In this document: in pieces, positions 1 through 64,000 of the stretch
How the letters are laid out: each line of letters begins with the position of its first letter
Numbering within the stretch: position 1 is the first letter of the stretch
Notes under the pieces: generated by a model
What the model was told of the DNA's origin: nothing
What the model saw: the letters and a program-made list of their open reading frames with translations, nothing else
Database searches by the model: none
Source: Flavobacterium aciduliphilum
Lineage (GTDB): Bacteria; Bacteroidota; Bacteroidia; Flavobacteriales; Flavobacteriaceae
DNA length: 64,000 nucleotides
NCBI RefSeq assembly: GCF_003268855.1
Contig: NZ_QLSZ01000005.1
Span: forward strand, 1 to 64,000
Direction of reading: 5' to 3'
Translations under genes and position numbers: made by a program

Positions 1-2
1 AC

Positions 3-95
3 CCTATGTTCTCAACAGATTACTGGTTCTCTGTAGACTACTCCGAAGCCAATGCTATTAAACAATTTAAAGCGCATTTCTCATTAAAAAGATAA
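3..95 (+). CDS. 3' end of a T9SS cargo protein (type B sorting domain)
   Basis: Only the last 30 codons of this gene lie in the window. The reading frame starts at base 3 and ends at the TAA at 93-95. The peptide contains STDYWFSVDY and ends in FKAHFSLKR. This matches the very C-terminus of the gliding-motility-associated (CHU_C) type B sorting domain, which directs proteins through the type IX secretion system. The body of the protein is upstream of the window, so its function cannot be read. The next gene, a PorP/SprF protein, starts 8 bases after the stop. That pairing of a type B cargo protein with a PorP/SprF partner is common in Flavobacterium and supports the call. Confidence 0.8.
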   Translation, partial: PMFSTDYWFSVDYSEANAIKQFKAHFSLKR

Positions 96-103
96 GAACA
101 ACC

Positions 104-1105
104 ATGAAATTAAGACTTTTATTTCTAATCTTGGCAGTAATTTTTACTAAACAAACGTATTCTCAAGAAATTTTACCCGTTTATTCAGATTATTTATCTG
201 ACAATTATTTTTTATTACATCCCTCGATGGCTGGCGCTGCTAATTGTGCTAAAATTAGAGTAACAGGCAGACAACAATGGTTCGGTCAAGAAGATGCTCC
301 AGCTTTACAAACATTAAGTTTTAATGGAAGGGTTTCTGATAGAGATGGTATGGGTTTAATTTTATTGAATGATAAAAATGGATATCATTCTCAAAAAGGT
401 TTTAGAGTTGCTTATGCTCACCATATTTTATTTTCACGTGACGAAATCGATTTGAATCAATTATCATTTGGTGTCAATTTTGGATTTGCACAAAGTTTGC
501 TTGACGAAACAAGTTTTTTAGCTAATAACCCCACTTACGATCCAATTATCAATGGAACTATAGTCCAAAAAGCAACCTACATGAATATGGACATAGGAGC
601 TTCATATAATTACTTGGATTTTTACGCCCATTTAACCGTTAAAAATGCCTTAGCGAGTGCAAGAGATTTATATACTGATAAAGAACCTGTGAATCTTAAG
701 AGATTAGTCTATAATATGGGCTATACTTTTGGTGATTCAGAAAATATTATGTTTGAACCTTCTTTTATGTTTCAACATGTTTTCCAAACAAAAGAATCAA
801 CAGTCGATTTAAATATCAAAGCATATAAAGAATTAGAATTTGGTAAATTATGGGGAGGAATTTCTTACAGAAGGAGTTTAGATGGCGCAGAATATGTAGA
901 AGGTAATTCGATTTCATCTCAAAAACTTCAATACTTTACTCCTCTTTTGGGAATTAATTTCAAGAACTATATGTTTGCTTATACTTATTCACATCTAATG
1001 GGTAATGTTAAATTTGACAATGGTGGTTTTCATCAAATAACATTGGGAATTAATTTATTCTGTAAACCAGAAAAGTACCATTGTAATTGTCCCGCAGTTA
1101 ACTAA
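104..1105 (+). CDS. PorP/SprF family outer-membrane protein
   Basis: This 333-residue protein has an N-terminal signal peptide ending near TYSQE. It then has the PorP/SprF hallmark near residues 25-60: a short lead, LHPSMAGAANCAKIRVTGRQQW, and an FNGRV segment. The rest alternates short aromatic strands as in a beta-barrel, ending in an aromatic strand. PorP/SprF proteins sit in the outer membrane and help attach or export specific T9SS type B cargo, such as SprB with SprF. The gene lies 8 bases after such a cargo gene and is probably cotranscribed with it, so the upstream protein is its likely partner. It ends at a strong hairpin terminator. The family call is firm; partner specificity is inferred. 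Confidence 0.9.
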   Translation: MKLRLLFLILAVIFTKQTYSQEILPVYSDYLSDNYFLLHPSMAGAANCAKIRVTGRQQWFGQEDAPALQTLSFNGRVSDRDGMGLILLNDKNGYHSQKGFRVAYAHHILFSRDEIDLNQLSFGVNFGFAQSLLDETSFLANNPTYDPIINGTIVQKATYMNMDIGASYNYLDFYAHLTVKNALASARDLYTDKEPVNLKRLVYNMGYTFGDSENIMFEPSFMFQHVFQTKESTVDLNIKAYKELEFGKLWGGISYRRSLDGAEYVEGNSISSQKLQYFTPLLGINFKNYMFAYTYSHLMGNVKFDNGGFHQITLGINLFCKPEKYHCNCPAVN

Positions 1106-1112
1106 CAACAAC

Positions 1113-1140
1113 AATCCCGATATCCTTATCGGGATTTATT
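1113..1140 (+). terminator. Rho-independent terminator after PorP/SprF gene
   Basis: A perfect 10-bp stem (AATCCCGATA and TATCGGGATT) with a TCCT loop is followed by TATTTT. It lies 8 bases after the stop codon and closes the transcription unit. Confidence 0.8.
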
Positions 1141-1150
1141 TTAAGTAGCT

Positions 1151-1681
1151 ATGATTATCAAAACAATCAAAAATAAAACACCTAAAATTCCAGAAAACTG
1201 TTTCATAGCAGAAAATGCTACGATTATAGGGGATGTTGAATTTGGACAACACTGTAGCATTTGGTTTAATGCAGTTGTTCGAGGTGATGTTCATTACATA
1301 AAAATTGGGAACAAAGTCAATATTCAAGATGGGGCGGTAATACATGCAACCTATGAAAAACACCCTACAACTATTGGCAACAATGTATCCATAGGTCATA
1401 ATGCGATTGTACATGGTTGCACTATAAAAGACAATGTATTGATTGGCATGGGAGCGATTGTTATGGATAATTGTGTTATAGAAAGTAATTCAATTGTCGC
1501 AGCAGGCTCAGTTGTTACACAAAACACTATAATTGAATCGGGAACTATATACGCAGGAATACCTGCAAAAAAAGTCAAGGAAATCAATCAATCAGATTTT
1601 GCAGGTGAAATCGAAAGAATTTCAACAAATTATGTAATGTATTCTAAATGGTATACTGATGAAAATTTAGAAACCAAATAA
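1151..1681 (+). CDS. Gamma-carbonic anhydrase family protein
   Basis: This 176-residue protein is a left-handed beta-helix of hexapeptide repeats. Characteristic pieces are VVRGDVHYIKIG, NIQDGAVIHAT, SIGHNAIVHGC and LIGMGAIVMDN. The histidines in VIHAT and in GHNAIVHG correspond to the three zinc ligands of gamma-class carbonic anhydrases (Cam/YrdA/PaaY type). Length and C-terminal helix are typical. Homologues may interconvert CO2 and bicarbonate, but many have weak or unmeasured activity, so the substrate is not certain. The last 15 bases overlap the end of the convergent UbiA gene. The start is the first ATG after the terminator. Confidence 0.88.
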   Translation: MIIKTIKNKTPKIPENCFIAENATIIGDVEFGQHCSIWFNAVVRGDVHYIKIGNKVNIQDGAVIHATYEKHPTTIGNNVSIGHNAIVHGCTIKDNVLIGMGAIVMDNCVIESNSIVAAGSVVTQNTIIESGTIYAGIPAKKVKEINQSDFAGEIERISTNYVMYSKWYTDENLETK

Positions 1682-2581
1682 TTTTTCTGCGTGTAATAAC
1701 ACCTTTGGATTAATCAAAACTATACTAAAAACTCCTGATACAATAATTATTTTCAAAATATTATGTAGTAAAAGATAGTGCTTTTTATCGTTTGCTTTAT
1801 TTAATACTATCATAAAAATAAAAAGTACTAAAAGGCATATGTAAAAATACAAATCCATATAGCCTACATCATAAACATCTACTAAAAAATATACTGGCAC
1901 TATAGTGCTACAGACTAATATTAAAATAATTCTTTTAGCAAATAATTCACCATATTTCACTGGAATAGTACTATAATTATTGGCAATATCACCTTTTAAA
2001 TTTTCAAAATCTTTAACAATTTCTCTTATAAATAAGAGTAAGAACAGAAAAAGGGCGTGAACAAATATTTGAGGAAATAAATTTTTATAATATAAGAAAA
2101 TAGCAAAGAAAGGGAATACTGCAAGGAAAGAGGCTGTCAAATTCCCTACAATAGCATACTTTTTTAATTTATGAGAATAAAACCATATAAAAAAAATGTA
2201 AAATGAAAAAAATAAAACAGCTCGAAAAGATATTAGAAAGGCCAATAATACAACAACTATATTTACTGTAAAATATACCTGTAATTTTGTAGCCTGACTA
2301 ACCAATCGATCTATTTGAGATTTCTTGGGGCGATTTATCAAATCTTTTTTACTATCATAAAAGTTATTTATGATGTACCCTGTTGCTATTGTTAATGAAG
2401 AAGACAAGACAAGAATTAGCAAATTACCATCTAAGATAATTGAAAGAGCTCTTCGATTGGGAGATATAATAAAAATAGCAGCTAAATATTGTGCGAATGC
2501 TATTACAGGAATATTGTACCCACGAACAACAGAAAACATGCTAAATATTTTCAGCATGACTATTTTTGTCTGTTTATTCAT
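1667..2581 (-). CDS. UbiA-family prenyltransferase, geranylgeranylglycerol-phosphate geranylgeranyltransferase-like
   Basis: This is an integral membrane protein of 304 residues with about eight to nine hydrophobic helices. The first aspartate-rich UbiA motif is visible near residue 70 as NNFYDSKKDLINRPKK. The second lies in the cytoplasmic loop REIVKDFENLKGD. These bind the Mg-diphosphate of the prenyl donor. Bacteroidota members are usually named geranylgeranylglycerol-phosphate geranylgeranyltransferase, the archaeal DGGGP synthase class, but the acceptor cannot be read from sequence. The gene is the third of a leftward mevalonate operon, 9 bases after the mevalonate kinase, so it probably consumes the isoprenoids made there. 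A GGGP synthase gene occurs at 42682. Confidence 0.8.
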   Translation of the reverse strand: MNKQTKIVMLKIFSMFSVVRGYNIPVIAFAQYLAAIFIISPNRRALSIILDGNLLILVLSSSLTIATGYIINNFYDSKKDLINRPKKSQIDRLVSQATKLQVYFTVNIVVVLLAFLISFRAVLFFSFYIFFIWFYSHKLKKYAIVGNLTASFLAVFPFFAIFLYYKNLFPQIFVHALFLFLLLFIREIVKDFENLKGDIANNYSTIPVKYGELFAKRIILILVCSTIVPVYFLVDVYDVGYMDLYFYICLLVLFIFMIVLNKANDKKHYLLLHNILKIIIVSGVFSIVLINPKVLLHAEKLFGF

Positions 2582-2590
2582 TTTAAAAAG

Positions 2591-3529
2591 TTAAAACTGA
2601 TACACAACCTCTAACTTATATCCTTTGAGTGATTGTTGCGCTTTTTCAAAATCTTCAGTAAATCCAAGGATATAACCGCCACCACCTGAACCACACAATT
2701 TTAAATAGTAATCGTTCGTATCGATTCCTTTCTGCCAAATTCCATGAAATTGTTCAGGAATCATAGGTTTGAAGTTATCTAAAACCACAGTAGATAATTT
2801 TTTAGTGTTTGAAAAAAGTGATTTTTTATCACCTCCTAAGAAATTTTCAACACACAAATCGGTATATTTAACAAATTGATTTTTGAGCATTTTACGAAAA
2901 CCTTGATCTTTAAGATTTTCCATAAATATATTTACCATTGGAGCGGTTTCTCCAACAATACCTGAATCAAGTAAAAATACAGCACCTCTTCCTTCTTTTG
3001 TTTGAGATGGAATACCTGTAGCTTCAATATTGTCTTTAGAATTGATTAATATGGGAATACTTAAATAACTGTTTAAAGGGTCTAAACCAGAACTTTTCCC
3101 GTGAAAAAAAGACTCCATTTGGGAAAAAACAGCTTTTAATTCTAATAATTTCTCACGAGTTAAATTTTCCAAAACGGTAATTTTATTTACAGCGTACTTG
3201 TCGTAAATAGCTGCAACTAAAGCACCACTACTCCCTACACCATAACCTTGAGGAATACTAGAATCAAAATATAAACCATTTAGTATATCCTCTTTAAGTA
3301 AATGAAAATTATAATCAACAAGAAGTTCACCTTGTTCTTTTAAATTTTCTAAGTAAGTAACGAATTTTGATAAATTTTCATTGGATTTTTTTGCTTCTTC
3401 TGAAGTATTTTTATCCAATTTTAAAGCCCCATTGTAAAAATTATATGGTATTGATAAGCCTTTAGAATCCTTAATAATACCATATTCTCCAAAAAGTAAA
3501 ATCTTAGAATAAAATAACGGTCCTTTCAT
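2591..3529 (-). CDS. Mevalonate kinase (GHMP kinase family)
   Basis: This 312-residue GHMP-superfamily kinase starts with KILLFGEYGI, the substrate-binding beginning typical of mevalonate kinases. It has the ATP-binding loop PQGYGVGSSGALVAA near residue 95 and the third GHMP motif LCGSGGGGYILGF near residue 280. It would phosphorylate mevalonate, the first kinase step of the mevalonate route to isopentenyl diphosphate. It lies 12 bases downstream of the mevalonate diphosphate decarboxylase gene and 9 bases upstream of the UbiA gene, in one operon. Phosphomevalonate kinase activity is a possible alternative, since GHMP kinases of this pathway resemble each other. Confidence 0.82.
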   Translation of the reverse strand: MKGPLFYSKILLFGEYGIIKDSKGLSIPYNFYNGALKLDKNTSEEAKKSNENLSKFVTYLENLKEQGELLVDYNFHLLKEDILNGLYFDSSIPQGYGVGSSGALVAAIYDKYAVNKITVLENLTREKLLELKAVFSQMESFFHGKSSGLDPLNSYLSIPILINSKDNIEATGIPSQTKEGRGAVFLLDSGIVGETAPMVNIFMENLKDQGFRKMLKNQFVKYTDLCVENFLGGDKKSLFSNTKKLSTVVLDNFKPMIPEQFHGIWQKGIDTNDYYLKLCGSGGGGYILGFTEDFEKAQQSLKGYKLEVVYQF

Positions 3530-3541
3530 AATATTTTAAAA

Positions 3542-4633
3542 TTAAATTATTTTTTGGGCTCCATGACCAATCTCATCACAAATATACTGATCATTTTGAC
3601 AATAGCCAACTAATTCTGAATTAATAAATTGTAAAACAATTTCTTTTACATTTTCTGGATATAAGACATGAACATTAGCTCCAGCATCAAGTGTAAAACA
3701 GACTGAAATATTTGTTTTTGCTCTAAACTCCCATATTTTATTAATGATATGCAACGTATTAGGTTTCATTAAAACAAAATATGGCAACGAGGTCATCATC
3801 ATAGCATGAAGTGTTAATGCTTCTCGCTCTACGATTGTAATAAATTTCTCCAAAAGGCCTTGTTCCAAAACACTCTTTAATTTAGACATCGTTTCGTGGG
3901 CCTGAATAAATCGTTGTTCCGAAAACGGATGGTTAATCATTAAATTATGTCCAACCGTACTGGAGACTTTTTTTTCTCCTTTATCTACTAGTAAAATAGT
4001 ATCTTGAAATGTCAAAAAAACCGGTGCTATTTGTTTTACTTCAACACCAAACCAATCATTACTTTCTGTAAAATCTTTCTGTTTGCCCCAAGCCACAATA
4101 CTCCCATTAACACTTCTACAAGCGCTTCCTGAACCTAAACGAGCTAAAAAAGAAGCTTTTTTATAAAAAAAATCATCTGACATTTCAGGATTTAAAAGTC
4201 GTTCAAAATCCATTACATTCATAGCTAAAGCAGCCATTCCTGATGCTGAAGAAGCTATACCAGAACTATGTGGAAACGTATTTGAAGAAGAAATCATTAA
4301 GTGATAATTTGTCAAGTAGGGACAATACACATTTATCCGTTCTAAAAACTTTTGAATTTTGGGTTTAAATGCATCATTTGTTTTCCCATCAAAAATAAAA
4401 TCAAAAGAAAAACCCTCTTTATTCGTATTAGAACCTTTTTTCTTAAATTCGATTTTTGTAGTGGTTTTACAATTCTTAAGAGTAAAACTAATCGATGGAT
4501 TTGCTGGAATCTGATGGTCTTTTTTACCCCAATATTTAACTAAGGCAATGTTGCTAGGAGCACTCCATTCAGAAATTCCACCATCAATTAATTCGAAATT
4601 GTGATTATAAACAAAATCTTTTTCTACAAGCAT
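3542..4633 (-). CDS. mvaD: Diphosphomevalonate decarboxylase
   Basis: The 363-residue product carries the decarboxylase signature SAPSNIALVKYWGKKD near residue 25. It also has the ATP-binding serine stretch HSSGIASSASGMAALA near residue 120 and the SGSACRSVNGSIVAWG segment. The conserved aspartate of the active site is in CFTLDAGANVHVLYP near the C-terminus. It converts mevalonate 5-diphosphate to isopentenyl diphosphate with ATP hydrolysis and CO2 release. It is the first gene of the leftward operon mvaD-mevalonate kinase-UbiA and has a clear -7 promoter box just upstream. Bacteroidota use either the mevalonate or the MEP route; this cluster shows the mevalonate route here. Confidence 0.93.
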   Translation of the reverse strand: MLVEKDFVYNHNFELIDGGISEWSAPSNIALVKYWGKKDHQIPANPSISFTLKNCKTTTKIEFKKKGSNTNKEGFSFDFIFDGKTNDAFKPKIQKFLERINVYCPYLTNYHLMISSSNTFPHSSGIASSASGMAALAMNVMDFERLLNPEMSDDFFYKKASFLARLGSGSACRSVNGSIVAWGKQKDFTESNDWFGVEVKQIAPVFLTFQDTILLVDKGEKKVSSTVGHNLMINHPFSEQRFIQAHETMSKLKSVLEQGLLEKFITIVEREALTLHAMMMTSLPYFVLMKPNTLHIINKIWEFRAKTNISVCFTLDAGANVHVLYPENVKEIVLQFINSELVGYCQNDQYICDEIGHGAQKII

Positions 4634-4649
4634 AGGTAAAAATTTTATA

Positions 4650-4657
4650 CAAAGATA
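4650..4657 (-). promoter_or_regulatory. -7 promoter box for the mvaD operon
   Basis: The minus strand reads TATCTTTG, a match to the Bacteroidota -7 consensus TAnnTTTG. The ATG of mvaD begins 17 bases downstream of the box, giving a leader of roughly ten bases. Confidence 0.65.
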
Positions 4658-4688
4658 CTTTTTTATCTATCAATATTAAACAGAATAG

Positions 4689-4696
4689 TATATTTG
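4689..4696 (+). promoter_or_regulatory. -7 promoter box for tspO
   Basis: The sequence TATATTTG matches TAnnTTTG. Its last three bases form an in-frame TTG that could be mistaken for a start codon. The ATG at 4709 lies only 12 bases beyond the box, so the transcript probably has a leader of about six bases. The box is divergent from the mvaD promoter 32 bases away. Confidence 0.65.
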
Positions 4697-4708
4697 ACCA
4701 AAAACTTT

Positions 4709-5182
4709 ATGCAAAGACAACTAAGACTTTTGATTACCCTTTTTACAAGCTTAATCATCGGATATTTATCAGGATTATTGATTCAAGAAAGTTTTTATTC
4801 TTGGTTTCAAAAACCTACAAATCCCTTATTTTTTATATCTCCACCTTTGTGGATTACTTTTGCTTCAATCTTTTATTTTTTATACGGATTGTTTGGAGGT
4901 TTATTATGGAATACTTTTGACAAATTTGAAGTAGACTTCAAACAGGCTTTTTCTTATTATATTTTAGGTTTTGTGCTTGTAACACTCTGGTTTTATATCT
5001 TCTTCTGTCTACAAAATGTTACATTAGCACTCATCGAATCTGTATTAACTACTCTATTTTTGTACGAATTATATTTAAAATCAAAAAAAATAGATCCAAA
5101 AATAGCTCGATATATTTTTCCTTGTGTTTTTTGGAATACAGCAATAACACTTTTAAATAGTATTTTCTTTTTTATAAGCTAA
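4709..5182 (+). CDS. TspO/MBR family membrane protein
   Basis: The protein has 157 residues and five hydrophobic helices. Family features are the aromatic loop YSWFQKPTNPLFFISPPLWITF after helix one, corresponding to the W-x-x-L-x-K-P-x-W-x-P-P region of TspO, and FWNTAITLLNS in the last helix. TspO proteins bind tetrapyrroles and cholesterol-like ligands and influence stress and pigment metabolism; their exact role in Bacteroidota is unsettled. I place the start at the ATG at 4709 rather than the in-frame TTG at 4694, because that TTG is the end of the promoter box. The gene stands alone and ends at a bidirectional terminator shared with infB. Confidence 0.85.
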   Translation: MQRQLRLLITLFTSLIIGYLSGLLIQESFYSWFQKPTNPLFFISPPLWITFASIFYFLYGLFGGLLWNTFDKFEVDFKQAFSYYILGFVLVTLWFYIFFCLQNVTLALIESVLTTLFLYELYLKSKKIDPKIARYIFPCVFWNTAITLLNSIFFFIS

Positions 5183-5183
5183 A

Positions 5184-5218
5184 AAAACCGGTTCATTTTA
5201 CAATTCGAACCGGTTTTT
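5184..5218. terminator. Bidirectional terminator between tspO and infB
   Basis: An 11-bp perfect stem, AAAACCGGTTC pairing with GAACCGGTTTT, has a 12-base loop. Flanking A and T runs give a U tract on either strand. It separates the convergent tspO and infB genes. Confidence 0.85.
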
Positions 5219-5219
5219 A

Positions 5220-8027
5220 CTATTTTAATTTTTTCTTAACTTCAACTTGTTGGAAAGCCTCAATGATATCATATTGTTCAATATCATTATAGTTTTTAAT
5301 TTGCATTCCACAATCGTACCCTTTGGAAACTTCTTTAACATCGTCTTTGAATCGCTTCAGAGCAGCAAGTTCTCCAGTGTAAATTACGACTCCTTCTCTA
5401 ATTAAGCGTATCTTAGAATTTCTAAATATTTTACCATCAGTAACCATACATCCTGCAATGGTACCCACTTTAGATATTTTGAAAGTTTCTCTAATTTCAG
5501 CCGTTCCTGTGATTTCTTCCTTCATTTCTGGAGACAACATTCCTTCCATAGCATCTTTCAAGTCGTCAATAGCATCGTAAATAATAGAATAATTTCTGAT
5601 ATCTATTTCTTCTTTGTCTGCCAATTGTCTCGCATTTCCAGCAGGACGAACATTAAATCCAATAATAATCGCATCGGAAGCAGAAGCCAACATTACGTCG
5701 GTTTCTGTTATGGCTCCAACACCTTTATGTATGATATTAATTTGAATTTCATCAGTAGATAATTTTGCAAAAGAACTTGAAAGGGCTTCAACAGAACCAT
5801 CAACATCTCCTTTAAGAATAATATTCAATTCTTTAAATTGACCTAACGCTATTCTTCGTCCGATTTCAGCTAAAGTAATATGTCTTTGGGTACGAACAGA
5901 TTGTTCTCTCAACAATTGAGCTCTTTTCACAGCAATTTGTTTTGCTTCACGTTCATCTTCGAACACACTGAATTTATCTCCCGCTGTTGGAGCTCCATCC
6001 AATCCTAAAATTGAAATAGGTGTCGATGGTCCAGCTTGTTTAACACTATTCCCTCTTTCATCATGCATCGCTTTCACTTTACCATGATTTTTACCTGCCA
6101 ATACGTAATCTCCCACTCTCAAAGTACCTGCTTGTACTAATACAGTTGATACATAACCTCTTCCTTTATCCAATTGGGCTTCAACTACTGTACCGATGGC
6201 AGGTTTGTTCGGATTTGCTTTCAAATCTAATATTTCGGCTTCCAATAATACTTTTTCTAGAAGCTCTTTAACGCCAATACCCATTTTTGCAGAAATATCA
6301 TGCGATTGATACTTTCCTCCCCAATCTTCCACTAACAGATTCATTGCTGCTAATTTTTCCTTTATTTTATCGGGATTTGCATTAGGTTTATCGACTTTAT
6401 TTATAGCAAAAATCATTGGAACACCAGCTGCTTGTGCGTGACTGATAGCTTCTTTCGTTTGAGGCATAATATCATCATCCGCAGCAATCACAATAATTGC
6501 AATATCTGTTACTTGAGCCCCTCTAGCACGCATTGCGGTAAACGCCTCGTGTCCTGGTGTGTCTAAAAAAGTTATTTTTTGACCATTTTCTAATTGAACC
6601 GCATAAGCTCCAATGTGTTGCGTAATCCCTCCAGATTCTCCAGCAATTACATTTTCTTTTCGAATATTATCTAACAAAGACGTTTTACCATGATCTACGT
6701 GACCCATAACGGTTACAATAGGAGCTCTTGTCACTAAATCTTCTTGACGATCTTCAACTACTTCGATAGCTTCTTCAATATCTGTCGTGATAAACTCTAC
6801 ATTATAACCAAACTCGTCGGCAACAATAGTCAAGGTTTCTGCATCCAAACGTTGGTTCATGGTTACCATGATTCCCAAAGACATACACGTACCAATAACC
6901 TTGGTAATAGGCACATCCATCATACTAGCGATTTCACCAACAGTTACAAATTCCGTAACTTTTAATGTTTTGCTGCCTTCTTCCAACGCTCTTTGTTCTT
7001 CATCTGAACGTTGACGGTGTGTATCTCTTTTATCTCTTCTATATTTAGAAGCTTTTGATTTGTTTCCTTTACCTTGAAGTCTTTCAAGAGTTTCTTTAAT
7101 TTGATTTTTTACTTCTTCTTCCGTAGGCTCAACTTTTTGAACTACTGCGGGTCTATGTCCTTTTTGGAAATTCGATTTATTTCCTCCAGGTTTGTTACCT
7201 CCTGGTCCTGAAGGTTTATTGGAGCCACCAACTACATTTCCACCACTTTGATTGGGTCGAGCTTCATTTGGTTTCGTCTGAATTCGTTTACGTTTGTTTT
7301 TGTTCGCATTCGCATCAGGTTTCCCTTGAGCGCCACTTTTAACAGGTTCAACTTTTTTCTTAGGTTTTTCGAACTGAGACAAGTCGATTTTTTGACCCGT
7401 CAATGTTGGGCCAGTTAAATTTTGATACTGTGTAGTGTACGTATCATCCACCAAAGAATTCTCATGGTTATCTACTATTTTTTCGGGAGTTTTTGATTCC
7501 GTCTCAACTTCTTTAGGTTCTTGAACCGATTCTTTTTTATTTACAGGAATCGCTTCTTGAACGGGTAGCTCTTTCTTTTCTTTCTTAACTTTTTCTACAG
7601 TTTTTTCTGTCTGAGAATTTTCTACAATAGAAACTGGTTCTGCTTTAGTTGCTACAGACTTAGCAGGTTCTAAATCAATTTTCCCGATCTGTTTAGGTCC
7701 AGTTACAACCGCTTTGGCTTTAATTACTTCTTGACGTTGACGCTCTTCTTCTGCACGTTTCTTTTCTTCAATTTCTCTCTCTCTTTCAAGTCTTAGAGCT
7801 TCTTTCTCTTTTTTAATTTCTTCACCAACACCTTTTGAGGCTTCTTTATTGCCTTTGTCACCAGCGAATTGATTTTGTAGAATATCAAATTCTTTGTCAG
7901 ATATCTTAGCATTTGGATTAGCCTCAATGGCTATTCCTTTATCTTTAAGATAATCGACAGCTCTTTCTAACGAAATATTTAATTCCCTTAAAACTTTGTT
8001 TATTCTAATATTTCTTTCTTCAGACAT
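5220..8027 (-). CDS. infB: Translation initiation factor IF-2
   Basis: This factor has 935 residues. The N-terminal IF2 domain starts [17 protein letters not shown] long charged linker rich in Lys, Glu and Pro, with a Gly/Asn-rich stretch, follows. The GTPase domain has GHVDHGKTS (P-loop), DTPGHEAF (switch II) and NKVD. Beta-barrel and C-terminal fMet-tRNA-binding domains complete it. IF-2 delivers initiator tRNA to the 30S subunit. A longer frame begins 39 bases upstream, but the conserved family start is the ATG at 8027. It is the last gene of the rimP-nusA-infB operon, 42 bases after nusA. Confidence 0.97.
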
Positions 8028-8069
8028 AAAATCTTTTATAAGTTCTTTTATTTTTTTTTTAAACAAGAA

Positions 8070-9311
8070 TTAATCTTCAAATTCTTCTTTTAAAATACGC
8101 ATTACTTCTTGTATGGTTTCTTCTTCTAAATCGGTTCTTCTGGCTAAATCTGCGATATCTTGCTTTAAAATACTTTTGGCAGTATCTAATCCGATTTTAG
8201 CAAATTCGTCAATAATCCATCCATCGATTTCGTCAGAAAATTCAGTTAATTCTACATCATCATCTTCAGCCGAGCTACCTTCTCTAATTACATCTAATTC
8301 GTAGCCTGTTAGCATGCTCGCAAGCTTGATATTTTGTCCCCCTCTTCCAATGGCTTTAGAAACTTCTTCTAATTTTAAAAACACCTCAGCTCTTTTACTC
8401 TCTTCATCAATTTTTACAGACGATACTTTTGCAGGACTTAAAGCTCTTGTAATTAACAAGGAAGAATTTGTTGTATAGTTGATGACATCAATATTTTCAT
8501 TACCTAACTCCCTTACAATCCCATGAATACGAGACCCTTTCATACCAACACATGCCCCTACTGGATCAATTCTATCATCATAAGAATCTACCGCTACTTT
8601 TGCTTTTTCACCTGGGATTCTGACTACTTTCTTAATCATAATTAAGCCATCGAAAACTTCTGGAATTTCTTGTTCAAATAATTTTTCTAAGAACTTCTCA
8701 GAGGTTCTCGACATGATAATTTGAGGTTTATTTCCTTTAAGTTCAACACTTTCAATCACTCCTTTAACATGATCGCCTTTTCTAAAAAAATCAGAAGGAA
8801 TTTGTTTTTCTTTTGGCAACACGATTTCATTTCCTTCGTCGTCAACTAATATTACTACTTTAGGTCGTACATGATGAACCTCAGCAGAATACACTTCACC
8901 AACAATATCTTTGAATTGTTTGTACAAATTTGTGTTATCATGTTCGTGAATTTTAGAAATTAAATTTTGACGTAATGCCAAAATAGCTCTTCTTCCTAAA
9001 TCAATTAATTTTACTTCCTCTGACACCTCTTCTCCAATTTCAAAATCGGGTTCAATTTTTCTTGCTTCGGTCAAAGTGATTTCTTCATTTTCCAAATCCA
9101 AATCATCGTCTGCTACAACAATTCTTCTTCTCCAGATTTCCATATCTCCTTTGTCTGGATTAATGATAATATCAAAATTGTCATCCGAACCATACTTTTT
9201 CTTTAATGCATTTCTAAACACATCTTCCAAAATCGCCATTAGCGTTACTCGATCAATTAGTTTATCATCTTTAAACTCTGAGAATGATTCGATTAATGCA
9301 ATATTTTCCAT
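8070..9311 (-). CDS. nusA: Transcription termination/antitermination factor NusA
   Basis: This 413-residue protein has the N-terminal RNA-polymerase-binding domain, an S1 domain near residues 130-200 and two KH domains. The KH signatures are VGACVGMKGSRIHGIVREL and KAIGRGGQNIKLAS. It lacks the C-terminal acidic repeats of E. coli NusA, as is usual outside Proteobacteria. NusA modulates pausing, termination and antitermination. It is the middle gene of rimP-nusA-infB and starts 11 bases after rimP. In E. coli NusA controls its own operon through leader termination. The leader here also carries a terminator-like hairpin, reported as a separate feature. Confidence 0.97.
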   Translation of the reverse strand: MENIALIESFSEFKDDKLIDRVTLMAILEDVFRNALKKKYGSDDNFDIIINPDKGDMEIWRRRIVVADDDLDLENEEITLTEARKIEPDFEIGEEVSEEVKLIDLGRRAILALRQNLISKIHEHDNTNLYKQFKDIVGEVYSAEVHHVRPKVVILVDDEGNEIVLPKEKQIPSDFFRKGDHVKGVIESVELKGNKPQIIMSRTSEKFLEKLFEQEIPEVFDGLIMIKKVVRIPGEKAKVAVDSYDDRIDPVGACVGMKGSRIHGIVRELGNENIDVINYTTNSSLLITRALSPAKVSSVKIDEESKRAEVFLKLEEVSKAIGRGGQNIKLASMLTGYELDVIREGSSAEDDDVELTEFSDEIDGWIIDEFAKIGLDTAKSILKQDIADLARRTDLEEETIQEVMRILKEEFED

Positions 9312-9322
9312 TCCTTAACGTA

Positions 9323-9787
9323 TTAAAATTTTATTGTAACAATTGCTTCTTTTATTTCATTATATGATAATTCAAGGGACTTTTGTACAGTTTCTTTCCC
9401 CTTTCCTATTTTTTTTGGTTCTCTTGCTTCCCAAGAGAGTGTAATTTTTTTATCATCAGCAGCACTTAGAATTGCCTCTATCGTTTGATCGTTTGTTTTT
9501 ACAACCAGATATCTTCCAATATTTTTTTTGTACTGTCGTACAAATTTTAAAGGAGAACCCACCCCAACAGAGGCTACTTCCAACTCAAAATCAAGTTCTT
9601 CTCTATCAAGATTATGTTCTACTGCCCTGCTCACGTCTATACAATCTTGAAGATTCACCCCCTCATCACCATCAAGAATAATATTAATTTTGTTAGTGTT
9701 TGAAATCGAAAAATCAACTAAAAACAAATTTGGTTTTTCTTGAAGTGCATCCTCCAAAAGTTTTGTAACCTGATCTTTAAAAGTCAT
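9323..9787 (-). CDS. rimP: Ribosome maturation factor RimP
   Basis: The 154-residue product has the RimP N-terminal domain with [21 protein letters not shown] and the [25 protein letters not shown] region that leads into the C-terminal SH3-like barrel. In most bacteria the central motif reads EVSSPG; here it is [10 protein letters not shown], as expected for Bacteroidota. RimP assists late assembly of the 30S head. It is the promoter-proximal gene of the operon, with a short structured leader. Position upstream of nusA confirms the assignment. Confidence 0.93.
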
Positions 9788-9794
9788 AATTTAT

Positions 9795-9820
9795 AAAAAG
9801 AGGGAAGCATTGCTTCCCTC
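9795..9820 (-). promoter_or_regulatory. Terminator-like hairpin in the rimP leader (candidate attenuator)
   Basis: Read on the minus strand, a perfect 9-bp stem (GAGGGAAGC, loop AAT, GCTTCCCTC) is followed at once by five T residues. The rimP ATG begins 8 bases after the T run. The hairpin lies between the promoter box at 9849-9856 and the first codon, so it is inside the leader and not at a gene end. No plus-strand gene ends here. It has the form of an intrinsic terminator and could attenuate the operon that encodes NusA. Confidence 0.65.
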
Positions 9821-9848
9821 ACTATCCTATATCAATTCAACAATGGTG

Positions 9849-9856
9849 CAAATATA
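9849..9856 (-). promoter_or_regulatory. -7 promoter box for rimP-nusA-infB
   Basis: The minus strand reads TATATTTG followed by CACC, an exact TAnnTTTG match. The predicted transcription start gives a leader of about 55 bases that contains the hairpin at 9795-9820. Confidence 0.65.
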
Positions 9857-9952
9857 GATTTTTTTTTTATAATACACCTTTTACGTTCATATTTTTTTTG
9901 TACCTTTATGCACTATTAATTTACATTTAAAAAATACTTTTTTTACAACATT

Positions 9953-10777
9953 ATGAAAAAAATCTTAATCCCTACTGATTTCTCAAAAAACGCAGAATAT
10001 GCCCTTAAAGTTGCCGCTCAAATCGCAAGAAAAAACAATGGAGAAATCATTTTGTTACACATGTTAGAACTTCCTCACCAATCAAGTGATGCTATTGGTT
10101 CAGGTACAGATATTCCAGGAATTATGTTTTTTAAGAACGCAGCTATAAAAAAACTTGAAGACTTAATGGACGAAGATTATTTAGACGGTCTCAAGGTTTC
10201 TGAAATTATTCAATTTGAAATGGCTTTTGACGGAATTTTAAAAATTAGCCAAATCAACAATGTCGATTTAATTGTAATGGGATCACATGGAGCTAGTGGC
10301 TACAAAGAAATGTTTATTGGATCTAATGCAGAAAAAGTAGTTCGCAATTCTGAAGTACCTGTTTTAATCATTAAAAAAGAAGAAAAAGATTTTGAGGTAA
10401 AAGATTTTGTTTTCGCCTCTGATTTCAGCGAAGAGATTAAAAAACCATTCTGGAAAGTGGTTGAATTTGCTAACAACTTCAATTCAACATTACATTTGGT
10501 TATGATAAACACTCCAAACAATTTCCTTCCGACTTCAATCGCTGAAGAAACCATGAAAAACTTTATTGCTCCTTACAACATAAGCAAAGTACAAACTCAT
10601 ATCTACAACGAAACTAATGTTGAAAAAGGAATCTTGAATTTTGCTAACAGCATCAACGCTGATTTAATCGGAATGAGCACACACGGAAGAAAAGGACTTT
10701 CTCACTTCTTTAACGGAAGTATAAGTGAAGACCTAGTAAACCACGCCACTAAACCCGTAGTTACTTTCAAAATATAA
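9953..10777 (+). CDS. Universal stress protein, two tandem UspA domains
   Basis: The 274-residue protein begins KKILIPTDFSKNAEYAL, a UspA beta1-alpha1 unit. Each half contains the nucleotide-binding pattern G-2x-G-9x-G-S/T. In domain one this is GSHGASGYKEMFIGS near residue 108; in domain two it is STHGRKGLSHFFNGS near residue 240. Both domains therefore look able to bind ATP. Tandem UspA proteins are cytoplasmic and typically rise under starvation or stress, with the molecular role mostly unknown. The gene stands alone, upstream of a very long perfect terminator stem. Confidence 0.9.
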   Translation: MKKILIPTDFSKNAEYALKVAAQIARKNNGEIILLHMLELPHQSSDAIGSGTDIPGIMFFKNAAIKKLEDLMDEDYLDGLKVSEIIQFEMAFDGILKISQINNVDLIVMGSHGASGYKEMFIGSNAEKVVRNSEVPVLIIKKEEKDFEVKDFVFASDFSEEIKKPFWKVVEFANNFNSTLHLVMINTPNNFLPTSIAEETMKNFIAPYNISKVQTHIYNETNVEKGILNFANSINADLIGMSTHGRKGLSHFFNGSISEDLVNHATKPVVTFKI

Positions 10778-10782
10778 CAAAG

Positions 10783-10837
10783 ACATTCAAAACAAAGAAA
10801 AGCCTCTGTTTTAGAGGCTTTTCTTTGTTTTGAATGT
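10783..10837. terminator. Long bidirectional terminator after the universal stress gene
   Basis: A perfect 24-bp inverted repeat surrounds a TGTTTTA loop, with GC-rich core GCCTC/GAGGC and long A and T runs in the arms. It lies 5 bases after the stop codon. It can terminate the stress gene rightward and act as a backup for the leftward tRNA-Gln transcript. Confidence 0.85.
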
Positions 10838-10848
10838 ACTGAAATAAA

Positions 10849-10879
10849 AAAAATCCCAACTTAAAAAGTTGGGATTTTT
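10849..10879 (-). terminator. Terminator of tRNA-Gln
   Basis: A 14-bp stem (AAAAATCCCAACTT and AAGTTGGGATTTTT) with an AAA loop lies directly after the 3' end of the leftward tRNA gene and provides a U tract on the minus strand. Confidence 0.8.
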
Positions 10880-10880
10880 G

Positions 10881-10951
10881 TTGGTCTACTAGGACTCGAA
10901 CCTAGAAAGACGGCACCAAAAACCGTAGTGTTACCATTACACCATAGACCA
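10881..10951 (-). tRNA. tRNA-Gln (anticodon TTG)
   Basis: The reverse complement folds into a 71-nt cloverleaf. The acceptor arms are TGGTCTA and TAGACCA with discriminator A. The anticodon stem ACGGT/GCCGT holds the loop TTTTGGT, with anticodon TTG. The T arm has the GGTTCGAGTCC core. The CCA end is not encoded. A -7 promoter box lies 20 bases upstream and a terminator follows, so it is a single-gene transcription unit. Confidence 0.95.
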
Positions 10952-10971
10952 ATACTGCTTGATTGCGGGTG

Positions 10972-10979
10972 CAAATTTA
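10972..10979 (-). promoter_or_regulatory. -7 promoter box for tRNA-Gln
   Basis: The minus strand reads TAAATTTG followed by CACC. The box ends 20 bases before the mature tRNA 5' end. Confidence 0.6.
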
Positions 10980-11185
10980 AAACATTTTTTATTTAAAACA
11001 AATTTTCAGACGTTTTTTTAATCATTTTTTAGAACAAGAAAATCAAATTTTACACTGCTTTTTCTTATCTACATGTCTTTCAAAATATTAGAAATAAAAA
11101 GAGATTTTAGAAAATTTTGTTAAGTCGTACTTCAATACACAAAAAAATAGTTTCTTTGCATTTCAATTAATTTGATACATATATT

Positions 11186-14100
11186 ATGTCAGCATTTAAC
11201 TTCAAAAAATGGAATAACATCATAGGTTGGGTCGCTTTTTCAATCGCATTATTAACATACACTCTAACTGTTGAACCCACCATGAGTTTTTGGGATTGTG
11301 GAGAATACATTCCAACAGCAGCAAAACTTGAAGTAGGTCACCCTCCTGGAGCACCACTATTCCAAATGTTAGGTGCTTTTTTTGCTATGTTTGCCACAAG
11401 CAAAGAAACTGTTGCACTTATGGTTAACATGATGTCTGTTTTTTCGAGCGCGTTCACCATCCTATTCATGTTTTGGTCTTCCACAATTATCCTAAAGAAA
11501 GTAGTTTCTTCATACACCGAAATAAACAAAAACAATAGTATTGTAATTTTAGGAAGTTCATTAATTGGAGCCTTGACATTTACATTTTCAGATAGCTTTT
11601 GGTTTAATGCTGTTGAAGCAGAAGTTTACGCTATGGCTATGTTGCTCATCTCATTGTTACTTTGGCTAGGTTTACGTTGGGAACAAGACATGCATGAACA
11701 CAGAGGAAACCGTTGGTTGCTTTTAATTAGTTTAGTTGTTGGGCTTTCTTTTGGGGTTCATTTTATGGCTCTGCTGACTATCCCATCTATTGGATTTTTA
11801 TACTATTTTAAAAACTATCAAAAAGTAACGATAAAAAATTTTATAATAGCCAATATTATTATAGTAGCGGTACTCTTATTTATATTCAAACTTTTACTTC
11901 CTTATACATTAGCCTTCTTCGGTAAGACTGAAATTTTTATGGTAAACAATATGGGCTTACCTTTTAATTCGGGAACAATTTTTGCTTTACTTGTCATTGT
12001 TGCCTTTTTTTATTTTGGTTTAAAATATACGAGAGCAAAAAATCATCCTACCTACAATACCATTCTTTTATGTATTTTGTTTTTACTCATTGGGTTTTCC
12101 ACTTGGATGATGCTTCCTATTCGAGCTAATGCTAATACACCAATTAATGAAAACAAGCCTTCTGATGCCGCTGAAGTTTTAGCCTATTATAACCGTGAAC
12201 AATACGGTGTAAATCCTTTGTTTTACGGACCACAATATACTGATGTTTTTGCGGGTCTAGATCCAAACAATCCTTATTTGGACAAAGCACCAAATTATGA
12301 AAGAAATGAACAAACAGGAAAATATGTCATTGTCAATGACTATAAAAACGCCGAACAAAATACTGATGATGCACACAAAGCAATTCTTCCAAGAATGTGG
12401 AGTACCGATAATATTCAAGGATATATTAATTTTACTGGCGTTCCAAAATTCAAAATAAAAGCGGATTATGCAGAAGAAAAAGAGTTAACAGATGTTGTTG
12501 CCGAATTTAGACAAGCCTACGCTTCAGGAAAAATTGATAATGATGGCTATGTTTCATTTTTAAAAGCTTATGGCGACTACTTAGACGTAGAAAAACCCTC
12601 AGCTTGGGACAACCTAAGCTTTATGGTGGAGTATCAATTTGGTTACATGTATGGTAGATACTTATTATGGAATTTTGTAGGTAGACAAAATGACAATCAA
12701 GGAAGGTATGACAATCTTGATGGGAATTGGATGAGCGGCATTAAAGCTATTGACAAAATTCATTTAGGCTCTCAAGACAACCTTTCGTCAGATGTTAAAA
12801 ATAATAAAGGGAGAAATCTATACTACTTTCTTCCATTCTTCATTGGCTTAATAGGACTGATGTATCATGCTCAGAGAGATCTTAAAAGTTTTTATGTATT
12901 ATTAGCCTTATTCTTATTTACTGGTTTAGCCCTTAAAATTTACTTGAATGAAAGACCTTTCGAACCTAGAGAACGCGATTATGCACTAGTAGGTTCCTTC
13001 TATGTGTTTGCGCTTTGGGTTGGATTTGGTATATATGCAATTTACGAGATGATTAAAGAAAAAATTGCTTCCAAATTGGTGGGACCTGTAGTAATGATTT
13101 GCTGTTTGTTTGCAGCCCCAATACTCATGGCCTCTCAAAACTGGGATGATCACGACCGTTCCGGAAGATATACAGCAATCGCTATGGCAAAAAACTATTT
13201 GGCCTCTTGTGATAAAAACGGAATCCTCTTCACCATAGGAGACAACGACACATTTCCTCTTTGGTATGCCCAAGAAATTGAAGGATATAGAACCGATGTA
13301 AAAATTGTCAATACAAGTTTATTAATGACCGATTGGTATATTGATCAGATGAAAATGAAAACCTACCAATCGGAAGGACTTCCTATTTCATTTAAACACC
13401 AACAATATGTTGCAGACAATCGTGATGCCATCATTTTTAACAAACAAACCAAAAATAGATGGAATCTTAACGACTTAATCAATTTTGCAAAAAGCGAAGA
13501 TGAACGCACAAAAATTGAAATGCAAAGCGGACACAAACTTCACTTTTTCCCTACTAATAAATTCAGAATCCCAATTGATAAGAATGTAATAATAGCTAAC
13601 CATATGGTCAATCCAAAACAATATGATTCTATTGTACCTTATATTGATATTGATGTCAAAGGAGGGGCATTATACAAAAACAGACTCATTATGTTTGATA
13701 TCCTAAACAATAACAATTGGAAAAGACCTATCTATTTTAGTCCCGGAAGTTTTGGCGATGACGATTATTTATGGATGAAAGACTATTTACAACTTGACGG
13801 GATGGTCTATAAATTAGTTCCTATTAAAACTCCAGTAAATGAAGATGATTATCCCGATATGGGTCAACTCGATACCGAAAAAATGTATCATCTCGTTATG
13901 AATTGGGAATGGGGAAATGGAGAAAGCACCAAAATATATCACGACCCTGAAACTAGAAGAAATGCCATTTCATATAGAACGAATATGGCGCGCTTAATGA
14001 ATAATTTAATTGCTGATAAACAATATGGTAAAGCAAAGAACGTCATCGAATTAGCCTTAAACAAAATGCCGCTTGATTTTTATGGTTATTATTTAACCAT

Positions 14101-14386
14101 AGAGCCTTTTGCTACAGGGTATTATGAAATTGGAGAAAAACAAAAAGCAAGGGAACTAATTTCAAAATTAATACTAAAGTATCAAGAAGAATTAAAATAT
14201 TACAGTACGTTTAGTGCTCCTGACCAAAGCTTTATGACTACCGATATCATCACAGCGATTGAGCGGTACAGAAGTTTATTATTAGTAATGAAAAAACACG
14301 GTGATCATGATTTTTACACAAAATCCAAAGTCGATTTTAATGCGTATAACAACCGATTTCATCGTTTTGGAAGAGATAACGAATAA
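11186..14386 (+). CDS. DUF2723 membrane protein (glycosyltransferase 117 type)
   Basis: This large protein of 1066 residues has about a dozen transmembrane helices, mostly in residues 10-310 and 530-640. A soluble, TPR-like C-terminal part follows. The first loop after helix one carries SFWDCGEYIPTAAKL and VGHPPGAPLFQ. This acidic loop position is where GT-C glycosyltransferases hold catalytic residues. The family is DUF2723, widespread in Bacteroidota and now placed among GT-C-like glycosyltransferases. It probably uses a lipid-linked sugar at the periplasmic face, but donor and acceptor are unknown. The downstream polysaccharide deacetylase may be related in function. It ends at a strong terminator. 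Confidence 0.85.
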   Translation: MSAFNFKKWNNIIGWVAFSIALLTYTLTVEPTMSFWDCGEYIPTAAKLEVGHPPGAPLFQMLGAFFAMFATSKETVALMVNMMSVFSSAFTILFMFWSSTIILKKVVSSYTEINKNNSIVILGSSLIGALTFTFSDSFWFNAVEAEVYAMAMLLISLLLWLGLRWEQDMHEHRGNRWLLLISLVVGLSFGVHFMALLTIPSIGFLYYFKNYQKVTIKNFIIANIIIVAVLLFIFKLLLPYTLAFFGKTEIFMVNNMGLPFNSGTIFALLVIVAFFYFGLKYTRAKNHPTYNTILLCILFLLIGFSTWMMLPIRANANTPINENKPSDAAEVLAYYNREQYGVNPLFYGPQYTDVFAGLDPNNPYLDKAPNYERNEQTGKYVIVNDYKNAEQNTDDAHKAILPRMWSTDNIQGYINFTGVPKFKIKADYAEEKELTDVVAEFRQAYASGKIDNDGYVSFLKAYGDYLDVEKPSAWDNLSFMVEYQFGYMYGRYLLWNFVGRQNDNQGRYDNLDGNWMSGIKAIDKIHLGSQDNLSSDVKNNKGRNLYYFLPFFIGLIGLMYHAQRDLKSFYVLLALFLFTGLALKIYLNERPFEPRERDYALVGSFYVFALWVGFGIYAIYEMIKEKIASKLVGPVVMICCLFAAPILMASQNWDDHDRSGRYTAIAMAKNYLASCDKNGILFTIGDNDTFPLWYAQEIEGYRTDVKIVNTSLLMTDWYIDQMKMKTYQSEGLPISFKHQQYVADNRDAIIFNKQTKNRWNLNDLINFAKSEDERTKIEMQSGHKLHFFPTNKFRIPIDKNVIIANHMVNPKQYDSIVPYIDIDVKGGALYKNRLIMFDILNNNNWKRPIYFSPGSFGDDDYLWMKDYLQLDGMVYKLVPIKTPVNEDDYPDMGQLDTEKMYHLVMNWEWGNGESTKIYHDPETRRNAISYRTNMARLMNNLIADKQYGKAKNVIELALNKMPLDFYGYYLTIEPFATGYYEIGEKQKARELISKLILKYQEELKYYSTFSAPDQSFMTTDIITAIERYRSLLLVMKKHGDHDFYTKSKVDFNAYNNRFHRFGRDNE

Positions 14387-14398
14387 AAAATAATGCCC

Positions 14399-14437
14399 AT
14401 AAGTGCTAGTAACAAAATTATTAGCACTTATTTTTTT
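14399..14437 (+). terminator. Terminator after the DUF2723 gene
   Basis: A 14-bp stem with one G-T pair (ATAAGTGCTAGTAA and TTATTAGCACTTAT) has a CAAAA loop and runs into seven T residues. It lies 12 bases after the DUF2723 stop. It also covers the region that a longer reading of the next gene would translate, which argues for the start at 14441. Confidence 0.85.
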
Positions 14438-14440
14438 ATT

Positions 14441-15079
14441 ATGAAAACAAACTGGGTTAAGACAAATTGGTTGGTAAAAAAAATATTCTCTAAATACATT
14501 TGGGAAATTCCAAACAATGAAAAAAAAGTATATTTGACTTTTGATGATGGTCCTATTCCTGAAATAACCGAGTGGGTTTTAGGACAGCTCGAGTCCTATA
14601 ACTTTAAAGCCACTTTTTTTTGTGTCGGTGAAAACATTAAGAAAAATCCTGAGATTTTCAAAAAAATATTGACTAATGGGCATGTCGTTGGGAATCATAC
14701 TTACAACCATATAAAAGGATGGAATTTTGATACCAAAACATATATAGAAAATATTTATTTATTTGAGCAAGAATGGGCTAAACACACTTCTGAAAGATGC
14801 TATTTATTTCGCCCTCCTTATGGTAAAATAAAACCAAGTCAATCAAAAATTTTGAGAAAATTAGGATATAAGATAATAATGTGGGATATTCTAAGCTATG
14901 ATTTTGAACAAACTTTAAGCCCCGAAGCATGTTTAGATAATGTTATAAAAAACATAACTTCAGGAAGTATTGTTGTCTTTCACGACAGCAAAAAATCATT
15001 TACAAATTTGGAATTTGCCCTTCCAAAAACGCTAGATTTTCTGAAAAAAAACGGATATCAAAGTGCTTTAATTCACTAA
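14441..15079 (+). CDS. Polysaccharide deacetylase family protein (NodB domain, CE4)
   Basis: The product has 212 residues and is essentially one NodB homology domain. Motif 1 is TFDDGP, with the catalytic base and metal aspartate. Motif 2 is GNHTYNH, with the two metal-binding histidines. Motif 3 is RPPYG, and HDS closes the active site near the C-terminus. CE4 enzymes remove N- or O-acetyl groups from chitin-like or peptidoglycan sugars; the substrate here is not known. A frame upstream starts at 14393, but those 16 codons fall in the terminator hairpin of the preceding gene, so I use the ATG at 14441. The stop overlaps the convergent thioredoxin-like gene by four bases. Confidence 0.87.
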   Translation: MKTNWVKTNWLVKKIFSKYIWEIPNNEKKVYLTFDDGPIPEITEWVLGQLESYNFKATFFCVGENIKKNPEIFKKILTNGHVVGNHTYNHIKGWNFDTKTYIENIYLFEQEWAKHTSERCYLFRPPYGKIKPSQSKILRKLGYKIIMWDILSYDFEQTLSPEACLDNVIKNITSGSIVVFHDSKKSFTNLEFALPKTLDFLKKNGYQSALIH

Positions 15080-15372
15080 GCCTGTTCTTGAACGATGCTT
15101 ATAATGGTATTGGCATCAAGTTCACCCGATTGCCTCCAAACCATCTGACCTTCTTTATAAATCATCAACGTTGGAAGTCCTTTAATTCGCAACGCTTCTG
15201 CAAGTTCTTGATTTTTATCTACATCAATCTTAATCACTTTAGCTTTATCTCCAAGAGCTGCAGCAACATCTCTTATTACGGGATGCATACTAACCGATGA
15301 TTCATTCCACTCGGTATAAAAGTCTATTAAGACCGGAACTTGTGCATTTATAAGTTCTCCAAATTTTGACAT
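15076..15372 (-). CDS. Thioredoxin-fold protein lacking the CxxC active site
   Basis: The 98-residue protein aligns with thioredoxin along its whole length: VPVLIDFYTEW, VIKIDVDKNQELAEALRIKGLPTLMIYKEGQ and the cis-proline in GLPT. Where thioredoxins have WCGPC, this protein has WNESSV, and it contains no cysteine at all. It cannot act as a dithiol oxidoreductase. It may be a binding or chaperone-like thioredoxin-fold protein. The conserved fold residues suggest a functional protein and not a decaying one. The gene is transcribed alone and overlaps the end of the deacetylase gene by four bases. Confidence 0.85.
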   Translation of the reverse strand: MSKFGELINAQVPVLIDFYTEWNESSVSMHPVIRDVAAALGDKAKVIKIDVDKNQELAEALRIKGLPTLMIYKEGQMVWRQSGELDANTIISIVQEQA

Positions 15373-15443
15373 AAATCCAAAATATTTAATTTCCTTAGCA
15401 AAAAAAAGAAATATTATTATACAAATATAGCATATTTAAGTAA

Positions 15444-16676
15444 TTATACTACATTTTTACCTTTTTTTAGTTCGATTACGGTAATTTCTGGCATTATTCC
15501 TACTCGACCAGGATACGCATGGAATCCAAATCCACGATTCACGTAAATATATTTTCCATATTTTTCATACAATCCTGCCCACTGATTGTAGATATATTGT
15601 GCAGGACTCCATTTAAAATAACCAGGGATTTCTATTCCAAATTGCAACCCGTGGGTATGACCAGAAAGCGTTAAATGAAAATCTTTTGGATGCTGATTCA
15701 CTTCGGCGTCCCAATGACTCGGGTCGTGACTCATTAGAATTTTGAATTCCTCTTTAGAAAGACCTTCAGATGCCTTATGTAAATCTCCAGCTTTTTTAAA
15801 TCGTACTCCCCAATTTTCTACGCCTACTAGAGCTATTCTATCTTCTCCTTTGTGTATGTATTTATGCGTATTCAGCATTAAGTCGAACCCAATTTTACCA
15901 TACAACGCCTTGATATTTTCAAAATTTTCTTGTTTGTCTTTCTTCGTTTTCCATGTGACATATTCCCCATAATCATGATTTCCCAAGACAGCGTGTTTTC
16001 CGTAGGGATGGGGTTTAATTTTATTAAAAATTGAAATCCAGGGCAACATTTCTTTAGCGTGTGTATTAACAATATCCCCAGTAAATAAAATCATATCAGC
16101 ATCTTGTGCATTAATTAAGTCAATTGCATGCTCAATTTTTTCAGGGTCATCAAAGCTACCGCTATGAACGTCAGATATTTGTGTGATTTTAAACCCATCA
16201 AAGGCATCTGGTAAATCTGGAAAAAATATTTGTTGACGTATGACTTTGTAGTTATATTTCCCTAATGTCATGCCGTATATTAACGAGCTAAACGGAATAG
16301 CAGCTATTCCTAATGCTAGTTGACTAACAAATTTTCTTCGTTCAGGTAAAAAAGAGTCTGTTGAAGTTCCTGAAATTTTTAAATATACTCCTGAAAATAG
16401 TCTAAAGACATCTTCTATTAGTAAAACAAGGGTCAGAATCAGTTTTGGAATTAAGACCAACAACAAGACTCCTAGAGTTATTAAAGTCATTTTTGTTTGC
16501 CCCACACTCCGATCAAACTTTGTAAATTGATACGCAATAAAGGCAATGGCTATTATGGAAACTACTAGATAAACCCACTGTACCCATCGTACTTTTGTGA
16601 ATGTTTTTACCGCTTGAAAAGCATAAAACTCTATTAATGTAATGATTAGAAAGAAAATTATTAAACGTATAGTCAT
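15444..16676 (-). CDS. Membrane-anchored metallophosphoesterase
   Basis: The 410-residue protein has about four N-terminal transmembrane helices in the first 130 residues. A calcineurin-like phosphoesterase domain follows. Metal-binding motifs are visible in order: ITQISDVHSGS, LFTGDIVN, VLGNHDYG, LMSHDP and LSGHTHGLQFG. This arrangement resembles the YkuE/YaeI type, which acts on lipid-linked or nucleotide phosphates at the membrane; the substrate is unknown. I take the ATG at 16676 as the start, since the frame further up opens only with a TTG. It is divergent from polA. Confidence 0.88.
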   Translation of the reverse strand: MTIRLIIFFLIITLIEFYAFQAVKTFTKVRWVQWVYLVVSIIAIAFIAYQFTKFDRSVGQTKMTLITLGVLLLVLIPKLILTLVLLIEDVFRLFSGVYLKISGTSTDSFLPERRKFVSQLALGIAAIPFSSLIYGMTLGKYNYKVIRQQIFFPDLPDAFDGFKITQISDVHSGSFDDPEKIEHAIDLINAQDADMILFTGDIVNTHAKEMLPWISIFNKIKPHPYGKHAVLGNHDYGEYVTWKTKKDKQENFENIKALYGKIGFDLMLNTHKYIHKGEDRIALVGVENWGVRFKKAGDLHKASEGLSKEEFKILMSHDPSHWDAEVNQHPKDFHLTLSGHTHGLQFGIEIPGYFKWSPAQYIYNQWAGLYEKYGKYIYVNRGFGFHAYPGRVGIMPEITVIELKKGKNVV

Positions 16677-16821
16677 TAAATAAATTTTCAACAAATTAAC
16701 AAAGAAACTTAATGCAAATCGATACTGTTAAATATATTTTAACAATCATTTAAATTCTATACAAAAACAAATGTTTCTTTTTGAAAGTTTATTTATTTTT
16801 ACGCTTCATAAAAATTACAAT

Positions 16822-19680
16822 ATGTCACAAAAACGCCTTTACCTTCTTGATGCCTATGCCTTAATTTTTCGGGGTTATTTTGCTTTTATAAAAAATCCTC
16901 GAATCAATTCCAAAGGGATGGATACCTCGGCCATTATGGGATTTATGAATGCCTTGATGGACGTCATCAAAAGAGAAAAACCAGACCATTTAGCCGTAGC
17001 TTTTGACAAAGGCGGAAGCGATTACCGCTACGAAATGTATCAAGAATACAAAGCACACCGTGACGAAACACCCGAAGCAATCAAAATTGCAGTGCCTTAT
17101 ATTCAAGAATTACTAAAAGCGATGCATATTCCGATTATTGAAAAAGCAGGTTATGAAGCTGATGATTTAATTGGAACTTTAGCCAAACAAGCTGAAAAAG
17201 AAGGCTTCAAAGTATATATGGTGACTCCTGATAAAGATTTTGCGCAATTGGTTTCCGAAAATATTTTCATGTACAAACCCGCTCGAATGGGTAATGATAT
17301 CGAAATTTGGGGAATTCCTGAAGTATTGGAAAAATTTGAAATTCAACGCACCGAACAAGTCATTGATTTTCTCGGAATGATGGGTGATGCCGCCGATAAC
17401 ATTCCTGGATTGCCGGGTGTGGGTGAAAAAACCGCAAAGAAATTCCTAGCAGAATTTGGTTCTATGGAAAATCTTTTGGCCAATACTCATCAATTAAAAG
17501 GAGCCATCAAAGAAAAAATTGAAGCGAATGCTGAGCTCGGAATACTTTCAAAAAGACTAGCTACTATCCTACTCGATTGTCCCGTATCGTTTGATGCTCC
17601 CTCGTTTGAATTATCAAAACCCGATATTGAAAAAACCGATGCGTTGTTTCAAGAATTGGAGTTCCGTCAAATGAAAGCTCAGTTTGATAAATTTTTTGGC
17701 AGCGGAAAAGAATATGATGAGATTGACACAAATGGCAATGACACTTCAAACGACGCTCCGAAGTCAGTTAAGAAAACTCCAGCTAAAAAGTCAAACGAAG
17801 AACAATTTGATTTATTTGGATTTTCGGATGAAGATAATGGCGAACATAACTCACATTCGCATTATGCCTCTCTAGAAAACACCGAACATTTCTATCAAAT
17901 TGTACAAGGGGATTTGCCTGTAAAATTGTTAATGCAAAATTTAATGAATCAATCTTCTGTATGCTTTGATACTGAAACTACAGGAATTGATACCTTGAAT
18001 GCCGAATTGGTTGGGATGTCATTTTCGTATGAAAAAGGAAAAGCGTTTTATGTGCCGTTTCCCGAAAATCAAGAAGAAGCACAACTTTTAATAGAAAAAT
18101 TCAAACCTTTTTTTGAAAACGAAACCATCGAAAAAATCGGTCAGAACATCAAATACGATTTAAAAATTCTCTCACATTATGGTATACAAATCAAAGGAAA
18201 ATTGTTTGATACGATGATTGCGCATTATTTAATTAATCCTGACATGCGTCACAATATGGATGTTTTGTCGGAAACCTATTTAAAATATTCGCCTAAATCT
18301 ATTGAAGATTTAATTGGTAAAAAAGGGAAAAATCAATTGTCCATGCGACAAGTTCCGCTGGAAGATATTAAAGAATACGCCGCAGAAGATGCCGACATAA
18401 CGTTCCAATTGAAACAAAATTTCAGTCCGATTCTTGACAAAGTGGAAACCAAAAAGCTTTTTGATGAAATTGAAATTCCGCTGATTCCAGTTTTGGCTTC
18501 GATGGAATTGGAAGGTATCAATCTAGATGTTCCTTATCTCAAAGAAATGTCGATAGAAATGGCTAAAGAAAGTGCAGCCTTAGAACAAAAAATCTATGAA
18601 ACTGCAGGCGAAAAATTCAATTTGGCTTCTCCGAAGCAATTGGGAGATATTTTATTTGACAAACTAAAAATCGGCGGTGCCAAGCAAAAGAAAACCAAAA
18701 CGGGACAATACGCTACGGGTGAAGAAGTGTTGAGCTATTTGGCCAACGAACATCAAATTGTAAGAGATATTTTGGAATGGCGTCAAATGGTAAAATTGCA
18801 AAGCACGTACATTGATGCATTACCGAATCAAGTCGATAAAAAAACGGGGCGCGTGCATACCGATTACATGCAAACGGTGGCGGCTACTGGGCGATTGAGT
18901 TCGAATAATCCAAATTTACAAAACATTCCGATTCGAACCGAAAGAGGAAGATTAATCCGAAAAGCATTTATTGCTCGTGATGAAAATTATACGCTATTAT
19001 CTGCCGATTATTCACAAATTGAACTTCGAATTATTGCGGCATTATCTGGTGAAGAAAATATGATAAAGGCGTTTCAAAACAACGAAGACATTCACCGAAG
19101 TACCGCGGCAAAAGTATTTAATGTCCCTTTAGAAGAAGTAACCAAAGAACAACGAAGTAATGCCAAAACAGTAAATTTCGGAATCATTTATGGGGTTTCT
19201 GCCTTTGGACTTTCGAACCAAACCTCGCTTTCGCGAAAAGAGAGTGCTGAATTGATTGATGCGTATTATGCCACCTATCCAAAACTGAAATCCTACATGA
19301 GCCATCAAGTAGATTTTGCTAGAGAACATGGTTATGTACAAACGGTTTTAGGAAGACGTCGTTATTTAAAAGATATTAATTCGGCGAACATGATGGTAAA
19401 AAGTGGCGCCGAACGAAATGCCGTAAACGCACCTATTCAAGGTTCGGCTGCCGATATTATCAAAATTGCGATGATTAATATTCATAAAAAACTAACTTCC
19501 GAAAATTGGAAATCGAAAATGTTGCTGCAAGTACATGATGAGTTGGTCTTTGATGTACACTTATCCGAATTAGAACAGATTAAACCCATGATTAAACACG
19601 AAATGGAAAATGCGTTTGCAATGGAAGTCCCACTAGAGGTTGAAATGGGCGTAGGCAAAAATTGGTTGGAAGCGCATTAA
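16822..19680 (+). CDS. polA: DNA polymerase I
   Basis: The protein has 952 residues and all three Pol I domains. The N-terminal 5'-3' exonuclease begins KRLYLLDAYALIFRGY and contains EADDLIGTLA and the helix-hairpin-helix GLPGVGEKTA. The middle 3'-5' exonuclease has FDTETTG, its metal-binding start. The polymerase domain has LSADYSQIELRI (motif A), the O-helix RSNAKTVNFGIIYG (motif B) and QVHDELVFD (motif C). Proofreading therefore looks intact. A low-complexity linker near residues 300-350 separates the exonuclease domains. The conserved family start is the ATG at 16822. It ends at a compact terminator shared with the LacI gene. Confidence 0.97.
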   Translation: MSQKRLYLLDAYALIFRGYFAFIKNPRINSKGMDTSAIMGFMNALMDVIKREKPDHLAVAFDKGGSDYRYEMYQEYKAHRDETPEAIKIAVPYIQELLKAMHIPIIEKAGYEADDLIGTLAKQAEKEGFKVYMVTPDKDFAQLVSENIFMYKPARMGNDIEIWGIPEVLEKFEIQRTEQVIDFLGMMGDAADNIPGLPGVGEKTAKKFLAEFGSMENLLANTHQLKGAIKEKIEANAELGILSKRLATILLDCPVSFDAPSFELSKPDIEKTDALFQELEFRQMKAQFDKFFGSGKEYDEIDTNGNDTSNDAPKSVKKTPAKKSNEEQFDLFGFSDEDNGEHNSHSHYASLENTEHFYQIVQGDLPVKLLMQNLMNQSSVCFDTETTGIDTLNAELVGMSFSYEKGKAFYVPFPENQEEAQLLIEKFKPFFENETIEKIGQNIKYDLKILSHYGIQIKGKLFDTMIAHYLINPDMRHNMDVLSETYLKYSPKSIEDLIGKKGKNQLSMRQVPLEDIKEYAAEDADITFQLKQNFSPILDKVETKKLFDEIEIPLIPVLASMELEGINLDVPYLKEMSIEMAKESAALEQKIYETAGEKFNLASPKQLGDILFDKLKIGGAKQKKTKTGQYATGEEVLSYLANEHQIVRDILEWRQMVKLQSTYIDALPNQVDKKTGRVHTDYMQTVAATGRLSSNNPNLQNIPIRTERGRLIRKAFIARDENYTLLSADYSQIELRIIAALSGEENMIKAFQNNEDIHRSTAAKVFNVPLEEVTKEQRSNAKTVNFGIIYGVSAFGLSNQTSLSRKESAELIDAYYATYPKLKSYMSHQVDFAREHGYVQTVLGRRRYLKDINSANMMVKSGAERNAVNAPIQGSAADIIKIAMINIHKKLTSENWKSKMLLQVHDELVFDVHLSELEQIKPMIKHEMENAFAMEVPLEVEMGVGKNWLEAH

Positions 19681-19705
19681 AAAAAGCGACTTAAGTCGCT
19701 TTTTT
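19681..19705. terminator. Bidirectional terminator between polA and the LacI-family gene
   Basis: The palindrome AAAGCGACTTAAGTCGCTTT has flanking A and T runs and lies right after the polA stop, touching the end of the convergent regulator gene. Confidence 0.8.
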
Positions 19706-20727
19706 TATAATTTTCTAGTAGAATCTCTTTGTCTCAACTCCGTTTTAATAACTGTAGTTTTATAATTGTAACTTTCATCTTTATTTTCTAATTTTTCAAT
19801 TAGCAATTTGGTCGCTACTTCTCCTATTTCAGGCCCGTGTTGACTTACCGTTGACAAACTTGGCGTCATTCTTCGTGACCAAACCCCATCAGCAAAACCA
19901 ATAACAGATAGCTCCTCAGGAATTTTTAAACCTTTTTTAATTCCCATTTTCATTGCCGTTACGGAAGCATGTTCATCCAATGCAAAAACCGCATCCACTT
20001 TATTGTTATCGAAGAACCCTTCGACTTTTGCATCAAAATCTTCTTGAGTTTCTGCCAATACAACTATATTTTCATCCACACTCAATCCTCTCTCTTCAAT
20101 CGCCTTGTAAAATCCCTTCACTCTTAACTTTCCAACACTCAAATTGTCTATTGAGGAAAATAATGCGATAGTATGGCAACCCGTTTTTATCAAATGTTGC
20201 GTCGCATCGTAAGCCGAATCCAAATCATCTACAATCACTTTGTCACAATTTACCTCATCGGCAATTCGGTCGAACATCACTATCGGTGTTCCTTCATTGA
20301 TAATAGATTTGAAATGATCGTACTTTTGAAGTTTTTGCGCTTCTTCAGAAATAGACAAAATAAAACCATCAATAGTACCATTACTCAACATCTCTAAAGC
20401 GTTAATTTCTTTTTCTAGTGACTCATTAGAGATACAAGTAATCACTTTATAGCCTCTCTCATCAGCTACTTTTTCAATTCCTGTAAATACTTTAGCAAAG
20501 AAAGAATTCAAAATATTAGGCAAAATTACCCCTATAGTCTTAGTAGAACGGTTTTTTAAATTTAATCCGATGACATTAGGCTTGTAATTTTTAAGTTTTG
20601 CATATTCTTGTACTCTTTTTTTGGTAGGTTCACTGATTTCAGGACTGTCGTTTAGTGCTTTTGAAACCGTGGAAACAGAAACCCCCAATTCTTTGGCAAT
20701 TTGTTTTAAAGTAGCTTTTGATTTCAT
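19705..20727 (-). CDS. LacI family transcriptional regulator
   Basis: This 340-residue protein starts with a classical LacI helix-turn-helix, TLKQIAKELGVSVSTVSKAL, followed by the hinge helix region RSTKTIGVILPN. The rest is a periplasmic-binding-protein-like sensor domain with LSVIGFADG near residue 275. LacI-family repressors usually respond to a sugar. Here neither neighbour is a sugar-utilisation gene (polA and rplM), so its target is not evident and it is probably an orphan or global regulator. Length and architecture are complete. Confidence 0.92.
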   Translation of the reverse strand: MKSKATLKQIAKELGVSVSTVSKALNDSPEISEPTKKRVQEYAKLKNYKPNVIGLNLKNRSTKTIGVILPNILNSFFAKVFTGIEKVADERGYKVITCISNESLEKEINALEMLSNGTIDGFILSISEEAQKLQKYDHFKSIINEGTPIVMFDRIADEVNCDKVIVDDLDSAYDATQHLIKTGCHTIALFSSIDNLSVGKLRVKGFYKAIEERGLSVDENIVVLAETQEDFDAKVEGFFDNNKVDAVFALDEHASVTAMKMGIKKGLKIPEELSVIGFADGVWSRRMTPSLSTVSQHGPEIGEVATKLLIEKLENKDESYNYKTTVIKTELRQRDSTRKL

Positions 20728-20901
20728 GTCGTAAGGTGTAAAAAATATAAGGTAAAAGTATAAAAAAATATCTTGGAATAAGAAATAAATATCTATTTTG
20801 TATAATTGACATTAATTTTCAAAAAAGTGACACTAAATAACACCGCAAAACCATTATATAAATCCTTATATTTCAAAATAATAATAAAAAATAAAATCAA
20901 T

Positions 20902-20932
20902 TTTGGATATCTCATAAATAATTGTAATTTTG
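20902..20932 (+). promoter_or_regulatory. Promoter of rplM-rpsI
   Basis: TTTG at 20902-20905 and TAATTTTG at 20925-20932 are separated by 19 bases. This is a very good match to the Bacteroidota -33/-7 promoter. The predicted leader is about 40 bases. The rest of the 250-base gap back to the LacI gene is AT-rich with no other recognisable feature. Confidence 0.75.
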
Positions 20933-20977
20933 CACTCCCTTAATTGGGAATGGAATGTTTAATTAAAATAAATTATT

Positions 20978-21433
20978 GTGAACAATTTAAGCTACAAGAC
21001 AGTTTCAGTAAACAAAGCCAATGCAGACAAGCAGTGGATTGTTGTAGATGCTGATGGTCATAACTTGGGTCGTTTAGCTACAAAAGTGGCGATGCTTTTG
21101 AGAGGTAAATACAAACCAAGTTACACACCGCACGTTGATTGTGGAGATAACGTAATTGTTATCAACGCAGAAAAAATCAACCTAACTGGAAACAAGTTGA
21201 CTGACAAAGTGTACATCAGACACACAGGTTATCCAGGAGGACAAAGAAGTTTAACTGCTAAAGTAATGCAACAAAAAAATCCTGCATTGTTAGTAGAAAA
21301 AGCTGTAAAAGGAATGCTTCCTAAAAACAAATTAGGCGCTGAGTTATTCCGAAATTTGAATGTTAATGTTGGTTCTGAGCACAAACACAGCGCTCAACAA
21401 CCAAAAACCGTAAACCTTAACGACTTAAAATAA
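20978..21433 (+). CDS. rplM: Ribosomal protein uL13
   Basis: The 151-residue protein shows the uL13 core WIVVDADGHNLGRLATKVAMLLRGK and the C-terminal region with GMLPKNKLG. It belongs to the large subunit. The start is a GTG at 20978. No ATG is available at the family's usual N-terminus (NLSYKTVSVNKA), so this is a genuine GTG start. Its stop TAA overlaps the ATG of rpsI by one base (TAATG), which indicates translational coupling of the pair. Confidence 0.97.
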   Translation: MNNLSYKTVSVNKANADKQWIVVDADGHNLGRLATKVAMLLRGKYKPSYTPHVDCGDNVIVINAEKINLTGNKLTDKVYIRHTGYPGGQRSLTAKVMQQKNPALLVEKAVKGMLPKNKLGAELFRNLNVNVGSEHKHSAQQPKTVNLNDLK

Positions 21434-21819
21434 TGGGAGTTATTCACAAAATCGGTAGAAGAAAATGTGCTGTAGCACGTGTTTATGTTTCAGAAGGAAC
21501 AGGTAAAATTACCGTAAACAAAAGAGAATTTAACAACTACTTCCCTACTGCGACTTTACAATACAAAGTTTTGCAACCGTTAGCAATGACAAACAATGCA
21601 GACAACTTTGATGTAAAAATCAATGTATATGGAGGTGGTGCAACTGGTCAAGCAGAAGCTGTACGTATGGCTATTGCTAGAGCAATGTGTGAAGTTGGAG
21701 AAGACAACAGATCTATCCTAAAACCAGAAGGATTACTAACAAGAGATCCAAGAATGGTAGAACGTAAAAAATTCGGTCAGAAAAAAGCACGTAAGAGATT
21801 CCAATTCTCTAAACGTTAA
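21433..21819 (+). CDS. rpsI: Ribosomal protein uS9
   Basis: The 128-residue protein starts GVIHKIGRRKCAVARVYV and ends KKARKRFQFSKR. This basic uS9 tail reaches the P-site tRNA in the 30S subunit. It includes the conserved YGGGATGQAEAVRMAIARA segment. It is coupled to rplM by a one-base stop/start overlap and ends at a short A/T-rich terminator hairpin that starts on its stop codon. Confidence 0.98.
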   Translation: MGVIHKIGRRKCAVARVYVSEGTGKITVNKREFNNYFPTATLQYKVLQPLAMTNNADNFDVKINVYGGGATGQAEAVRMAIARAMCEVGEDNRSILKPEGLLTRDPRMVERKKFGQKKARKRFQFSKR

Positions 21820-21847
21820 TATTCGATTTCTATTAGAATATTTTTTT
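21818..21847 (+). terminator. Terminator after rpsI
   Basis: A 7-bp stem (AATATTC and GAATATT) with an 11-base loop runs directly into a T run. The stem is AT-rich and so may be leaky towards rpsB. Confidence 0.6.
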
Positions 21848-22011
21848 AAACCATTTTTACAATTAAAATTGAATTAAAAACTAAGTTGCCGATATTCCTT
21901 GTAAAAAGGGAATTAGTTTAGCATCTAAATGAGTTGGGAGTTTAAAGTTTAGTAAAAAACATTATAACCAAAAAAATTCATTGCTAATCACGGAACGTAA
22001 ACTATTACACA
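21848..22011 (+). promoter_or_regulatory. rpsB leader region with a small hairpin
   Basis: This 164-base gap precedes rpsB. A hairpin at 21894-21913 (ATTCCTT and AGGGAAT with a GTAAAA loop, one G-T pair) is not followed by a T run, so it is not a terminator. A clear TAnnTTTG box was not found. S2 proteins are often autoregulated through their leader, and this segment is the place where such an element would be, but no known motif is recognised. Confidence 0.3.
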
Positions 22012-22800
22012 ATGGCAAACAAAATTGAAGTAAAAGAGTTATTAGAAGCAGGTGTTCATTTCGGACACATGACTCGCAAATGGGATCCAAACATGGCGCC
22101 CTACATTTATATGGAGCGTAATGGTATTCATATCATTAACCTATATAAAACTGCTGCAAAAATTGAAGAAGCGAATGACGCTTTGAAAAAAATCGCAGCC
22201 TCTGGTAGAAAAATACTTTTCGTAGCTACCAAAAAACAAGCAAAAGACATCGTTGCTGAAAAAGCAACTGCATGCAACATGCCTTACATCACTGAAAGAT
22301 GGCCTGGAGGTATGTTAACCAATTTCGTAACTATCCGTAAAGCCGTAAAAAAAATGGCTACTATTGATAGAATGAAAAAAGACGGAACATTCATGACACT
22401 TTCTAAAAAAGAAAGACTTCAAGTTGATCGTCTTCGTGCAAAATTAGAAAAGAACTTAGGTTCTATCGTTGACATGTCTAGATTACCTGCTGCTTTATTC
22501 GTAGTAGATATCAAAGCTGAACACATCGCAGTAAAAGAAGCTCAAAAATTAAACATTCCAGTTTTTGCAATGGTTGATACAAACTCTGACCCACGTGAGG
22601 TAGATTATGTAATCCCTGCAAATGATGATGCTTCTAAATCAATTGAAAAAATATTGTCTTTAGTAACTGACGCTGTAAAAGACGGATTGGCAAACAGAAC
22701 TTCTGAAAAAGAAGCAGACGATATGCCAGAAGTTGAAGAAGTTGAAGAAGTAACTGCAGCGGTTGAAACACCTGCTACAGAAGCAAAATCTGAAGAATAA
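22012..22800 (+). CDS. rpsB: Ribosomal protein uS2
   Basis: The 262-residue protein has the uS2 features LLEAGVHFGHMTRKWDPNMAPYI, ERWPGGMLTNF and VFAMVDTNSDP. The C-terminal 30 residues are an acidic low-complexity tail (repeats of EVEE and Ala/Thr), which varies between species. It is followed by tsf, the usual rpsB-tsf pair, with a 112-base gap that holds an imperfect palindrome. Confidence 0.97.
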   Translation: MANKIEVKELLEAGVHFGHMTRKWDPNMAPYIYMERNGIHIINLYKTAAKIEEANDALKKIAASGRKILFVATKKQAKDIVAEKATACNMPYITERWPGGMLTNFVTIRKAVKKMATIDRMKKDGTFMTLSKKERLQVDRLRAKLEKNLGSIVDMSRLPAALFVVDIKAEHIAVKEAQKLNIPVFAMVDTNSDPREVDYVIPANDDASKSIEKILSLVTDAVKDGLANRTSEKEADDMPEVEEVEEVTAAVETPATEAKSEE

Positions 22801-22812
22801 AACAAAACAATT

Positions 22813-22869
22813 ACGAATTGTGAATTGTGAATTACGTAGATTTTGCGTAATCCGTAATTCGTAATTCGT
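22813..22869. repeat. Imperfect palindrome of AATTACG/AATTGTG words between rpsB and tsf
   Basis: A left arm at 22813-22836 and a right arm at 22846-22869 pair at 19 of 24 positions around a 9-base loop. Each arm is built of short tandem words (GAATTGTGAATT; GTAATTCGTAATTC). There is no T run after it. It resembles the dispersed word-repeat intergenic elements seen at other sites in this window and may process or stabilise the rpsB-tsf transcript. Confidence 0.6.
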
Positions 22870-22912
22870 AATTTCTTTTAAAAGAATTTCTAATCTTAAA
22901 ATAAAAAACAAC

Positions 22913-23734
22913 ATGGCAACAATTACTGCTGCAGACGTAAATAAATTAAGAACAATCACAGGTGCAGGGATGATGGACTGCAAAAAAGCTTTAGTAGAAG
23001 CTGACGGTGATTTCGATTTAGCAATCGAAAACCTTAGAAAAAAAGGACAAAAAGTAGCGGCAAACCGTTCTGATAGAGAATCTACAGAAGGAGCTGCAAT
23101 CGCAGCGGTTAACGCTGATAGAACTGCAGGTGTGGTCATCACACTAAATTGTGAAACTGATTTCGTGGGTAAAAACGAAGGATTCGTAAAATTAGCCACA
23201 GATTTCGCTAACCAAGCGTTGAACTATGATACTAAAGAAGCTTTCTTAGCATCCGATTTTAACGGCATTACAGTAGCAGAAAAACTAATTGAGCAAACAG
23301 GTGTTATTGGAGAAAAAATCGAAATCGGTTCTTTCGAAAAATTATCAGGAGCTTTCATTGGTTCTTATGTTCACTCTGGTAAAATTGCGGTTCTTGTAGC
23401 GCTTTCTGCAAACGTGGCAGGTGCTGATGAAGCGGCTAAAAATGTAGCGATGCAAGCGGCTGCGATGAACCCAATTGCTTTAGACGAAGCTGGTGTTGAT
23501 GCTTCAATCATTGAAAAAGAAGTTGAAATCGCTAAAGACCAATTGCGTCAAGAAGGAAAACCAGAAGCTATGTTAGACAATATCGCTAAAGGAAAAATTC
23601 AACGTTTCTACAAAGACAACACGTTAGTAAACCAAGATTACATCAAAGACGGTTCGATGAATGTAGCAGCTTATGTAAAATCGGTTGACGCGGGATTAAC
23701 TGTTACAGGTTTCAAAAGAGTAGCTTTAGGTTAA
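22913..23734 (+). CDS. tsf: Translation elongation factor Ts
   Basis: The 273-residue EF-Ts has the N-terminal UBA-like domain (ADVNKLRTITGAGMMDCKKAL), the conserved TDFVGKNE motif and the two core subdomains. It ends in the family region that touches EF-Tu. It exchanges GDP for GTP on EF-Tu. It is the last gene of the unit and ends at a 20-bp perfect terminator stem. Confidence 0.97.
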   Translation: MATITAADVNKLRTITGAGMMDCKKALVEADGDFDLAIENLRKKGQKVAANRSDRESTEGAAIAAVNADRTAGVVITLNCETDFVGKNEGFVKLATDFANQALNYDTKEAFLASDFNGITVAEKLIEQTGVIGEKIEIGSFEKLSGAFIGSYVHSGKIAVLVALSANVAGADEAAKNVAMQAAAMNPIALDEAGVDASIIEKEVEIAKDQLRQEGKPEAMLDNIAKGKIQRFYKDNTLVNQDYIKDGSMNVAAYVKSVDAGLTVTGFKRVALG

Positions 23735-23753
23735 TTTAAAAAATAAAGCATCT

Positions 23754-23799
23754 AAAAAACAAAACCTCGCTTCTTAATTGAAGCGAGGTTTTGTTTTTT
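23754..23799. terminator. Terminator after tsf
   Basis: A perfect 20-bp inverted repeat with GC-rich core CCTCGCTTC/GAAGCGAGG, loop TTAATT and a terminal T run. It also faces the leftward gene at 23825. Confidence 0.85.
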
Positions 23800-23824
23800 A
23801 CAATATATTAATTTAACAAAAATA

Positions 23825-24163
23825 TTACAACAATCTATCTATTAGTTTTTTTATCAATTCAACATCATAACCATCATCAGTTATCTTATATTTTTCTGGA
23901 TTTCGTTCCGCATAAAATGAATTGATAAAATAGCGATCATTTTCTTTGTGAATTTTAGCTTCAAATATGGTATATCCCGTCCATGAACGCTGAAAAAACA
24001 ATGTATCGTTTTCAAACTTGATGCGCCATCTGTTCTCCATTTCTTTGGGAGACAATCCAAGTGTCAGTTTTTGGTATTGCTCCTCATTGAACGATAAATC
24101 AACAGCTATTTTATGACGAATATCAATTGGAAAATTTCTTCTTTGGTCCTTTTTTACTAACAT
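23825..24163 (-). CDS. Hypothetical protein, 112 residues
   Basis: I do not recognise this family firmly. It is a small soluble protein with no signal peptide or membrane segment. The centre has a run of strands rich in aromatics and charge, WRIKFENDTLFFQRSWTGY then FEAKIHKENDRYFINSF, and the C-terminus is helical (ELIKKLIDRLL). The FFxRSWTG segment looks like a conserved core and not random sequence. Its ATG directly abuts the stop codon of the upstream gene with no base between, so the two are translationally coupled. Role unknown. Confidence 0.6.
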   Translation of the reverse strand: MLVKKDQRRNFPIDIRHKIAVDLSFNEEQYQKLTLGLSPKEMENRWRIKFENDTLFFQRSWTGYTIFEAKIHKENDRYFINSFYAERNPEKYKITDDGYDVELIKKLIDRLL

Positions 24164-24865
24164 TTAAATTTGTTTACTCCTTTCAATATTAATTTTATAC
24201 CAATTTAAATTGTTTTCATAAGCTTGTATTATGTCAATGTATATAGGATAAAATTTTTCTCCTAACTTTTCTGAAATTTTTTCTGAAATTTTTTCTAAAA
24301 ATTTATTTATACTATCGTAATGTTCAACAGATTCTATTTTACCCATACTTAAATTACTTTTCAATATAAAATCTTCAGTAGTTTCATTATCATTATTATA
24401 TAAATTACTAATATAATTTAAAGAGTACTTATCTAATGGTATTTTTAATTTTGAAATACTCTTTTCTTTTGATGTTATATTTCCTTTAAGATTATATGCA
24501 ACCCAATAATTAGTATATAAATTATAAACTTTGTGAAGTTTAACTAGCCCTTTACTATCAATTTTCCAATTTTTAAAAACTCCATGAGTATTATTTTCTA
24601 TTTGTTTAAAAAACAAATTTCTTGTTTCGTCTTCACATGGATTTAAATCTGAATATAATTGAGCAACTTCCTTAAAATAATAACTCATTCCATAGTTCTT
24701 TGGATTGTTGCGAATAAAACTTCTGTAAGTACTTCCTGTAATAGCTATTTTACATAAATCATTTGGGTTAAGTTTATTGCTAAGACCATAAAAACTAATT
24801 ATAACGTCTTTGTAATCTTTAAATAAACCCTCTAAATCATCAACTTTTTCAATTTTTTTTAACAT
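24164..24865 (-). CDS. Hypothetical protein, 233 residues
   Basis: No family is recognised. The sequence is predicted soluble, rich in Asn, Lys, Ile and Tyr, and mainly helical, with no signal peptide. Near residues 190-205 it has a short internal repeat (KISEKISEKLGEK). Nucleotide composition is more AT-rich than the surrounding housekeeping genes, which fits recent acquisition or relaxed constraint. It sits between a FISUMP-domain gene (11 bases upstream) and the small 112-residue gene (0 bases downstream), so the three probably form one leftward transcript. Confidence 0.6.
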   Translation of the reverse strand: MLKKIEKVDDLEGLFKDYKDVIISFYGLSNKLNPNDLCKIAITGSTYRSFIRNNPKNYGMSYYFKEVAQLYSDLNPCEDETRNLFFKQIENNTHGVFKNWKIDSKGLVKLHKVYNLYTNYWVAYNLKGNITSKEKSISKLKIPLDKYSLNYISNLYNNDNETTEDFILKSNLSMGKIESVEHYDSINKFLEKISEKISEKLGEKFYPIYIDIIQAYENNLNWYKINIERSKQI

Positions 24866-24876
24866 TCTCTATTTTT

Positions 24877-25524
24877 TTATTCTTTAACACATCGTACAGA
24901 CATACTCATTGGATAGTCAATAAATTTATAATTTCTTGTATAAAAATCAGTTTGTAGGTTGAGTGCAAAATCAATATAGGAAGTATTCTCAGTTTTATCA
25001 TTAGAGGCACACCAAAATTTAGCTCCAATAGTAATATCTTTACTATTGTTCATATTTCTACCATCATGAAATCCTCCTGGCAATACACAAAAACCAAATT
25101 CATCTGTACCGTTACCGTTTCCTTTATAATCTGACTTTGCCCAACCATCAACTGACTTTAATTTAGCCCCTACTTTTTTATTTTTTCCTAAAAAATTACT
25201 ATAATCAGCAGGCCCCATACCATCAGGCATTGGAGGTGTTAAAAAAACATTTAATTCTTTCCAATCATCACTGGTAGGTATTCTCCAACCATCTGGAGCT
25301 AATCCTCTAAGGTCATTTATTGCATACCAATTATATAATTTTCCATATATTTTTCCGTTTTCAGAGTTAAAATCATAATAACACCAACTTGGAATACAAT
25401 TTTTATTAGCATTTTCCCATTCCTCTGTAGACTTTGCTTCTATAATTTTTTCTCCATTTCTAAAAGTATCAACATCTAAATTTCTGTTAGACCATATTTG
25501 ATTTCCAATTTTTACTTGTTCCAT
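24877..25524 (-). CDS. FISUMP-domain protein without a signal peptide
   Basis: The 215-residue protein is a single FISUMP domain (Fibrobacter succinogenes major paralogous domain). Hallmarks are IWSNRNLDV at the start, then CYYDFNSENGKIYGKLYNWYAI, APDGWRIPTSDDW, LPGGFHDG and SVRCVKE at the end. FISUMP proteins are usually secreted or lipoproteins. This one starts with EQVKIGNQIW and shows no signal peptide or lipobox, so it may act in the cytoplasm or leave by another route. Function of the domain is unknown; it has a C-type-lectin-like feel. A second FISUMP gene, a lipoprotein, is at the window end. Confidence 0.85.
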   Translation of the reverse strand: MEQVKIGNQIWSNRNLDVDTFRNGEKIIEAKSTEEWENANKNCIPSWCYYDFNSENGKIYGKLYNWYAINDLRGLAPDGWRIPTSDDWKELNVFLTPPMPDGMGPADYSNFLGKNKKVGAKLKSVDGWAKSDYKGNGNGTDEFGFCVLPGGFHDGRNMNNSKDITIGAKFWCASNDKTENTSYIDFALNLQTDFYTRNYKFIDYPMSMSVRCVKE

Positions 25525-25559
25525 TTGATTTATATTTTAAATTAAGCGAATTTATCAAA

Positions 25560-25824
25560 TTATCTTTCTGAATACAAATTATTTATATATTTTATTATTA
25601 CAGTCTGATTAATCATTCCTATTTTTTCTGACATTGAGACAATCTCAATATATCTACAAATTGTAGTAGTATTCCACCTTGTATCATTTTTTTGAATTAG
25701 TAGTTATTTTGGCTGTAATTATTACCTTTTAATCGACTTGGCTGGTTTTATATTTCTTTTGTCCAAATTCCTTTTCTCTTATTTTTCTACATAATCGACC
25801 ATTATATTTTTGTGGGTATAAAAG
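25560..25824 (-). other. Possible gene remnant and otherwise empty 300-base gap
   Basis: The gap between the genes at 24877 and 25825 contains no intact gene. On the minus strand two stretches look protein-like. One (25729-25824) directly continues the frame of the 73-residue gene beyond its stop and contains GRLCRKIREKEFGQKKY. The other (25560-25703) contains RYIEIVSMSEKIGMINQ and ends in LYSER. Neither has a convincing start. They could be fragments of one inactivated gene, or chance frames in AT-rich DNA. Confidence 0.3.
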
Positions 25825-26046
25825 TTATCTATTTTGGTTACGCTTTAAAGCTTTGTCCGCTAACATTTTTTCATACTCAGCGTGTGCTTTATCTGCTTTC
25901 GCACCTAACATCTCTGCTTTTTTTGTCAGCTCTTTTATTTTATTTTGACTTTCAATCCATTCAGGATTTTTACTTAGTCTCCATGCCTTGTAGGGTATGT
26001 AGATAAAGTAGATAAATGCTCCAAGTATTATTGCTCCAAGTATCAT
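25825..26046 (-). CDS. Small membrane-anchored hypothetical protein, 73 residues
   Basis: The protein starts with one hydrophobic helix (ILGAIILGAFIYFIYI), followed by a charged helical part with a coiled-coil character (KIKELTKKAEMLGAKADKAHAEYEKM). It probably sits in the inner membrane with a cytoplasmic tail. The segment NPEWIES recalls DPEYIEA in the neighbouring 101-residue gene, and both are followed by Lys/Ala-rich helices, so the two may be distantly related. It lies 45 bases downstream of that gene, probably in the same unit. Function unknown. Confidence 0.5.
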   Translation of the reverse strand: MILGAIILGAFIYFIYIPYKAWRLSKNPEWIESQNKIKELTKKAEMLGAKADKAHAEYEKMLADKALKRNQNR

Positions 26047-26091
26047 TTTTTGATTTTGGTAGTTGTTGTTTAGTAATTAGTAACTAATTTA

Positions 26092-26397
26092 TTATTTTAA
26101 ACCATATTTTTTAGAAAACCATTCCCTATCCCAAGTGCCTGCTTCGTTTTGCGCTTTAAATTGTTCAGCTGCTTTTTTTCCATAGTTTTTAGCATACTCA
26201 TCATAATCTTTTTTTAAATTATTTTCTGCGTTTACAACGGCTTCTCCAGCTGCGTTTATTCTATCCGCAGCCGTTTTCACACCTTTCATAGCCTCTATAT
26301 ATTCAGGGTCTTTATGTAAACTATCGAAATAATTACCATATTTTGCTTTAACTATTTTATCAATAGAAAATCTTATTAATTTATCAAACATTCCCAT
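26092..26397 (-). CDS. Hypothetical protein, 101 residues
   Basis: No family is recognised. The product is predicted helical, soluble and Lys/Ala/Asn-rich, with DPEYIEAMKG near residue 32 and a coiled-coil-like middle (AAGEAVVNAENNLKKDYDEY). It ends in WDREWFSKKYGLK. It is divergent from the ion channel gene at 26446, with only about 50 bases between the starts, so the two share a control region. Confidence 0.5.
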   Translation of the reverse strand: MGMFDKLIRFSIDKIVKAKYGNYFDSLHKDPEYIEAMKGVKTAADRINAAGEAVVNAENNLKKDYDEYAKNYGKKAAEQFKAQNEAGTWDREWFSKKYGLK

Positions 26398-26445
26398 TTT
26401 TAGTGATTTTAGAAATTTTAGTAAATTTACAAAAAAATATTAAAC

Positions 26446-27270
26446 ATGAAGAAAATACTACAGAATGAACGGCTGATATTTAATCTAATAGCAATAAATA
26501 TTCTAATTATTTACCTTCACTCTTTTAATACTTTTAAACCTTATTTTTTTTATTTTGACCTTGTTGATGTTGGGTTAACTCTTTTTTTTAGCATTGAAAT
26601 AGGTTACTCAATATTTGTTAAACATCCAAGTTTTTCATCTTATTTTAAAAACAATTGGAATAAGCTTGATTTTATTTCTATTCTATTATCACTCCCCAGT
26701 ATTCTTGTTATTTTTATCCCAAACTTTGAAATATTAACTGGATTTATAGCGCTAAGGTCACTTAGAATTTTTAAAACACTTCGAATAATTGAATACATAC
26801 CTAATGGTAAAAAAATAAGCAAAAAACTATTTAAAGCATTTAAAGGAATTACGTTTATTTTATTTACCTTTTTGGTTTTTACTACCGTTATATCATTAAT
26901 ATCTGTTAGTTTGTTTAAAAGTGTTGCTCCAAATTATTTTCAAAATGCCTTCGATAGTTTTTATACTATTTTCAAAATATTTTCAGGAGATGGTTTCTCT
27001 GATGTAGTTGCTGAAATTCAACAAAATACTTCTCCATTACTAACTGGTTTTTCGAAATTGTATTTTGTAATAATTGTATTTTCAGGAAGTATACTAGGAC
27101 TTTCTCTGATAAATAGTGTTTTTATCAATGAAATGAGTACTATAGCAGATGATGTTGTAGAAAATGATAAATCTATTGATGCATTACATAAACAGTTAGA
27201 AATTGTAAAAAATCAGCAAACTGAAATTTTAAAAAAGTTGGAAGAACTATCAACCAACAACAAACCTTAA
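26446..27270 (+). CDS. Voltage-gated-type ion channel protein
   Basis: The 274-residue protein has six transmembrane segments. The S4 helix is visible as ALRSLRIFKTLRIIEYI, with basic residues spaced every three to four positions. The pore loop FDSFYTIFKIFSGDGFSDV lies before S6. The C-terminal tail (DALHKQLEIVKNQQTEILKKLEE) is a short coiled coil, like the tetramerisation helix of bacterial channels. The filter FSGDGF is neither the GYG of K+ channels nor the LESW of NaChBac, so ion selectivity cannot be stated. It is the first gene of a tight four-gene operon, 2 bases before the hydrolase gene. Confidence 0.85.
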   Translation: MKKILQNERLIFNLIAINILIIYLHSFNTFKPYFFYFDLVDVGLTLFFSIEIGYSIFVKHPSFSSYFKNNWNKLDFISILLSLPSILVIFIPNFEILTGFIALRSLRIFKTLRIIEYIPNGKKISKKLFKAFKGITFILFTFLVFTTVISLISVSLFKSVAPNYFQNAFDSFYTIFKIFSGDGFSDVVAEIQQNTSPLLTGFSKLYFVIIVFSGSILGLSLINSVFINEMSTIADDVVENDKSIDALHKQLEIVKNQQTEILKKLEELSTNNKP

Positions 27271-27272
27271 CT

Positions 27273-28082
27273 ATGCCAAAACAATTCAAAACCATAAAAC
27301 CAATTACTGCCAAACAAAACCTTTGGTCAACTTTGGATATACCAGTAGGAACAATTCTCGAACAAATTCCTGACACTACTAATTTAATTCATCCTATTAG
27401 AGGGATTGTTACAACATACAACGACCAAACTATTGCTATTCCTTACGAATATATTATTCCTAATTATGAGTTTAAAACCACAATCTTATTATTGCATGGT
27501 TTTAATAGCGCACCCGAAAACAAACAAGCTATAATCAATCAATGGCTACTAGATAATAATGTATCAGACCACATTACTTTGATAGCTCCACAACTCAATT
27601 ACAATCCCAACAAAGCCATAAAACAAATAGGCAGCATCATTCAAGAACATTATGGAAACATCATAGTAATAGGCACCTCTCTTGGAGGATTTTATGCCAA
27701 CTATGTTCGTGCTATGAATCAAACGGACCAAATTAAAGTACATGCCATAAACCCAAGTTGGTCTCCAAGTATTTCTTTAAAAAAAGAAGTAAACCAAGAA
27801 CAAATTAATTTAAAAACCAAAGAAAATTGGAAGTTTACAGAAACTTATTTAAACTATTTAGCACATTTTGAAAAAGCATGCAAAGTAGAATTAAAACACT
27901 ACAAAGGAAATAACTACACATTGCATTTAGCCAACGCTGACGAATTATTAACTTTTGACACTATGCTAGAGTATCTCAATGAAAACAAGGTACCACACGA
28001 GGTTTTCTATTACAATACCAACCACAGATTTGAAACTGTAAAGGAATTGCTTGAAAATAGTAAAAATGACTTAATCCCATAA
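27273..28082 (+). CDS. Alpha/beta hydrolase, YqiA/YcfP-like esterase
   Basis: The 269-residue protein has a hydrolase core from about residue 70. LLLHGFNSAPENK forms the oxyanion region, GTSLGGFYANY is the nucleophile elbow with Ser, LLTFD holds the probable acid, and the catalytic His is in NHRFE. This order matches the YqiA/YcfP family of small esterases. The first 65 residues are an extra beta-rich segment (VGTILEQIPDTTN, RGIVTTYNDQTIAIPYEYI) not seen in ordinary YqiA. There is no signal peptide. It is in the same operon as the ion channel (2 bases upstream) and two secreted repeat proteins. Confidence 0.8.
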   Translation: MPKQFKTIKPITAKQNLWSTLDIPVGTILEQIPDTTNLIHPIRGIVTTYNDQTIAIPYEYIIPNYEFKTTILLLHGFNSAPENKQAIINQWLLDNNVSDHITLIAPQLNYNPNKAIKQIGSIIQEHYGNIIVIGTSLGGFYANYVRAMNQTDQIKVHAINPSWSPSISLKKEVNQEQINLKTKENWKFTETYLNYLAHFEKACKVELKHYKGNNYTLHLANADELLTFDTMLEYLNENKVPHEVFYYNTNHRFETVKELLENSKNDLIP

Positions 28083-28087
28083 ACATC

Positions 28088-28426
28088 ATGAAAAGATATA
28101 TCTTACCAATTGTTGCTGTATTTTTATGCACAATACAATCACAAGCCCAAAAAGTATATTCTGTCGATTATGCCAATCAAGCCGATGTAAAAGTCTTTGT
28201 TGTCGATTACGAAAATCAAGCCGATTTGAAGGTGTATAAAGAAAAATACCAAAACCAAGCCGATAAAAACGAGGGGCGCTGGTTTTTTACAGACTACGCC
28301 AATCAAGCCGATAAAAAAATATTCTTTGTGCAATATGCCAATCAAGCTGACCTAAAAATCTACTTTGTAAAATATGAAAACCAAGCAGGTTGGAACAACA
28401 AATCAAAAATGCAGTTAATGTATTAA
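28088..28426 (+). CDS. Secreted six-repeat protein (DUF6150-like)
   Basis: A signal peptide of about 20 residues (ending QSQAQ) precedes six imperfect units of about 13 residues built on the pattern Y-x-N-Q-A-D-x-K-hydrophobic. Examples are YANQADVKVF, YENQADLKVY and YANQADKKIF. The last unit ends YENQAGW. Similar short secreted proteins in Bacteroidota are grouped as DUF6150; I recall this from family names and cannot verify it here. The pattern suggests a regular beta structure in the periplasm or outside. The gene follows the hydrolase by 5 bases and precedes the other repeat protein by 2. Function unknown. Confidence 0.75.
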   Translation: MKRYILPIVAVFLCTIQSQAQKVYSVDYANQADVKVFVVDYENQADLKVYKEKYQNQADKNEGRWFFTDYANQADKKIFFVQYANQADLKIYFVKYENQAGWNNKSKMQLMY

Positions 28427-28428
28427 AC

Positions 28429-28914
28429 ATGAAAAAAAACATCCTATCACTACTCATATTATTGCTTACCATGATAAGCACCGCACAAACCAAAATCCGG
28501 CAAGGCGACGGCACCTATGCGTCCAATAAAGTACTCTTCACTATAGACGGCACCAAAGTAAGACAAGGCGATGGCACGTATGCTTCAAACAAAGTATTAT
28601 ACACCTTTGATGGCGTAAAATTTAGAGAAGGCGACGGTACCTATGCTTCCAACAAAGTACTCCTAACTATTGATGGCAATAAAATCAGAGTAGGAGACGG
28701 CACCTATGCCTCCAACAAGGTTGTTTTCACCATTGATGGTGTAAAAATCAGACAAGGCGAGGGTACCTATGCCTCCAATAAAGTACTGTTTACCATAGAT
28801 GGAAATAAAATCAGACAAGGCGACGGCACCTATGCCTCTAATAAAGTACTTTACACCCTTGAAGGAGGTCTAGGCATAACCAAAATAGCCTGTCTGCTTT
28901 ATTATATCCTTTAA
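28429..28914 (+). CDS. Secreted protein of six 21-residue repeats
   Basis: A signal peptide (MKKNILSLLILLLTMISTAQ) is followed by six tandem 21-residue units of the form KIRQGDGTYASNKVLFTIDG. The G-D-G-T-Y-A-S-N-K-V core is almost invariant, with G-E-G-T in unit five. A short hydrophobic tail, ITKIACLLYYIL, ends the protein. Such GDGTYASN/TIDG units look like paired beta strands, recalling small beta-flower or propeller-like repeat proteins of Bacteroidota; the fold is inferred. The start is the ATG at 28429; a longer in-frame reading from 28390 would run into the preceding gene. It is the last gene of the four-gene operon. Confidence 0.75.
   Translation: MKKNILSLLILLLTMISTAQTKIRQGDGTYASNKVLFTIDGTKVRQGDGTYASNKVLYTFDGVKFREGDGTYASNKVLLTIDGNKIRVGDGTYASNKVVFTIDGVKIRQGEGTYASNKVLFTIDGNKIRQGDGTYASNKVLYTLEGGLGITKIACLLYYIL
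28492..28869 (+). repeat. Six tandem 63-bp repeats within the secreted repeat gene
   Basis: The repeated protein units are also repeated at DNA level: each 63-base unit contains a close variant of GGCGACGGCACCTATGC followed by TCCAATAAAGTA. Third positions differ between copies, so the copies are old enough to have diverged, yet the array could still change in number by recombination. Confidence 0.8.
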
Positions 28915-28920
28915 AAACAA

Positions 28921-28948
28921 AAAGGAGATAGTAAAACCTATCCCCTTT
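28921..28948 (-). terminator. Terminator of the 249-residue hypothetical gene
   Basis: The stem AAAGG-a-GATAG pairs with CTATC-c-CCTTT around a TAAAAC loop. On the minus strand it is followed by TTTTTGTTTTT. It lies between two convergent genes. Confidence 0.5.
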
Positions 28949-28973
28949 CTCTCAAATTCAAAGCATACCTACT

Positions 28974-29723
28974 TTATACAACCCCTATAATATTTAGAAC
29001 ATTATAAGACCCATTCTTCAACAAGTATAGCTCCCCATTAACCTCTTGGTAAAAAGCAATAAACAAAAAATAAAAATGAGTACCACTACCCTCAGGAGCA
29101 CCATTAGGATCCATAATCAAAGTAGACTCATTCAAATCAATAGGCACATTCAACACATCACTCTTTTTGATGTTATAAATCCCAGTTGAAAAATCCAAAT
29201 TCAAAAAAGCACTTTGCAAACTAAAATGAGTAGCTCCTTGTGGATAATTCAAATCCTCCTTTGGCTTAAAATGTGTAAGAACCGTTTTACCACTTTCCAC
29301 ATCCAATTCAATTGGAAAATCCAAAACACTTTTCAAAGGCGCATTCATATTAAAATCAAAACCTTTAAGCACATTTCTACCAGCATCAGTACAAACACCT
29401 TCAGAAACTTTTCTTTGCCCCCTTGCTGAATGCCCATCCAGTTTTTTAACCTCAGACATTGCTTTTTGTAATCGACTAGACAGTTTAGAGTCTTTTGCTT
29501 TCTTGGCTAAACCATCTGTAGCACTTCGCAACATTTTTCCCATAGAAGCACAGTGACCAAATTCACCCATATTCTCTCGAGTACGCTCAAAAGCAGGATC
29601 TTTCATCATACGTTCTCTACTTACACCACCTTTGGTGCGAACCAAGTACCCATCGGCACTTTTGTAGAAGGTAACATCATCTAGTGTTCCTTCAATCTTA
29701 AAAAGGCTTTTATTCTTTGCCAT
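28974..29723 (-). CDS. Hypothetical protein of a Bacteroidota family, 249 residues
   Basis: The N-terminus, FKIEGTLDDVTFYKSADGYLVRTKGGVSRERM, then DPAFERTRENMGEFGHC, is a pattern I recognise from many Flavobacteria proteins of unknown function. The first half is basic and helical; the second half (from about residue 125) is beta-rich, with FKPKEDLNYPQGATHF. There is no signal peptide and no membrane segment. The basic, all-soluble character resembles a structural or nucleic-acid-binding protein, but no function can be given. It is a single gene, convergent with the repeat-protein operon. Confidence 0.6.
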   Translation of the reverse strand: MAKNKSLFKIEGTLDDVTFYKSADGYLVRTKGGVSRERMMKDPAFERTRENMGEFGHCASMGKMLRSATDGLAKKAKDSKLSSRLQKAMSEVKKLDGHSARGQRKVSEGVCTDAGRNVLKGFDFNMNAPLKSVLDFPIELDVESGKTVLTHFKPKEDLNYPQGATHFSLQSAFLNLDFSTGIYNIKKSDVLNVPIDLNESTLIMDPNGAPEGSGTHFYFLFIAFYQEVNGELYLLKNGSYNVLNIIGVV

Positions 29724-30094
29724 AATTAAATTGTTATTTTTATGCCCAATACTTACTTATTGAACTATACTATCTATCTTTCTGCTCATCCCATTTTGGG
29801 TATTTTAATGTTAAATAATCGTTAACTTTTACAAACTCAGTATTATCAAGGGATTTTGCTTACAAATATGCCAAAAACTAAGTGTATAGTCAGTTTAGTA
29901 TTAAAATTATAGTTGTATAACTATAGTAGGATTTATTTATTAATCTGTATAGCTAAATTAGGACGGGTCATAATTATTTTAGGACGAGTCAAGTAACCAA
30001 CTTAGTACATACTTGGTAGATACTTAGTACATAGTTAGGGTAATTGGATAAAAAGAGTTAAAAAAAGTATACACTTGCATTACATTTTTTTTAT
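29724..30094. promoter_or_regulatory. Intergenic control region with tandem 21-bp and 11-bp repeats
   Basis: No gene is seen in this 370-base gap between divergent genes. It holds a hairpin-forming palindrome at 29908-29925 (TATAGTT, AACTATA) and two copies of TTAGGACGgGTCA at 29958 and 29979, 21 bases apart with one mismatch. Three adjoining 11-base units, CTTAGTACATA, CTTGGTAGATA and CTTAGTACATA, occupy 30001-30033, with a weaker fourth (GTTAGGGTAAT). The spacing equals one or two DNA turns, as in operator arrays. The array ends about 60 bases before the -7 box of the next gene. Confidence 0.5.
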
Positions 30095-30102
30095 TATTTT
30101 TG
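30095..30102 (+). promoter_or_regulatory. -7 promoter box for the lipoprotein gene
   Basis: TATTTTTG matches TAnnTTTG, and the ATG at 30109 lies only 6 bases after it. The transcript therefore starts at or next to the start codon. The in-frame TTG at 30100 belongs to this box and is not a start codon. Confidence 0.65.
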
Positions 30103-30108
30103 ACTGAT

Positions 30109-30594
30109 ATGAAAAAAACAGTTCAAATACTTTTAGGGGGAGCGTTTTTCTTTACGTCCTGCCAATGGATGGGCAACCCAGTCCCCTCTGAAAAAGAACT
30201 GCTTGAAAAACAAATCAAAGAAATCAATTGGAAAGAAGTAGATGTTTATCCGTCCATTGCCGATTGTGAAGCATTGACCGATGCCACTCAAAAAAAACAA
30301 TGTTTCTTTGAATTTTTATCAGCTACCATTCAACAAAAATTAAGTATCGATACACTTAAAGTTCTATTTCCAAAACTCGATACCATTGAAGTTAAAATCA
30401 CCGTAAACCCCGATGCAAGTTTAGAATTTGAACCCCAATTTCCAAGAGACACCGTAGCTTATGACACCATTAAAATTGACAGCATACTCAAAGTAAAATT
30501 GGTCGATTTCCCAAAAGTACATCCTGCTATCAAAAGAGGAATCCCTGTAAAATCACAATTTATTTTACCCGTTATCATCAAATCGGAACAATAG
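30109..30594 (+). CDS. Hypothetical lipoprotein, 161 residues
   Basis: The protein has a lipoprotein signal peptide with lipobox FTSC near residue 18, so it is anchored by Cys. The mature part begins QWMGNPVPSEKEL. It contains VYPSIADCEALTDATQKKQCFFEF, with two cysteines that may form a disulfide. A beta-rich second half (IEVKITVNPDASLEFEPQFP) follows. Its end, IKRGIPVKSQFILPVII, resembles the C-terminal strand of TonB-type domains, but I do not claim that identity. It is convergent with the glycosyltransferase gene, 2 bases apart. Confidence 0.7.
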   Translation: MKKTVQILLGGAFFFTSCQWMGNPVPSEKELLEKQIKEINWKEVDVYPSIADCEALTDATQKKQCFFEFLSATIQQKLSIDTLKVLFPKLDTIEVKITVNPDASLEFEPQFPRDTVAYDTIKIDSILKVKLVDFPKVHPAIKRGIPVKSQFILPVIIKSEQ

Positions 30595-30596
30595 AA

Positions 30597-31724
30597 CTAT
30601 CGTGAAAAAGTTCGACCCTTCCAGGTAAAACGCCCAAACAAAGCATAGAATCCGACAAAACTAGAAAATACAGGATAAATCAAACTGCTTACAAGTGGAA
30701 TAACAACCTTGTTTTTTCTTATATATTGGTTGGTTTTGTAGATTAAGATACAATCTACAAGATATTTCATTAAAAACACTGCAACCATTATTTTCCCAGC
30801 TAAAAAACCCTCAAACCACAATACACCACCCAAAACTAAAGAGAGATTCATCAATAATACCACAACCGCTAATAGTTTAGCATACGCATGTTTATAGCTT
30901 GTTGTTTTACTCGCCCATCGTACCCGTTGCATAAAAAGAGCATACAAATCATTTTCTGGCTTCGTTTTTACAATAACATCTGTGTTTTTTAAATACTGCA
31001 CGCACTCAGGGTTCTTTTTTAAGGCTTTTTGAAGCAACAACACATCATCGCCACTAGCTTGAGTAGTAATCCCTCCAAAACCGCCAAGCTCTTGAAAAAG
31101 TCTTTTGGTATATGCAAAATTAGCGCCATTACACATAAACGGTTTTCCAATTCCAAAACTTCCAATTGTAGTGCCTTGTAAACTCAGAAGATCCAATTGC
31201 TGAAAATGGTGAAACCAGTTATTTTTAGTTTTATAAACAACGGCACCAACAATCATTTCCGTAGTGTTTTTTTGAATAAAAGCATCCATAGTCAGGAGCC
31301 AATTTTCATTGACAACACAATCAGCATCAGTAGTCACAACCCATTCATTTTTAACGATAGGCATCGCTTTGGTTAGCGCGTCTTTTTTGGGGGAATTAGA
31401 CAACTTCAAGTTTTCTAAAAGTGTCGAATGAATCAATCCATGTTCCATACGCCATTTGATATAAATGCGCTCTGAAGCATCTTCAGAAAAGTCATCTACC
31501 AAAATCAATTCAAACAATTCCTTTGGATAATTCAGACTTGAAATGGACTTCAAAAGTTTGGGCAAATTTTTCGCTTCATTTCGAAAAGGAACGATTATAG
31601 AAAACGTTGTTTTAGGTTTTTCATTCGTTCTTTCAAAGGAGTTTACTTTATCAAAACCAAAAATTAGTTGAATGATAAACACAACATAAATTGCCAATAT
31701 CAAAAATAAAACCATTTCTATCAT
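30597..31724 (-). CDS. Family 2 glycosyltransferase, membrane bound
   Basis: This 375-residue protein begins with a transmembrane helix, followed by a GT-A domain: IIVPFRNEAKNL, ELILVDDFSEDAS, VTTDADCVV (DxD) and a QRVRWASKTT segment (QxxRW) near residue 275. Two or three further transmembrane helices form the C-terminus. These are the marks of processive or lipid-linked GT2 enzymes. The sugar and acceptor are unknown. The frame opens with a GTG at 31736; I prefer the ATG at 31724. The upstream gene, 44 bases away, encodes a flippase-like protein, so the two may act on the same lipid-linked substrate. Confidence 0.85.
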   Translation of the reverse strand: MIEMVLFLILAIYVVFIIQLIFGFDKVNSFERTNEKPKTTFSIIVPFRNEAKNLPKLLKSISSLNYPKELFELILVDDFSEDASERIYIKWRMEHGLIHSTLLENLKLSNSPKKDALTKAMPIVKNEWVVTTDADCVVNENWLLTMDAFIQKNTTEMIVGAVVYKTKNNWFHHFQQLDLLSLQGTTIGSFGIGKPFMCNGANFAYTKRLFQELGGFGGITTQASGDDVLLLQKALKKNPECVQYLKNTDVIVKTKPENDLYALFMQRVRWASKTTSYKHAYAKLLAVVVLLMNLSLVLGGVLWFEGFLAGKIMVAVFLMKYLVDCILIYKTNQYIRKNKVVIPLVSSLIYPVFSSFVGFYALFGRFTWKGRTFSR

Positions 31725-31768
31725 AACTACTAACACTACAGATTATACCTATTTACACAAATAACACA

Positions 31769-32710
31769 CTAATCATTTATAGGTTTAAATTGCGGAGAAA
31801 TCTTAAAAATCAATACAAAATAACTTCCTATAATTACGGGCAAAACAACATTCAAAAACCACATAAGCGTAGTTACAAAAACCACAACCCATTCGTTAAC
31901 CTCAAGAATACCAAAGAAATAAACTGCTAAACTCCCTTTTAAAGCGAAATCCAAAAACTGAAAACTTGGAATCACAGAAGCTAAAAAATAAACGGTGGTA
32001 ATCGTAGCCATCAAAGTGGTGTAGGGCAAATCTACATCAAATGCTAGAAACAAAAAATAATATTGATGCGAAAAAACCACATAACGACACATCCCTAAAA
32101 TAAAATTTTTCCGATGAATGGGTTTTGGAATTTCATTACTTTTTTCCAACAAAGCACCTAAAGAATAGCCTTTTATTTTTACTTTTTTGGTAAGATAGGA
32201 AAACCATACAAAAGCTATAACTCCCATAATTGTTCCTAAACTCCAAAGCCAATAACCTAAGAAAAACATACCTAAGATTCCGAAAACACCAGTAGCCACA
32301 ATCTGAATCCCATTGCATATCAGGTTAAGAAAAATGATTTTTTTAGTGTCTTTTTTATCAAAATAGAGTGCTTTTCCAGCATATTCGCCTACACCCACGG
32401 GGGTAAAAACTCCCAAAGTTAAAGCCGCAAGAACTTGTTTGGTCGCTTCATATATTGAAATAGGCTGTACAACTTGCGCCAAGTTTTGCCATTTAAGGAT
32501 TTCGAAATAACGATTCAAAAAACTTAAAAACAAAAGAAATACAATACCACTAACCGATTGGTTTTTACGATATAAAATCAAAAATTGATCCCAATCCAAT
32601 GCGTCATTCGAAGCCAATTGATGGTACATAAAATATAATGCGCCAACAACAATCAAAAGTTTGATTGAAAAAACCAAGAATTGTTTAGCTTTGTGAGGAA
32701 TTGAAATCAT
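31769..32710 (-). CDS. Flippase-like membrane protein (lysylphosphatidylglycerol synthase TM family)
   Basis: The 313-residue protein has about eight transmembrane helices. It shows the family signature LGVFTPVGVGEYAGKALYF near residue 95, typical of the UPF0104/AglD-like transmembrane domain shared with MprF. Such proteins are proposed to move or modify lipid-linked molecules; the domain alone has no known enzyme activity. The longer reading upstream translates low-complexity intergenic words (FIFKFSNCLIFKL), so I use the ATG at 32710, which lies 5 bases after a -7 box. Probably cotranscribed with the glycosyltransferase gene. Confidence 0.8.
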   Translation of the reverse strand: MISIPHKAKQFLVFSIKLLIVVGALYFMYHQLASNDALDWDQFLILYRKNQSVSGIVFLLFLSFLNRYFEILKWQNLAQVVQPISIYEATKQVLAALTLGVFTPVGVGEYAGKALYFDKKDTKKIIFLNLICNGIQIVATGVFGILGMFFLGYWLWSLGTIMGVIAFVWFSYLTKKVKIKGYSLGALLEKSNEIPKPIHRKNFILGMCRYVVFSHQYYFLFLAFDVDLPYTTLMATITTVYFLASVIPSFQFLDFALKGSLAVYFFGILEVNEWVVVFVTTLMWFLNVVLPVIIGSYFVLIFKISPQFKPIND

Positions 32711-32715
32711 GGATG

Positions 32716-32723
32716 CAAAAGTA
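32716..32723 (-). promoter_or_regulatory. -7 promoter box for the flippase-glycosyltransferase unit
   Basis: The minus strand reads TACTTTTG, then CATCC, then the ATG at 32710. This predicts a leaderless or nearly leaderless mRNA. Confidence 0.6.
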
Positions 32724-32816
32724 GTTAATTTGAAGATGAGACAATTTGAAAATTTGAAAATGAAAAGAATATTAGGATTCAACGATTAATAAAAGATTGG
32801 ATATTCTTAAAAAATT

Positions 32817-33371
32817 ATGGCACACGAACGCATCATATTAGGAATCGACCCAGGAACGACCATCATGGGCTTCGGTTTGATAAAAGTCATCAACAAGAAA
32901 ATGGAATTTCTTCAGTTGAACGAACTGATTTTAAGTAAATACGACGACCATTACACCAAATTGAAAGTGATTTTCGAACGCACTATCGAATTAATTGAAA
33001 CCCATCATCCTGACGAAATTGCTATTGAAGCGCCCTTTTTTGGTAAAAATGTGCAATCCATGTTGAAGTTGGGAAGAGCACAAGGTGTCGCGATGGCCGC
33101 GGGTTTATCGAGACAAATTCCAATTACAGAATACGAGCCCAAAAAAATAAAAATGGCGATTACCGGCAATGGAAATGCGAGTAAAGAACAAGTAGCTAAA
33201 ATGTTACAACAACTTTTAGGATTGAATCAATTACCCAAAAATCTTGACTCTACCGATGGACTGGCAGCTGCAGTTTGCCATTTTTTCAATAGCGGAAAAG
33301 TGGTTGGACAAAAAAGCTATTCGGGGTGGGATGCTTTTGTAAAACAAAATGAAGAACGAGTTAAAAAATAG
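32817..33371 (+). CDS. ruvC: Crossover junction endodeoxyribonuclease RuvC
   Basis: The 184-residue protein has the RNase H-like catalytic set: the first Asp in LGIDPGTTIMGFG, Glu in EIAIEAPFFGKN, and the C-terminal acidic pair region DSTDGLAAAVCHF. The helix LKLGRAQGVAMAA is also typical. RuvC resolves Holliday junctions with RuvAB. The start ATG lies after a stretch of TTTGAAAA words. The next gene, hemW, follows after a palindromic repeat. Confidence 0.95.
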   Translation: MAHERIILGIDPGTTIMGFGLIKVINKKMEFLQLNELILSKYDDHYTKLKVIFERTIELIETHHPDEIAIEAPFFGKNVQSMLKLGRAQGVAMAAGLSRQIPITEYEPKKIKMAITGNGNASKEQVAKMLQQLLGLNQLPKNLDSTDGLAAAVCHFFNSGKVVGQKSYSGWDAFVKQNEERVKK

Positions 33372-33425
33372 TATTCAGTCACAGTTTTCAGTCACAATAC
33401 TGCAAACTGCGACTGTTACTGATCA
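33370..33425. repeat. CAGTCACAG-type palindromic intergenic repeat, copy 1
   Basis: Short words (CAGTCACAGT, TTCAGTCAC, ACTGCAAACTGCGACTG) form an imperfect palindrome between ruvC and hemW. The arm CAGTCACAGTTTTCAGT pairs at 15 of 17 positions with ACTGCAAACTGCGACTG. The first 16 bases, AGTATTCAGTCACAGT, occur identically at 55845-55860, so it belongs to a dispersed family. Confidence 0.7.
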
Positions 33426-33432
33426 CTAAAAT

Positions 33433-34566
33433 ATGTCAGGCATCTACATCCATATCCCATTCTGCAAACAAGCGTGTCACTACTGTGATTTTCATTTTTC
33501 AACCTCTATGAAAAAGAAAGAGGAAATGGTTTGGGCATTAGCTAAAGAATTGCAACTACGTAAAGGCGAGTTTCAAAATGAAATAGTAGAAACAATCTAT
33601 TTTGGTGGTGGAACGCCGAGTAGATTAACGATTGAAGAGGTAAGGTTTTTGATTCATTCAGTTTATTCAAATTATGAAGTTGTTAAAAACCCAGAAATAA
33701 CATTAGAAGCCAATCCAGATGATGTATCAGAAGACTATTTGATAGCGCTAAAAGAACTTGGCATCAATCGGTTGTCTATTGGAATTCAATCTTTTTTTGA
33801 AGACGATTTAAAACTGATGAATCGCGCGCACAATGAAGAGGAGGCAAAAAAATGCTTAGAATTGGCCACAACCTATTTCGACAATATTTCGATTGATTTG
33901 ATTTACGGAATTCCTCACATGAGCAACGAAAGATGGTTACAAAATATAGAAACGGCTTTATCATTTAATATACCTCACATTTCGAGTTATGCGTTGACCG
34001 TCGAACCTAAAACGGCGTTACATAAGTTTATTCAAAATGGAATTATACCGCAACTAGATGATGAATGGGCGTCCTCGCATTTTAATTTATTGGTGGAAAC
34101 ACTGGAAGAAAACGGATTCATTCATTATGAATTATCTAATTTTGGTAAGGAAGATTATTTTTCTAAAAATAATTCTGCTTATTGGTTAGGGAAAAAATAC
34201 ATAGGAATTGGCCCATCAGCACACAGTTATGATGGGATTACAAGAGGATGGAATGTATCAAACAATACCTTGTATTTAAAATCCATTCAAGAAAATCAAG
34301 TCCCTATTGAAACGGAAATTTTGTCTAAAACCGATCGCTATAACGAATACATCATGACGGGATTGCGCACTATTTGGGGAATTTCGTTAGATCGAATTGA
34401 AAAAGAATTTGGCACATCCTACTTAAATTACCTCAATCAACAAGCGGCAACATATATTGAGGATCATTTTTTATATGTTGATGAAACTGTTTTAAGAACC
34501 ACCAAAAAAGGGAAATTTTTGAGTGATGGAATTACATCAGATCTTTTTTTATTAAATTTGGAATAG
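33433..34566 (+). CDS. hemW: Radical SAM heme chaperone HemW
   Basis: The 377-residue protein starts GIYIHIPFCKQACHYCDF with the radical-SAM CxxxCxxC cluster. It then has IYFGGGTPSRL, TLEANPDD and the SIGIQSFFEDDLKLMNRAH segment that define the HemN/HemW family. The C-terminal domain includes NNSAYWLGKKYIGIGPSAHSY. Length below 400 residues and lack of the HemN N-terminal extension make HemW, which carries heme to respiratory enzymes, more likely than coproporphyrinogen dehydrogenase. The upstream 60 bases are a palindromic repeat. Confidence 0.92.
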   Translation: MSGIYIHIPFCKQACHYCDFHFSTSMKKKEEMVWALAKELQLRKGEFQNEIVETIYFGGGTPSRLTIEEVRFLIHSVYSNYEVVKNPEITLEANPDDVSEDYLIALKELGINRLSIGIQSFFEDDLKLMNRAHNEEEAKKCLELATTYFDNISIDLIYGIPHMSNERWLQNIETALSFNIPHISSYALTVEPKTALHKFIQNGIIPQLDDEWASSHFNLLVETLEENGFIHYELSNFGKEDYFSKNNSAYWLGKKYIGIGPSAHSYDGITRGWNVSNNTLYLKSIQENQVPIETEILSKTDRYNEYIMTGLRTIWGISLDRIEKEFGTSYLNYLNQQAATYIEDHFLYVDETVLRTTKKGKFLSDGITSDLFLLNLE

Positions 34567-34567
34567 T

Positions 34568-35150
34568 TTAACCGCAAAGAGCGCGAAGCTTTAAGACAAA
34601 GTACGCAATGTTTTGTAAAATAAAGATTTTTTTACGAAATTGGCATAATTCTTAATTAACCTTGCGGTTAAAATTAATAAATAGTAAATGCCATATAAAA
34701 TGAATTATGTCAGAAAATGAATTATCAAAAATTGTATTTGATTGTGCTTTGAAACTGCATCAAAATTTAGGACCTGGTCTTTTAGAAAGTGCTTATTAAG
34801 AATGTTTGTTTTATGAGTTGAAGAAAACAGGTATTCATGTTCAAAAACAAAAACCACTACCCTTGATTTATGAAGAAGTAATTTTAGATGTAGGCTACAG
34901 AATTGATATTATGGTTGAAAATAAACTAATCTTAAAAATTAAATCGGTTGAAGCATTGAATGACGTGCACTTTGCACAACTTCTAACGTATTTAAAATTA
35001 ACAGATTGTAAACTAGGATTATTAATAAATTTCAATGTAACCTTGATAAAAAATGGAATCAAACGAATAGTAAATAAACTTTAATTATTACGGCGAACTT
35101 AGCGTTGTCACCCTGAGCTTGTCGAAGGTCTTTGCGCTCTTTGCGGTTAA
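34568..35150. repeat. Inverted-repeat-bounded element carrying a GxxExxY pseudogene
   Basis: A 21-base sequence beginning TTAACCGCAAAGAGCGC at 34568-34588 recurs inverted at 35130-35150, with 20 of 21 matches. An extra partial copy, TTGCGGTTAA, is at 34662-34671. Between them lies a broken GxxExxY gene. Just inside the right end (35112-35128) is CCTGAGCTTGTCGAAGG, a widely dispersed small palindrome in bacterial genomes. The whole 580-base block looks like a decayed mobile or repeat-associated element inserted between hemW and the cyclase gene. Confidence 0.6.
34707..35084 (+). pseudogene. GxxExxY protein (PD-(D/E)XK-like), broken by a nonsense codon
   Basis: The frame from the ATG at 34707 encodes the family N-terminus with CALKLHQNLGPG and then the name-giving motif GLLESAY. 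A TAA at 34797-34799 interrupts it where relatives have Glu (AY-E-ECL). After the stop the same frame continues through VGYRIDIMVENK to NDVHFAQLLTYLKL. The nuclease-like motif, normally I-E-L-K-S-V-E, reads LKIKSVE here, so the first catalytic acid is also lost. Full length would be about 125 residues. Two independent lesions indicate a true pseudogene. The family's role is unknown; copies often sit among repeats in Bacteroidota. Confidence 0.85.
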
Positions 35151-35154
35151 GTAT

Positions 35155-35913
35155 ATGAAAGCAACAATAAACAACTTCCAAATCGACTTATCAAAACCTA
35201 TTGATATTTCCATTTCGTTATCGAATACTGATGCCAATCCGATTGCTTGGTATCTTGAAAAACCTGAAATCGAACCCGTAAAGTTTGGTGATTGGGTAGG
35301 AAAAGTGTCAGAGGGAAGTTCGACCAATTTCAACAACATTCTTTTTAACCCCCACGGGCATGGCACTCATACCGAATGTCTAGGACATATCACAAAGGAG
35401 TTTTATTCGATTAATCAATGTTTGAAACAATTTTTCTTCACAGCCGAATTGATTTCAATCACACCCGAAAAGATTAACAACGATGGTGTAATTTCTAAAG
35501 TTCAAATTCAAGAAGCTTTAAATGGCAAAACTCCTGAAGCAATCGTTATTCGAACCCTGCCCAATTCAGAAATTAAAAAACACACCAATTATTCTAAAAC
35601 CAATCCGCCGTATTTGGAAGCTGGAGCAGCGACATTCATTAGAGAAATCGGCATTCAACATTTATTGATTGATTTACCAAGTGTTGACCGAGAAGAAGAT
35701 GAAGGAAAATTGTTAGCACATAAAGCGTTTTGGAATGTAAAAGATGTTATTAATTTGAACGATGATGCTCGAATGCATTGCACAATTACCGAAATGATAT
35801 ATGTAGACGACAGCATTTTAGACGGAAATTACATTTTAAATTTACAAATTACCTCTTTTGAAAATGATGCTTCGCCATCAAAACCGATATTATTTAAGGT
35901 TTCTGAATTTTGA
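35155..35913 (+). CDS. Cyclase family protein (kynurenine formamidase-like)
   Basis: The 252-residue protein begins with the cyclase-family strand IDLSKPIDISI. The family metal-binding motif HxGTHxDxPxH appears as HGHGTHTECLGH near residue 65, with Glu and Leu-Gly in place of Asp-x-Pro. A later conserved part is LLIDLPSVDREEDEGKLLAH. Members are metal-dependent hydrolases such as arylformamidase (KynB), but the changed motif means the substrate is open. The frame could be extended 36 bases upstream into the repeat element, but the ATG at 35155 is at the family N-terminus. Followed by a GNAT gene. Confidence 0.82.
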   Translation: MKATINNFQIDLSKPIDISISLSNTDANPIAWYLEKPEIEPVKFGDWVGKVSEGSSTNFNNILFNPHGHGTHTECLGHITKEFYSINQCLKQFFFTAELISITPEKINNDGVISKVQIQEALNGKTPEAIVIRTLPNSEIKKHTNYSKTNPPYLEAGAATFIREIGIQHLLIDLPSVDREEDEGKLLAHKAFWNVKDVINLNDDARMHCTITEMIYVDDSILDGNYILNLQITSFENDASPSKPILFKVSEF

Positions 35914-35970
35914 TTTCTGATTTCAGAACTTCAAAAATCAAAAATCGTTAATCTTCAATCAAAAATCATA

Positions 35971-36378
35971 ATGATTACCGTTTCTACAGACAAATCCAAA
36001 CTAGATGTTCCTTTCATTCAAAACTTTTTGAAAGATGTGTATTGGGCTGCAGGAAGAACCATAGCAGAAGTTCAGACTACTATTGATGCGTCTTTTTGTT
36101 TTGGAATATATCTGGATGATCAACAAATTGGTTTTTGTCGCGTCATAACCGATTACGTCGTTTTTGCTTATGTGATGGATGTTTTTATTGATGAAGATCA
36201 TCGTGGAAAAGGATATTCTTCCATTCTAATCAATGCCATGATGACCGAACCCAAATTACAACACGTCAAAATTTGGAGATTGGCTACTTCGGATGCCCAT
36301 TTTTTATATAAAAAATTTGGATTTACACTATTGGGGCATCCTGAAAAAATGATGGAAAAAATAATAAGTAACAAGTAA
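35971..36378 (+). CDS. GNAT family N-acetyltransferase
   Basis: The 135-residue protein has a single GNAT fold: FGIYLDDQQIGFCRVITD (strand pair), VFIDEDHRGKGYSSILI with the acetyl-CoA loop R-G-K-G-Y, and LYKKFGF near the C-terminus. Substrate unknown. It is preceded by 57 bases of repeated ATCAAAAATC words, similar to other intergenic word stretches in this window. Confidence 0.88.
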   Translation: MITVSTDKSKLDVPFIQNFLKDVYWAAGRTIAEVQTTIDASFCFGIYLDDQQIGFCRVITDYVVFAYVMDVFIDEDHRGKGYSSILINAMMTEPKLQHVKIWRLATSDAHFLYKKFGFTLLGHPEKMMEKIISNK

Positions 36379-36432
36379 ATAGTACTTCGTGAGTAGTTTA
36401 GATTTAATTCCTTATCACTAATCCCTTAAAAA

Positions 36433-36804
36433 ATGAACATTCAACAACTTTACGATTTTTGCCTATCTAAAAAAGGAGTTACCGAACATTTCCCATTTGA
36501 CGAAGACACTTTGGTGTTTAAAGTAGGTGGAAAAATGTTTTGTTTAACATCCTTAAAAGAATGGGAAAAAGGGACGCCATCAGTCAATTTAAAATGTGAT
36601 CCAGAGCGAGCCGAAGAACTTAGAGCCGAATATGAAGGAATCAATCCAGGTTGGCACATGAGTAAAATCCATTGGAATACGGTAGATTTTAATAATGATG
36701 TATCCAACAAAATGATGTGCGAATTAATCAACCATTCTTACGATTTGGTTTTCAAAAGTTTGACTAAAAAAATTCAAAATGAAATTATTGAATTAGAAAA
36801 TTAG
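36433..36804 (+). CDS. MmcQ/YjbR family protein
   Basis: The 123-residue protein shows the family pattern: CLSKKGVTEHFPFDEDTLVFKVGGKMFCL at the start, VNLKCDPERAEELR in the middle, and PGWHMSKIHWNTV before the last helices. MmcQ/YjbR proteins have a CyaY-like, double-wing DNA-binding-like fold; their biological role is not established. It lies in a loose series of small rightward genes (GNAT, MmcQ, PH-domain protein) with gaps of about 55 bases. Confidence 0.9.
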   Translation: MNIQQLYDFCLSKKGVTEHFPFDEDTLVFKVGGKMFCLTSLKEWEKGTPSVNLKCDPERAEELRAEYEGINPGWHMSKIHWNTVDFNNDVSNKMMCELINHSYDLVFKSLTKKIQNEIIELEN

Positions 36805-36861
36805 GCATTACTTTTGATGCGTTTTTAAACTCTTAAACCTTTTAAACTTATAAACATTAAG

Positions 36862-37542
36862 ATGATTGACAATTTAAAAAAAATATTAAACGAAGATCAA
36901 GATCCAAAAGCTATTGAAAAAATAACTACTAAACTTGATAATTTATTAATGTCAAATGAAGAAGTTGGTTATATAGCGGTTCAAAAAAAGCCAGCGGTAA
37001 CTATTTTGCCCGATAGTATTGTGGTTACTAACAAAAGAATTATTCTTTGCAAACCTAAAAATTTAGGATTATCTATGGAATTTATGGATTATGACTGGGA
37101 TGATATTGCGGCCTGTTTTGTAAAAGAGGGTATTCTCGGTGCTGATTTTACTTTTACCACAAAGTCTGAATTAACTCATACTGTTGATTATTTACCAAAA
37201 AATCAAGCACGAAAATTATACACTTACTCGAAGGAGCAATTGGACTTATTAAAAAACCCAAAAAACATAATACAAACTGAAGATCTTATTCCTGAAAAAA
37301 ACGAAACTGTAGAAGAAATTCAAACAGAAGAAGTAACAAACTTTGCCGAAATTATTCCTTCTAACAATCTTTCTTTTGAAGAACCTAACCTTGAAAAAAA
37401 TGTTGGAGAAAAAAAACTAAGCGAATTAACCCAAGACGAATTGTTTGAAAAATTACAAAACTACAAGAAGCTGTTGGACAATGGCTTAATTTTACAAGGC
37501 GAATATGATAATTTAAAAAAAGAAATTCTGAGTTATATGTAA
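36862..37542 (+). CDS. PH-domain protein with C-terminal SHOCT-like helix
   Basis: The 226-residue protein has a bacterial PH-like domain in residues 30-125: VAVQKKPAVTILPDSIVVTNKRIILC-type strands with the DYDWDDIAACFVKEG segment. A Glu/Asn-rich linker follows. The last 40 residues, LTQDELFEKLQNYKKLLDNGLI then EYDNLKKEIL, match the SHOCT motif of short C-terminal helices. Such combinations are found in cytoplasmic proteins of unknown function. A hairpin terminator follows directly. Confidence 0.8.
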   Translation: MIDNLKKILNEDQDPKAIEKITTKLDNLLMSNEEVGYIAVQKKPAVTILPDSIVVTNKRIILCKPKNLGLSMEFMDYDWDDIAACFVKEGILGADFTFTTKSELTHTVDYLPKNQARKLYTYSKEQLDLLKNPKNIIQTEDLIPEKNETVEEIQTEEVTNFAEIIPSNNLSFEEPNLEKNVGEKKLSELTQDELFEKLQNYKKLLDNGLILQGEYDNLKKEILSYM

Positions 37543-37548
37543 AAAATC

Positions 37549-37572
37549 ATCCGGTACTTCACCGGATTTTTT
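37549..37572 (+). terminator. Terminator after the PH-domain gene
   Basis: ATCCGGT and ACCGGAT form a 7-bp stem around ACTTC, followed by a T run. Confidence 0.75.
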
Positions 37573-37648
37573 ATGCCTTTTTGTAACATTTGATACTGTT
37601 TTTATGCTATTACCAAGCTAACTTTACATCATCAAATTAATCAAAATC

Positions 37649-38851
37649 ATGACAACAACAGTAGTAATTGGAGGAAGTTTTGCTGGGATGACAGCTGCTC
37701 TAGAGATAAAAAGAAAAGGAAAAGCACAACACAATGTAGTACTAATAGATAAGTCTCCATTATTTTTATTTATTCCGTCTTTGATTTGGATCCCGTTTAA
37801 AAGACGGGAAATGAAAGACATTTCATTTAAAAAAGAAAATATTCTAAAGAAAAAAGGAGTCAATTTTATACATGCTGAGGCATTAAGAGTCGATCCTAAT
37901 ACACAAGTTGTTAGTACTGATAAAGGCGATTTTAAGTACGACAATCTAGTAATTGCAACTGGCCCTAAAGTTAAGTATGATGTAGCACCTGGTGTTGAAA
38001 CTTACACACATTATATTGGCACGCCAAATGGAGCAATGAAAATCAGAAAAGCTTTAGAAGAATTCAAAAAAAATCCCGGTCCAATTGTTATAGGTGCTAC
38101 ACAAAATGCAGGTTGTATGGGTGCCGCGTACGAATTTTTATTCAATGTCGAAAAATGGTTGCGTGAACAAAATATTCGTAAAAAAGTAGATTTGTATTGG
38201 ATAACACCCGAAGATTACCTTGGTCACTTTGGAATTGACGGCATGCCTTTGGCAGAAAGTATGCTTAAAGGATTTATGAAAATATTCAATATTCATTATA
38301 GAACACAGGTTGGAGTTAAGGAAGTCAAAGAAAATAAAATCATATTATCTACAGATGAGGAGTTGCCTTTTAAATTTTCAATGTTAATGCCTCCCTTTAT
38401 TGGGGTCGATTTTGTTACAAACTCTACTGATTTGCATGCTACCCCAACAGGTTATATAAATGTTGGGGAGGATTACAGACATGTGGAATATCCAAATATA
38501 TGGGCTGCAGGAATCGCTGTTAATGTTGTTTTACCATTCACCCCAAAATCCGTACCATTTGGAACTCCAAAAACTGGATATCCATCTGATGAAACTGGAA
38601 AAATTGTAGCCGAAAATATTATTAGAGTTTCTAAAGGAAAAACAGATTTAAAGAAAAAAGCATGGGGCAAAATCATGGGACTTTGCATTATGGATTGCGG
38701 CAAAAAAGAAGTTATCATTTTCTCAGATCACTTATTCAAACCTAGAAATTTTGCTATAATGATTCCTAATGTATTTTACGATTTTAGTAAAGTAATTTTA
38801 GAGAAATACTTCATTTGGAAAAGCAAACACGGCTATTCATACTTACCATAA
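37649..38851 (+). CDS. Sulfide:quinone oxidoreductase-like FAD flavoprotein
   Basis: The 400-residue protein begins with an FAD-binding Rossmann motif, VVIGGSFAGMTAAL. It contains the conserved DNLVIATGPK and the SQR-type cysteine segment GATQNAGCMGAAYEF near residue 155. It also has MLMPPFIGVDFV and the C-terminal pair around GLCIMDCGKKE. Sulfide:quinone reductases use three cysteines. Here the first usual one is not obvious, while Cys residues near 155 and 345-350 are present. It probably passes electrons to quinone at the membrane, but sulfide as substrate is a family inference. The gene is single and ends at a terminator. Confidence 0.78.
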   Translation: MTTTVVIGGSFAGMTAALEIKRKGKAQHNVVLIDKSPLFLFIPSLIWIPFKRREMKDISFKKENILKKKGVNFIHAEALRVDPNTQVVSTDKGDFKYDNLVIATGPKVKYDVAPGVETYTHYIGTPNGAMKIRKALEEFKKNPGPIVIGATQNAGCMGAAYEFLFNVEKWLREQNIRKKVDLYWITPEDYLGHFGIDGMPLAESMLKGFMKIFNIHYRTQVGVKEVKENKIILSTDEELPFKFSMLMPPFIGVDFVTNSTDLHATPTGYINVGEDYRHVEYPNIWAAGIAVNVVLPFTPKSVPFGTPKTGYPSDETGKIVAENIIRVSKGKTDLKKKAWGKIMGLCIMDCGKKEVIIFSDHLFKPRNFAIMIPNVFYDFSKVILEKYFIWKSKHGYSYLP

Positions 38852-38856
38852 ATTAT

Positions 38857-38880
38857 AAAAAGCCCCATTTAGGGGCTTTT
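38857..38880. terminator. Bidirectional terminator between the SQR-like and dipeptidase genes
   Basis: AAAAGCCCC and GGGGCTTTT pair around ATTTA. The hairpin sits between two convergent stop codons and touches both. Confidence 0.85.
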
Positions 38881-38882
38881 AT

Positions 38883-40271
38883 TTATTTATAAAGTTCTGT
38901 AAAATATTTATAAAACAACGGAATCGTTTCTATTCCTTTCAAATAATTAAACACTCCAAAATGTTCGTTGGGTGAGTGAATAGCATCCGAATCCAATCCA
39001 AATCCCATCAATATCGTTTTTGATTTTAACTCTTTCTCAAACAACGCTACGATAGGAATGCTTCCTCCAGATCGAACAGGAATCGCAGGAACACCAAAAG
39101 TCTCTGTGTAGGCTTTATTAGCCGCTTGATATCCAATACTATCAATGGGGGTTACATATCCTTGTCCTCCATGATGAGGCGTTACTTTTACTTTTACGGC
39201 TTTTGGTGCAATACTTTCGAAATGTTTAGTAAACAACTCCGTAATTTCTTCCCAATCTTGATTGGGCACCAAGCGCATCGATATTTTTGCATAGGCCTTA
39301 CTAGCAATAACGGTTTTAGCACCTTCACCTGTATAGCCACCCCAAATTCCGTTAACGTCTAAAGTAGGACGAATCGAATTCCTTTCATTGGTTACATATC
39401 CTGTCTCACCATAAACATCTTCAATATCAAGTGCCTTTCTGTAATTATCTAGACTAAAAGGAGCTTTGGCCATTTCTTCACGTTCTGAGGTTGATAATTC
39501 TTCAACTTTATCATAAAACCCAGGAATAGTGATATGCTTATCTTCATCATGCAATGAAGCAATCATTTTTGTAAGCACATTAATGGGATTTGCCACAGCA
39601 CCTCCATAAAGTCCCGAATGCAAATCGCGATTTGGCCCCGTCACTTCTACTTCCACATAACTCAAACCACGAAGACCCGTAGTAATGGAAGGCTGTTGAT
39701 TGGAAATCATACCTGTATCAGAAATTAAGATAACGTCATTAGCCAATTTTTCTTGGTTGCGTTCTACAAACCATCCTAGCGATTTTGATCCCACTTCTTC
39801 TTCGCCTTCAATCATGAACTTGACGTTACAAGGCAACACATTGTTTTGAATCATGTATTCAAATGCCTTTACATGCATGTACATTTGTCCTTTATCGTCA
39901 CAAGCGCCACGGGCAAAAATAGCCCCCTCTGGATGAATTTCAGTGGTTTTTATTACAGGTTCAAACGGTGGTGATGTCCATAAATCTATTGGATCAGGTG
40001 GTTGAACATCATAATGACCATAAACCAAAACCGTTGGTAAATTTTTATCAATGATATGTTCTCCAAAAACAATGGGATACCCTGGTGTTTCACAAATTTC
40101 AGTATGTTGACATCCAGCTTTATCTAAAGACTCTTTTACGGCAAAAGCTGTATTTATTACATCTTGAGAATAGGCAGTATCTGCACTTACAGAAGGTATT
40201 TTTAATAGTTCTACTAATTCTGAAATAAAACGTTCTTTATTGTCTTGAACGTATTGTTTTATATTATTCAT
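38883..40271 (-). CDS. M20 family dipeptidase (CNDP type)
   Basis: The 462-residue protein is a zinc M20 peptidase. In order it has VLVYGHYDVQPPDP (metal His and the nearby Asp), GACDDKGQMY (bridging Asp), EGEEEVGS (general base Glu), VILISDTGM and a C-terminal DSDAIHSPNE with the last metal His. The insertion domain with GLRGLSYVEVEVTGPNRDLHSG carries the dimerisation lid. It cleaves dipeptides such as Xaa-His or Cys-Gly in the cytoplasm; no signal peptide is present. The gene is single. The 155 bases upstream hold the tRNA-Leu promoter. Confidence 0.92.
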   Translation of the reverse strand: MNNIKQYVQDNKERFISELVELLKIPSVSADTAYSQDVINTAFAVKESLDKAGCQHTEICETPGYPIVFGEHIIDKNLPTVLVYGHYDVQPPDPIDLWTSPPFEPVIKTTEIHPEGAIFARGACDDKGQMYMHVKAFEYMIQNNVLPCNVKFMIEGEEEVGSKSLGWFVERNQEKLANDVILISDTGMISNQQPSITTGLRGLSYVEVEVTGPNRDLHSGLYGGAVANPINVLTKMIASLHDEDKHITIPGFYDKVEELSTSEREEMAKAPFSLDNYRKALDIEDVYGETGYVTNERNSIRPTLDVNGIWGGYTGEGAKTVIASKAYAKISMRLVPNQDWEEITELFTKHFESIAPKAVKVKVTPHHGGQGYVTPIDSIGYQAANKAYTETFGVPAIPVRSGGSIPIVALFEKELKSKTILMGFGLDSDAIHSPNEHFGVFNYLKGIETIPLFYKYFTELYK

Positions 40272-40358
40272 GGGATTTAAAAATTAAGAGTTTCAAAAGT
40301 ACTAAAAAATATTTTTAAAAAAATTTATTATTCGTTATTCAAAATTCATAATTATAAT

Positions 40359-40366
40359 TATATTTG
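40359..40366 (+). promoter_or_regulatory. -7 promoter box for tRNA-Leu
   Basis: TATATTTG followed by CACT is an exact consensus match, 60 bases before the mature tRNA. A second box-like sequence, TAATTTTG at 40420, overlaps the tRNA 5' end and cannot serve it. Confidence 0.6.
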
Positions 40367-40426
40367 CACTCACAAATAAAAATTCACCGAACACCTATAA
40401 AACATAATGTTTTGTGAAGTAATTTT

Positions 40427-40508
40427 GCGGGTATGGCGAAATTGGTAGACGTGCCAGACTTAGGATCTGGTGCCGCAAGGCGTGTAGGTTCGAGTCCTAT
40501 TACCCGCA
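40427..40508 (+). tRNA. tRNA-Leu (anticodon TAG)
   Basis: An 82-nt class II tRNA. The acceptor arms are GCGGGTA and TACCCGC with discriminator A. The D loop contains TTGGTAGAC, the anticodon stem CCAGA/TCTGG holds anticodon TAG, and the variable arm TGCCGCAAGGCGT is long, as in Leu tRNAs. The T arm has GGTTCGAGTCC. CCA is not encoded. A strong terminator follows. Confidence 0.96.
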
Positions 40509-40515
40509 CAAAAAA

Positions 40516-40548
40516 AACCTCTTAAACAATGTTTAAGAGGTTTTTTTT
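40516..40548. terminator. Terminator after tRNA-Leu
   Basis: A 12-bp stem, AACCTCTTAAAC and GTTTAAGAGGTT, with an AAT loop is flanked by A and T runs. It separates the tRNA from the end of the convergent ahcY gene. Confidence 0.85.
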
Positions 40549-40562
40549 ATATGCTCTTTATC

Positions 40563-41879
40563 TTAGTATCTATAGTACTCGGGTTTGAATGGCCCTTGAA
40601 CCTCAACACCTATATAAGCAGCTTGTTCTGGACGTAATGTTTCTAACTCAACACCTAACTTAGCTAAGTGAAGTGCTGCCACCTTTTCATCAAGATGCTT
40701 AGGCAACATATATACTTCATTTTTGTATGCGGCACTGTTATTCCATAATTCAATTTGCGCTAACGTTTGATTTGTAAACGAATTACTCATTACAAAACTT
40801 GGGTGACCCGTAGCACATCCTAAGTTAACCAAACGACCCTCAGCTAAAATAATGATATCCTTTCCATTAACATTATAAATATCGACTTGAGGTTTTACTT
40901 CATTCTTAGTATGTCCGTAGTTTTTATTTAACCAAGCCATGTCAATTTCGTTATCAAAATGACCAATGTTACATACTATCGTTTTGTCTTTCATTTTCTC
41001 AAAATGCGATCCTACAACGATGTCTTTATTTCCAGTTGTAGTGATAATGATATCCGCATTTCCAACAACTGTGTCTAATCTTTTAACTTCATAACCATCC
41101 ATAGCCGCTTGTAATGCGCAAATTGGGTCGATTTCGGTAACTGTTACAATCGAACCAGCGCCTCTAAATGAAGCTGCAGTTCCTTTTCCTACATCACCAT
41201 AACCACAAACCACAACTCTTTTACCAGCCAACATCACATCAGTAGCACGACGAATAGCGTCTACAGCCGATTCTTTACAACCGTATTTGTTGTCAAATTT
41301 TGATTTTGTAACCGAATCATTTACATTGATTGCAGGCATGAATAAAGTCCCGTTTTTCATTCTTTCATACAAACGATGAACTCCTGTTGTAGTTTCTTCT
41401 GACAAACCTTTGATTCCAGGGATTAATTCTGGGTAACGGTCAAAAACCATATTAGTTAAATCTCCTCCATCATCCAAAATCATATTCAATGGTTTTCGAT
41501 CATCACCAAAAAATAACGTTTGCTCGATACACCAATCGAAATCTTCTTCATTCAATCCTTTCCAAGCGTAAACCTGAATACCTGCAGCAGCAATTGCAGC
41601 AGCTGCTTGATCTTGAGTTGAAAAAATATTACACGAAGACCATGTGACCTCTGCTCCAAGTGCAATAAGTGTTTCAATCAATACTGCCGTTTGAATAGTC
41701 ATGTGTAAACATCCAGCAATTCTTGCTCCTTTTAAAGGTTGACTTGCGCCATACTCAGCTCTTAAAGCCATTAATCCTGGCATTTCAGCCTCAGCCAATT
41801 CAATTTCTTTTCTTCCCCAAGCTGCAAGCGAAATATCTTTCACTTTATAAGCCACATAAGGTAATGTTTGTGTACTCAT
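40563..41879 (-). CDS. ahcY: Adenosylhomocysteinase
   Basis: The 438-residue enzyme begins [24 protein letters not shown]. It has substrate-domain signatures [13 protein letters not shown], the NAD-binding loop [19 protein letters not shown] and the C-terminal [14 protein letters not shown] segment, and it ends KPEYYRY with the conserved Lys/Tyr tail that caps NAD. It hydrolyses S-adenosylhomocysteine to adenosine and homocysteine, recycling the product of methylation. It is single, starting at the ATG at 41879 (the codon before it is TTG), about 28 bases after the predicted transcription start. Confidence 0.97.
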
Positions 41880-41912
41880 CAATTATGTATATTTGTTTTT
41901 TTAAATTTGATG

Positions 41913-41920
41913 CAAAATTA
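41913..41920 (-). promoter_or_regulatory. -7 promoter box for ahcY
   Basis: The minus strand reads TAATTTTG, an exact consensus match, 33 bases before the ahcY start codon. Confidence 0.6.
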
Positions 41921-42005
41921 CAACATAGGTTTTTAATTTTATAATTTATTTAGAATTATTATTCTTGAATACTATTGCAAATAATTGTTATACAACATTC
42001 TACTA

Positions 42006-42689
42006 ATGCCTTTTTACAAAAAAATAGCTTTACCAAACAACACAAGCCTATATCTTTGGAAAATTACTGAAGATTTAGATTTTTTTCGACAACAAGTATC
42101 CTTGAATGAAAATTCAAAAAAAAGATTACTTACGATGAAATCAGAAAGTCATCAGAAAGGATTTTTAGCAGTACGAATGTTATTACAACACCTTAATTTC
42201 TCAGATTTTAATTTGAATTATGATGCATCAGGAAAACCATATTTGTATGGTGCTTCTCAAACCAACACTTTTTTGAAAGAAACGCCAATAACATCACACA
42301 TATCCATTTCGCATTCTCATGATTTTTCCGCTCTAGCTTTTAGCCGTTTACCCATAGGAATTGATATTGAATTAATCAAAGATAAGACTCTCAAAATAGC
42401 CTCTCGGTATATGGATATAAATCATTTAGAACAACTCACAATAGAAAAGAAACTAGAAAAGGCAACCGTGATTTGGGGAGTAAAAGAGAGTGTGTTCAAA
42501 ATTAAGAACAATGAGGGGATTAGTTTTTTAAATCACATTCAAGAAGACGCATTTAATCTTGAAGACAAAAAAACAATTGCTACCCTCAAATTTAATGGCA
42601 TGGAAGAAACGTTTGAGATTTATTTTGATACTTTTGAACAATATGTCTTTGTTTGTGCTATGCAAAATGACGAGTTAGCCTATGAATAA
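42006..42689 (+). CDS. 4'-phosphopantetheinyl transferase superfamily protein
   Basis: The 227-residue protein has the Sfp-type signatures: LPIGIDIELIKD with the Mg-binding acids (G-x-D-x-E), and WGVKESVFKI (W-x-x-K-E-x-x-x-K) near residue 160. An earlier conserved part reads SHISISHSHDFSALAF. It transfers phosphopantetheine from CoA to a carrier protein; whether the partner is the fatty-acid ACP or a secondary-metabolite carrier is unknown. I choose the ATG at 42006 over the TTG at 41985. Its stop overlaps the start of the GGGP synthase by 8 bases, so the genes are translationally coupled. Confidence 0.87.
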   Translation: MPFYKKIALPNNTSLYLWKITEDLDFFRQQVSLNENSKKRLLTMKSESHQKGFLAVRMLLQHLNFSDFNLNYDASGKPYLYGASQTNTFLKETPITSHISISHSHDFSALAFSRLPIGIDIELIKDKTLKIASRYMDINHLEQLTIEKKLEKATVIWGVKESVFKIKNNEGISFLNHIQEDAFNLEDKKTIATLKFNGMEETFEIYFDTFEQYVFVCAMQNDELAYE

Positions 42690-43398
42690 CATTTACAATG
42701 AAATTTGCCAAGCCAAACATAAAAGTCAAAAATTATTGGCTATTTTACTAGATCCCGAAAAGATTGTTTTAGAAAATTTCTTAGAGTTAATTAGAAAAAT
42801 AAAAGCATCACCTGCAACCCATGTTTTTGTTGGAGGCAGTACCTATGACGGTGGAGATATGGACAAAATCATTCTTTTATTAAAACAAAACCTAACGATT
42901 CCCATACTCATTTTTCCAGGACATCCTTCTCAAATATCTCGTTTTGCTGACGGTCTTTTATTTTTGATGTTATTATCAGGAAGAAATCCCGATTATCTTA
43001 TTGGCTACCAAGTGGAAGCAATTCCATATATATCAAATACAACTATTGAGGTTATTTCCACAGGCTATTTGCTCATTGAAAGCGGTATAGAAACTACCGT
43101 TCAAAAAGTGAGTAAAACAAAACCCATTCATCGAAATGATAATCAATTGGCCATGCAAACAGCACTTGCGGGCGTATTAATTGGAAACAAAATAATCTAC
43201 CTTGAAGCAGGAAGTGGGGCGCAATATCCTGTTCCCACAGATATGATTCGCACAGTTGCTCAATATTGCAATGTCCCCCTAATTGTTGGTGGAGGCATTC
43301 GTTGTCGAAGAGATATTGATAATGCCTATGAGGCTGGAGCAACGTTGGTTGTTATTGGAACAGCCTTTGAAAATGACCCTAATTTTTTCACTACGTAA
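42682..43398 (+). CDS. Geranylgeranylglyceryl phosphate synthase family protein (PcrB/GGGPS)
   Basis: The 238-residue TIM barrel shows the family motifs: LLAILLDPEK near residue 18, HVFVGGSTYDGG, PILIFPGHPSQIS, LLSGRNPDYLIG, YLEAGSGAQYPVP, and the phosphate-binding end IVGGGIRCRRDIDNAYEAGATLVVIGTAFE. The enzyme joins an isoprenyl diphosphate to sn-glycerol 1-phosphate, the first committed step of archaeal ether lipids. A related F. johnsoniae enzyme has been studied as a group II GGGPS. Product chain length cannot be read here. It is coupled to the PPTase gene (8-base overlap) and followed by pnuC. Confidence 0.9.
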   Translation: MNNIYNEICQAKHKSQKLLAILLDPEKIVLENFLELIRKIKASPATHVFVGGSTYDGGDMDKIILLLKQNLTIPILIFPGHPSQISRFADGLLFLMLLSGRNPDYLIGYQVEAIPYISNTTIEVISTGYLLIESGIETTVQKVSKTKPIHRNDNQLAMQTALAGVLIGNKIIYLEAGSGAQYPVPTDMIRTVAQYCNVPLIVGGGIRCRRDIDNAYEAGATLVVIGTAFENDPNFFTT

Positions 43399-43408
43399 CG
43401 AATTTAAA

Positions 43409-44029
43409 ATGGTTGATTTTTTTATTGCTCAATACAGACATGCGTCCAATATTCAAATAATTTTGGAGTTTCTTGCGTTTGTTTTTGGTATAATTAGTGT
43501 GGTTCTTGCCAAAAAGGAACATATTGGTGTATACCCTACAGGTTTAGTATCTACAATTATTACCGTTTATTTATTATATAAAGCCTGCTATTTTGGAGAC
43601 ATGACGATGAATATTTACTATTCTATTATGAGTATATATGGTTGGTACAAATGGAAAGTTCACAAAAATGCAATGGAATTACAAATTAGTTATACTAATG
43701 CAAAAGAAAAACGTATAGGATTTGGATTTTTCATCCTTACGATACTAATTACTTATTTTGTGTATGATTTTTTTGATTATACACTTGAAATTCCTAATTA
43801 TATTGATATTTTTACATCTGGAATTTTTTTTACTGCGATGTGGTACATGGCGTTAAAAAAAATAGAAAATTGGACACTTTGGATTTTGGGTGATTGCATT
43901 GCGGTGCCACTATTTGCATATAGAGGGCTCGGCATGTTATCGCTACAATATCTCATCTTTACAATATTAGCTATTATAGCCTTAAAAGAATGGAAGAAAA
44001 CCTTAAACAAAAGCAAAGTAATGTTGTAA
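43409..44029 (+). CDS. pnuC: Nicotinamide riboside transporter PnuC
   Basis: The 206-residue membrane protein has about seven helices. Its PnuC features are EFLAFVFGIISVVLAKKEH, GVYPTGLVSTIITVYLLYKA and YYSIMSIYGWYKW, the last being the substrate-pocket W-x-x-W-like region. A further helix carries GDCIAVPLFAYRGLGMLSLQY. PnuC imports nicotinamide riboside by facilitated diffusion, driven by intracellular phosphorylation. A longer reading would overlap the GGGPS gene by more than 100 bases; the ATG at 43409 is at the family N-terminus, 10 bases after GGGPS. Its end overlaps the NadR-like gene by 40 bases, tying transport to the kinase. Confidence 0.92.
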   Translation: MVDFFIAQYRHASNIQIILEFLAFVFGIISVVLAKKEHIGVYPTGLVSTIITVYLLYKACYFGDMTMNIYYSIMSIYGWYKWKVHKNAMELQISYTNAKEKRIGFGFFILTILITYFVYDFFDYTLEIPNYIDIFTSGIFFTAMWYMALKKIENWTLWILGDCIAVPLFAYRGLGMLSLQYLIFTILAIIALKEWKKTLNKSKVML

Positions 44030-46110
44030 AAATTGCATTGTTTGGACCAGAATCAACGGGAAAAACAACCTTAGCAAAACAACTGGCAACCGAATACAAT
44101 ACGTCTTGGATTCCTGAATTTGCACGTGATTATTTGCAGAAAAAATGGGATTCTAATAAAGGAATTTGCGAACCCAATGATTTGTTACCAATTGCGATAG
44201 GACAAATTACTCTAGAAAATGAAGCACTATCCATCGCCAATCAAATTCTTTTTTGTGATACGAATGTATTTCTAACAAAAGTTTTTTCTGATTTGTATTA
44301 TGGAAGTTGTGACCCTTTGATAGAAAAAGCAGCCAAAAAACATACTTATGACTTGATTTTTCTTACTGATAGTGATGTGCCATGGGAGAAAGATGATTTA
44401 AGAGATCGCCCAGAAAACAGAGAAGAAATTGCCACATTTTTTGAAAAAAGCTTGGTACAGTATAACAAACCTTACATAAAATTATCAGGGAATAAAGAAG
44501 AACGTCTCAATAAAGCGAAGAAAATAATAGATGATTTCTTTGAAGCAAGAAAGTTAGGGTTTACTTCTAGGGATTTTGTATCTATTTACAACAGGGGTGT
44601 CTCACTAAAAACCGTAAAATTCCAGTTTGATATTCTCAAAAATGGCATCCCAAAAATCAATCTTGATAGACCGGCGATATTACATGATGGCATAATGCCG
44701 ATGTCTAAAGAAGAAGCTTTATATTTTTCGAATTATTTTGATGAAAAGAAAAACAGTTTAAAGCTAAAAAAATTCGTACCCGCATCAGGAGCCGCAAGCA
44801 GAATGTTTAAATTCTTAAGTGAATTTGTCAATGAGTACAAACTAGGTGAAGAGTCTATAAACGCCTATATAAATAGAAAAAACGACTCAAGTTTATCTGT
44901 TTTTATTGTGGCAAAAGAGAAGCTTCCTTTTTACAAAGAAGTTTTAAAAAAAACTAAAGAAGCACTACCAGATTATGAAACTTGTGATAGTGATGTTCAG
45001 GATTATTGGTTCATTAAAACCATGCTTTCCGCTTCTTACTTTGATTATGCAAATAAGCCAAAAGGAGTGCTACCCTTTCATAAATATGAATCACATATAG
45101 CAACGGCCATTGAAGAACATTTAAATGAATGCGTTTATTATGCTGTCTCAAATTCAAATTCGTATCTTCATTTTACAGTTTCTGAGGAGCATCAAAGGAG
45201 TTTTGAAACTATTATAGCGTCTGTAAAAAACAAAGTTGAACAAGAGGCTAATGTTTCCATTCAGGTAAAATTTTCCTATCAAGATAAAGCCACTGATGTA
45301 ATTGCTGTTGATGGTCTAGGAAATCCATTTCGAGGTGAAAATGATGAACTTCTTTTTCGTCCAGGCGGTCATGGTGCTTTAATAGAAAACCTAAATGCAT
45401 TAAACTCTGATATCGTATTTGTTAAAAACATTGACAATGTGATTCAAAATCATCTTGATGTAATTTCGCTCTATAAAAAGGCGTTGGCTGGTATTCTTGT
45501 TCAGTTTCAGGAACAGATTTTTAATTATCTGAAAAAACTTCAATCAGATGCAATTTCAAATGATGAGTTGAATGAAATTGCTAGTTATATTTCCTCAAAA
45601 TTAAATATTTCGATAAAAGAAGATTTCTATAGATATACTAAAGAATACAAAATAGGGCATCTCGTAACTCTATTGAATAGACCAATTCGTGTTTGTGGAA
45701 TGGTTAAAAATGAAGGAGAACCTGGAGGAGGTCCTTTTTGGGTTACAGACAAAAAAGGAAAAACATTTCTTCAAATTGTTGAGTCTTCTCAAATTGCAAC
45801 AAAAGACGAAAAGCAATTAGAAATATTTAATAAAGCGACCCACTTTAACCCTGTAGATTTGGTTTGCGGAATTAAAGACTTTAAAGGTCAGAAATTTGAC
45901 TTAACTAAATTTGTTGATGCCAATTCGGGATTTGTTGTTGAAAAAAATAAAAATGGAAAGCCTTACAAAGCATTCGAGCTTCCTGGTTTATGGAATGGTG
46001 CAATGGCCAAATGGTTAACTATTTTTGTTGAAGTACCTTTAATCACGTTTAATCCAGTTAAAACAGTAAACGACTTACTAAAACCGGCCCATCAACATAT
46101 GGGTTTGTAA
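43990..46110 (+). CDS. Fusion of NadR-like ribosylnicotinamide kinase domain and DUF4301
   Basis: This 706-residue protein has two parts. Residues 1-185 are a NadR-type P-loop kinase: ALFGPESTGKTTLAKQLA, EFARDYLQK, LFCDTNVFLTKVFSD and the lid DLRDRPENREE. It would phosphorylate nicotinamide riboside brought in by PnuC, encoded just upstream with a 40-base overlap. Residues 200-706 are DUF4301, an uncharacterised Bacteroidota domain. This has KFVPASGAASRMFKF, reminiscent of the G-x-G-x-R-M loop of sugar nucleotidyltransferases, and FRPGGHGALIENLNAL. The adenylyltransferase domain of classical NadR is absent. The linker (residues 185-200) has no stop or frameshift, so the fusion is real in this sequence. 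Confidence 0.85.
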   Translation: MEENLKQKQSNVVKIALFGPESTGKTTLAKQLATEYNTSWIPEFARDYLQKKWDSNKGICEPNDLLPIAIGQITLENEALSIANQILFCDTNVFLTKVFSDLYYGSCDPLIEKAAKKHTYDLIFLTDSDVPWEKDDLRDRPENREEIATFFEKSLVQYNKPYIKLSGNKEERLNKAKKIIDDFFEARKLGFTSRDFVSIYNRGVSLKTVKFQFDILKNGIPKINLDRPAILHDGIMPMSKEEALYFSNYFDEKKNSLKLKKFVPASGAASRMFKFLSEFVNEYKLGEESINAYINRKNDSSLSVFIVAKEKLPFYKEVLKKTKEALPDYETCDSDVQDYWFIKTMLSASYFDYANKPKGVLPFHKYESHIATAIEEHLNECVYYAVSNSNSYLHFTVSEEHQRSFETIIASVKNKVEQEANVSIQVKFSYQDKATDVIAVDGLGNPFRGENDELLFRPGGHGALIENLNALNSDIVFVKNIDNVIQNHLDVISLYKKALAGILVQFQEQIFNYLKKLQSDAISNDELNEIASYISSKLNISIKEDFYRYTKEYKIGHLVTLLNRPIRVCGMVKNEGEPGGGPFWVTDKKGKTFLQIVESSQIATKDEKQLEIFNKATHFNPVDLVCGIKDFKGQKFDLTKFVDANSGFVVEKNKNGKPYKAFELPGLWNGAMAKWLTIFVEVPLITFNPVKTVNDLLKPAHQHMGL

Positions 46111-46120
46111 AAATAGTGCA

Positions 46121-46150
46121 AAAAAAAACTCGCATGATGCGAGTTTTTTT
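46121..46150. terminator. Terminator between the NadR-like/DUF4301 and rpmA genes
   Basis: ACTCGC and GCGAGT pair around ATGAT, extended by A and T runs on both sides, between two convergent genes. Confidence 0.85.
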
Positions 46151-46167
46151 GTTTCTTATTGAAAAAA

Positions 46168-46428
46168 TTATGCTTCAAAAGGAATTATTGATACATAAGA
46201 TTTTTCATTAGCTTTCTTTTGGAATTTTACAATCCCATCAACTTTAGCGTGTAAAGTATGATCATTACCCATGTAAACGTTTTCACCTGGATTATGTTTT
46301 GATCCTCTTTGTCTAACGATTATGTTTCCAGCAATAGCAGCTTGACCACCAAAAATCTTAACGCCTAAACGTTTAGAATGTGATTCTCTACCATTCTTCG
46401 AACTACCGACACCTTTCTTGTGAGCCAT
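46168..46428 (-). CDS. rpmA: Ribosomal protein bL27
   Basis: The 86-residue protein starts [23 protein letters not shown] and has [25 protein letters not shown], the bL27 core. Its N-terminal arm reaches the peptidyl-transferase centre. No N-terminal processing extension like that in Firmicutes is present. It lies 22 bases after rplU in the usual rplU-rpmA operon. Confidence 0.98.
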
Positions 46429-46450
46429 GATGTTTTGGTTTTATTAGTTA

Positions 46451-46870
46451 TTACTCTTGACTTTCAGTCTTTTTTGTTTTCTTTGTAGCAGCTACCACGT
46501 CTTCTTCCGTTTTTTCTGCTTTTGGAGCGGCTTCTTTCTTAGCTGCTTTTTTCGTACCTGTTGCCACAATCCCTTCAATTAGGATTTGTGTAAAACTTTG
46601 ACGATGACCATTTTTCTTTTTGTAACCTTTTCTTCTTTTTTTCTTGAAAACAATTACCTTATCTCCTTTTAAGTGTTGTAACACTTTTGCTTCTACAGAA
46701 GCACCTTCTATAGCTGGGGCGCCTAAAGTTACTGTTCCGTTGTCATCCAATAAAAGAACTTTGTCAAAAGAAACTTTTGAACCTTCTTCTTGAGCCAAAC
46801 GATGCACATAAACCTTTAAGTCTTTGCTTACTTTGAATTGTTGCCCTGCTATCTCTACGATTGCGTACAT
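46451..46870 (-). CDS. rplU: Ribosomal protein bL21 with charged C-terminal extension
   Basis: The 139-residue protein has the bL21 domain in residues 1-103: [24 protein letters not shown], then [21 protein letters not shown]. Beyond this is a 35-residue Lys/Glu/Ala tail ([19 protein letters not shown]), absent from E. coli bL21 but common in Bacteroidota. First gene of rplU-rpmA, with an exact -7 box 32 bases upstream. Confidence 0.97.
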
Positions 46871-46901
46871 AACAATATTGTTTAGTTAAATTTTAAGTGT
46901 G

Positions 46902-46909
46902 CAAATATA
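46902..46909 (-). promoter_or_regulatory. -7 promoter box for rplU-rpmA
   Basis: The minus strand reads TATATTTG followed by CACAC. The predicted leader is about 25 bases. Confidence 0.65.
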
Positions 46910-47002
46910 TAAAATATTATCATCCGTACAACAATATACTTAAAAGTTTTTTTGTGATTTCATTTAAGCATGAGTATTCTATTTTACTATCAATAAAAAA
47001 AC

Positions 47003-47010
47003 TACTTTTG
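47003..47010 (+). promoter_or_regulatory. -7 promoter box for the M16 peptidase pair
   Basis: TACTTTTG matches TAnnTTTG. It is 60 bases before the first M16 start codon. Confidence 0.55.
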
Positions 47011-47070
47011 TGTAACTAATACTACAAGATTTATACTAATTGTAGTACAACTAAAATTTAATAGTTTTTT

Positions 47071-48402
47071 ATGAAAAAATCTTTAATCGCTTTAAGTTCA
47101 ATGCTTATGCTTGGAGGAACTGCTCATGCCCAAAAGGTTGCTTTTGAGGAATATGATTTAGCCAATGGGTTGCACGTGATTTTACACAATGACTCATCTG
47201 CGCCTGTTGTAATTACGTCTGTCATGTATCATGTAGGCGCGAAAGACGAACAACCAGACAGAACTGGTTTCGCTCACTTTTTCGAACATTTGTTGTTTGA
47301 AGGAACTGAAAATATTAAACGTGGGGAATGGTTTAAAATTGTCACGTCTAATGGCGGAGTTAACAATGCCAATACCACAGAAGACAGAACGTATTATTAT
47401 GAAGTTTTTCCCTCAAACAACCTAGAACTAGGTTTGTGGATGGAGTCAGAACGTATGTTGCACCCTGTAATCAACCAAATTGGGGTGGATACACAAAACG
47501 AAGTAGTTAAAGAAGAAAAAAGACTTCGATACGACAACAGTCCTTATGGTCAATTGATTCCGCAAGTAAAAAAATACATGTTTACAAAACATCCGTATCG
47601 TTGGACCACTATTGGTTCAATGGAGCATTTGGACGCTGCTAAATTGGAAGAATTTCAAGCGTTTAACAAAAAATTCTACATTCCGAATAATGCCGTTTTG
47701 ATTGTAGCTGGAGACATTAACAATCCGACACAAACCAAGCAATGGATTGAAAAATATTTCGGTTCGATTCCAAAAGGACCTGCTATTGTACGTCAAACAT
47801 TTGTTGAAGATCCTATCACCCAACCCATCAATGCCACTTTCGAAGATTCAAACATTCAAAAGCCTATGGTGGTTGCGGCCTACAGAACACCTTCTATGAA
47901 AACTAGAGATGCCAGAGTTTTAGATTTTATATCTACGTATTTGAGTGATGGAAAAAGTTCTAAATTATACAAAAAAATTGTAGACGATAAGAAAATGGCA
48001 CTTCAAATTGGAGCATTCAGCTACAATCAAGAAGATTATGGAACGTACATTCTTTACGGAATGCCACAAGGAGAATTTACTTCAAAAGATTTAGTTAAAG
48101 AAATTGATGAAGAAATCGTGAAACTTCAAACGGATTTAATTTCTGAAAATGATTTACAAAAATTAAAAAACAAATATGAGAATCAATACGTTAGTGGCAA
48201 CTCAAGTGTAGAAGGTATTGCTGACAATTTGGCTTCGTATTATTTATTGTATGGCGATGTTAACCTTATCAATACCGAAATAGAAATGTACAACTCTATT
48301 ACTCGTGAAGAAATAAGAACAGTAGCTAAAAAATATTTGAATCCAAATCAAAGATTACTCTTAGATTACGTTCCTGCAAAAGACAAAGCTGAAAATAAAT
48401 AA
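47071..48402 (+). CDS. Secreted M16 family zinc peptidase, catalytic subunit
   Basis: The 443-residue protein has a signal peptide ending HAQK. The inverted zinc motif HxxEH appears as HFFEHLLFEGT near residue 71, and the third ligand Glu lies about 76 residues later in NEVVKEEKRLR. Two M16 half-domains are present. It is probably periplasmic and degrades peptides. The next gene encodes an M16 protein without the zinc motif, and active/inactive pairs of this kind form heterodimers in other bacteria. The gap is 11 bases, so both are one operon. Confidence 0.92.
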   Translation: MKKSLIALSSMLMLGGTAHAQKVAFEEYDLANGLHVILHNDSSAPVVITSVMYHVGAKDEQPDRTGFAHFFEHLLFEGTENIKRGEWFKIVTSNGGVNNANTTEDRTYYYEVFPSNNLELGLWMESERMLHPVINQIGVDTQNEVVKEEKRLRYDNSPYGQLIPQVKKYMFTKHPYRWTTIGSMEHLDAAKLEEFQAFNKKFYIPNNAVLIVAGDINNPTQTKQWIEKYFGSIPKGPAIVRQTFVEDPITQPINATFEDSNIQKPMVVAAYRTPSMKTRDARVLDFISTYLSDGKSSKLYKKIVDDKKMALQIGAFSYNQEDYGTYILYGMPQGEFTSKDLVKEIDEEIVKLQTDLISENDLQKLKNKYENQYVSGNSSVEGIADNLASYYLLYGDVNLINTEIEMYNSITREEIRTVAKKYLNPNQRLLLDYVPAKDKAENK

Positions 48403-48413
48403 AACGACACAAG

Positions 48414-50468
48414 ATGAAAAAATCACTAATTATAGTATCAAGCTTGTTTTTAACGATTATCATGCAAGCACAAGACAGAACCCAACCGAAACCAGGACCC
48501 GCTCCAACCATTAATATTAAAAAACCTGTTTCTTTCACATTGCCCAACGGACTTAAAGTATTGGTAGTAGAAGATCATAAACTACCAAGGGTTTCTTTTA
48601 GTTTGCAATTGGACAATGCCCCTTACACTGAAGGAACAAAAAAAGGAGTAGATGAATTAACCGGAAGTTTAATTGGAAATGGATCCATGAAAATTTCTAA
48701 AGATGCTTTCAATGAAGAAATTGACTTTTTAGGAGCAGACATTAACTTTAGTACAGACGGTGCTTTTGCTAGTGGACTGTCTAAATACTCTAAGAGAATA
48801 TTAGAATTAATGGCTGATGGAGCTTTAAATCCCAATTTTTCTCAAGAAGAATTTGACAAAGAAAAAGACAAATTAATCGAAAGTTTAAAAACGCAAGAAA
48901 AAAATGTAACGGTGGTTGCAGGACGTGTAGAAAACGTTTTGGTGTATGGCAAAAACCATCCTTCAGGGGAATACTTATCTGAAACAACTATAAAAAATGT
49001 TACATTAGATGATGTTAAATCACATTATGCTACGTATTTTGTACCTGAACATGCTTATCTTGTTGTTATTGGCGATGTAAAATTCAGCGATACTAAAAAA
49101 ATGGTGGAGAAATTGTTTAGCTCTTGGGTGAAAGCAAAAGCCCCACAAGTTTCGTATTCAGCCCCAAGCAATGTGCAATACACACAAATTAATTTTGTGG
49201 ACATGCCCAATGCAGTTCAATCTGAAATTTCATTGGTCAATACGGTTAATTTAAAATTATCAGATCCAGACTATTTCCCTGTTATTGTAGCCAATCAAGT
49301 GTTAGGGGGAGACTTTAATAGTTATTTAAACATGAATCTTCGTGAGGCACACGGTTGGACGTACGGTGCGCGCTCTAGCATTGGGGTTAACAAATATACG
49401 GTTAGCAAATTTAAAGCCAATTCTCAAGTAAGAAACATGGTAACTGATAGTGCTGTTGTCGAATTTATTAAAGAAATCAAAAGAATCCGAACTGAAAAAG
49501 TAGCTGATGAAGCCCTTAATAATGTAAAAGCAGGCTATGTTGGTCGTTTTGTAATGAATGTTGAAAAACCACAAACTGTAGCTCGATATGCCTTGAACAT
49601 TGAAACAGAAGGATTGCCTGCAGATTTTTATGAAAATTATATCAAAAAAATCCAAGCTGTTACTGCCGATGATGTATTGCGTGTAATGAACAAATACGTT
49701 CTTGCCGACAATATGAGAATTATCGTTACTGGTAAAGGTGCCGATGTTATCCCTGGATTAGAAAAATTGAACATTCCTATTTTCTATTTTGACAAATACG
49801 GAAACACTACCGAAAAACCAAAAATGAAAAAACCAGCCCCAACAGGAGTTACTGTAAAAACGGTTATGGACAACTATATCAATGCGATTGGTGGTGCTAA
49901 AGCAGTTGCTGGAATAAAAACACTTTTCGTATCAGGTTCATCAGAAATAGAAGGTGCGCCAGCTCCATTATCATACACTTCGAAAAAAGATGTGAAAGGA
50001 AAATCATTATTCAAATTAGAATTGGTTGGAATGATGGAACTTTCAAAACAAGTAATCGGGGATAAATCTGGATATATTGCCTCTCAAGGTCAGAAAAAAG
50101 ACATGACTGCTGAAGAATTTGCTGAGAAAAAAGCAACGCTTTCTACATTTGAAGAATTGTTATTAGCAACCAAATCCGATGTTGTTTTGGATGGAATCGA
50201 ACCTGTAAATGGAAGTGATGCCTATGCTATTAAAAATGGCAAAACCACCTTGTACTACGATGTAAAAACAGGACTAAAAACCATGTCTTCTACAACTACT
50301 GAAAAGAATGGTCAAAAAATGACATCAACCATAACCTATAGTGATTATAAAGATGTGAAAGGAATCAAAGTACCATTCACTATCGTATTATCACAAGGAA
50401 GAGATATCGAAATTAAAGTTACTGACGTTAAAATAAACGAAGGCGTTTCTGATGCAGACTTTCAATAG
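48414..50468 (+). CDS. Secreted M16-like protein, non-catalytic partner, with extra C-terminal domain
   Basis: The 684-residue protein has a signal peptide (ending MQAQDR) and an M16 fold in residues 40-450. At the zinc-motif position it reads ELTGSLIGNGS, so it lacks HxxEH and cannot bind zinc there. It keeps the substrate-binding R/Y segment LREAHGWTYGARSS near residue 310, which the active partner needs. Residues 475-684 form an added domain, VKTVMDNYINAIGGAKAVAGIKTLFVSG then KSGYIASQGQKK. It resembles the LolA-like lipoprotein-sorting fold found in Bacteroidota proteins; this part is a family inference. Terminator follows. Confidence 0.88.
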   Translation: MKKSLIIVSSLFLTIIMQAQDRTQPKPGPAPTINIKKPVSFTLPNGLKVLVVEDHKLPRVSFSLQLDNAPYTEGTKKGVDELTGSLIGNGSMKISKDAFNEEIDFLGADINFSTDGAFASGLSKYSKRILELMADGALNPNFSQEEFDKEKDKLIESLKTQEKNVTVVAGRVENVLVYGKNHPSGEYLSETTIKNVTLDDVKSHYATYFVPEHAYLVVIGDVKFSDTKKMVEKLFSSWVKAKAPQVSYSAPSNVQYTQINFVDMPNAVQSEISLVNTVNLKLSDPDYFPVIVANQVLGGDFNSYLNMNLREAHGWTYGARSSIGVNKYTVSKFKANSQVRNMVTDSAVVEFIKEIKRIRTEKVADEALNNVKAGYVGRFVMNVEKPQTVARYALNIETEGLPADFYENYIKKIQAVTADDVLRVMNKYVLADNMRIIVTGKGADVIPGLEKLNIPIFYFDKYGNTTEKPKMKKPAPTGVTVKTVMDNYINAIGGAKAVAGIKTLFVSGSSEIEGAPAPLSYTSKKDVKGKSLFKLELVGMMELSKQVIGDKSGYIASQGQKKDMTAEEFAEKKATLSTFEELLLATKSDVVLDGIEPVNGSDAYAIKNGKTTLYYDVKTGLKTMSSTTTEKNGQKMTSTITYSDYKDVKGIKVPFTIVLSQGRDIEIKVTDVKINEGVSDADFQ

Positions 50469-50487
50469 TCATTCCAATTAATATACT

Positions 50488-50516
50488 AAAGACTGTCTGA
50501 AAAGGCAGTCTTTTTT
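50488..50516. terminator. Terminator after the M16 pair
   Basis: A 10-bp stem, AAAGACTGTC and GGCAGTCTTT with one G-T pair, has a short loop and a T run. It overlaps the end of the convergent transporter gene. Confidence 0.75.
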
Positions 50517-51378
50517 ATTTTTTATTTGCTAGATAAACTCCTATTAATATGACAAAGGCGCCGAAACATTGAAGAGGGGTTAAAAATTCATGATCCAACA
50601 TCCCCCAAACAAAAGCAACTACAGGAATTAAATAGGTAACTGACGATGCAAAGACAGGCGTCGAAATTTGAATGAGCTTAAAAAAAAGTACATTCGCCAC
50701 ACCAGTACCAAGAATGCCTAAAATCATAATAAACAGCATGGCATGTTGGGTTTTGCTTTCAGACATAATACTTGTAAAATTTGTCGAAAAGAGTACTATC
50801 AAAGCTGGGATAAGCATTACTGTAAAATTACCCGTTGTGATACTTAATGGTTTCACGTCTGATAAATATCTTTTTATAAGATTGACGTTTAAAGCATAAC
50901 AAACAGAGGCAATAACAACCAAAATAGTGTAGGTATAATTTTCAGTACTCCCAACTGTAGCGCCACCAAAAATCAGAATGATAGTTCCTATTAAACCAAT
51001 CAGAACTCCAAAAAATTGACTTCTTTTAAAGGACAATCCAAATGACAAAATACCAATCCAAAGAGTATTTAGAGGAGTTAAGGAATTTAATATGGAACAA
51101 ATGGAACTGCTTACTTGAGTTTCAGCAATAGCAAACAAAAAAGCGGGCAAAAAAGTACCAAACAAGGCGGTAATTGCAATGTATTTCCATTGGTAGTGCT
51201 TAATTTCTGCTAAATTTTTAAATCCTATCACCAATAAAAAAACGGCTGTAAAAATAATACGCAAAGCGCCCAACTGGAACGGAGACAGCCCAATCAACCC
51301 TTTTTTAATTAATATAAATGAGCTTCCCCAAATAAGCCCTAAAAGGAGCAACAAATACCATTTTAATTTTTTTTCCAT
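50515..51378 (-). CDS. EamA/DMT family transporter
   Basis: The 287-residue protein has ten hydrophobic helices in two EamA repeats. The family opening is LLGLIWGSSFILIKKGL, with ALRIIFTAVFLL next. The second repeat starts around YTYTILVVIASVCYALNVN and ends QCFGAFVILIGVYLANKK. DMT exporters move amino acids, purines or other metabolites out of the cell; the substrate is unknown. Single gene, divergent from the HMA lipoprotein. Confidence 0.9.
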   Translation of the reverse strand: MEKKLKWYLLLLLGLIWGSSFILIKKGLIGLSPFQLGALRIIFTAVFLLVIGFKNLAEIKHYQWKYIAITALFGTFLPAFLFAIAETQVSSSICSILNSLTPLNTLWIGILSFGLSFKRSQFFGVLIGLIGTIILIFGGATVGSTENYTYTILVVIASVCYALNVNLIKRYLSDVKPLSITTGNFTVMLIPALIVLFSTNFTSIMSESKTQHAMLFIMILGILGTGVANVLFFKLIQISTPVFASSVTYLIPVVAFVWGMLDHEFLTPLQCFGAFVILIGVYLANKK

Positions 51379-51424
51379 TTTGATGGTTGATTTTAATGAA
51401 ACAAATTTGACATATTTTTATGAA

Positions 51425-51452
51425 TTGTCATATAAAAAATAATGTAAATTTG
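51425..51452 (+). promoter_or_regulatory. Promoter of the HMA lipoprotein gene
   Basis: TTG at 51425-51427 and TAAATTTG at 51445-51452 are 17 bases apart. The ATG is 29 bases after the -7 box. Confidence 0.6.
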
Positions 51453-51481
51453 CTCTAGTAAATCAAATTCAAACGAATATC

Positions 51482-51841
51482 ATGAAATCGGTTAACATTG
51501 CAGCAGGTTTATTTTTTATAGGAGTGCTTCTAACCAGTTGTCACAACAATTCAAAAAACTCAGAAAATCAACTTTCAAAAAATGGAAATGAGGTGGTGGT
51601 TTCTCCCCAAAAAGTAACCTTTACTATAGACGGGATGACTTGCCCAGAAGGTTGTGCAAAAACCATTCAGAATAAACTATCGGAACTTAAAGGAGTAACT
51701 TCGGCTACAGTAGATTTTGACAAAAAATTAGCCATTGTTAGTTTTGATGCTGACAAAATATCCAAAGATAGTTTAGTACAATCTGTTGAAAATACAGGCG
51801 ACGGACAAACGTACAAAGTTTCTAATATTTTGGTAAAATAA
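51482..51841 (+). CDS. Heavy-metal-associated (HMA) domain lipoprotein
   Basis: The 119-residue protein has a lipoprotein signal with lipobox LTSC (Cys near residue 20). After an Asn/Ser-rich spacer it has one HMA domain: VTFTIDGMTCPEGCAKTIQNKL, then GVTSATVDFDKKLAIVSFD. The metal site reads CPEGC, three residues between the cysteines where canonical copper chaperones have two (CxxC). The domain is exposed in the periplasm or at the outer membrane. A copper or other soft-metal role is inferred. No metal ATPase gene is adjacent; it is convergent with gldD, 11 bases apart. Confidence 0.85.
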   Translation: MKSVNIAAGLFFIGVLLTSCHNNSKNSENQLSKNGNEVVVSPQKVTFTIDGMTCPEGCAKTIQNKLSELKGVTSATVDFDKKLAIVSFDADKISKDSLVQSVENTGDGQTYKVSNILVK

Positions 51842-51852
51842 TTTTTATCTGT

Positions 51853-52425
51853 TTACTTCCATTTTAACGTTTCCATCAAGGTTTGCATGTCATTTCGGAT
51901 GTAATCGGCAGCGGGAAGAATGGAATCAAAGTTTGGTTTTGCATAGAAGTAAACCGAACCCGTCAAGAAATGTTTAACACTATCGGTTACGTAAAATTGT
52001 GCATTAGTTGCCGCATTACCTGAAACTCTATAAAACATTCCGTAGACTTTTTTATTTGGGTTGATATAGGGTTGTTCTAAAATATCATCTGCTTTGATAA
52101 CGTGCTCATAAGTTAATTTTTGGGCGTCCTTTAAAAGTTTTTCCAAATTGTGATTCACTGGCTTGTAGGTCAAATAAATCGTCGCTTTCATTTTGGGGTA
52201 ATTGATTGTAAATCCACAATCTTTTTCACCTTTAATAACTGCATTTTCATTCATATTAAAGGTAAACGGACACTCATTTTCGAAAGCAGCATACGTTGCC
52301 ACCGGATACTCTAATCGCAACTGACTCGTTGGTTTGGGCAAAACTTCATCTTTACAACTCACAAAAAACGATGAAATTAATAAGAGGAGTATTCCAAAAA
52401 AGGAAGTTAGTTTCATTTTAGACAT
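51853..52425 (-). CDS. gldD: Gliding motility lipoprotein GldD
   Basis: The 190-residue protein has a lipobox FVSC near residue 24, then PKPTSQLRLEYP, NECPFTFNMNENA, the conserved ATIYLTYKPV and GMFYRVSGNAATNAQFYVTDS. These match GldD, a lipoprotein needed for T9SS-dependent gliding in Flavobacterium johnsoniae. Its start overlaps the end of gldE by 8 bases, so the two are translationally coupled. This ssb-gldE-gldD arrangement is typical of Flavobacteriia. Confidence 0.95.
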   Translation of the reverse strand: MSKMKLTSFFGILLLLISSFFVSCKDEVLPKPTSQLRLEYPVATYAAFENECPFTFNMNENAVIKGEKDCGFTINYPKMKATIYLTYKPVNHNLEKLLKDAQKLTYEHVIKADDILEQPYINPNKKVYGMFYRVSGNAATNAQFYVTDSVKHFLTGSVYFYAKPNFDSILPAADYIRNDMQTLMETLKWK

Positions 52426-53716
52426 CTAGGGTTACTTTTATTTGTTTAATTCTTTTTTTATCAACGGTCTCTATAGTAAACAAGCAGTTTTCAAATTGAA
52501 TTTTTTGTGATTTCTTCGGAAAATTTCCTAATAATTCGAGAATAAATCCAGCTAGTGTTTCGGCTTCACCCTTTTGATTTTCAAAAACATCTTCATCAAC
52601 TTCAACAATTCTGTAAAAATCTTTCAGACTGATTTTTCCGTCAAAAATAAAATTTTTATCATCAATTTTGGTAAAAGGATGCGCGTCTTCATCAAATTCA
52701 TCACTAATGTCTCCTACAATTTCCTCAATAATATCCTCGAGTGAAATGAGACCAGACGTTCCACCATATTCATCAACGACAATAGCTAAATGGTTTTTCA
52801 TGTTTTGAAAATCATTGAGCAAATCGTCTAATTTTTTATTTTCAGGTACAAAAAATGGCGCGCGTATTAAGGTTTTCCAATCAAATGTCTTTTTATTAAT
52901 ATGGGGAATCAAATCTTTAATAAACAAGACTCCTTTTATTTGGTCGATAGTATCTTGATATACAGGAATTCTAGAATATCCTTTTTCTATAATTTTGGGG
53001 ATAATTTCGGAAAAAGGCTCGTCAATTTCTAATGCGAAAATATCAATTCTCGGACTCATGACTTGCTTAGTATCAGTATTCCCAAACGAAACAATTCCTT
53101 CAAGAATTTTTTGCTCCTCTTGTGTGGTATCTTCTGTAGAAGTCAACTCTAAAGCCTGTGAAAGCTGATTTACGGAAAAATTAGTTTTCTGTTTGCCCAA
53201 TTTTTCCTGAATAAACAAGGTAAACGATCGCATCGGAATACTGATGGGCGACAACAATTTATCCAAAATAAATAAAGGATGAATAATGAATAAGATGAAT
53301 TTTACATTATTTCTACTAGCATAGATTTTAGGTAATACCTCACCAAAAAGCAAAATTAAAAAGGTAACCAAAAGTACTTCAACCACAAATTTTAGCAACA
53401 CATTGGTAAGGGTTGAAAAAACAGTATCTAGTGAAAAGGAAAATAATATTACAATAGAAATATGTAAAAAATTATTGGCTACCAATATAGTAGCCAATGT
53501 TTTCTTGGGTTTACTAAGCAATTGATTTACCAAATCGCTTTTAGAAACACTTTTTTGTGAAAGTTCTGAAATATTTTTTTGTGAAAGAGAAAACAAAGCC
53601 ACTTCAGACGCGGCAACCATAGCTGTTAAAAATAGTAAAATACTAATCCCAACTATTCCAAACAGAAGATTTGTATCAATATTTGAAAAAGTCAATAAAT
53701 TGGGCGCCAGGTCCAA
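52418..53716 (-). CDS. gldE: Gliding motility-associated protein GldE (CNNM/CBS family)
   Basis: The 432-residue protein has an N-terminal CNNM transmembrane domain with four helices (residues 15-150, including the AASEVALFSLSQ motif). A CBS pair follows (EKGYSRIPVYQDTIDQIKG and VDEYGGTSGLISLEDI), then a CorC_HlyC C-terminal domain. This is the architecture of hemolysin/CorC-like transporters, and the pairing with gldD identifies GldE. It partly overlaps GldD in function in F. johnsoniae. It starts 26 bases after ssb. Confidence 0.95.
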   Translation of the reverse strand: MDLAPNLLTFSNIDTNLLFGIVGISILLFLTAMVAASEVALFSLSQKNISELSQKSVSKSDLVNQLLSKPKKTLATILVANNFLHISIVILFSFSLDTVFSTLTNVLLKFVVEVLLVTFLILLFGEVLPKIYASRNNVKFILFIIHPLFILDKLLSPISIPMRSFTLFIQEKLGKQKTNFSVNQLSQALELTSTEDTTQEEQKILEGIVSFGNTDTKQVMSPRIDIFALEIDEPFSEIIPKIIEKGYSRIPVYQDTIDQIKGVLFIKDLIPHINKKTFDWKTLIRAPFFVPENKKLDDLLNDFQNMKNHLAIVVDEYGGTSGLISLEDIIEEIVGDISDEFDEDAHPFTKIDDKNFIFDGKISLKDFYRIVEVDEDVFENQKGEAETLAGFILELLGNFPKKSQKIQFENCLFTIETVDKKRIKQIKVTLDV

Positions 53717-53742
53717 AGGAATATGTTTTAGTTACACAATTA

Positions 53743-54168
53743 TTAGTACGACAAATCGTTGTCAATCGTTGAGTCAAAACCGCCACTTTTTGTATCGTTA
53801 GTAGAGATTTGTCTGTTGGATTCATTATCTTTTTTAACGTTTAAAAAGGTAAATTCAGTAACTTGAATTTCAGTAGTATATTTTGTAGTTCCGTCTTCAG
53901 CTTGCCATTGACGCGATTTTATTCTGCCTTCAACATATATTTTATCACCTTTGGACAAATATTTCTCACAAATTTCAGCTGCCTTATTTCGAACAACCAA
54001 ATTGTGCCATTCTGTCGAATTGATTCGCTCATTAGTCGATTTATTGATGTAAACCTCATTGGTTGCTAGAGGAAACCTACCAATACAATTGCCTCCTTCA
54101 AAATAGTGCATCTTAATATCGTCTCCTAAATGGCCGATAAGCATAACTTTATTTAATGTCCCGTTCAT
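53743..54168 (-). CDS. ssb: Single-stranded DNA-binding protein
   Basis: The 141-residue protein has one OB fold: GTLNKVMLIGHLGDDIKMHYF, IGRFPLATNEVYIN, TEWHNLVVRNKAAEICEKYLSKGDKIYVEG. It ends in an Asn/Asp/Ser tail that finishes DNDLSY. Most SSB tails end DDDIPF; this one is acidic but altered, which may weaken binding of SSB partner proteins. I take the ATG at 54168, where the family starts, 22 bases after a -7 box. First gene of ssb-gldE-gldD. Confidence 0.93.
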   Translation of the reverse strand: MNGTLNKVMLIGHLGDDIKMHYFEGGNCIGRFPLATNEVYINKSTNERINSTEWHNLVVRNKAAEICEKYLSKGDKIYVEGRIKSRQWQAEDGTTKYTTEIQVTEFTFLNVKKDNESNRQISTNDTKSGGFDSTIDNDLSY

Positions 54169-54189
54169 GATGATTAAATTTCTAATTAC

Positions 54190-54197
54190 CAAAAGTA
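54190..54197 (-). promoter_or_regulatory. -7 promoter box for ssb-gldE-gldD
   Basis: The minus strand reads TACTTTTG. The box overlaps the space after the mutY stop codon, so mutY read-through is also possible. Confidence 0.5.
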
Positions 54198-54201
54198 CAA
54201 A

Positions 54202-55239
54202 TTAAAAACTATATTTTTCAATAAAATTATAAATTACTATAGGAAATGGGAAATTTATCAGGGAATTAAGGGGTACTCCCTCCGAAATATGTTCTGAAAT
54301 CGTACAATGATAGAATTGAATGTGAAGTTTTTGATGCGACAGTTTATGAACAATGACATTGTTTTCATAACTATGTAATGACTTTGGTTTTAATGTTTCA
54401 AACTTTTTGAAAACAAGTTCTTTCAGCACTTCAAAATCAAGCATATTTTCCGATTCAATAAGTGGAAACTCATATAAATTATGCCAAATATCTTTTTGAG
54501 TTCTTTTTTGGATAAGAGTTTGTTGTTGAGCATCTTCAAAAATTAAATACTGGAAATACCTATTTTTAACATCCCCTTTTTTACGTTTAACAGGCAACTC
54601 AGACACCTTTCTCTTTTGAAGCGCTAAACACTTTTCATTGAGAATACAATCTAAACAATTTGGATTTTTAGGAACACATTGTAACGCACCAAATTCCATT
54701 ATCGCCTGATTATATAAGGCAGGAACTGAAACAGAAATAAGCTTTTGAGACAATTCGAAAAACTCTTTTTTTGCGCTCCCTGTGCTAATATCTGTGCTCA
54801 TGTCAAAATATCGGGCCAGTACCCTAAAGACATTTCCATCCACAACAGGCACAACTTCATTGAATGAAAAAGATGCTATAGCAGCCGCGGTATAGTCTCC
54901 AATTCCTTTTAGTTTTTTTAATTCAGCATACGTATCAGGAAATTTTCCATCATGTTCAAAGGCAATTTTTTGTGCAGTTTGATGTAAATTTCGAGCTCGA
55001 GAATAGTATCCGAGACCCTGCCATAGCTTCAAAACAACTTCTTCATCGGCTGAAGCCAAATCATAAACCGTAGGAAAAGCCTCTAAAAATTTATTAAAAT
55101 AAGGCAACCCCTGTGCCACACGGGTTTGTTGTAAAATTATTTCAGACAACCAAATAATGTAAGGATTTGCAGTATCACGCCAAGGCAAATCTCGTTTATT
55201 TTGGTTGTACCATTGCAAAATTAATTCAGAAAATTCCAT
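54202..55239 (-). CDS. mutY: A/G-specific adenine glycosylase MutY
   Basis: The 345-residue protein has the HhH glycosylase domain with LSEIILQQTRVAQG, the hairpin LKKLKGIGDYTAAAIASF and catalytic Asp in VPVVDGNVFRVLARY. The iron-sulfur cluster loop is CVPKNPNCLDCILNEKC (C-x6-C-x2-C-x5-C). The C-terminal 120 residues form the NUDIX-like domain that recognises 8-oxoguanine. It removes A paired with 8-oxoG. It is divergent from the HU gene and lies just upstream of ssb. Confidence 0.95.
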   Translation of the reverse strand: MEFSELILQWYNQNKRDLPWRDTANPYIIWLSEIILQQTRVAQGLPYFNKFLEAFPTVYDLASADEEVVLKLWQGLGYYSRARNLHQTAQKIAFEHDGKFPDTYAELKKLKGIGDYTAAAIASFSFNEVVPVVDGNVFRVLARYFDMSTDISTGSAKKEFFELSQKLISVSVPALYNQAIMEFGALQCVPKNPNCLDCILNEKCLALQKRKVSELPVKRKKGDVKNRYFQYLIFEDAQQQTLIQKRTQKDIWHNLYEFPLIESENMLDFEVLKELVFKKFETLKPKSLHSYENNVIVHKLSHQKLHIQFYHCTISEHISEGVPLNSLINFPFPIVIYNFIEKYSF

Positions 55240-55256
55240 AGAAAAAGATAGTGGGA

Positions 55257-55264
55257 CAAAACTA
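55257..55264 (-). promoter_or_regulatory. -7 promoter box for mutY
   Basis: The minus strand reads TAGTTTTG, 17 bases before the mutY start codon. Confidence 0.55.
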
Positions 55265-55298
55265 AATCTTTATGTGATTAAATTTTAATAAATTATAC

Positions 55299-55330
55299 TT
55301 GAAATATTCTTTTTTTAATTTGTATATTTG
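55299..55330 (+). promoter_or_regulatory. Promoter of the HU gene
   Basis: TTG at 55299-55301 and TATATTTG at 55323-55330 are 21 bases apart. The leader is about 37 bases. Confidence 0.65.
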
Positions 55331-55373
55331 CGCACTCAAAAAATTACACATATAATAATAAATACGAAAGAAA

Positions 55374-55667
55374 ATGACGAAAGCAGATATCGTAGCTAAA
55401 ATTTCAGAAAAATTAGGTCTAGAAAAAGGAGATGTTCAATCTACAGTTGAAGCATTGATGGAAGAAGTAAAAACTTCATTAGAAAATGGAGATAATGTTT
55501 ATCTAAGAGGTTTTGGTAGTTTTATTATCAAAACTAGAGCTGAAAAAACCGGTAGAAACATTTCAAAAAACACAACAATCAAAATACCAGCACACAATAT
55601 TCCTGCATTCAAACCTGCAAAAGTGTTTGTTGAAGGTGTAAAAACAAAAACTGAAGTAGCAGTTTAA
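55374..55667 (+). CDS. HU/IHF family DNA-binding protein
   Basis: The 97-residue protein has the HU fold: MTKADIVAKISEKLGL, VEALMEEVKTSLENGDNVYLRGFGSFIIKTR and the DNA-binding arm with NISKNTTIKIPAHNIPAFKPAK. The Pro in the arm intercalates DNA in this family. A nucleoid protein, it begins a unit with the 30-residue basic protein that follows 30 bases later. Confidence 0.95.
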   Translation: MTKADIVAKISEKLGLEKGDVQSTVEALMEEVKTSLENGDNVYLRGFGSFIIKTRAEKTGRNISKNTTIKIPAHNIPAFKPAKVFVEGVKTKTEVAV

Positions 55668-55697
55668 AAATATTTATTAACACAAAATACATGACCT

Positions 55698-55790
55698 ATG
55701 CCAAGCGGTAAAAAAAGAAAAAGACATAAGGTAGCGACGCACAAACGTAAAAAAAGAGCAAGAGCTAACCGCCATAAAAAGAAAAAGTAG
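55698..55790 (+). CDS. 30-residue basic protein, probable small ribosomal protein
   Basis: The frame encodes 30 residues, MPSGKKRKRHKVATHKRKK then RARANRHKKKK, of which about two thirds are Lys, Arg or His. The identical type of peptide is present after the HU gene in many Bacteroidota. The composition recalls the COX24/AURKAIP1 (mS38) C-terminus and the very small ribosomal proteins found in other phyla. A new small protein (bL38) has been reported in the F. johnsoniae ribosome; I cannot confirm that this is the same one. An earlier ATG at 55691 is in another frame and stops at once. A terminator begins inside its last codons. Confidence 0.75.
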   Translation: MPSGKKRKRHKVATHKRKKRARANRHKKKK

Positions 55791-55807
55791 TTTTACACTA
55801 CTTTTTT
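55782..55807 (+). terminator. Terminator after the HU/small basic protein unit
   Basis: AAAAAGTAG and CTACTTTTT form a 9-bp stem around TTTTACA, with a T run. The left arm includes the stop codon of the small gene. Confidence 0.7.
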
Positions 55808-55844
55808 CTTTTTAAACGTTCATTGAAAATGAAATTTAGTAAAC

Positions 55845-56012
55845 AGTATTCAGTCACAGTAAGCAGTGTGCTAACTGAAAACTACTACTGCCAACTAAAA
55901 TTCACCGGGTAAAAAAACCTGTAAAAAATGTTTAATCCATCCCTATTGTAGATTTTAGAATCAGGAATTAGGAATTAGGAATTTTAAAATCCTAAATCTC
56001 AAATCTCAAATT
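55845..56012. repeat. Intergenic word-repeat region with CAGTCACAG repeat, copy 2
   Basis: The 238-base gap before the RNase gene has no gene. It contains AGTATTCAGTCACAGT at 55845-55860, identical to the copy at 33370, followed by CAGTGTGC and an opposite-strand counterpart (ACTGAAAACTACTACTGCC). Next come tandem words GGAATTAGGAATTAGGAATT at about 55965-55984, answered by ATCCTAAATCTCAAATCTCAAATTC. Both parts look like imperfect palindromes made of repeated short words. Confidence 0.6.
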
Positions 56013-56045
56013 CTTGAATTGAAAATATGGATAAAAATTTACAAC

Positions 56046-57590
56046 ATGAATAAAGAATTAATCATCCGTAGTGGTGAAAATGCTGTAGATTTTGCCTTAT
56101 TAAAAGATGGAAAACTAATTGAATTACACAGAGAAGAAGGAAAAGGAAATGCTTTTTCGGTAGGTGATATTTTTATTGCCAAAATCAGAAAACCAGTACC
56201 AGGACTTAATGCAGCATTTGTACACGTAGGCTTTGAAAAAGATGCCTTTTTACATTATCATGATTTAGGACCATCCTTACTTTCTTATCTGAAATTCATA
56301 AAACTTGTAAGCGCAGGTAAAATAAAAGATTTCTCCCTTAAAAACTTTCAGTTTGAAAACGAAATTGATAAAGATGGGGCAATAGCCGATGTGCTAAGTG
56401 CCAATCAGTCAATTTTGGTGCAGGTAGTAAAAGAACCTATTTCTACAAAAGGCCCGAGAATTAGCTCGGAACTTTCTTTTGCAGGAAGATATTTGGTTCT
56501 AGTCCCTTTTTCAGATAGAGTTTCAGTTTCTCAAAAAATTGAAGACAAATCTGAAAAAGACCGATTAAAAAAATTAGTACACGCAATCAAACCTAAAGGT
56601 TTTGGTGTTATTGTGAGAACAGTAGCAGAAGGCAAAAAAACAGCCGAACTAGAAAAAGATTTGCAGAACTTAATAGAAAGATGGACTGCAATGTGTAAAA
56701 AATTACCAACTGCTCATCATCCATCTAAAGTACTCGGAGAGGTTAATAAAGCTTCTTCAATACTTAGGGATATATTTAACGATACTTTTACAAGTATTCA
56801 AATTGATGATGAAGAGTTGTACCAAGAAACCAAGGACTATTTAGCCGAAATAGCCCCTGAAAAACAAAAAATAGTGAAGCTTTATCAATCTGTAGATGTA
56901 CCTCTTTTTGAGAAATACCATATTGAAAGACAAATTAAAACTTCTTTTGGGCGAACCGTTTCCATGAGTAAGGGAGCTTATTTGATTATCGAACACACTG
57001 AAGCATTGCATGTGATTGATGTAAACAGTGGAAATCGTTCCAATAAAGCGACCAATCAAGAAGACACAGCTCTTGAAGTAAATTTAATTGCGGCAGCCGA
57101 AATTGCCCGACAACTCAGACTTAGAGATATGGGTGGGATAATTGTAGTTGATTTCATTGACATGCAAAATCCTGAAAACAGACAAGTATTGTACAATTTC
57201 TTGAAAGAAGAAATGAGCGACGATAAAGCCAAACACAAAATCTTACCGCCAAGCAAATTTGGATTAGTTCAAATTACGAGACAGCGCGTAAGACCAGAAG
57301 TTACGATTGACATAAGAGAAGAAAATCCGAATAATAGGGATAGCGAAGTAGATGCTCCTATTCAAATCATTGATAAAATTTCGTTTTCTCTCGAAAAAAT
57401 TTTACAAGACCACAATAAAGTAAAGCTAAATGTGCATCCTTTTGTGGCAGCATACCTTAAAAAAGGTTTTCCATCAATACGTTCAAAGTGGTTCTTTGAA
57501 CATAAAAAATGGGTGAAAATCATACCTCGTGACGCTTACACGTATCTTGAATATCATTTTTTTGATGCTCAAGGAAAAGAAATTAAATAA
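56046..57590 (+). CDS. Ribonuclease E/G family protein (Rng-like)
   Basis: The 514-residue protein begins NKELIIRSGENAVDFALLKDG. It has an S1 domain (GDIFIAKIRKPVPGLNAAFVHVGFEKDAFLH) near residue 50 and the RNase E/G core. The two metal aspartates are in HVIDVNSGN and IVVDFIDM. The zinc-link CPxC of E. coli RNase E/G is missing; that place reads REENPNNRDSEVDAP. Bacteroidota members commonly lack it. No long C-terminal degradosome scaffold is present, so it is RNase G-like, acting in rRNA maturation or mRNA decay. The ATG at 56046 is the family start. Confidence 0.92.
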   Translation: MNKELIIRSGENAVDFALLKDGKLIELHREEGKGNAFSVGDIFIAKIRKPVPGLNAAFVHVGFEKDAFLHYHDLGPSLLSYLKFIKLVSAGKIKDFSLKNFQFENEIDKDGAIADVLSANQSILVQVVKEPISTKGPRISSELSFAGRYLVLVPFSDRVSVSQKIEDKSEKDRLKKLVHAIKPKGFGVIVRTVAEGKKTAELEKDLQNLIERWTAMCKKLPTAHHPSKVLGEVNKASSILRDIFNDTFTSIQIDDEELYQETKDYLAEIAPEKQKIVKLYQSVDVPLFEKYHIERQIKTSFGRTVSMSKGAYLIIEHTEALHVIDVNSGNRSNKATNQEDTALEVNLIAAAEIARQLRLRDMGGIIVVDFIDMQNPENRQVLYNFLKEEMSDDKAKHKILPPSKFGLVQITRQRVRPEVTIDIREENPNNRDSEVDAPIQIIDKISFSLEKILQDHNKVKLNVHPFVAAYLKKGFPSIRSKWFFEHKKWVKIIPRDAYTYLEYHFFDAQGKEIK

Positions 57591-57622
57591 AAAAACGCCT
57601 TTCGTATGAGAGGCGTTTTTTT
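57591..57622. terminator. Terminator after the RNase gene
   Basis: AAAAACGCCT and AGGCGTTTTT form a 10-bp stem around TTCGTATGAG. The T run continues to 57623. It faces the end of hemD. Confidence 0.8.
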
Positions 57623-57636
57623 TATAATCTGTTTTT

Positions 57637-58395
57637 TTATTTTCCTTTGTTGACTTCCGAAACATATTTCTCTAAAGCCATAGTCATAGATGGCGTTTCT
57701 GGAGTTGGTGCCAAAATATCAATACGCAATCCATGTTCCAAAGCCTCTTTTTGAGTAGTGCTCCCAAAAACAGCAATTCGCGTGTTGTTTTGTTTAAAAT
57801 CAGGAAAGTTTTTGAACAACGACTTGATCCCTGTAGGACTAAAAAAGGCTAATACATCATAATATACATCTGCTAAATCAGACAAATCACTCATAACCGT
57901 TTTATAAAAAACAGCGGGAGTCCAATTAATTTTCAAATTGTTCAACGTAGCTGGAACATCAGCATTTAGCTGGTCTGAAGCAGGTAATAAAAACTTCTCG
58001 TCTTTATATTTTTTAAAAAGCGAAGCCATGTCGGCGAAATCTTTTTGGCCTACATATATTTTTCGTTTTCTATAAACTACATATTTCTGTAAATAGAAAG
58101 CAATAGCTTCCGATTGACAAAAATACCTCAAATCTTCGGGAACCTTATAACGCATCTCTTCAGCCACTCTAAAAAAATGGTCTACCGAATTTTTACTCGT
58201 TAGAATAATAGCGTTAAAATTATTCAAATCTATTTTTTGAGCCCTTACATCTTTTGCGCTTACACCTTCTACATGAATAAAAGAGCGAAAATCAACTTTT
58301 ATCTTGTGTTTTTGTTGTAAATCAAAATATGGCGAATTCTCTACTTTTGGTTCTGGTTGTGACACCAAAATTGTTTTCACTTTCAAATTTGACAT
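57637..58395 (-). CDS. hemD: Uroporphyrinogen-III synthase
   Basis: The 252-residue protein has the bilobed HemD pattern: KTILVSQPEPK at the start, NAIILTSKNSVDHFF near residue 60, and DVLAFFSPTGIKSLFKNFPDF followed by RIAVFGSTTQKEA near residue 185. The protein closes the tetrapyrrole ring in heme synthesis. Sequence conservation in this family is low, so the call rests on the S/T-K-N-S and F-S-P-T-G motifs and gene context. It follows DUF4271 by 9 bases in a leftward operon, as commonly in Flavobacteria. Confidence 0.85.
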   Translation of the reverse strand: MSNLKVKTILVSQPEPKVENSPYFDLQQKHKIKVDFRSFIHVEGVSAKDVRAQKIDLNNFNAIILTSKNSVDHFFRVAEEMRYKVPEDLRYFCQSEAIAFYLQKYVVYRKRKIYVGQKDFADMASLFKKYKDEKFLLPASDQLNADVPATLNNLKINWTPAVFYKTVMSDLSDLADVYYDVLAFFSPTGIKSLFKNFPDFKQNNTRIAVFGSTTQKEALEHGLRIDILAPTPETPSMTMALEKYVSEVNKGK

Positions 58396-58404
58396 ATCTA
58401 TGCT

Positions 58405-59067
58405 CTAGTTTTTTGTAATCAAATAATATATGAAATAGTAGGGAGCTATTTCAAGTGCGCAAAGATACAAAATAAAATAAAACAACTTGTCGGGTGATAA
58501 ATTTTGATAAATTTTCAAAGAAAAAAGATAAGTAAGCACATTTATTGTTAATAATATAACTATTATAGCAAATATTGCAAACATTGATACATAATTGCAA
58601 TAATACAAAACCCCTGTAACAGGAAGTAAAAGGAGTCCAACATAGGTTCTATAGTTAACTTTTTGTAAATTAATCTGTTCAGCAAACTCCTCAATCTCAA
58701 AAGTAGTAGCAATAATTTTCTCAATTAAAAATTTTGAAAGGATAAAAACCCCCAACAATGTAAATATCCGTACAAACAACATCCAATCGGTTTTAGAACC
58801 ATAATGATACCCGTGAACCAAAATCATTTGTATAAAAAAAGAAAGCGAAATTAAATTTACCGCAAAAAGTAAAACATTGAACCCATTTAAAAGCTGGTTA
58901 CTCTCTCTGTAAATTTTGTTGTATTTATTAGACACTAACATTCTTACGAAATCTGAAAAACGGGATTCGAAGGTTGTTTTTGCTAAAACAATCAAGACTA
59001 ACGCTATCAAAAAAACTAAGGTAGCCCAATCTTTATTTTCTATATTTCGTAGATGTAATTCGTGCAT
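58405..59067 (-). CDS. DUF4271 membrane protein
   Basis: The protein, about 220 residues, has six or seven hydrophobic helices and the DUF4271 start LRNIENKDWATLVFLIALVLI, then LVSNKYNKIYRES. It lies upstream of hemD in the same order in many Flavobacteriia, which suggests a link, but no function is known. Two ATGs (59073, 59067) are possible starts. Both lie immediately after a -7 box, so the mRNA is probably almost leaderless. The in-frame TTG at 59082 is the end of that box. Confidence 0.8.
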   Translation of the reverse strand: MHELHLRNIENKDWATLVFLIALVLIVLAKTTFESRFSDFVRMLVSNKYNKIYRESNQLLNGFNVLLFAVNLISLSFFIQMILVHGYHYGSKTDWMLFVRIFTLLGVFILSKFLIEKIIATTFEIEEFAEQINLQKVNYRTYVGLLLLPVTGVLYYCNYVSMFAIFAIIVILLTINVLTYLFSLKIYQNLSPDKLFYFILYLCALEIAPYYFIYYLITKN

Positions 59068-59079
59068 GATCATAGTCAA

Positions 59080-59087
59080 CAAAAATA
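59080..59087 (-). promoter_or_regulatory. -7 promoter box for DUF4271-hemD
   Basis: The minus strand reads TATTTTTG. The first possible ATG is 6 bases away. Confidence 0.6.
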
Positions 59088-59148
59088 CTAAAATTTATTT
59101 GTTGCATACTATTATACTATTATTAAGAATAAAGAGTTATAAAATCAG

Positions 59149-59156
59149 TATTTTTG
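59149..59156 (+). promoter_or_regulatory. -7 promoter box for the mannosyltransferase-pyrC unit
   Basis: TATTTTTG matches TAnnTTTG, and the ATG at 59173 lies 16 bases after it, giving a leader of about ten bases. Confidence 0.6.
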
Positions 59157-59172
59157 TGCAAATTTTTATTCA

Positions 59173-59898
59173 ATGAATTGCGGCGTAGTAATCATTCCCA
59201 CTTACAATGAAATTGAAAACATCGAAAGTATTATTCGAGCAGTGTTTTCTTTACATAAATCGTTTCACCTCCTTATTGTGGATGACAATTCTCCTGATGG
59301 GACTGCCACAAAAGTTCGGGAGTTACAGCAAGAATTTCCACAATCGTTATTCTTAGAACAACGAACAAAAAAAGCAGGGCTTGGTACGGCGTATGTTCAT
59401 GGATTTACATGGGCGTTAGCTAAAGAGTATGAATTTATTTTTGAAATGGATGCCGATTTTTCCCACAACCCAGTTGATTTAGAACGCCTTTATGAGGCAT
59501 GCCATTTTGCCGGTGCTGATATCGCAATTGGTTCGCGGTACGTTACCGGCGTAAATGTAGTAAACTGGCCTTTAAGTAGGGTATTACTCTCTTATTTTGC
59601 CTCTGTATATGTTCGAATGATAACAGGAATGAAAATTATGGATGCTACTGCGGGTTTCATTTGTTATAATCGAAAAGTATTAGAAAGCATCAATTTGAAA
59701 AAAATTAAATTTATTGGGTATGCTTTTCAAATAGAGATGAAATACAGGGCTTTTTCTAAAAACTTTGTCATTCATGAAGTCCCAGTTATTTTTACAGATC
59801 GAACCAAAGGACAATCCAAAATGAGTGGCTCTATTATAAAAGAAGCTATTTTTGGTGTTCTTTCCTTACGAATCAAAAAGTTTTTTAATCGGTTGTAA
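59173..59898 (+). CDS. Polyprenol monophosphomannose synthase (GT2)
   Basis: The 241-residue GT2 enzyme has VVIIPTYNEIENIESI, LLIVDDNSPDGTA, FEMDADFSHNP (DxD) and IGSRYVTGVNVVNWPLSR. The last stretch is typical of dolichol/polyprenol-phosphate mannosyltransferases. It has no C-terminal transmembrane domain, as for the soluble DPM1 class. It would make polyprenyl-phosphate mannose, the donor used by GT-C mannosyltransferases such as those of the DUF2723 type, although no link is proven. One base separates its stop from the pyrC start codon. Confidence 0.88.
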   Translation: MNCGVVIIPTYNEIENIESIIRAVFSLHKSFHLLIVDDNSPDGTATKVRELQQEFPQSLFLEQRTKKAGLGTAYVHGFTWALAKEYEFIFEMDADFSHNPVDLERLYEACHFAGADIAIGSRYVTGVNVVNWPLSRVLLSYFASVYVRMITGMKIMDATAGFICYNRKVLESINLKKIKFIGYAFQIEMKYRAFSKNFVIHEVPVIFTDRTKGQSKMSGSIIKEAIFGVLSLRIKKFFNRL

Positions 59899-59899
59899 T

Positions 59900-61240
59900 A
59901 TGAAAAAAACACTCATTAAAAATGCAAAAATTGTCAATGAAGGTTCTATTCTCATTGGTGATGTATTGATTGAAGGAGCGTTTATAGCCGAGATTGCTCC
60001 CTCGATTGCTGTAGCAAATTTCGAAGGCACCGTTATTGATGCAAATCAACATTATTTAGTTCCAGGAGCAATAGATGACCAAGTTCATTTTAGAGAACCT
60101 GGCCTCACACACAAAGGCACTATTGCTTCCGAAAGCCGAGCAGCTGTAGCAGGCGGCATTACCTCTTTTATTGAGCAGCCCAACACCGTACCCAATGCGG
60201 TTACTCAAGAATTACTCGAACAAAAATATCAAATAGCCGCTGAGACTTCTTATGCCAATTATTCCTTCATGATGGGAGGCACTAATGACAATTTGGACGA
60301 AATTCTCAAAACGAATCCAAGAAATGTGGCGGGTTTAAAATTATTTCTAGGTTCTTCAACCGGAAATATGTTGGTTGATAATCCAGAAACGTTAGAAAAG
60401 ATTTTTTCAAATACAAAAATGCTCATTGCGGTTCATTGCGAGGATGAAGCCACTATAAAATCAAATTTAGAAAAATATAAAGCAACATACGGTGAGGATA
60501 TTCCAATAACAGCACACCATTTGATAAGAAGTGAAGACGCATGTTATTTGTCTTCGTCAAAAGCAATTGAATTGGCAAAAAAAACGGGCGCTAGATTGCA
60601 TGTGTTTCATCTTTCTACTGCAAAAGAAATGGAGTTATTTACCAACAAAATTCCTTTGGAAGACAAACAAATTACCGCTGAAGTTTGTGTGCACCACCTA
60701 TGGTTTTCTAATGAAGATTATTCCACGAAAGGCAACTTTATTAAGTGGAATCCCGCTGTAAAAACAAGTCACGACAGGGAAGTCCTTTGGGAAGCCTTGC
60801 TTGATGATCGCATAGATGTAATCGCAACAGACCATGCGCCACATACCCTAGAAGAAAAACAAAACGTATACACCAAAGCACCTTCAGGAGGACCACTAGT
60901 GCAACATGCGGTTGTGGCGTTATTTGAAGCATTCCATCAAGGGAAAATTTCTATTGAAAAAATTGTAGAAAAAATGTGTCACAATCCTGCTAAAATTTTC
61001 AAAATAGAAAAACGTGGCTTTATACGAGAGGGCTATTATGCCGATTTAGTACTTGTGAACCCCATGAGTCCTTGGACCGTTTCTAAAGAAAACATCGCAT
61101 ACTTTTGTAAATGGTCTCCTTTTGAAGGACAAACCTTTACTTCAAAAATAACACATACGTTTGTAAATGGCGAACTCGTTTATGAAAAAGATTCGGTAAA
61201 AGAAGCCCGTCACGGAATGCGATTGCTGTTTAATCGATAG
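59900..61240 (+). CDS. pyrC: Dihydroorotase
   Basis: The 446-residue amidohydrolase has KNAKIVNEGSILIGDVLIEG at the start, then DDQVHFREPGLTHKGTI, the carboxylated Lys region GLKLFLGSSTGNML, HCEDE, HVFHLST and IATDHAPHT. It catalyses the third step of pyrimidine synthesis. The first metal motif, normally H-x-H, reads Q-V-H here, as I remember for other Bacteroidota. The ATG at 59900 is at the family N-terminus; the longer frame upstream overlaps the mannosyltransferase gene. It is cotranscribed with the mannosyltransferase and with the DUF4296 lipoprotein 13 bases downstream. Confidence 0.9.
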   Translation: MKKTLIKNAKIVNEGSILIGDVLIEGAFIAEIAPSIAVANFEGTVIDANQHYLVPGAIDDQVHFREPGLTHKGTIASESRAAVAGGITSFIEQPNTVPNAVTQELLEQKYQIAAETSYANYSFMMGGTNDNLDEILKTNPRNVAGLKLFLGSSTGNMLVDNPETLEKIFSNTKMLIAVHCEDEATIKSNLEKYKATYGEDIPITAHHLIRSEDACYLSSSKAIELAKKTGARLHVFHLSTAKEMELFTNKIPLEDKQITAEVCVHHLWFSNEDYSTKGNFIKWNPAVKTSHDREVLWEALLDDRIDVIATDHAPHTLEEKQNVYTKAPSGGPLVQHAVVALFEAFHQGKISIEKIVEKMCHNPAKIFKIEKRGFIREGYYADLVLVNPMSPWTVSKENIAYFCKWSPFEGQTFTSKITHTFVNGELVYEKDSVKEARHGMRLLFNR

Positions 61241-61253
61241 ATCCCTTTGTAAC

Positions 61254-61631
61254 ATGAAAAAACATATAATTATTAGCTTTTTAGTCTTGTTTTCAATTCA
61301 AGCGTGTAAAGAAAACACGATTGAAAAGCCCAAAAACCTTATCAGTAAAGACAAAATGGTCGATATCATTTATGATTTGGCTGTTTTGGAAGCGGCAAAA
61401 TCACAAACTGCAGGGGTGTATCAGTATCCTCGAACGTCGGTATTTATAAAGAACAAATACCAAGTAGACAGCTTGACTTTTGCTCAAAGTACACAATATT
61501 ATGCTGCCGACATGAAAGCGTATAAAAAAATCTATGAGGATGTAAAAAAACGTCTAAGCGAAAATCTAGCAAAAGCAAACGGAGGAAAAATTCCAAAAAC
61601 ACCCACTGAAACTCCAGGTGTATTGCATTAA
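61254..61631 (+). CDS. DUF4296 lipoprotein
   Basis: The 125-residue protein has a lipobox IQAC near residue 17. The DUF4296 domain follows: LISKDKMVDIIYDLAVLEAAKSQ and FIKNKYQVDSLTFAQSTQYYAAD, then helices and a Thr/Pro tail. Function unknown; it is probably anchored in the inner or outer membrane facing the periplasm. The arrangement polyprenol mannosyltransferase-dihydroorotase-DUF4296-epimerase is common in Flavobacteriia. It overlaps the end of the convergent epimerase gene by 4 bases. Confidence 0.85.
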   Translation: MKKHIIISFLVLFSIQACKENTIEKPKNLISKDKMVDIIYDLAVLEAAKSQTAGVYQYPRTSVFIKNKYQVDSLTFAQSTQYYAADMKAYKKIYEDVKKRLSENLAKANGGKIPKTPTETPGVLH

Positions 61632-62632
61632 AAGTTGTTTTTTTGTGTCAAGATGGAGTCTAGATACAAGTCCATTCTAGTAAAAGTGTAGCCTAACGTT
61701 TCTACAATTTTACGATTAGAAAACGTCTCTTGAGCTGTAAGCGTTTTGACATTCAATCGATATAAGCGCCTTGGTTTTCTAAAAAGCAAATGCAAAAACC
61801 AATCTACTTTCCATGCCAGATTTAAGAGTCCTAGGCGTGCCTCAAATCTTGGTTTTTTAACTCCTAATTTTTCGGCAATAAGAAAAATCATATCCTTAAA
61901 AGAAAAATTTTCTGCCACCAACACATAGCGCTCCCCTACGTTATCAGAAATCATTAATTGATGCATGATGGTAACCACATCTGAAACCGCTACATAACCT
62001 GTGGAACCTTGAGTATAAAAAGGAAGGCCTTTTTGGACAGTAGAGAAAAAGACGCCGCTACCTTGATTCCAAAAGCCAGGACCAAAAACAACTCCTGGAT
62101 TTACTAGTATCACAGGCAATCCTTCTTGATAGCCTCGCCATACTTCCATTTCGGCGCCATATTTAGAAATGGCATAATCACTATAGGCTACTTCTGGGTT
62201 CCATTCGGTAGTTTCAGAAATAAAAGCCTCATTGGGCGCCAAACTTCCTAAGGCAGCTATAGAGCTCACATGGCATAATTTTTTCACTTTAAAGTCGAGG
62301 CATAAATTGACAATATTAGCCGTGCCTTCAATATTAACTTTTCTAAGGCGTTCTTCGTCGTTGGGGTTAAATGAAATAAGACCCGCACAATGATACACAT
62401 AGTCACAATTTTCAAAAGCACGCTCCAACGCAGGAATATCCAGAATATCGGCTTCTACCCATGCTATTTTTTCAAACAAAGCCTCTTTTTGATATCGGGC
62501 AAACAAGGCTTTTGTTTTTTCTACAGCAGCAGCATTTCTATAAAGTGCACGAATGGGCTGTTGCTCATGTTCTGTTAAATAAACAAGCAAATGCGCACCA
62601 ACTAAACCGGTTCCCCCTGTAACTAATATCAT
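61628..62632 (-). CDS. NAD-dependent epimerase/dehydratase (extended SDR)
   Basis: The 334-residue protein opens with VTGGTGLVGAHLLVYL (NAD-binding T-G-x-x-G-x-x-G). It has the extended-SDR parts VYHCAGLISFNP, HVSSIAALGS, the catalytic Y-x-x-x-K in YAISKYGAE and VLVNPGVVFGPG. Relatives include dihydroflavonol-4-reductase-like and sugar epimerases; the substrate is unknown. The upstream 280 bases hold an array of 22-bp repeats (62764-62845), which may control it. Confidence 0.87.
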   Translation of the reverse strand: MILVTGGTGLVGAHLLVYLTEHEQQPIRALYRNAAAVEKTKALFARYQKEALFEKIAWVEADILDIPALERAFENCDYVYHCAGLISFNPNDEERLRKVNIEGTANIVNLCLDFKVKKLCHVSSIAALGSLAPNEAFISETTEWNPEVAYSDYAISKYGAEMEVWRGYQEGLPVILVNPGVVFGPGFWNQGSGVFFSTVQKGLPFYTQGSTGYVAVSDVVTIMHQLMISDNVGERYVLVAENFSFKDMIFLIAEKLGVKKPRFEARLGLLNLAWKVDWFLHLLFRKPRRLYRLNVKTLTAQETFSNRKIVETLGYTFTRMDLYLDSILTQKNNF

Positions 62633-62763
62633 GGGAACAAAGATAAGATAGAATTTTTAAGTAGGATGTTAAAGGGTTATAAAAGTACTTTTTTTTAAAC
62701 CCTCAGCTTGACCTTTTTGATTGCTCCTGAAGTATTTTTTAATTCTTGCTGACAATAAAACCA

Positions 62764-62845
62764 AAAGATATATATCTTTCATGCAAAAGATGTATATCTT
62801 TTACGTAAAACATGTACATCTTTTAGTCAATAGATGTATATCTTT
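62764..62845. repeat. Four-copy array of a 22-bp repeat with palindromic core
   Basis: The core AAAGATATATATCTTT and three variants (AAAGATGTATATCTTT, AAACATGTACATCTTT, ATAGATGTATATCTTT) start at 62764, 62786, 62808 and 62830, so the spacing is exactly 22 bases each time. The first core is a perfect palindrome. CTCCTGA at 62724 and TCAGGAG at 62857 frame the array as an inverted pair. It lies between the XRE regulator gene and the start of the epimerase gene. Exact two-turn spacing would put all copies on one face of the DNA, as in an operator array. The remaining gap sequence shows nothing else. Confidence 0.75.
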
Positions 62846-62913
62846 TATAAAAGTCATCAGGAGAAATTAGTTTAAATGCCTTTAAGAATTAAAAAAATAT
62901 ACTAATTAACCAT

Positions 62914-63264
62914 TTATTTCCCGTGAAGTAATTTTAAGAGCTGAATTTGCTCCTTTAAGGACTGTATGGTCTCTTCATATTGTTGGATGAGTTTGTCGGG
63001 TAAGTTGATATGATTAATTCCAATGTAGCCATCTTGTTTACAGTTATTGAATACTTGTTTATCATCAAATCCTAATACTTCCATTGGTGCCATTCCTAAA
63101 ATTGCTGAGATTTCATTCAATCGATTAATAGTCAATTGCGTTTCACCTGTTTCAATTTTACTATAAGCACGAGTAGACAACCCCAATTGTTGTGCCATAT
63201 ACTCTTGCGTAAAATTCTTCAATTCACGTATTTGCTTAATCTTGGTTTCTGCTTGTTGTATCAT
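62914..63264 (-). CDS. XRE family helix-turn-helix regulator
   Basis: The 116-residue protein has an HTH_XRE domain in residues 8-65: KIKQIRELKNFTQEYMAQQLGLSTRAYSKIE followed by LTINRLNEISAILG. Its C-terminal part, LIQQYEETIQSLKEQIQLLKLL, is a coiled coil likely used for dimerisation. It has no sensor domain. Small orphan regulators of this layout are frequent in Bacteroidota. The repeat array downstream could be its binding site, but this is untested. Confidence 0.88.
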   Translation of the reverse strand: MIQQAETKIKQIRELKNFTQEYMAQQLGLSTRAYSKIETGETQLTINRLNEISAILGMAPMEVLGFDDKQVFNNCKQDGYIGINHINLPDKLIQQYEETIQSLKEQIQLLKLLHGK

Positions 63265-63284
63265 GTCAATAAGAATTAATAGTT

Positions 63285-63292
63285 CAAAAATA
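63285..63292 (-). promoter_or_regulatory. -7 promoter box for the XRE gene
   Basis: The minus strand reads TATTTTTG, 20 bases before the XRE start codon. Confidence 0.5.
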
Positions 63293-63348
63293 GAATATTT
63301 TAATCAATTAAAGAAATTATTTAGCAAAATTTTTCAAAGGTTGTGAGT

Positions 63349-63356
63349 TATTTTTG
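63349..63356 (+). promoter_or_regulatory. -7 promoter box for the FISUMP lipoprotein
   Basis: TATTTTTG matches TAnnTTTG. The ATG follows after 28 bases. Confidence 0.5.
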
Positions 63357-63384
63357 AAAAAAATAAATATAAAATTTTTATAAT

Positions 63385-64000
63385 ATGAAAAAAACAATTG
63401 CACTTATTCTAATATCCCTATTTTTTATTGGATGTTCAACGAGTAATGATGGAAATGGTAATTCTACAACTACAGCTATACCGGTAACTCCATCAAATCT
63501 AGTTGGAAATGTAGTAACGAACTCTAAAATTAAATTGTCTTGGACAGACAATTCCACTAATGAAACGGGTTTTAAAATTGAGCGAAAAACTGGAGCTGGA
63601 AATTATACAGTTATAGCCACAGTAAACGCAGATATTATTAGCTATAGTGATTTAGGTTTAACACCAAATACAACTTATACTTACAGAGTTTATTCCTATA
63701 ATACAACAGGTAATTCTCCAACTTATTCTAATGAAGTTACGCTGACTACAACACTAACTTCTATAACAGATATAGACGGTAATACCTATCAACTAACAAC
63801 AATTTCTAATCAAACATTTACAACCAAAAATTTAGAGGTAACACATTACAGAAATGGTGATATAATTCCTCAGGTGACTGACGCAACTACTTGGAACAAC
63901 CTTACTACTGGCGCTTGGTGTTATTACCAATTTCAAACTGCTATTGGACCTGTTTATGGTAAATGTTACAATTGGTATGCAGTTACCGATCCAAGAGGTT
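63385..64000 (+). CDS. Lipoprotein with fibronectin type III and FISUMP domains, cut by the window end
   Basis: The frame is open from the ATG at 63385 to the last base, giving about 205 residues. It has a lipoprotein signal with lipobox FIGC near residue 18 and a Ser/Asn/Thr spacer. One fibronectin type III domain follows in residues 36-125: TPSNLVGNV, SWTDNSTNETGFKIERK, LTPNTTYTYRVYSYNTTG. The beginning of a FISUMP domain comes next: DIDGNTYQLT, then FTTKNLEVTHYRNGD, WCYYQF and CYNWYAVTDPRG. The rest is outside the window. It is surface or periplasmic; function unknown. It is related in its FISUMP part to the gene at 24877. Confidence 0.88.
   Translation, partial: MKKTIALILISLFFIGCSTSNDGNGNSTTTAIPVTPSNLVGNVVTNSKIKLSWTDNSTNETGFKIERKTGAGNYTVIATVNADIISYSDLGLTPNTTYTYRVYSYNTTGNSPTYSNEVTLTTTLTSITDIDGNTYQLTTISNQTFTTKNLEVTHYRNGDIIPQVTDATTWNNLTTGAWCYYQFQTAIGPVYGKCYNWYAVTDPRG

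Follow-up and report, generated by a model that had tools for sequence, protein, structure and literature searches.

A NadR-like kinase fused to DUF4301 in Flavobacterium: a candidate thiamine kinase and a predicted UGPase-type nucleotidyltransferase in one frame

The window, the whole stretch of 64,000 nucleotides of Flavobacterium aciduliphilum DNA that was analysed, contains a gene that joins two enzymes, a NadR-like kinase and DUF4301, which are encoded separately in most other genera of Flavobacteriaceae. We moderately favour an explanation in which the first half is a thiamine kinase and the second a nucleotidyltransferase of the UDP-glucose pyrophosphorylase (UGPase) type. The neighbouring PnuT-type transporter would import thiamine, the kinase would phosphorylate it (thiamine + ATP -> TMP + ADP) and so trap it, and ThiL would convert TMP to TPP; the NadR-type kinase would thereby fill the role that thiamine pyrophosphokinase (TPK) has elsewhere. 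DUF4301 would be an NTP:sugar-1-phosphate nucleotidyltransferase acting outside thiamine and NAD metabolism and sharing the operon position of the kinase and, in some lineages, its frame. Judged by distribution and context, thiamine is likely to be the kinase substrate across the family. A UGPase-like fold and nucleotidyl chemistry are highly probable for DUF4301 given its predicted structure, and the case for a sugar 1-phosphate as its substrate is evenly balanced.

The fused gene and its kinase half

The fused gene (43990..46110, + strand) starts with ATG and forms a single uninterrupted frame of 706 aa in the ORF list of the window. Pfam places both domains in it, as the first-pass annotation had proposed: the kinase domain at residues 1-187 (43990..44550, + strand; AAA_28 at residues 14-172, E 3e-41) and DUF4301 (PF14134) at residues 193-702 (44566..46095, + strand; E 6.9e-200). 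Upstream on the + strand lie genes for a 4'-phosphopantetheinyl transferase (41985..42689; ORF list, Pfam), for a GGGPS of the PcrB family (42682..43398; Pfam, E 3.5e-34, and NCBIfam), which is a frequent upstream neighbour, and for PnuC (43409..44029; PF04973, E 1.7e-47). The tight packing described earlier agrees with the coordinates. The GGGPS and phosphopantetheinyl transferase genes overlap by 8 bases, 10 bases separate the end of the GGGPS gene from the pnuC ATG, and pnuC, which ends at 44029, therefore shares 40 bases with the fused gene.

We collected 47 long frames with DUF4301 and an N-terminal extension (loci L001-L130 and L262-L265), representing 45 distinct sequences with the window's own counted in, and the fusion is therefore no chance frame. 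Among 80 loci, the kinase is fused to DUF4301 in 24, and the two are fused or adjacent in 67. A separate kinase, in genome G101, is fused to an aldose 1-epimerase.

Pfam, NCBIfam and phmmer all identify a ribosylnicotinamide-kinase-type P-loop domain in the fused protein, with the Walker A loop GPESTGKT at residues 19-26 (44044..44067, + strand; sequence and alignment A2). The NCBIfam NadR model TIGR01526 matches only this kinase half, over model positions 162-321 of 325, and scores 106 bits, below its cut-off of 341. At E<=0.1 in Pfam, the fused protein has no match to the NMN adenylyltransferase (CTP_transf_like) domain and its kinase none to thiamine pyrophosphokinase (PF04263). The nearest solved relatives of the kinase by sequence are NadR ribosylnicotinamide kinases (phmmer E 7.7e-25 to 9x6f), with which it shares the P-loop type and the D-T and W..D.LR residues. 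We defined 21 invariant kinase residues from 13 rows of alignment A2, the window kinase being one row, and all 21 are kept in 42 of the 47 fused frames. The N-terminal extension is decayed in two frames (L008 and L046). Decay of the window kinase was considered and rejected, as its A2-invariant residues are present, unlike those of L008 and L046.

Distribution of the kinase and its thiamine context

We compared the occurrence of the kinase and TPK in two genome sets. Iterated kinase HMM scores did not separate the kinases from unrelated AAA_28 proteins; kinases were told apart by eye from the Walker A loop (GPE[SC]xGK versus G[GA]P[GS]xGK) and ORF length. At most 50 AAA_28 candidates per genome were scored, and therefore some kinases could be missed and the kinase counts are lower bounds. 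Set 1 comprised 59 chosen genomes, or 44 after removal of 14 Flavobacterium genomes and of G400, left out as ambiguous with a 179-aa kinase carrying GPESVGK plus a TPK. Among the candidates scored, an NMNAT-less kinase was found without TPK in 27 of these 44 (26 unfused, and one, in G227, fused to DUF4301); none had both kinase and TPK, 16 had TPK only and one had neither (Fisher 4e-11, without phylogenetic correction). ThiL scored above cut-off in 27/27 of the TPK-negative kinase genomes. Set 2 comprised 80 genomes, and outside Flavobacterium its six NMNAT-less kinases all occurred in TPK-negative genomes. Four of the six are clear (p 0.048) and two have a GAES Walker loop (p 0.01 when included). 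Long-frame kinases of set 2 were domain-scanned: G042 and G063 proved to be full NadR, and G059 and G125 showed no NMNAT domain and were counted as kinase-positive. TPK was missing in 30 of the 69 kinase-negative set-2 genomes, G042 and G063 included.

A true nicotinamide riboside kinase, delivering NMN to general NAD enzymes beside an unrelated DUF4301, is the likeliest alternative. It would account for the likeness to NadR kinases in sequence, P-loop and shared residues, and G042 and G063, which have a full NadR and no other kinase, also lack TPK; TPK absence is therefore not confined to genomes with the NMNAT-less form and need not imply a thiamine kinase. This alternative is nevertheless unlikely given the mutual exclusion of kinase and TPK outside Flavobacterium, the Thiamine_BP, TPP riboswitch and thiC neighbours described below, and the three genomes (G211, G078 and G101) that carry, alongside the NMNAT-less kinase, a full NadR including an adenylyltransferase-type domain. 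The CTP_transf_like domain was found in the full NadR of L187, L188, L189, L270, L271 and L274.

In Flavobacteriaceae, pnuC, the kinase gene and the DUF4301 gene usually lie in a thiamine neighbourhood, whose members are a thiamine-binding protein, pnuC, kinase, DUF4301, an ArfB-like protein, a TPP riboswitch and a TonB receptor. Of the 43 split loci, 39 have a Thiamine_BP-like gene upstream, with Thiamine_BP above the Pfam cut-off in 1 of 4 proteins scanned, and thiC is close by in 2 of 80 loci (L096 and L118). The Rfam TPP riboswitch reached the gathering score in 4 of 42 loci scanned. In 56 of 80 loci, a custom model built from these four matches, with rough E-values, placed a TPP element downstream of DUF4301 at a distance of no more than 1.2 kb; in 13 others the element lay farther off, and the model found none in 36 non-seed control sources. 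In the window this model detected no TPP element, and the 10-base gap between the GGGPS gene and pnuC leaves no space for Thiamine_BP. Fifteen pnuC-kinase loci have no adjacent DUF4301; the TPP element occurs in 5 of them and is absent from the stretch fetched for the other 10. In a midpoint-rooted PnuC tree of 44 rows, the majority of PnuCs linked to the kinase cluster with TPK-linked PnuT (branch 96/95), which is represented by only 3 rows, all of one family, and the window's pnuC belongs to this clade. Full-NadR-linked PnuC forms a separate clade (99/98).

Flavobacterium differs from this pattern in that TPK is present in all 19 genomes tested (14 in set 1 and 5 in set 2). Ten of them bear the kinase (6 in set 1 and 4 in set 2), all are TPK-positive, and all carry the kinase only in fused form. 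It is absent from 8 of the 14 set-1 Flavobacterium genomes, among which G364 retains a remnant. The TPKs of all 14 are related to those of f21 and f15 in a tree of 30 rows, which carries a long-branch warning and leaves out a 31st TPK (G020), having no locus. The kinase half in Flavobacterium might accordingly serve DUF4301 as a module for regulation or structure, no longer active in salvage and retained through fusion. The universal TPK, the exclusively fused kinases and the decay in L008 and L046 fit such a module, but the 21 invariant residues are intact in most fused frames, so the fused kinase cannot be taken as simply redundant beside TPK, and we regard the module as improbable.

Predicted fold and independent distribution of DUF4301

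The suggestion that DUF4301 resembles nucleotidyltransferases was borne out in its predicted structure, a UGPase-type GT-A fold. The model had a pLDDT of 88.9 and a pTM of 0.89. All of the best 50 Foldseek matches listed were UAP, UGP or USP proteins (best E 2.8e-10), with TM-scores of about 0.5 (TMq up to 0.51), and comparison with yeast Ugp1p gave a VIA Z of 23.6 and an rmsd of 3.4 over 326 aligned residues. In a viral structure library, the model matched a Klosneuvirus UGPase (E 3e-9) and one phage protein (E 1e-4), besides weak rows. No NMNAT fold appeared among the best 50 Foldseek matches listed or the structural comparison rows, which does not imply its absence. Four stretches on the + strand have UGPase counterparts, the equivalence being judged by eye and not by residue-level structural alignment: KFVPASGAASRMFK (44770..44811) corresponds to the G-loop (UGPase KLNGGLGTSMGCKGPK), RPGGHGAL (45358..45381) to YPPGHGD, FVKNIDN (45418..45438) to FVSNIDN and NPVKTVNDLL (46051..46080) to LPVKTTSDLL. 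The first two are the motifs already likened to sugar nucleotidyltransferases, and they are similar to the G-loop and PPGHG motifs of UGPase. Compared with PDB UGPase stretches, the G-loop, PGHG, NIDN and PVKT..DLL motifs occur in order in 22/22 DUF4301 rows. At the profile level, DUF4301 has no match to UDPGP (PF01704) in Pfam at E<=0.1, and its profile A1 returned one chance-level row from PDB sequences.

DUF4301 is separable from the kinase and pnuC. Outside Flavobacteriaceae we found 33 DUF4301 genomes and fetched 32 with 9-16 kb of context; in 32/32 of these loci no kinase or pnuC homologue was detected near DUF4301 (tblastn E<=1e-3). Among seven DUF4301 genomes from other classes, six show no PnuC and no AAA_28 match, and the seventh (G304) has PnuC only. 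DUF4301 persists at L077, L079, L082 and L086, where no pnuC or kinase was found. In 2 of the 32 other-family loci, from two families, the gene immediately before DUF4301 encodes a GT3 glycogen synthase, and this makes UGPase-type activity our best guess. The other close neighbours are miscellaneous, with a cation-transporter-like gene in two loci of one family, and beyond these two pairs no close shared partner was found in the 32 loci. Of 59 genomes, 2 had a GalU above cut-off and 1 a UDPGP (26 bits). DUF4301-negative genomes likewise had no GalU or UDPGP above cut-off and GalU-like proteins below cut-off occurred in 59/59, so no complementarity between DUF4301 and a missing GalU or UDPGP was apparent.

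It has also to be considered that DUF4301 moves a nucleotide onto kinase-made thiamine phosphate, forming for example adenylated thiamine. The predicted fold, the fixed operon position and fusion in several genera are compatible with this proposal, but it is very improbable, as a TPP element at E<=0.1 is missing from 31 of the 32 other-family DUF4301 loci (all but L131, a seed), their neighbours are miscellaneous or, twice, glycogen synthase, and DUF4301 is kept at the four loci without pnuC or kinase. The first-pass annotation had tied the locus to NAD and named DUF4301 relatives unconnected to NAD genes as evidence against its reading; the other-family loci are such relatives. An NMN-adenylylating DUF4301 that makes NAD from the kinase product of PnuC-imported nicotinamide riboside would fit a NadR-like kinase fused or adjacent to a predicted nucleotidyltransferase, but was rejected as hardly credible on the other-family loci, the thiamine context (Thiamine_BP, TPP riboswitch), a PnuC of the PnuT clade outside that linked to full NadR, the UGPase-like motifs and the full NadR already present in G211, G078 and G101. 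The NAD reading of the locus is probably wrong.

Implications and comparison with known systems

The two-enzyme explanation gives DUF4301, a domain of about 500 aa, a predicted fold and chemistry, and makes two annotation gaps, DUF4301 and the NadR-like kinase, testable together. If it is true, a kinase matched by a NadR model would instead belong to vitamin B1 salvage, TPK-only searches would miss thiamine salvage in Flavobacteriaceae, and predictions of auxotrophy and vitamin exchange for this family would change. We tentatively entertain a broader joint reading, somewhat short of likely, of the kinase as an unrecognised thiamine kinase of Bacteroidota from the NadR family and of DUF4301 as an unrecognised branch of UGPases, fused in Flavobacterium. 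Within it, the kinase may replace TPK in much of Bacteroidota, its substrate having changed together with the PnuC-family transporter, and DUF4301 may supply nucleotide sugars where recognised GalU and UDPGP are mostly missing. In a literature search with most subscription papers outside its scope, one paper mentioned DUF4301 by name, and neither an account of its function nor a NadR-like thiamine kinase was found.

The kinase domain is homologous to that of NadR (PDB 1lw7, 8x7f and 9x6f). NadR has an NMNAT domain, whereas the fused protein lacks it and has a C-terminal DUF4301 and a thiamine-type context instead. Eukaryotic-type UGPases (UDPGP PF01704; 2i5k and 4r7p) match the predicted DUF4301 fold across some 330 residues (Z 22-24) and share the four motifs in the same order, but sequence-profile similarity is undetectable and the G-loop sequence differs. 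In E. coli, thiamine is salvaged in two phosphorylation steps by ThiK and ThiL. The same two-step logic would apply here if the kinase makes TMP, with ThiL present, although ThiK belongs to a different family from the NadR-type kinase. In the published account of thiamine salvage in Bacteroides, the PnuC-family transporter PnuT adjoins Tnr3, an enzyme expected to phosphorylate the imported vitamin, and a TonB receptor is under a TPP riboswitch (PMC5613172). The flavobacterial loci likewise combine a transporter beside a putative vitamin-phosphorylating enzyme with a TonB receptor and TPP riboswitch, but have a NadR-type kinase in the place of TPK/Tnr3, plus Thiamine_BP.

Organization of the fused gene and distribution of DUF4301

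The fused gene (43990-46110, + strand) is a single unbroken ORF of 706 residues, in which an AAA_28 kinase domain (residues 14-172, Pfam E = 3e-41) precedes the DUF4301 domain (residues 193-702, E = 6.9e-200). Both the single frame and the compact gene order described in the first-pass annotation were confirmed: pnuC overlaps the fused gene by 40 bases and follows GGGPS after 10 bases, and GGGPS overlaps the PPTase gene by 8 bases. Downstream of the fused gene, on the opposite strand, 46168-46870 (-) encodes proteins that we take from the sequence to be L27 and L21; relatives have at this place a gene for an ArfB-like protein, a TPP element, and a TonB receptor gene. The genome (G000, 2.74 Mb) contains one DUF4301 match. 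Its second AAA_28 protein (L190:5834-6364, contig C1), with Walker A GGPGTGKT and no adjacent pnuC, belongs to a different family from the fused kinase.

DUF4301 was detected in 20 of 31 genomes comprising G000 and its relatives and, phylum-wide, in 66 of 395 sampled genomes. Its relatives are encoded in at least 579 stretches of genome contigs, from which the best 80 were kept, a selection that biases this set to Flavobacteriaceae. Kinase and DUF4301 are fused in 24 of these best 80 loci and are separate neighbours in 43, with match ends at most 166 bases apart; 5 loci carry pnuC and DUF4301 with no kinase detected, and 8 carry DUF4301 with neither detected. Outside the window's family, DUF4301 was found in 33 genomes, and in the 32 loci fetched with context (9-16 kb) no kinase or pnuC homologue was found nearby. 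DUF4301 is also retained at L077, L079, L082, and L086, where neither kinase nor pnuC was found. Because the kinase of genome G101 is fused to an aldose 1-epimerase (PF01263, E = 3e-30; L268:577-2019, no NMNAT domain), fusion alone is weak evidence that kinase and DUF4301 share a pathway. The G101 gene adjoins a PnuC gene (PF04973, E = 1e-56), and a full NadR is encoded elsewhere in the genome (L274). The kinase's two fusion partners, aldose 1-epimerase and DUF4301, both have the look of sugar enzymes. We interpret DUF4301, which sits between the kinase and ArfB, as an enzyme in its own right.

Thiamine-related surroundings of the kinase

In five Flavobacteriaceae genomes lacking DUF4301 (L172-L176), the genes run PPTase, GGGPS, Thiamine_BP, pnuC, kinase, an ArfB-like RF-1 protein, and a TonB receptor, with some members missing or interrupted in each locus. 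Searching with our own HMM, we found an upstream Thiamine_BP-like gene in 39 of the 43 split loci, in 1 of the 24 fused loci, and in 0 of 13 kinase-less loci; one of four such proteins scanned exceeded the Pfam cut-off. A TonB-receptor homologue lies downstream in 60 of 80 loci. Of 42 loci scanned, four (L131, L176, L179, L096) contain a TPP riboswitch that reaches the Rfam threshold. With a covariance model built from these hits, 69 of the best 80 loci yielded an element (E < 0.01) and 11 yielded none. In 56 of the 69, the element follows DUF4301 by no more than 1.2 kb; in the other 13 it is about 5-5.7 kb off. At E ≤ 0.1, the model found no element in 36 non-seed control sources, namely the window itself, 31 other-family DUF4301 loci, three full-NadR loci, and L190. 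thiC is near two of the 80 loci (L096 and L118). The link to NAD proposed for this operon is not supported. Flavo-1 RNA (RF01705) matches also occur nearby (L166:13208-13285 and L173:10430-10605).

In a PnuC tree of 44 rows, the three TPK-linked PnuTs fall in a clade of 33 rows (support 96/95), together with 11 of 15 kinase-only, 12 of 12 kinase-DUF4301 (including that of the window), and 6 of 6 DUF4301-only PnuCs. A different clade (support 99/98) unites the PnuCs linked to full NadR, and four kinase-linked PnuCs (L180, L181, L184, and L186), two of them on long branches, lie outside both. The substrate of a NadR-type kinase is a cationic vitamin precursor, which receives one phosphate on a hydroxyl. 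The NadR-like kinase is predicted probably to make thiamine monophosphate, which would then be passed to ThiL. The change from NR to thiamine proposed here for the kinase has a known counterpart in the transporters, between PnuC and PnuT. Bacteroides pnuT-tnr3 with TPP riboswitches has been described (PMC5613172), and the passages of PMC6593275 that were examined list ThiL/ThiN and PnuT and no NadR-like thiamine kinase.

Kinase and thiamine pyrophosphokinase across genomes

Set 1 comprised 59 genomes picked by DUF4301 status and kinship before TPK was looked at. Kinases were sought with PF13521, scoring at most 50 candidates per genome and sorting them by Walker A and ORF length, and TPK with PF04263. 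Outside Flavobacterium, leaving out the ambiguous G400, 27 genomes had the kinase without TPK (that of G227 being fused to DUF4301), none had both, 16 had TPK only (one, G219, with full NadR), and one (G380) had neither, PnuC also being absent (Fisher, 4e-11, ignoring phylogeny). ThiL was over the cut-off in all 27 kinase-positive, TPK-negative genomes, and pnuC adjoined the kinase in 21 of them; the five genomes in which ThiL gave no match at E ≤ 1e-20 all have TPK.

Among 80 further genomes (set 2), 12 gave kinase profile matches at E ≤ 1e-10, four being Flavobacterium with a fused kinase and TPK. Six combined an NMNAT-less kinase with no TPK (G082, G109, G120, G101, G059, and G125); in the last two, the kinase has the Walker loop GAES and lies in a long frame that includes no NMNAT domain (L272:1441-2676 and L273:1462-2361). 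TPK was present in 39 and absent in 30 of the 69 kinase-negative non-Flavobacterium genomes, which include G042 and G063. Ignoring phylogeny, the Fisher test gave 0.01 with six kinases, 0.048 with four, and 0.002 when full NadR was counted as a kinase. Three genomes (G211, G078, and G101) contain both full NadR and an NMNAT-less kinase. That the kinase instead phosphorylates nicotinamide riboside appears unlikely, and two observations make it slightly likelier: TPK is likewise lacking in G042 and G063, where full NadR is the only such kinase, and the TPP element, present in 5 of 15 pnuC-kinase loci without adjoining DUF4301 (L172-L186; two being model seeds), was not found in the fetched stretch of the remaining 10.

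The thiamine account has its main weakness in Flavobacterium. TPK is present in 14 of 14 set 1 and 5 of 5 set 2 genomes of this genus. The set 1 TPKs cluster with those of families f21 and f15 (98/99) and not with those of their order-mates, f5. This grouping, from a tree with long-branch warnings, suggests horizontal gain. Eight of the 14 set 1 genomes have no kinase; one of these, G364, keeps an intact DUF4301 behind an N-terminal remnant that lacks the P-loop. All 21 invariant kinase residues are kept in 42 of 47 fused frames. Most of the fused kinases therefore probably retain activity despite the presence of TPK, and it is this coexistence that a simple thiamine account fits poorly. Among the other five frames, decay is clear in L008 and L046, and each of the remaining three deviates at a single position. 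In L008 and L046/L170, DUF4301 is still intact although conserved kinase residues are lost.

Predicted fold and chemistry of DUF4301

An AlphaFold2 model of DUF4301 built with 22 sequences had a mean pLDDT of 88.9 and a pTM of 0.89. All 50 matches listed in a PDB structural search were UDP-GlcNAc, UDP-glucose, or UDP-sugar pyrophosphorylases (best E among them 2.8e-10, TMq at most about 0.5). By VIA-align, the model matched yeast Ugp1p with Z 23.6 (rmsd 3.4, 326 residues, 18% identity), UAPs with Z about 20, and GlmU with Z 16, supporting the earlier suggestion that DUF4301 resembles sugar nucleotidyltransferases; sequence profiles did not detect the likeness to UGPase. GalU was above the cut-off in only 2 of 59 genomes of the phylum, and UDPGP in one (26 bits). 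In two of the 32 other-family loci, from two families, a GT3 glycogen synthase gene lies directly 5' of DUF4301 (L131:5635-9052, with a 46-base gap; L132:1138-4508, with a 31-base overlap). GT3-type glycogen synthase uses UDP-glucose in eukaryotes. The predicted fold, motifs, and glycogen synthase neighbour make a UGPase-type sugar-nucleotidyltransferase our best guess for DUF4301. DUF4301 is named in one paper in the part of the literature searched, where neither this proposal nor that of a NadR-like thiamine kinase was found. The motifs KFVPASGAA[ST]RM, RPxGHGAL, [FY]xKN[IV]DN, and [NS]PVKT occur in that order in 22 of 22 aligned DUF4301 proteins and, compared by eye, resemble the stretches KLNGGLGTSMG, YPPGHGD, FVSNIDN, and LPVKTTSDLL of human UGPase.
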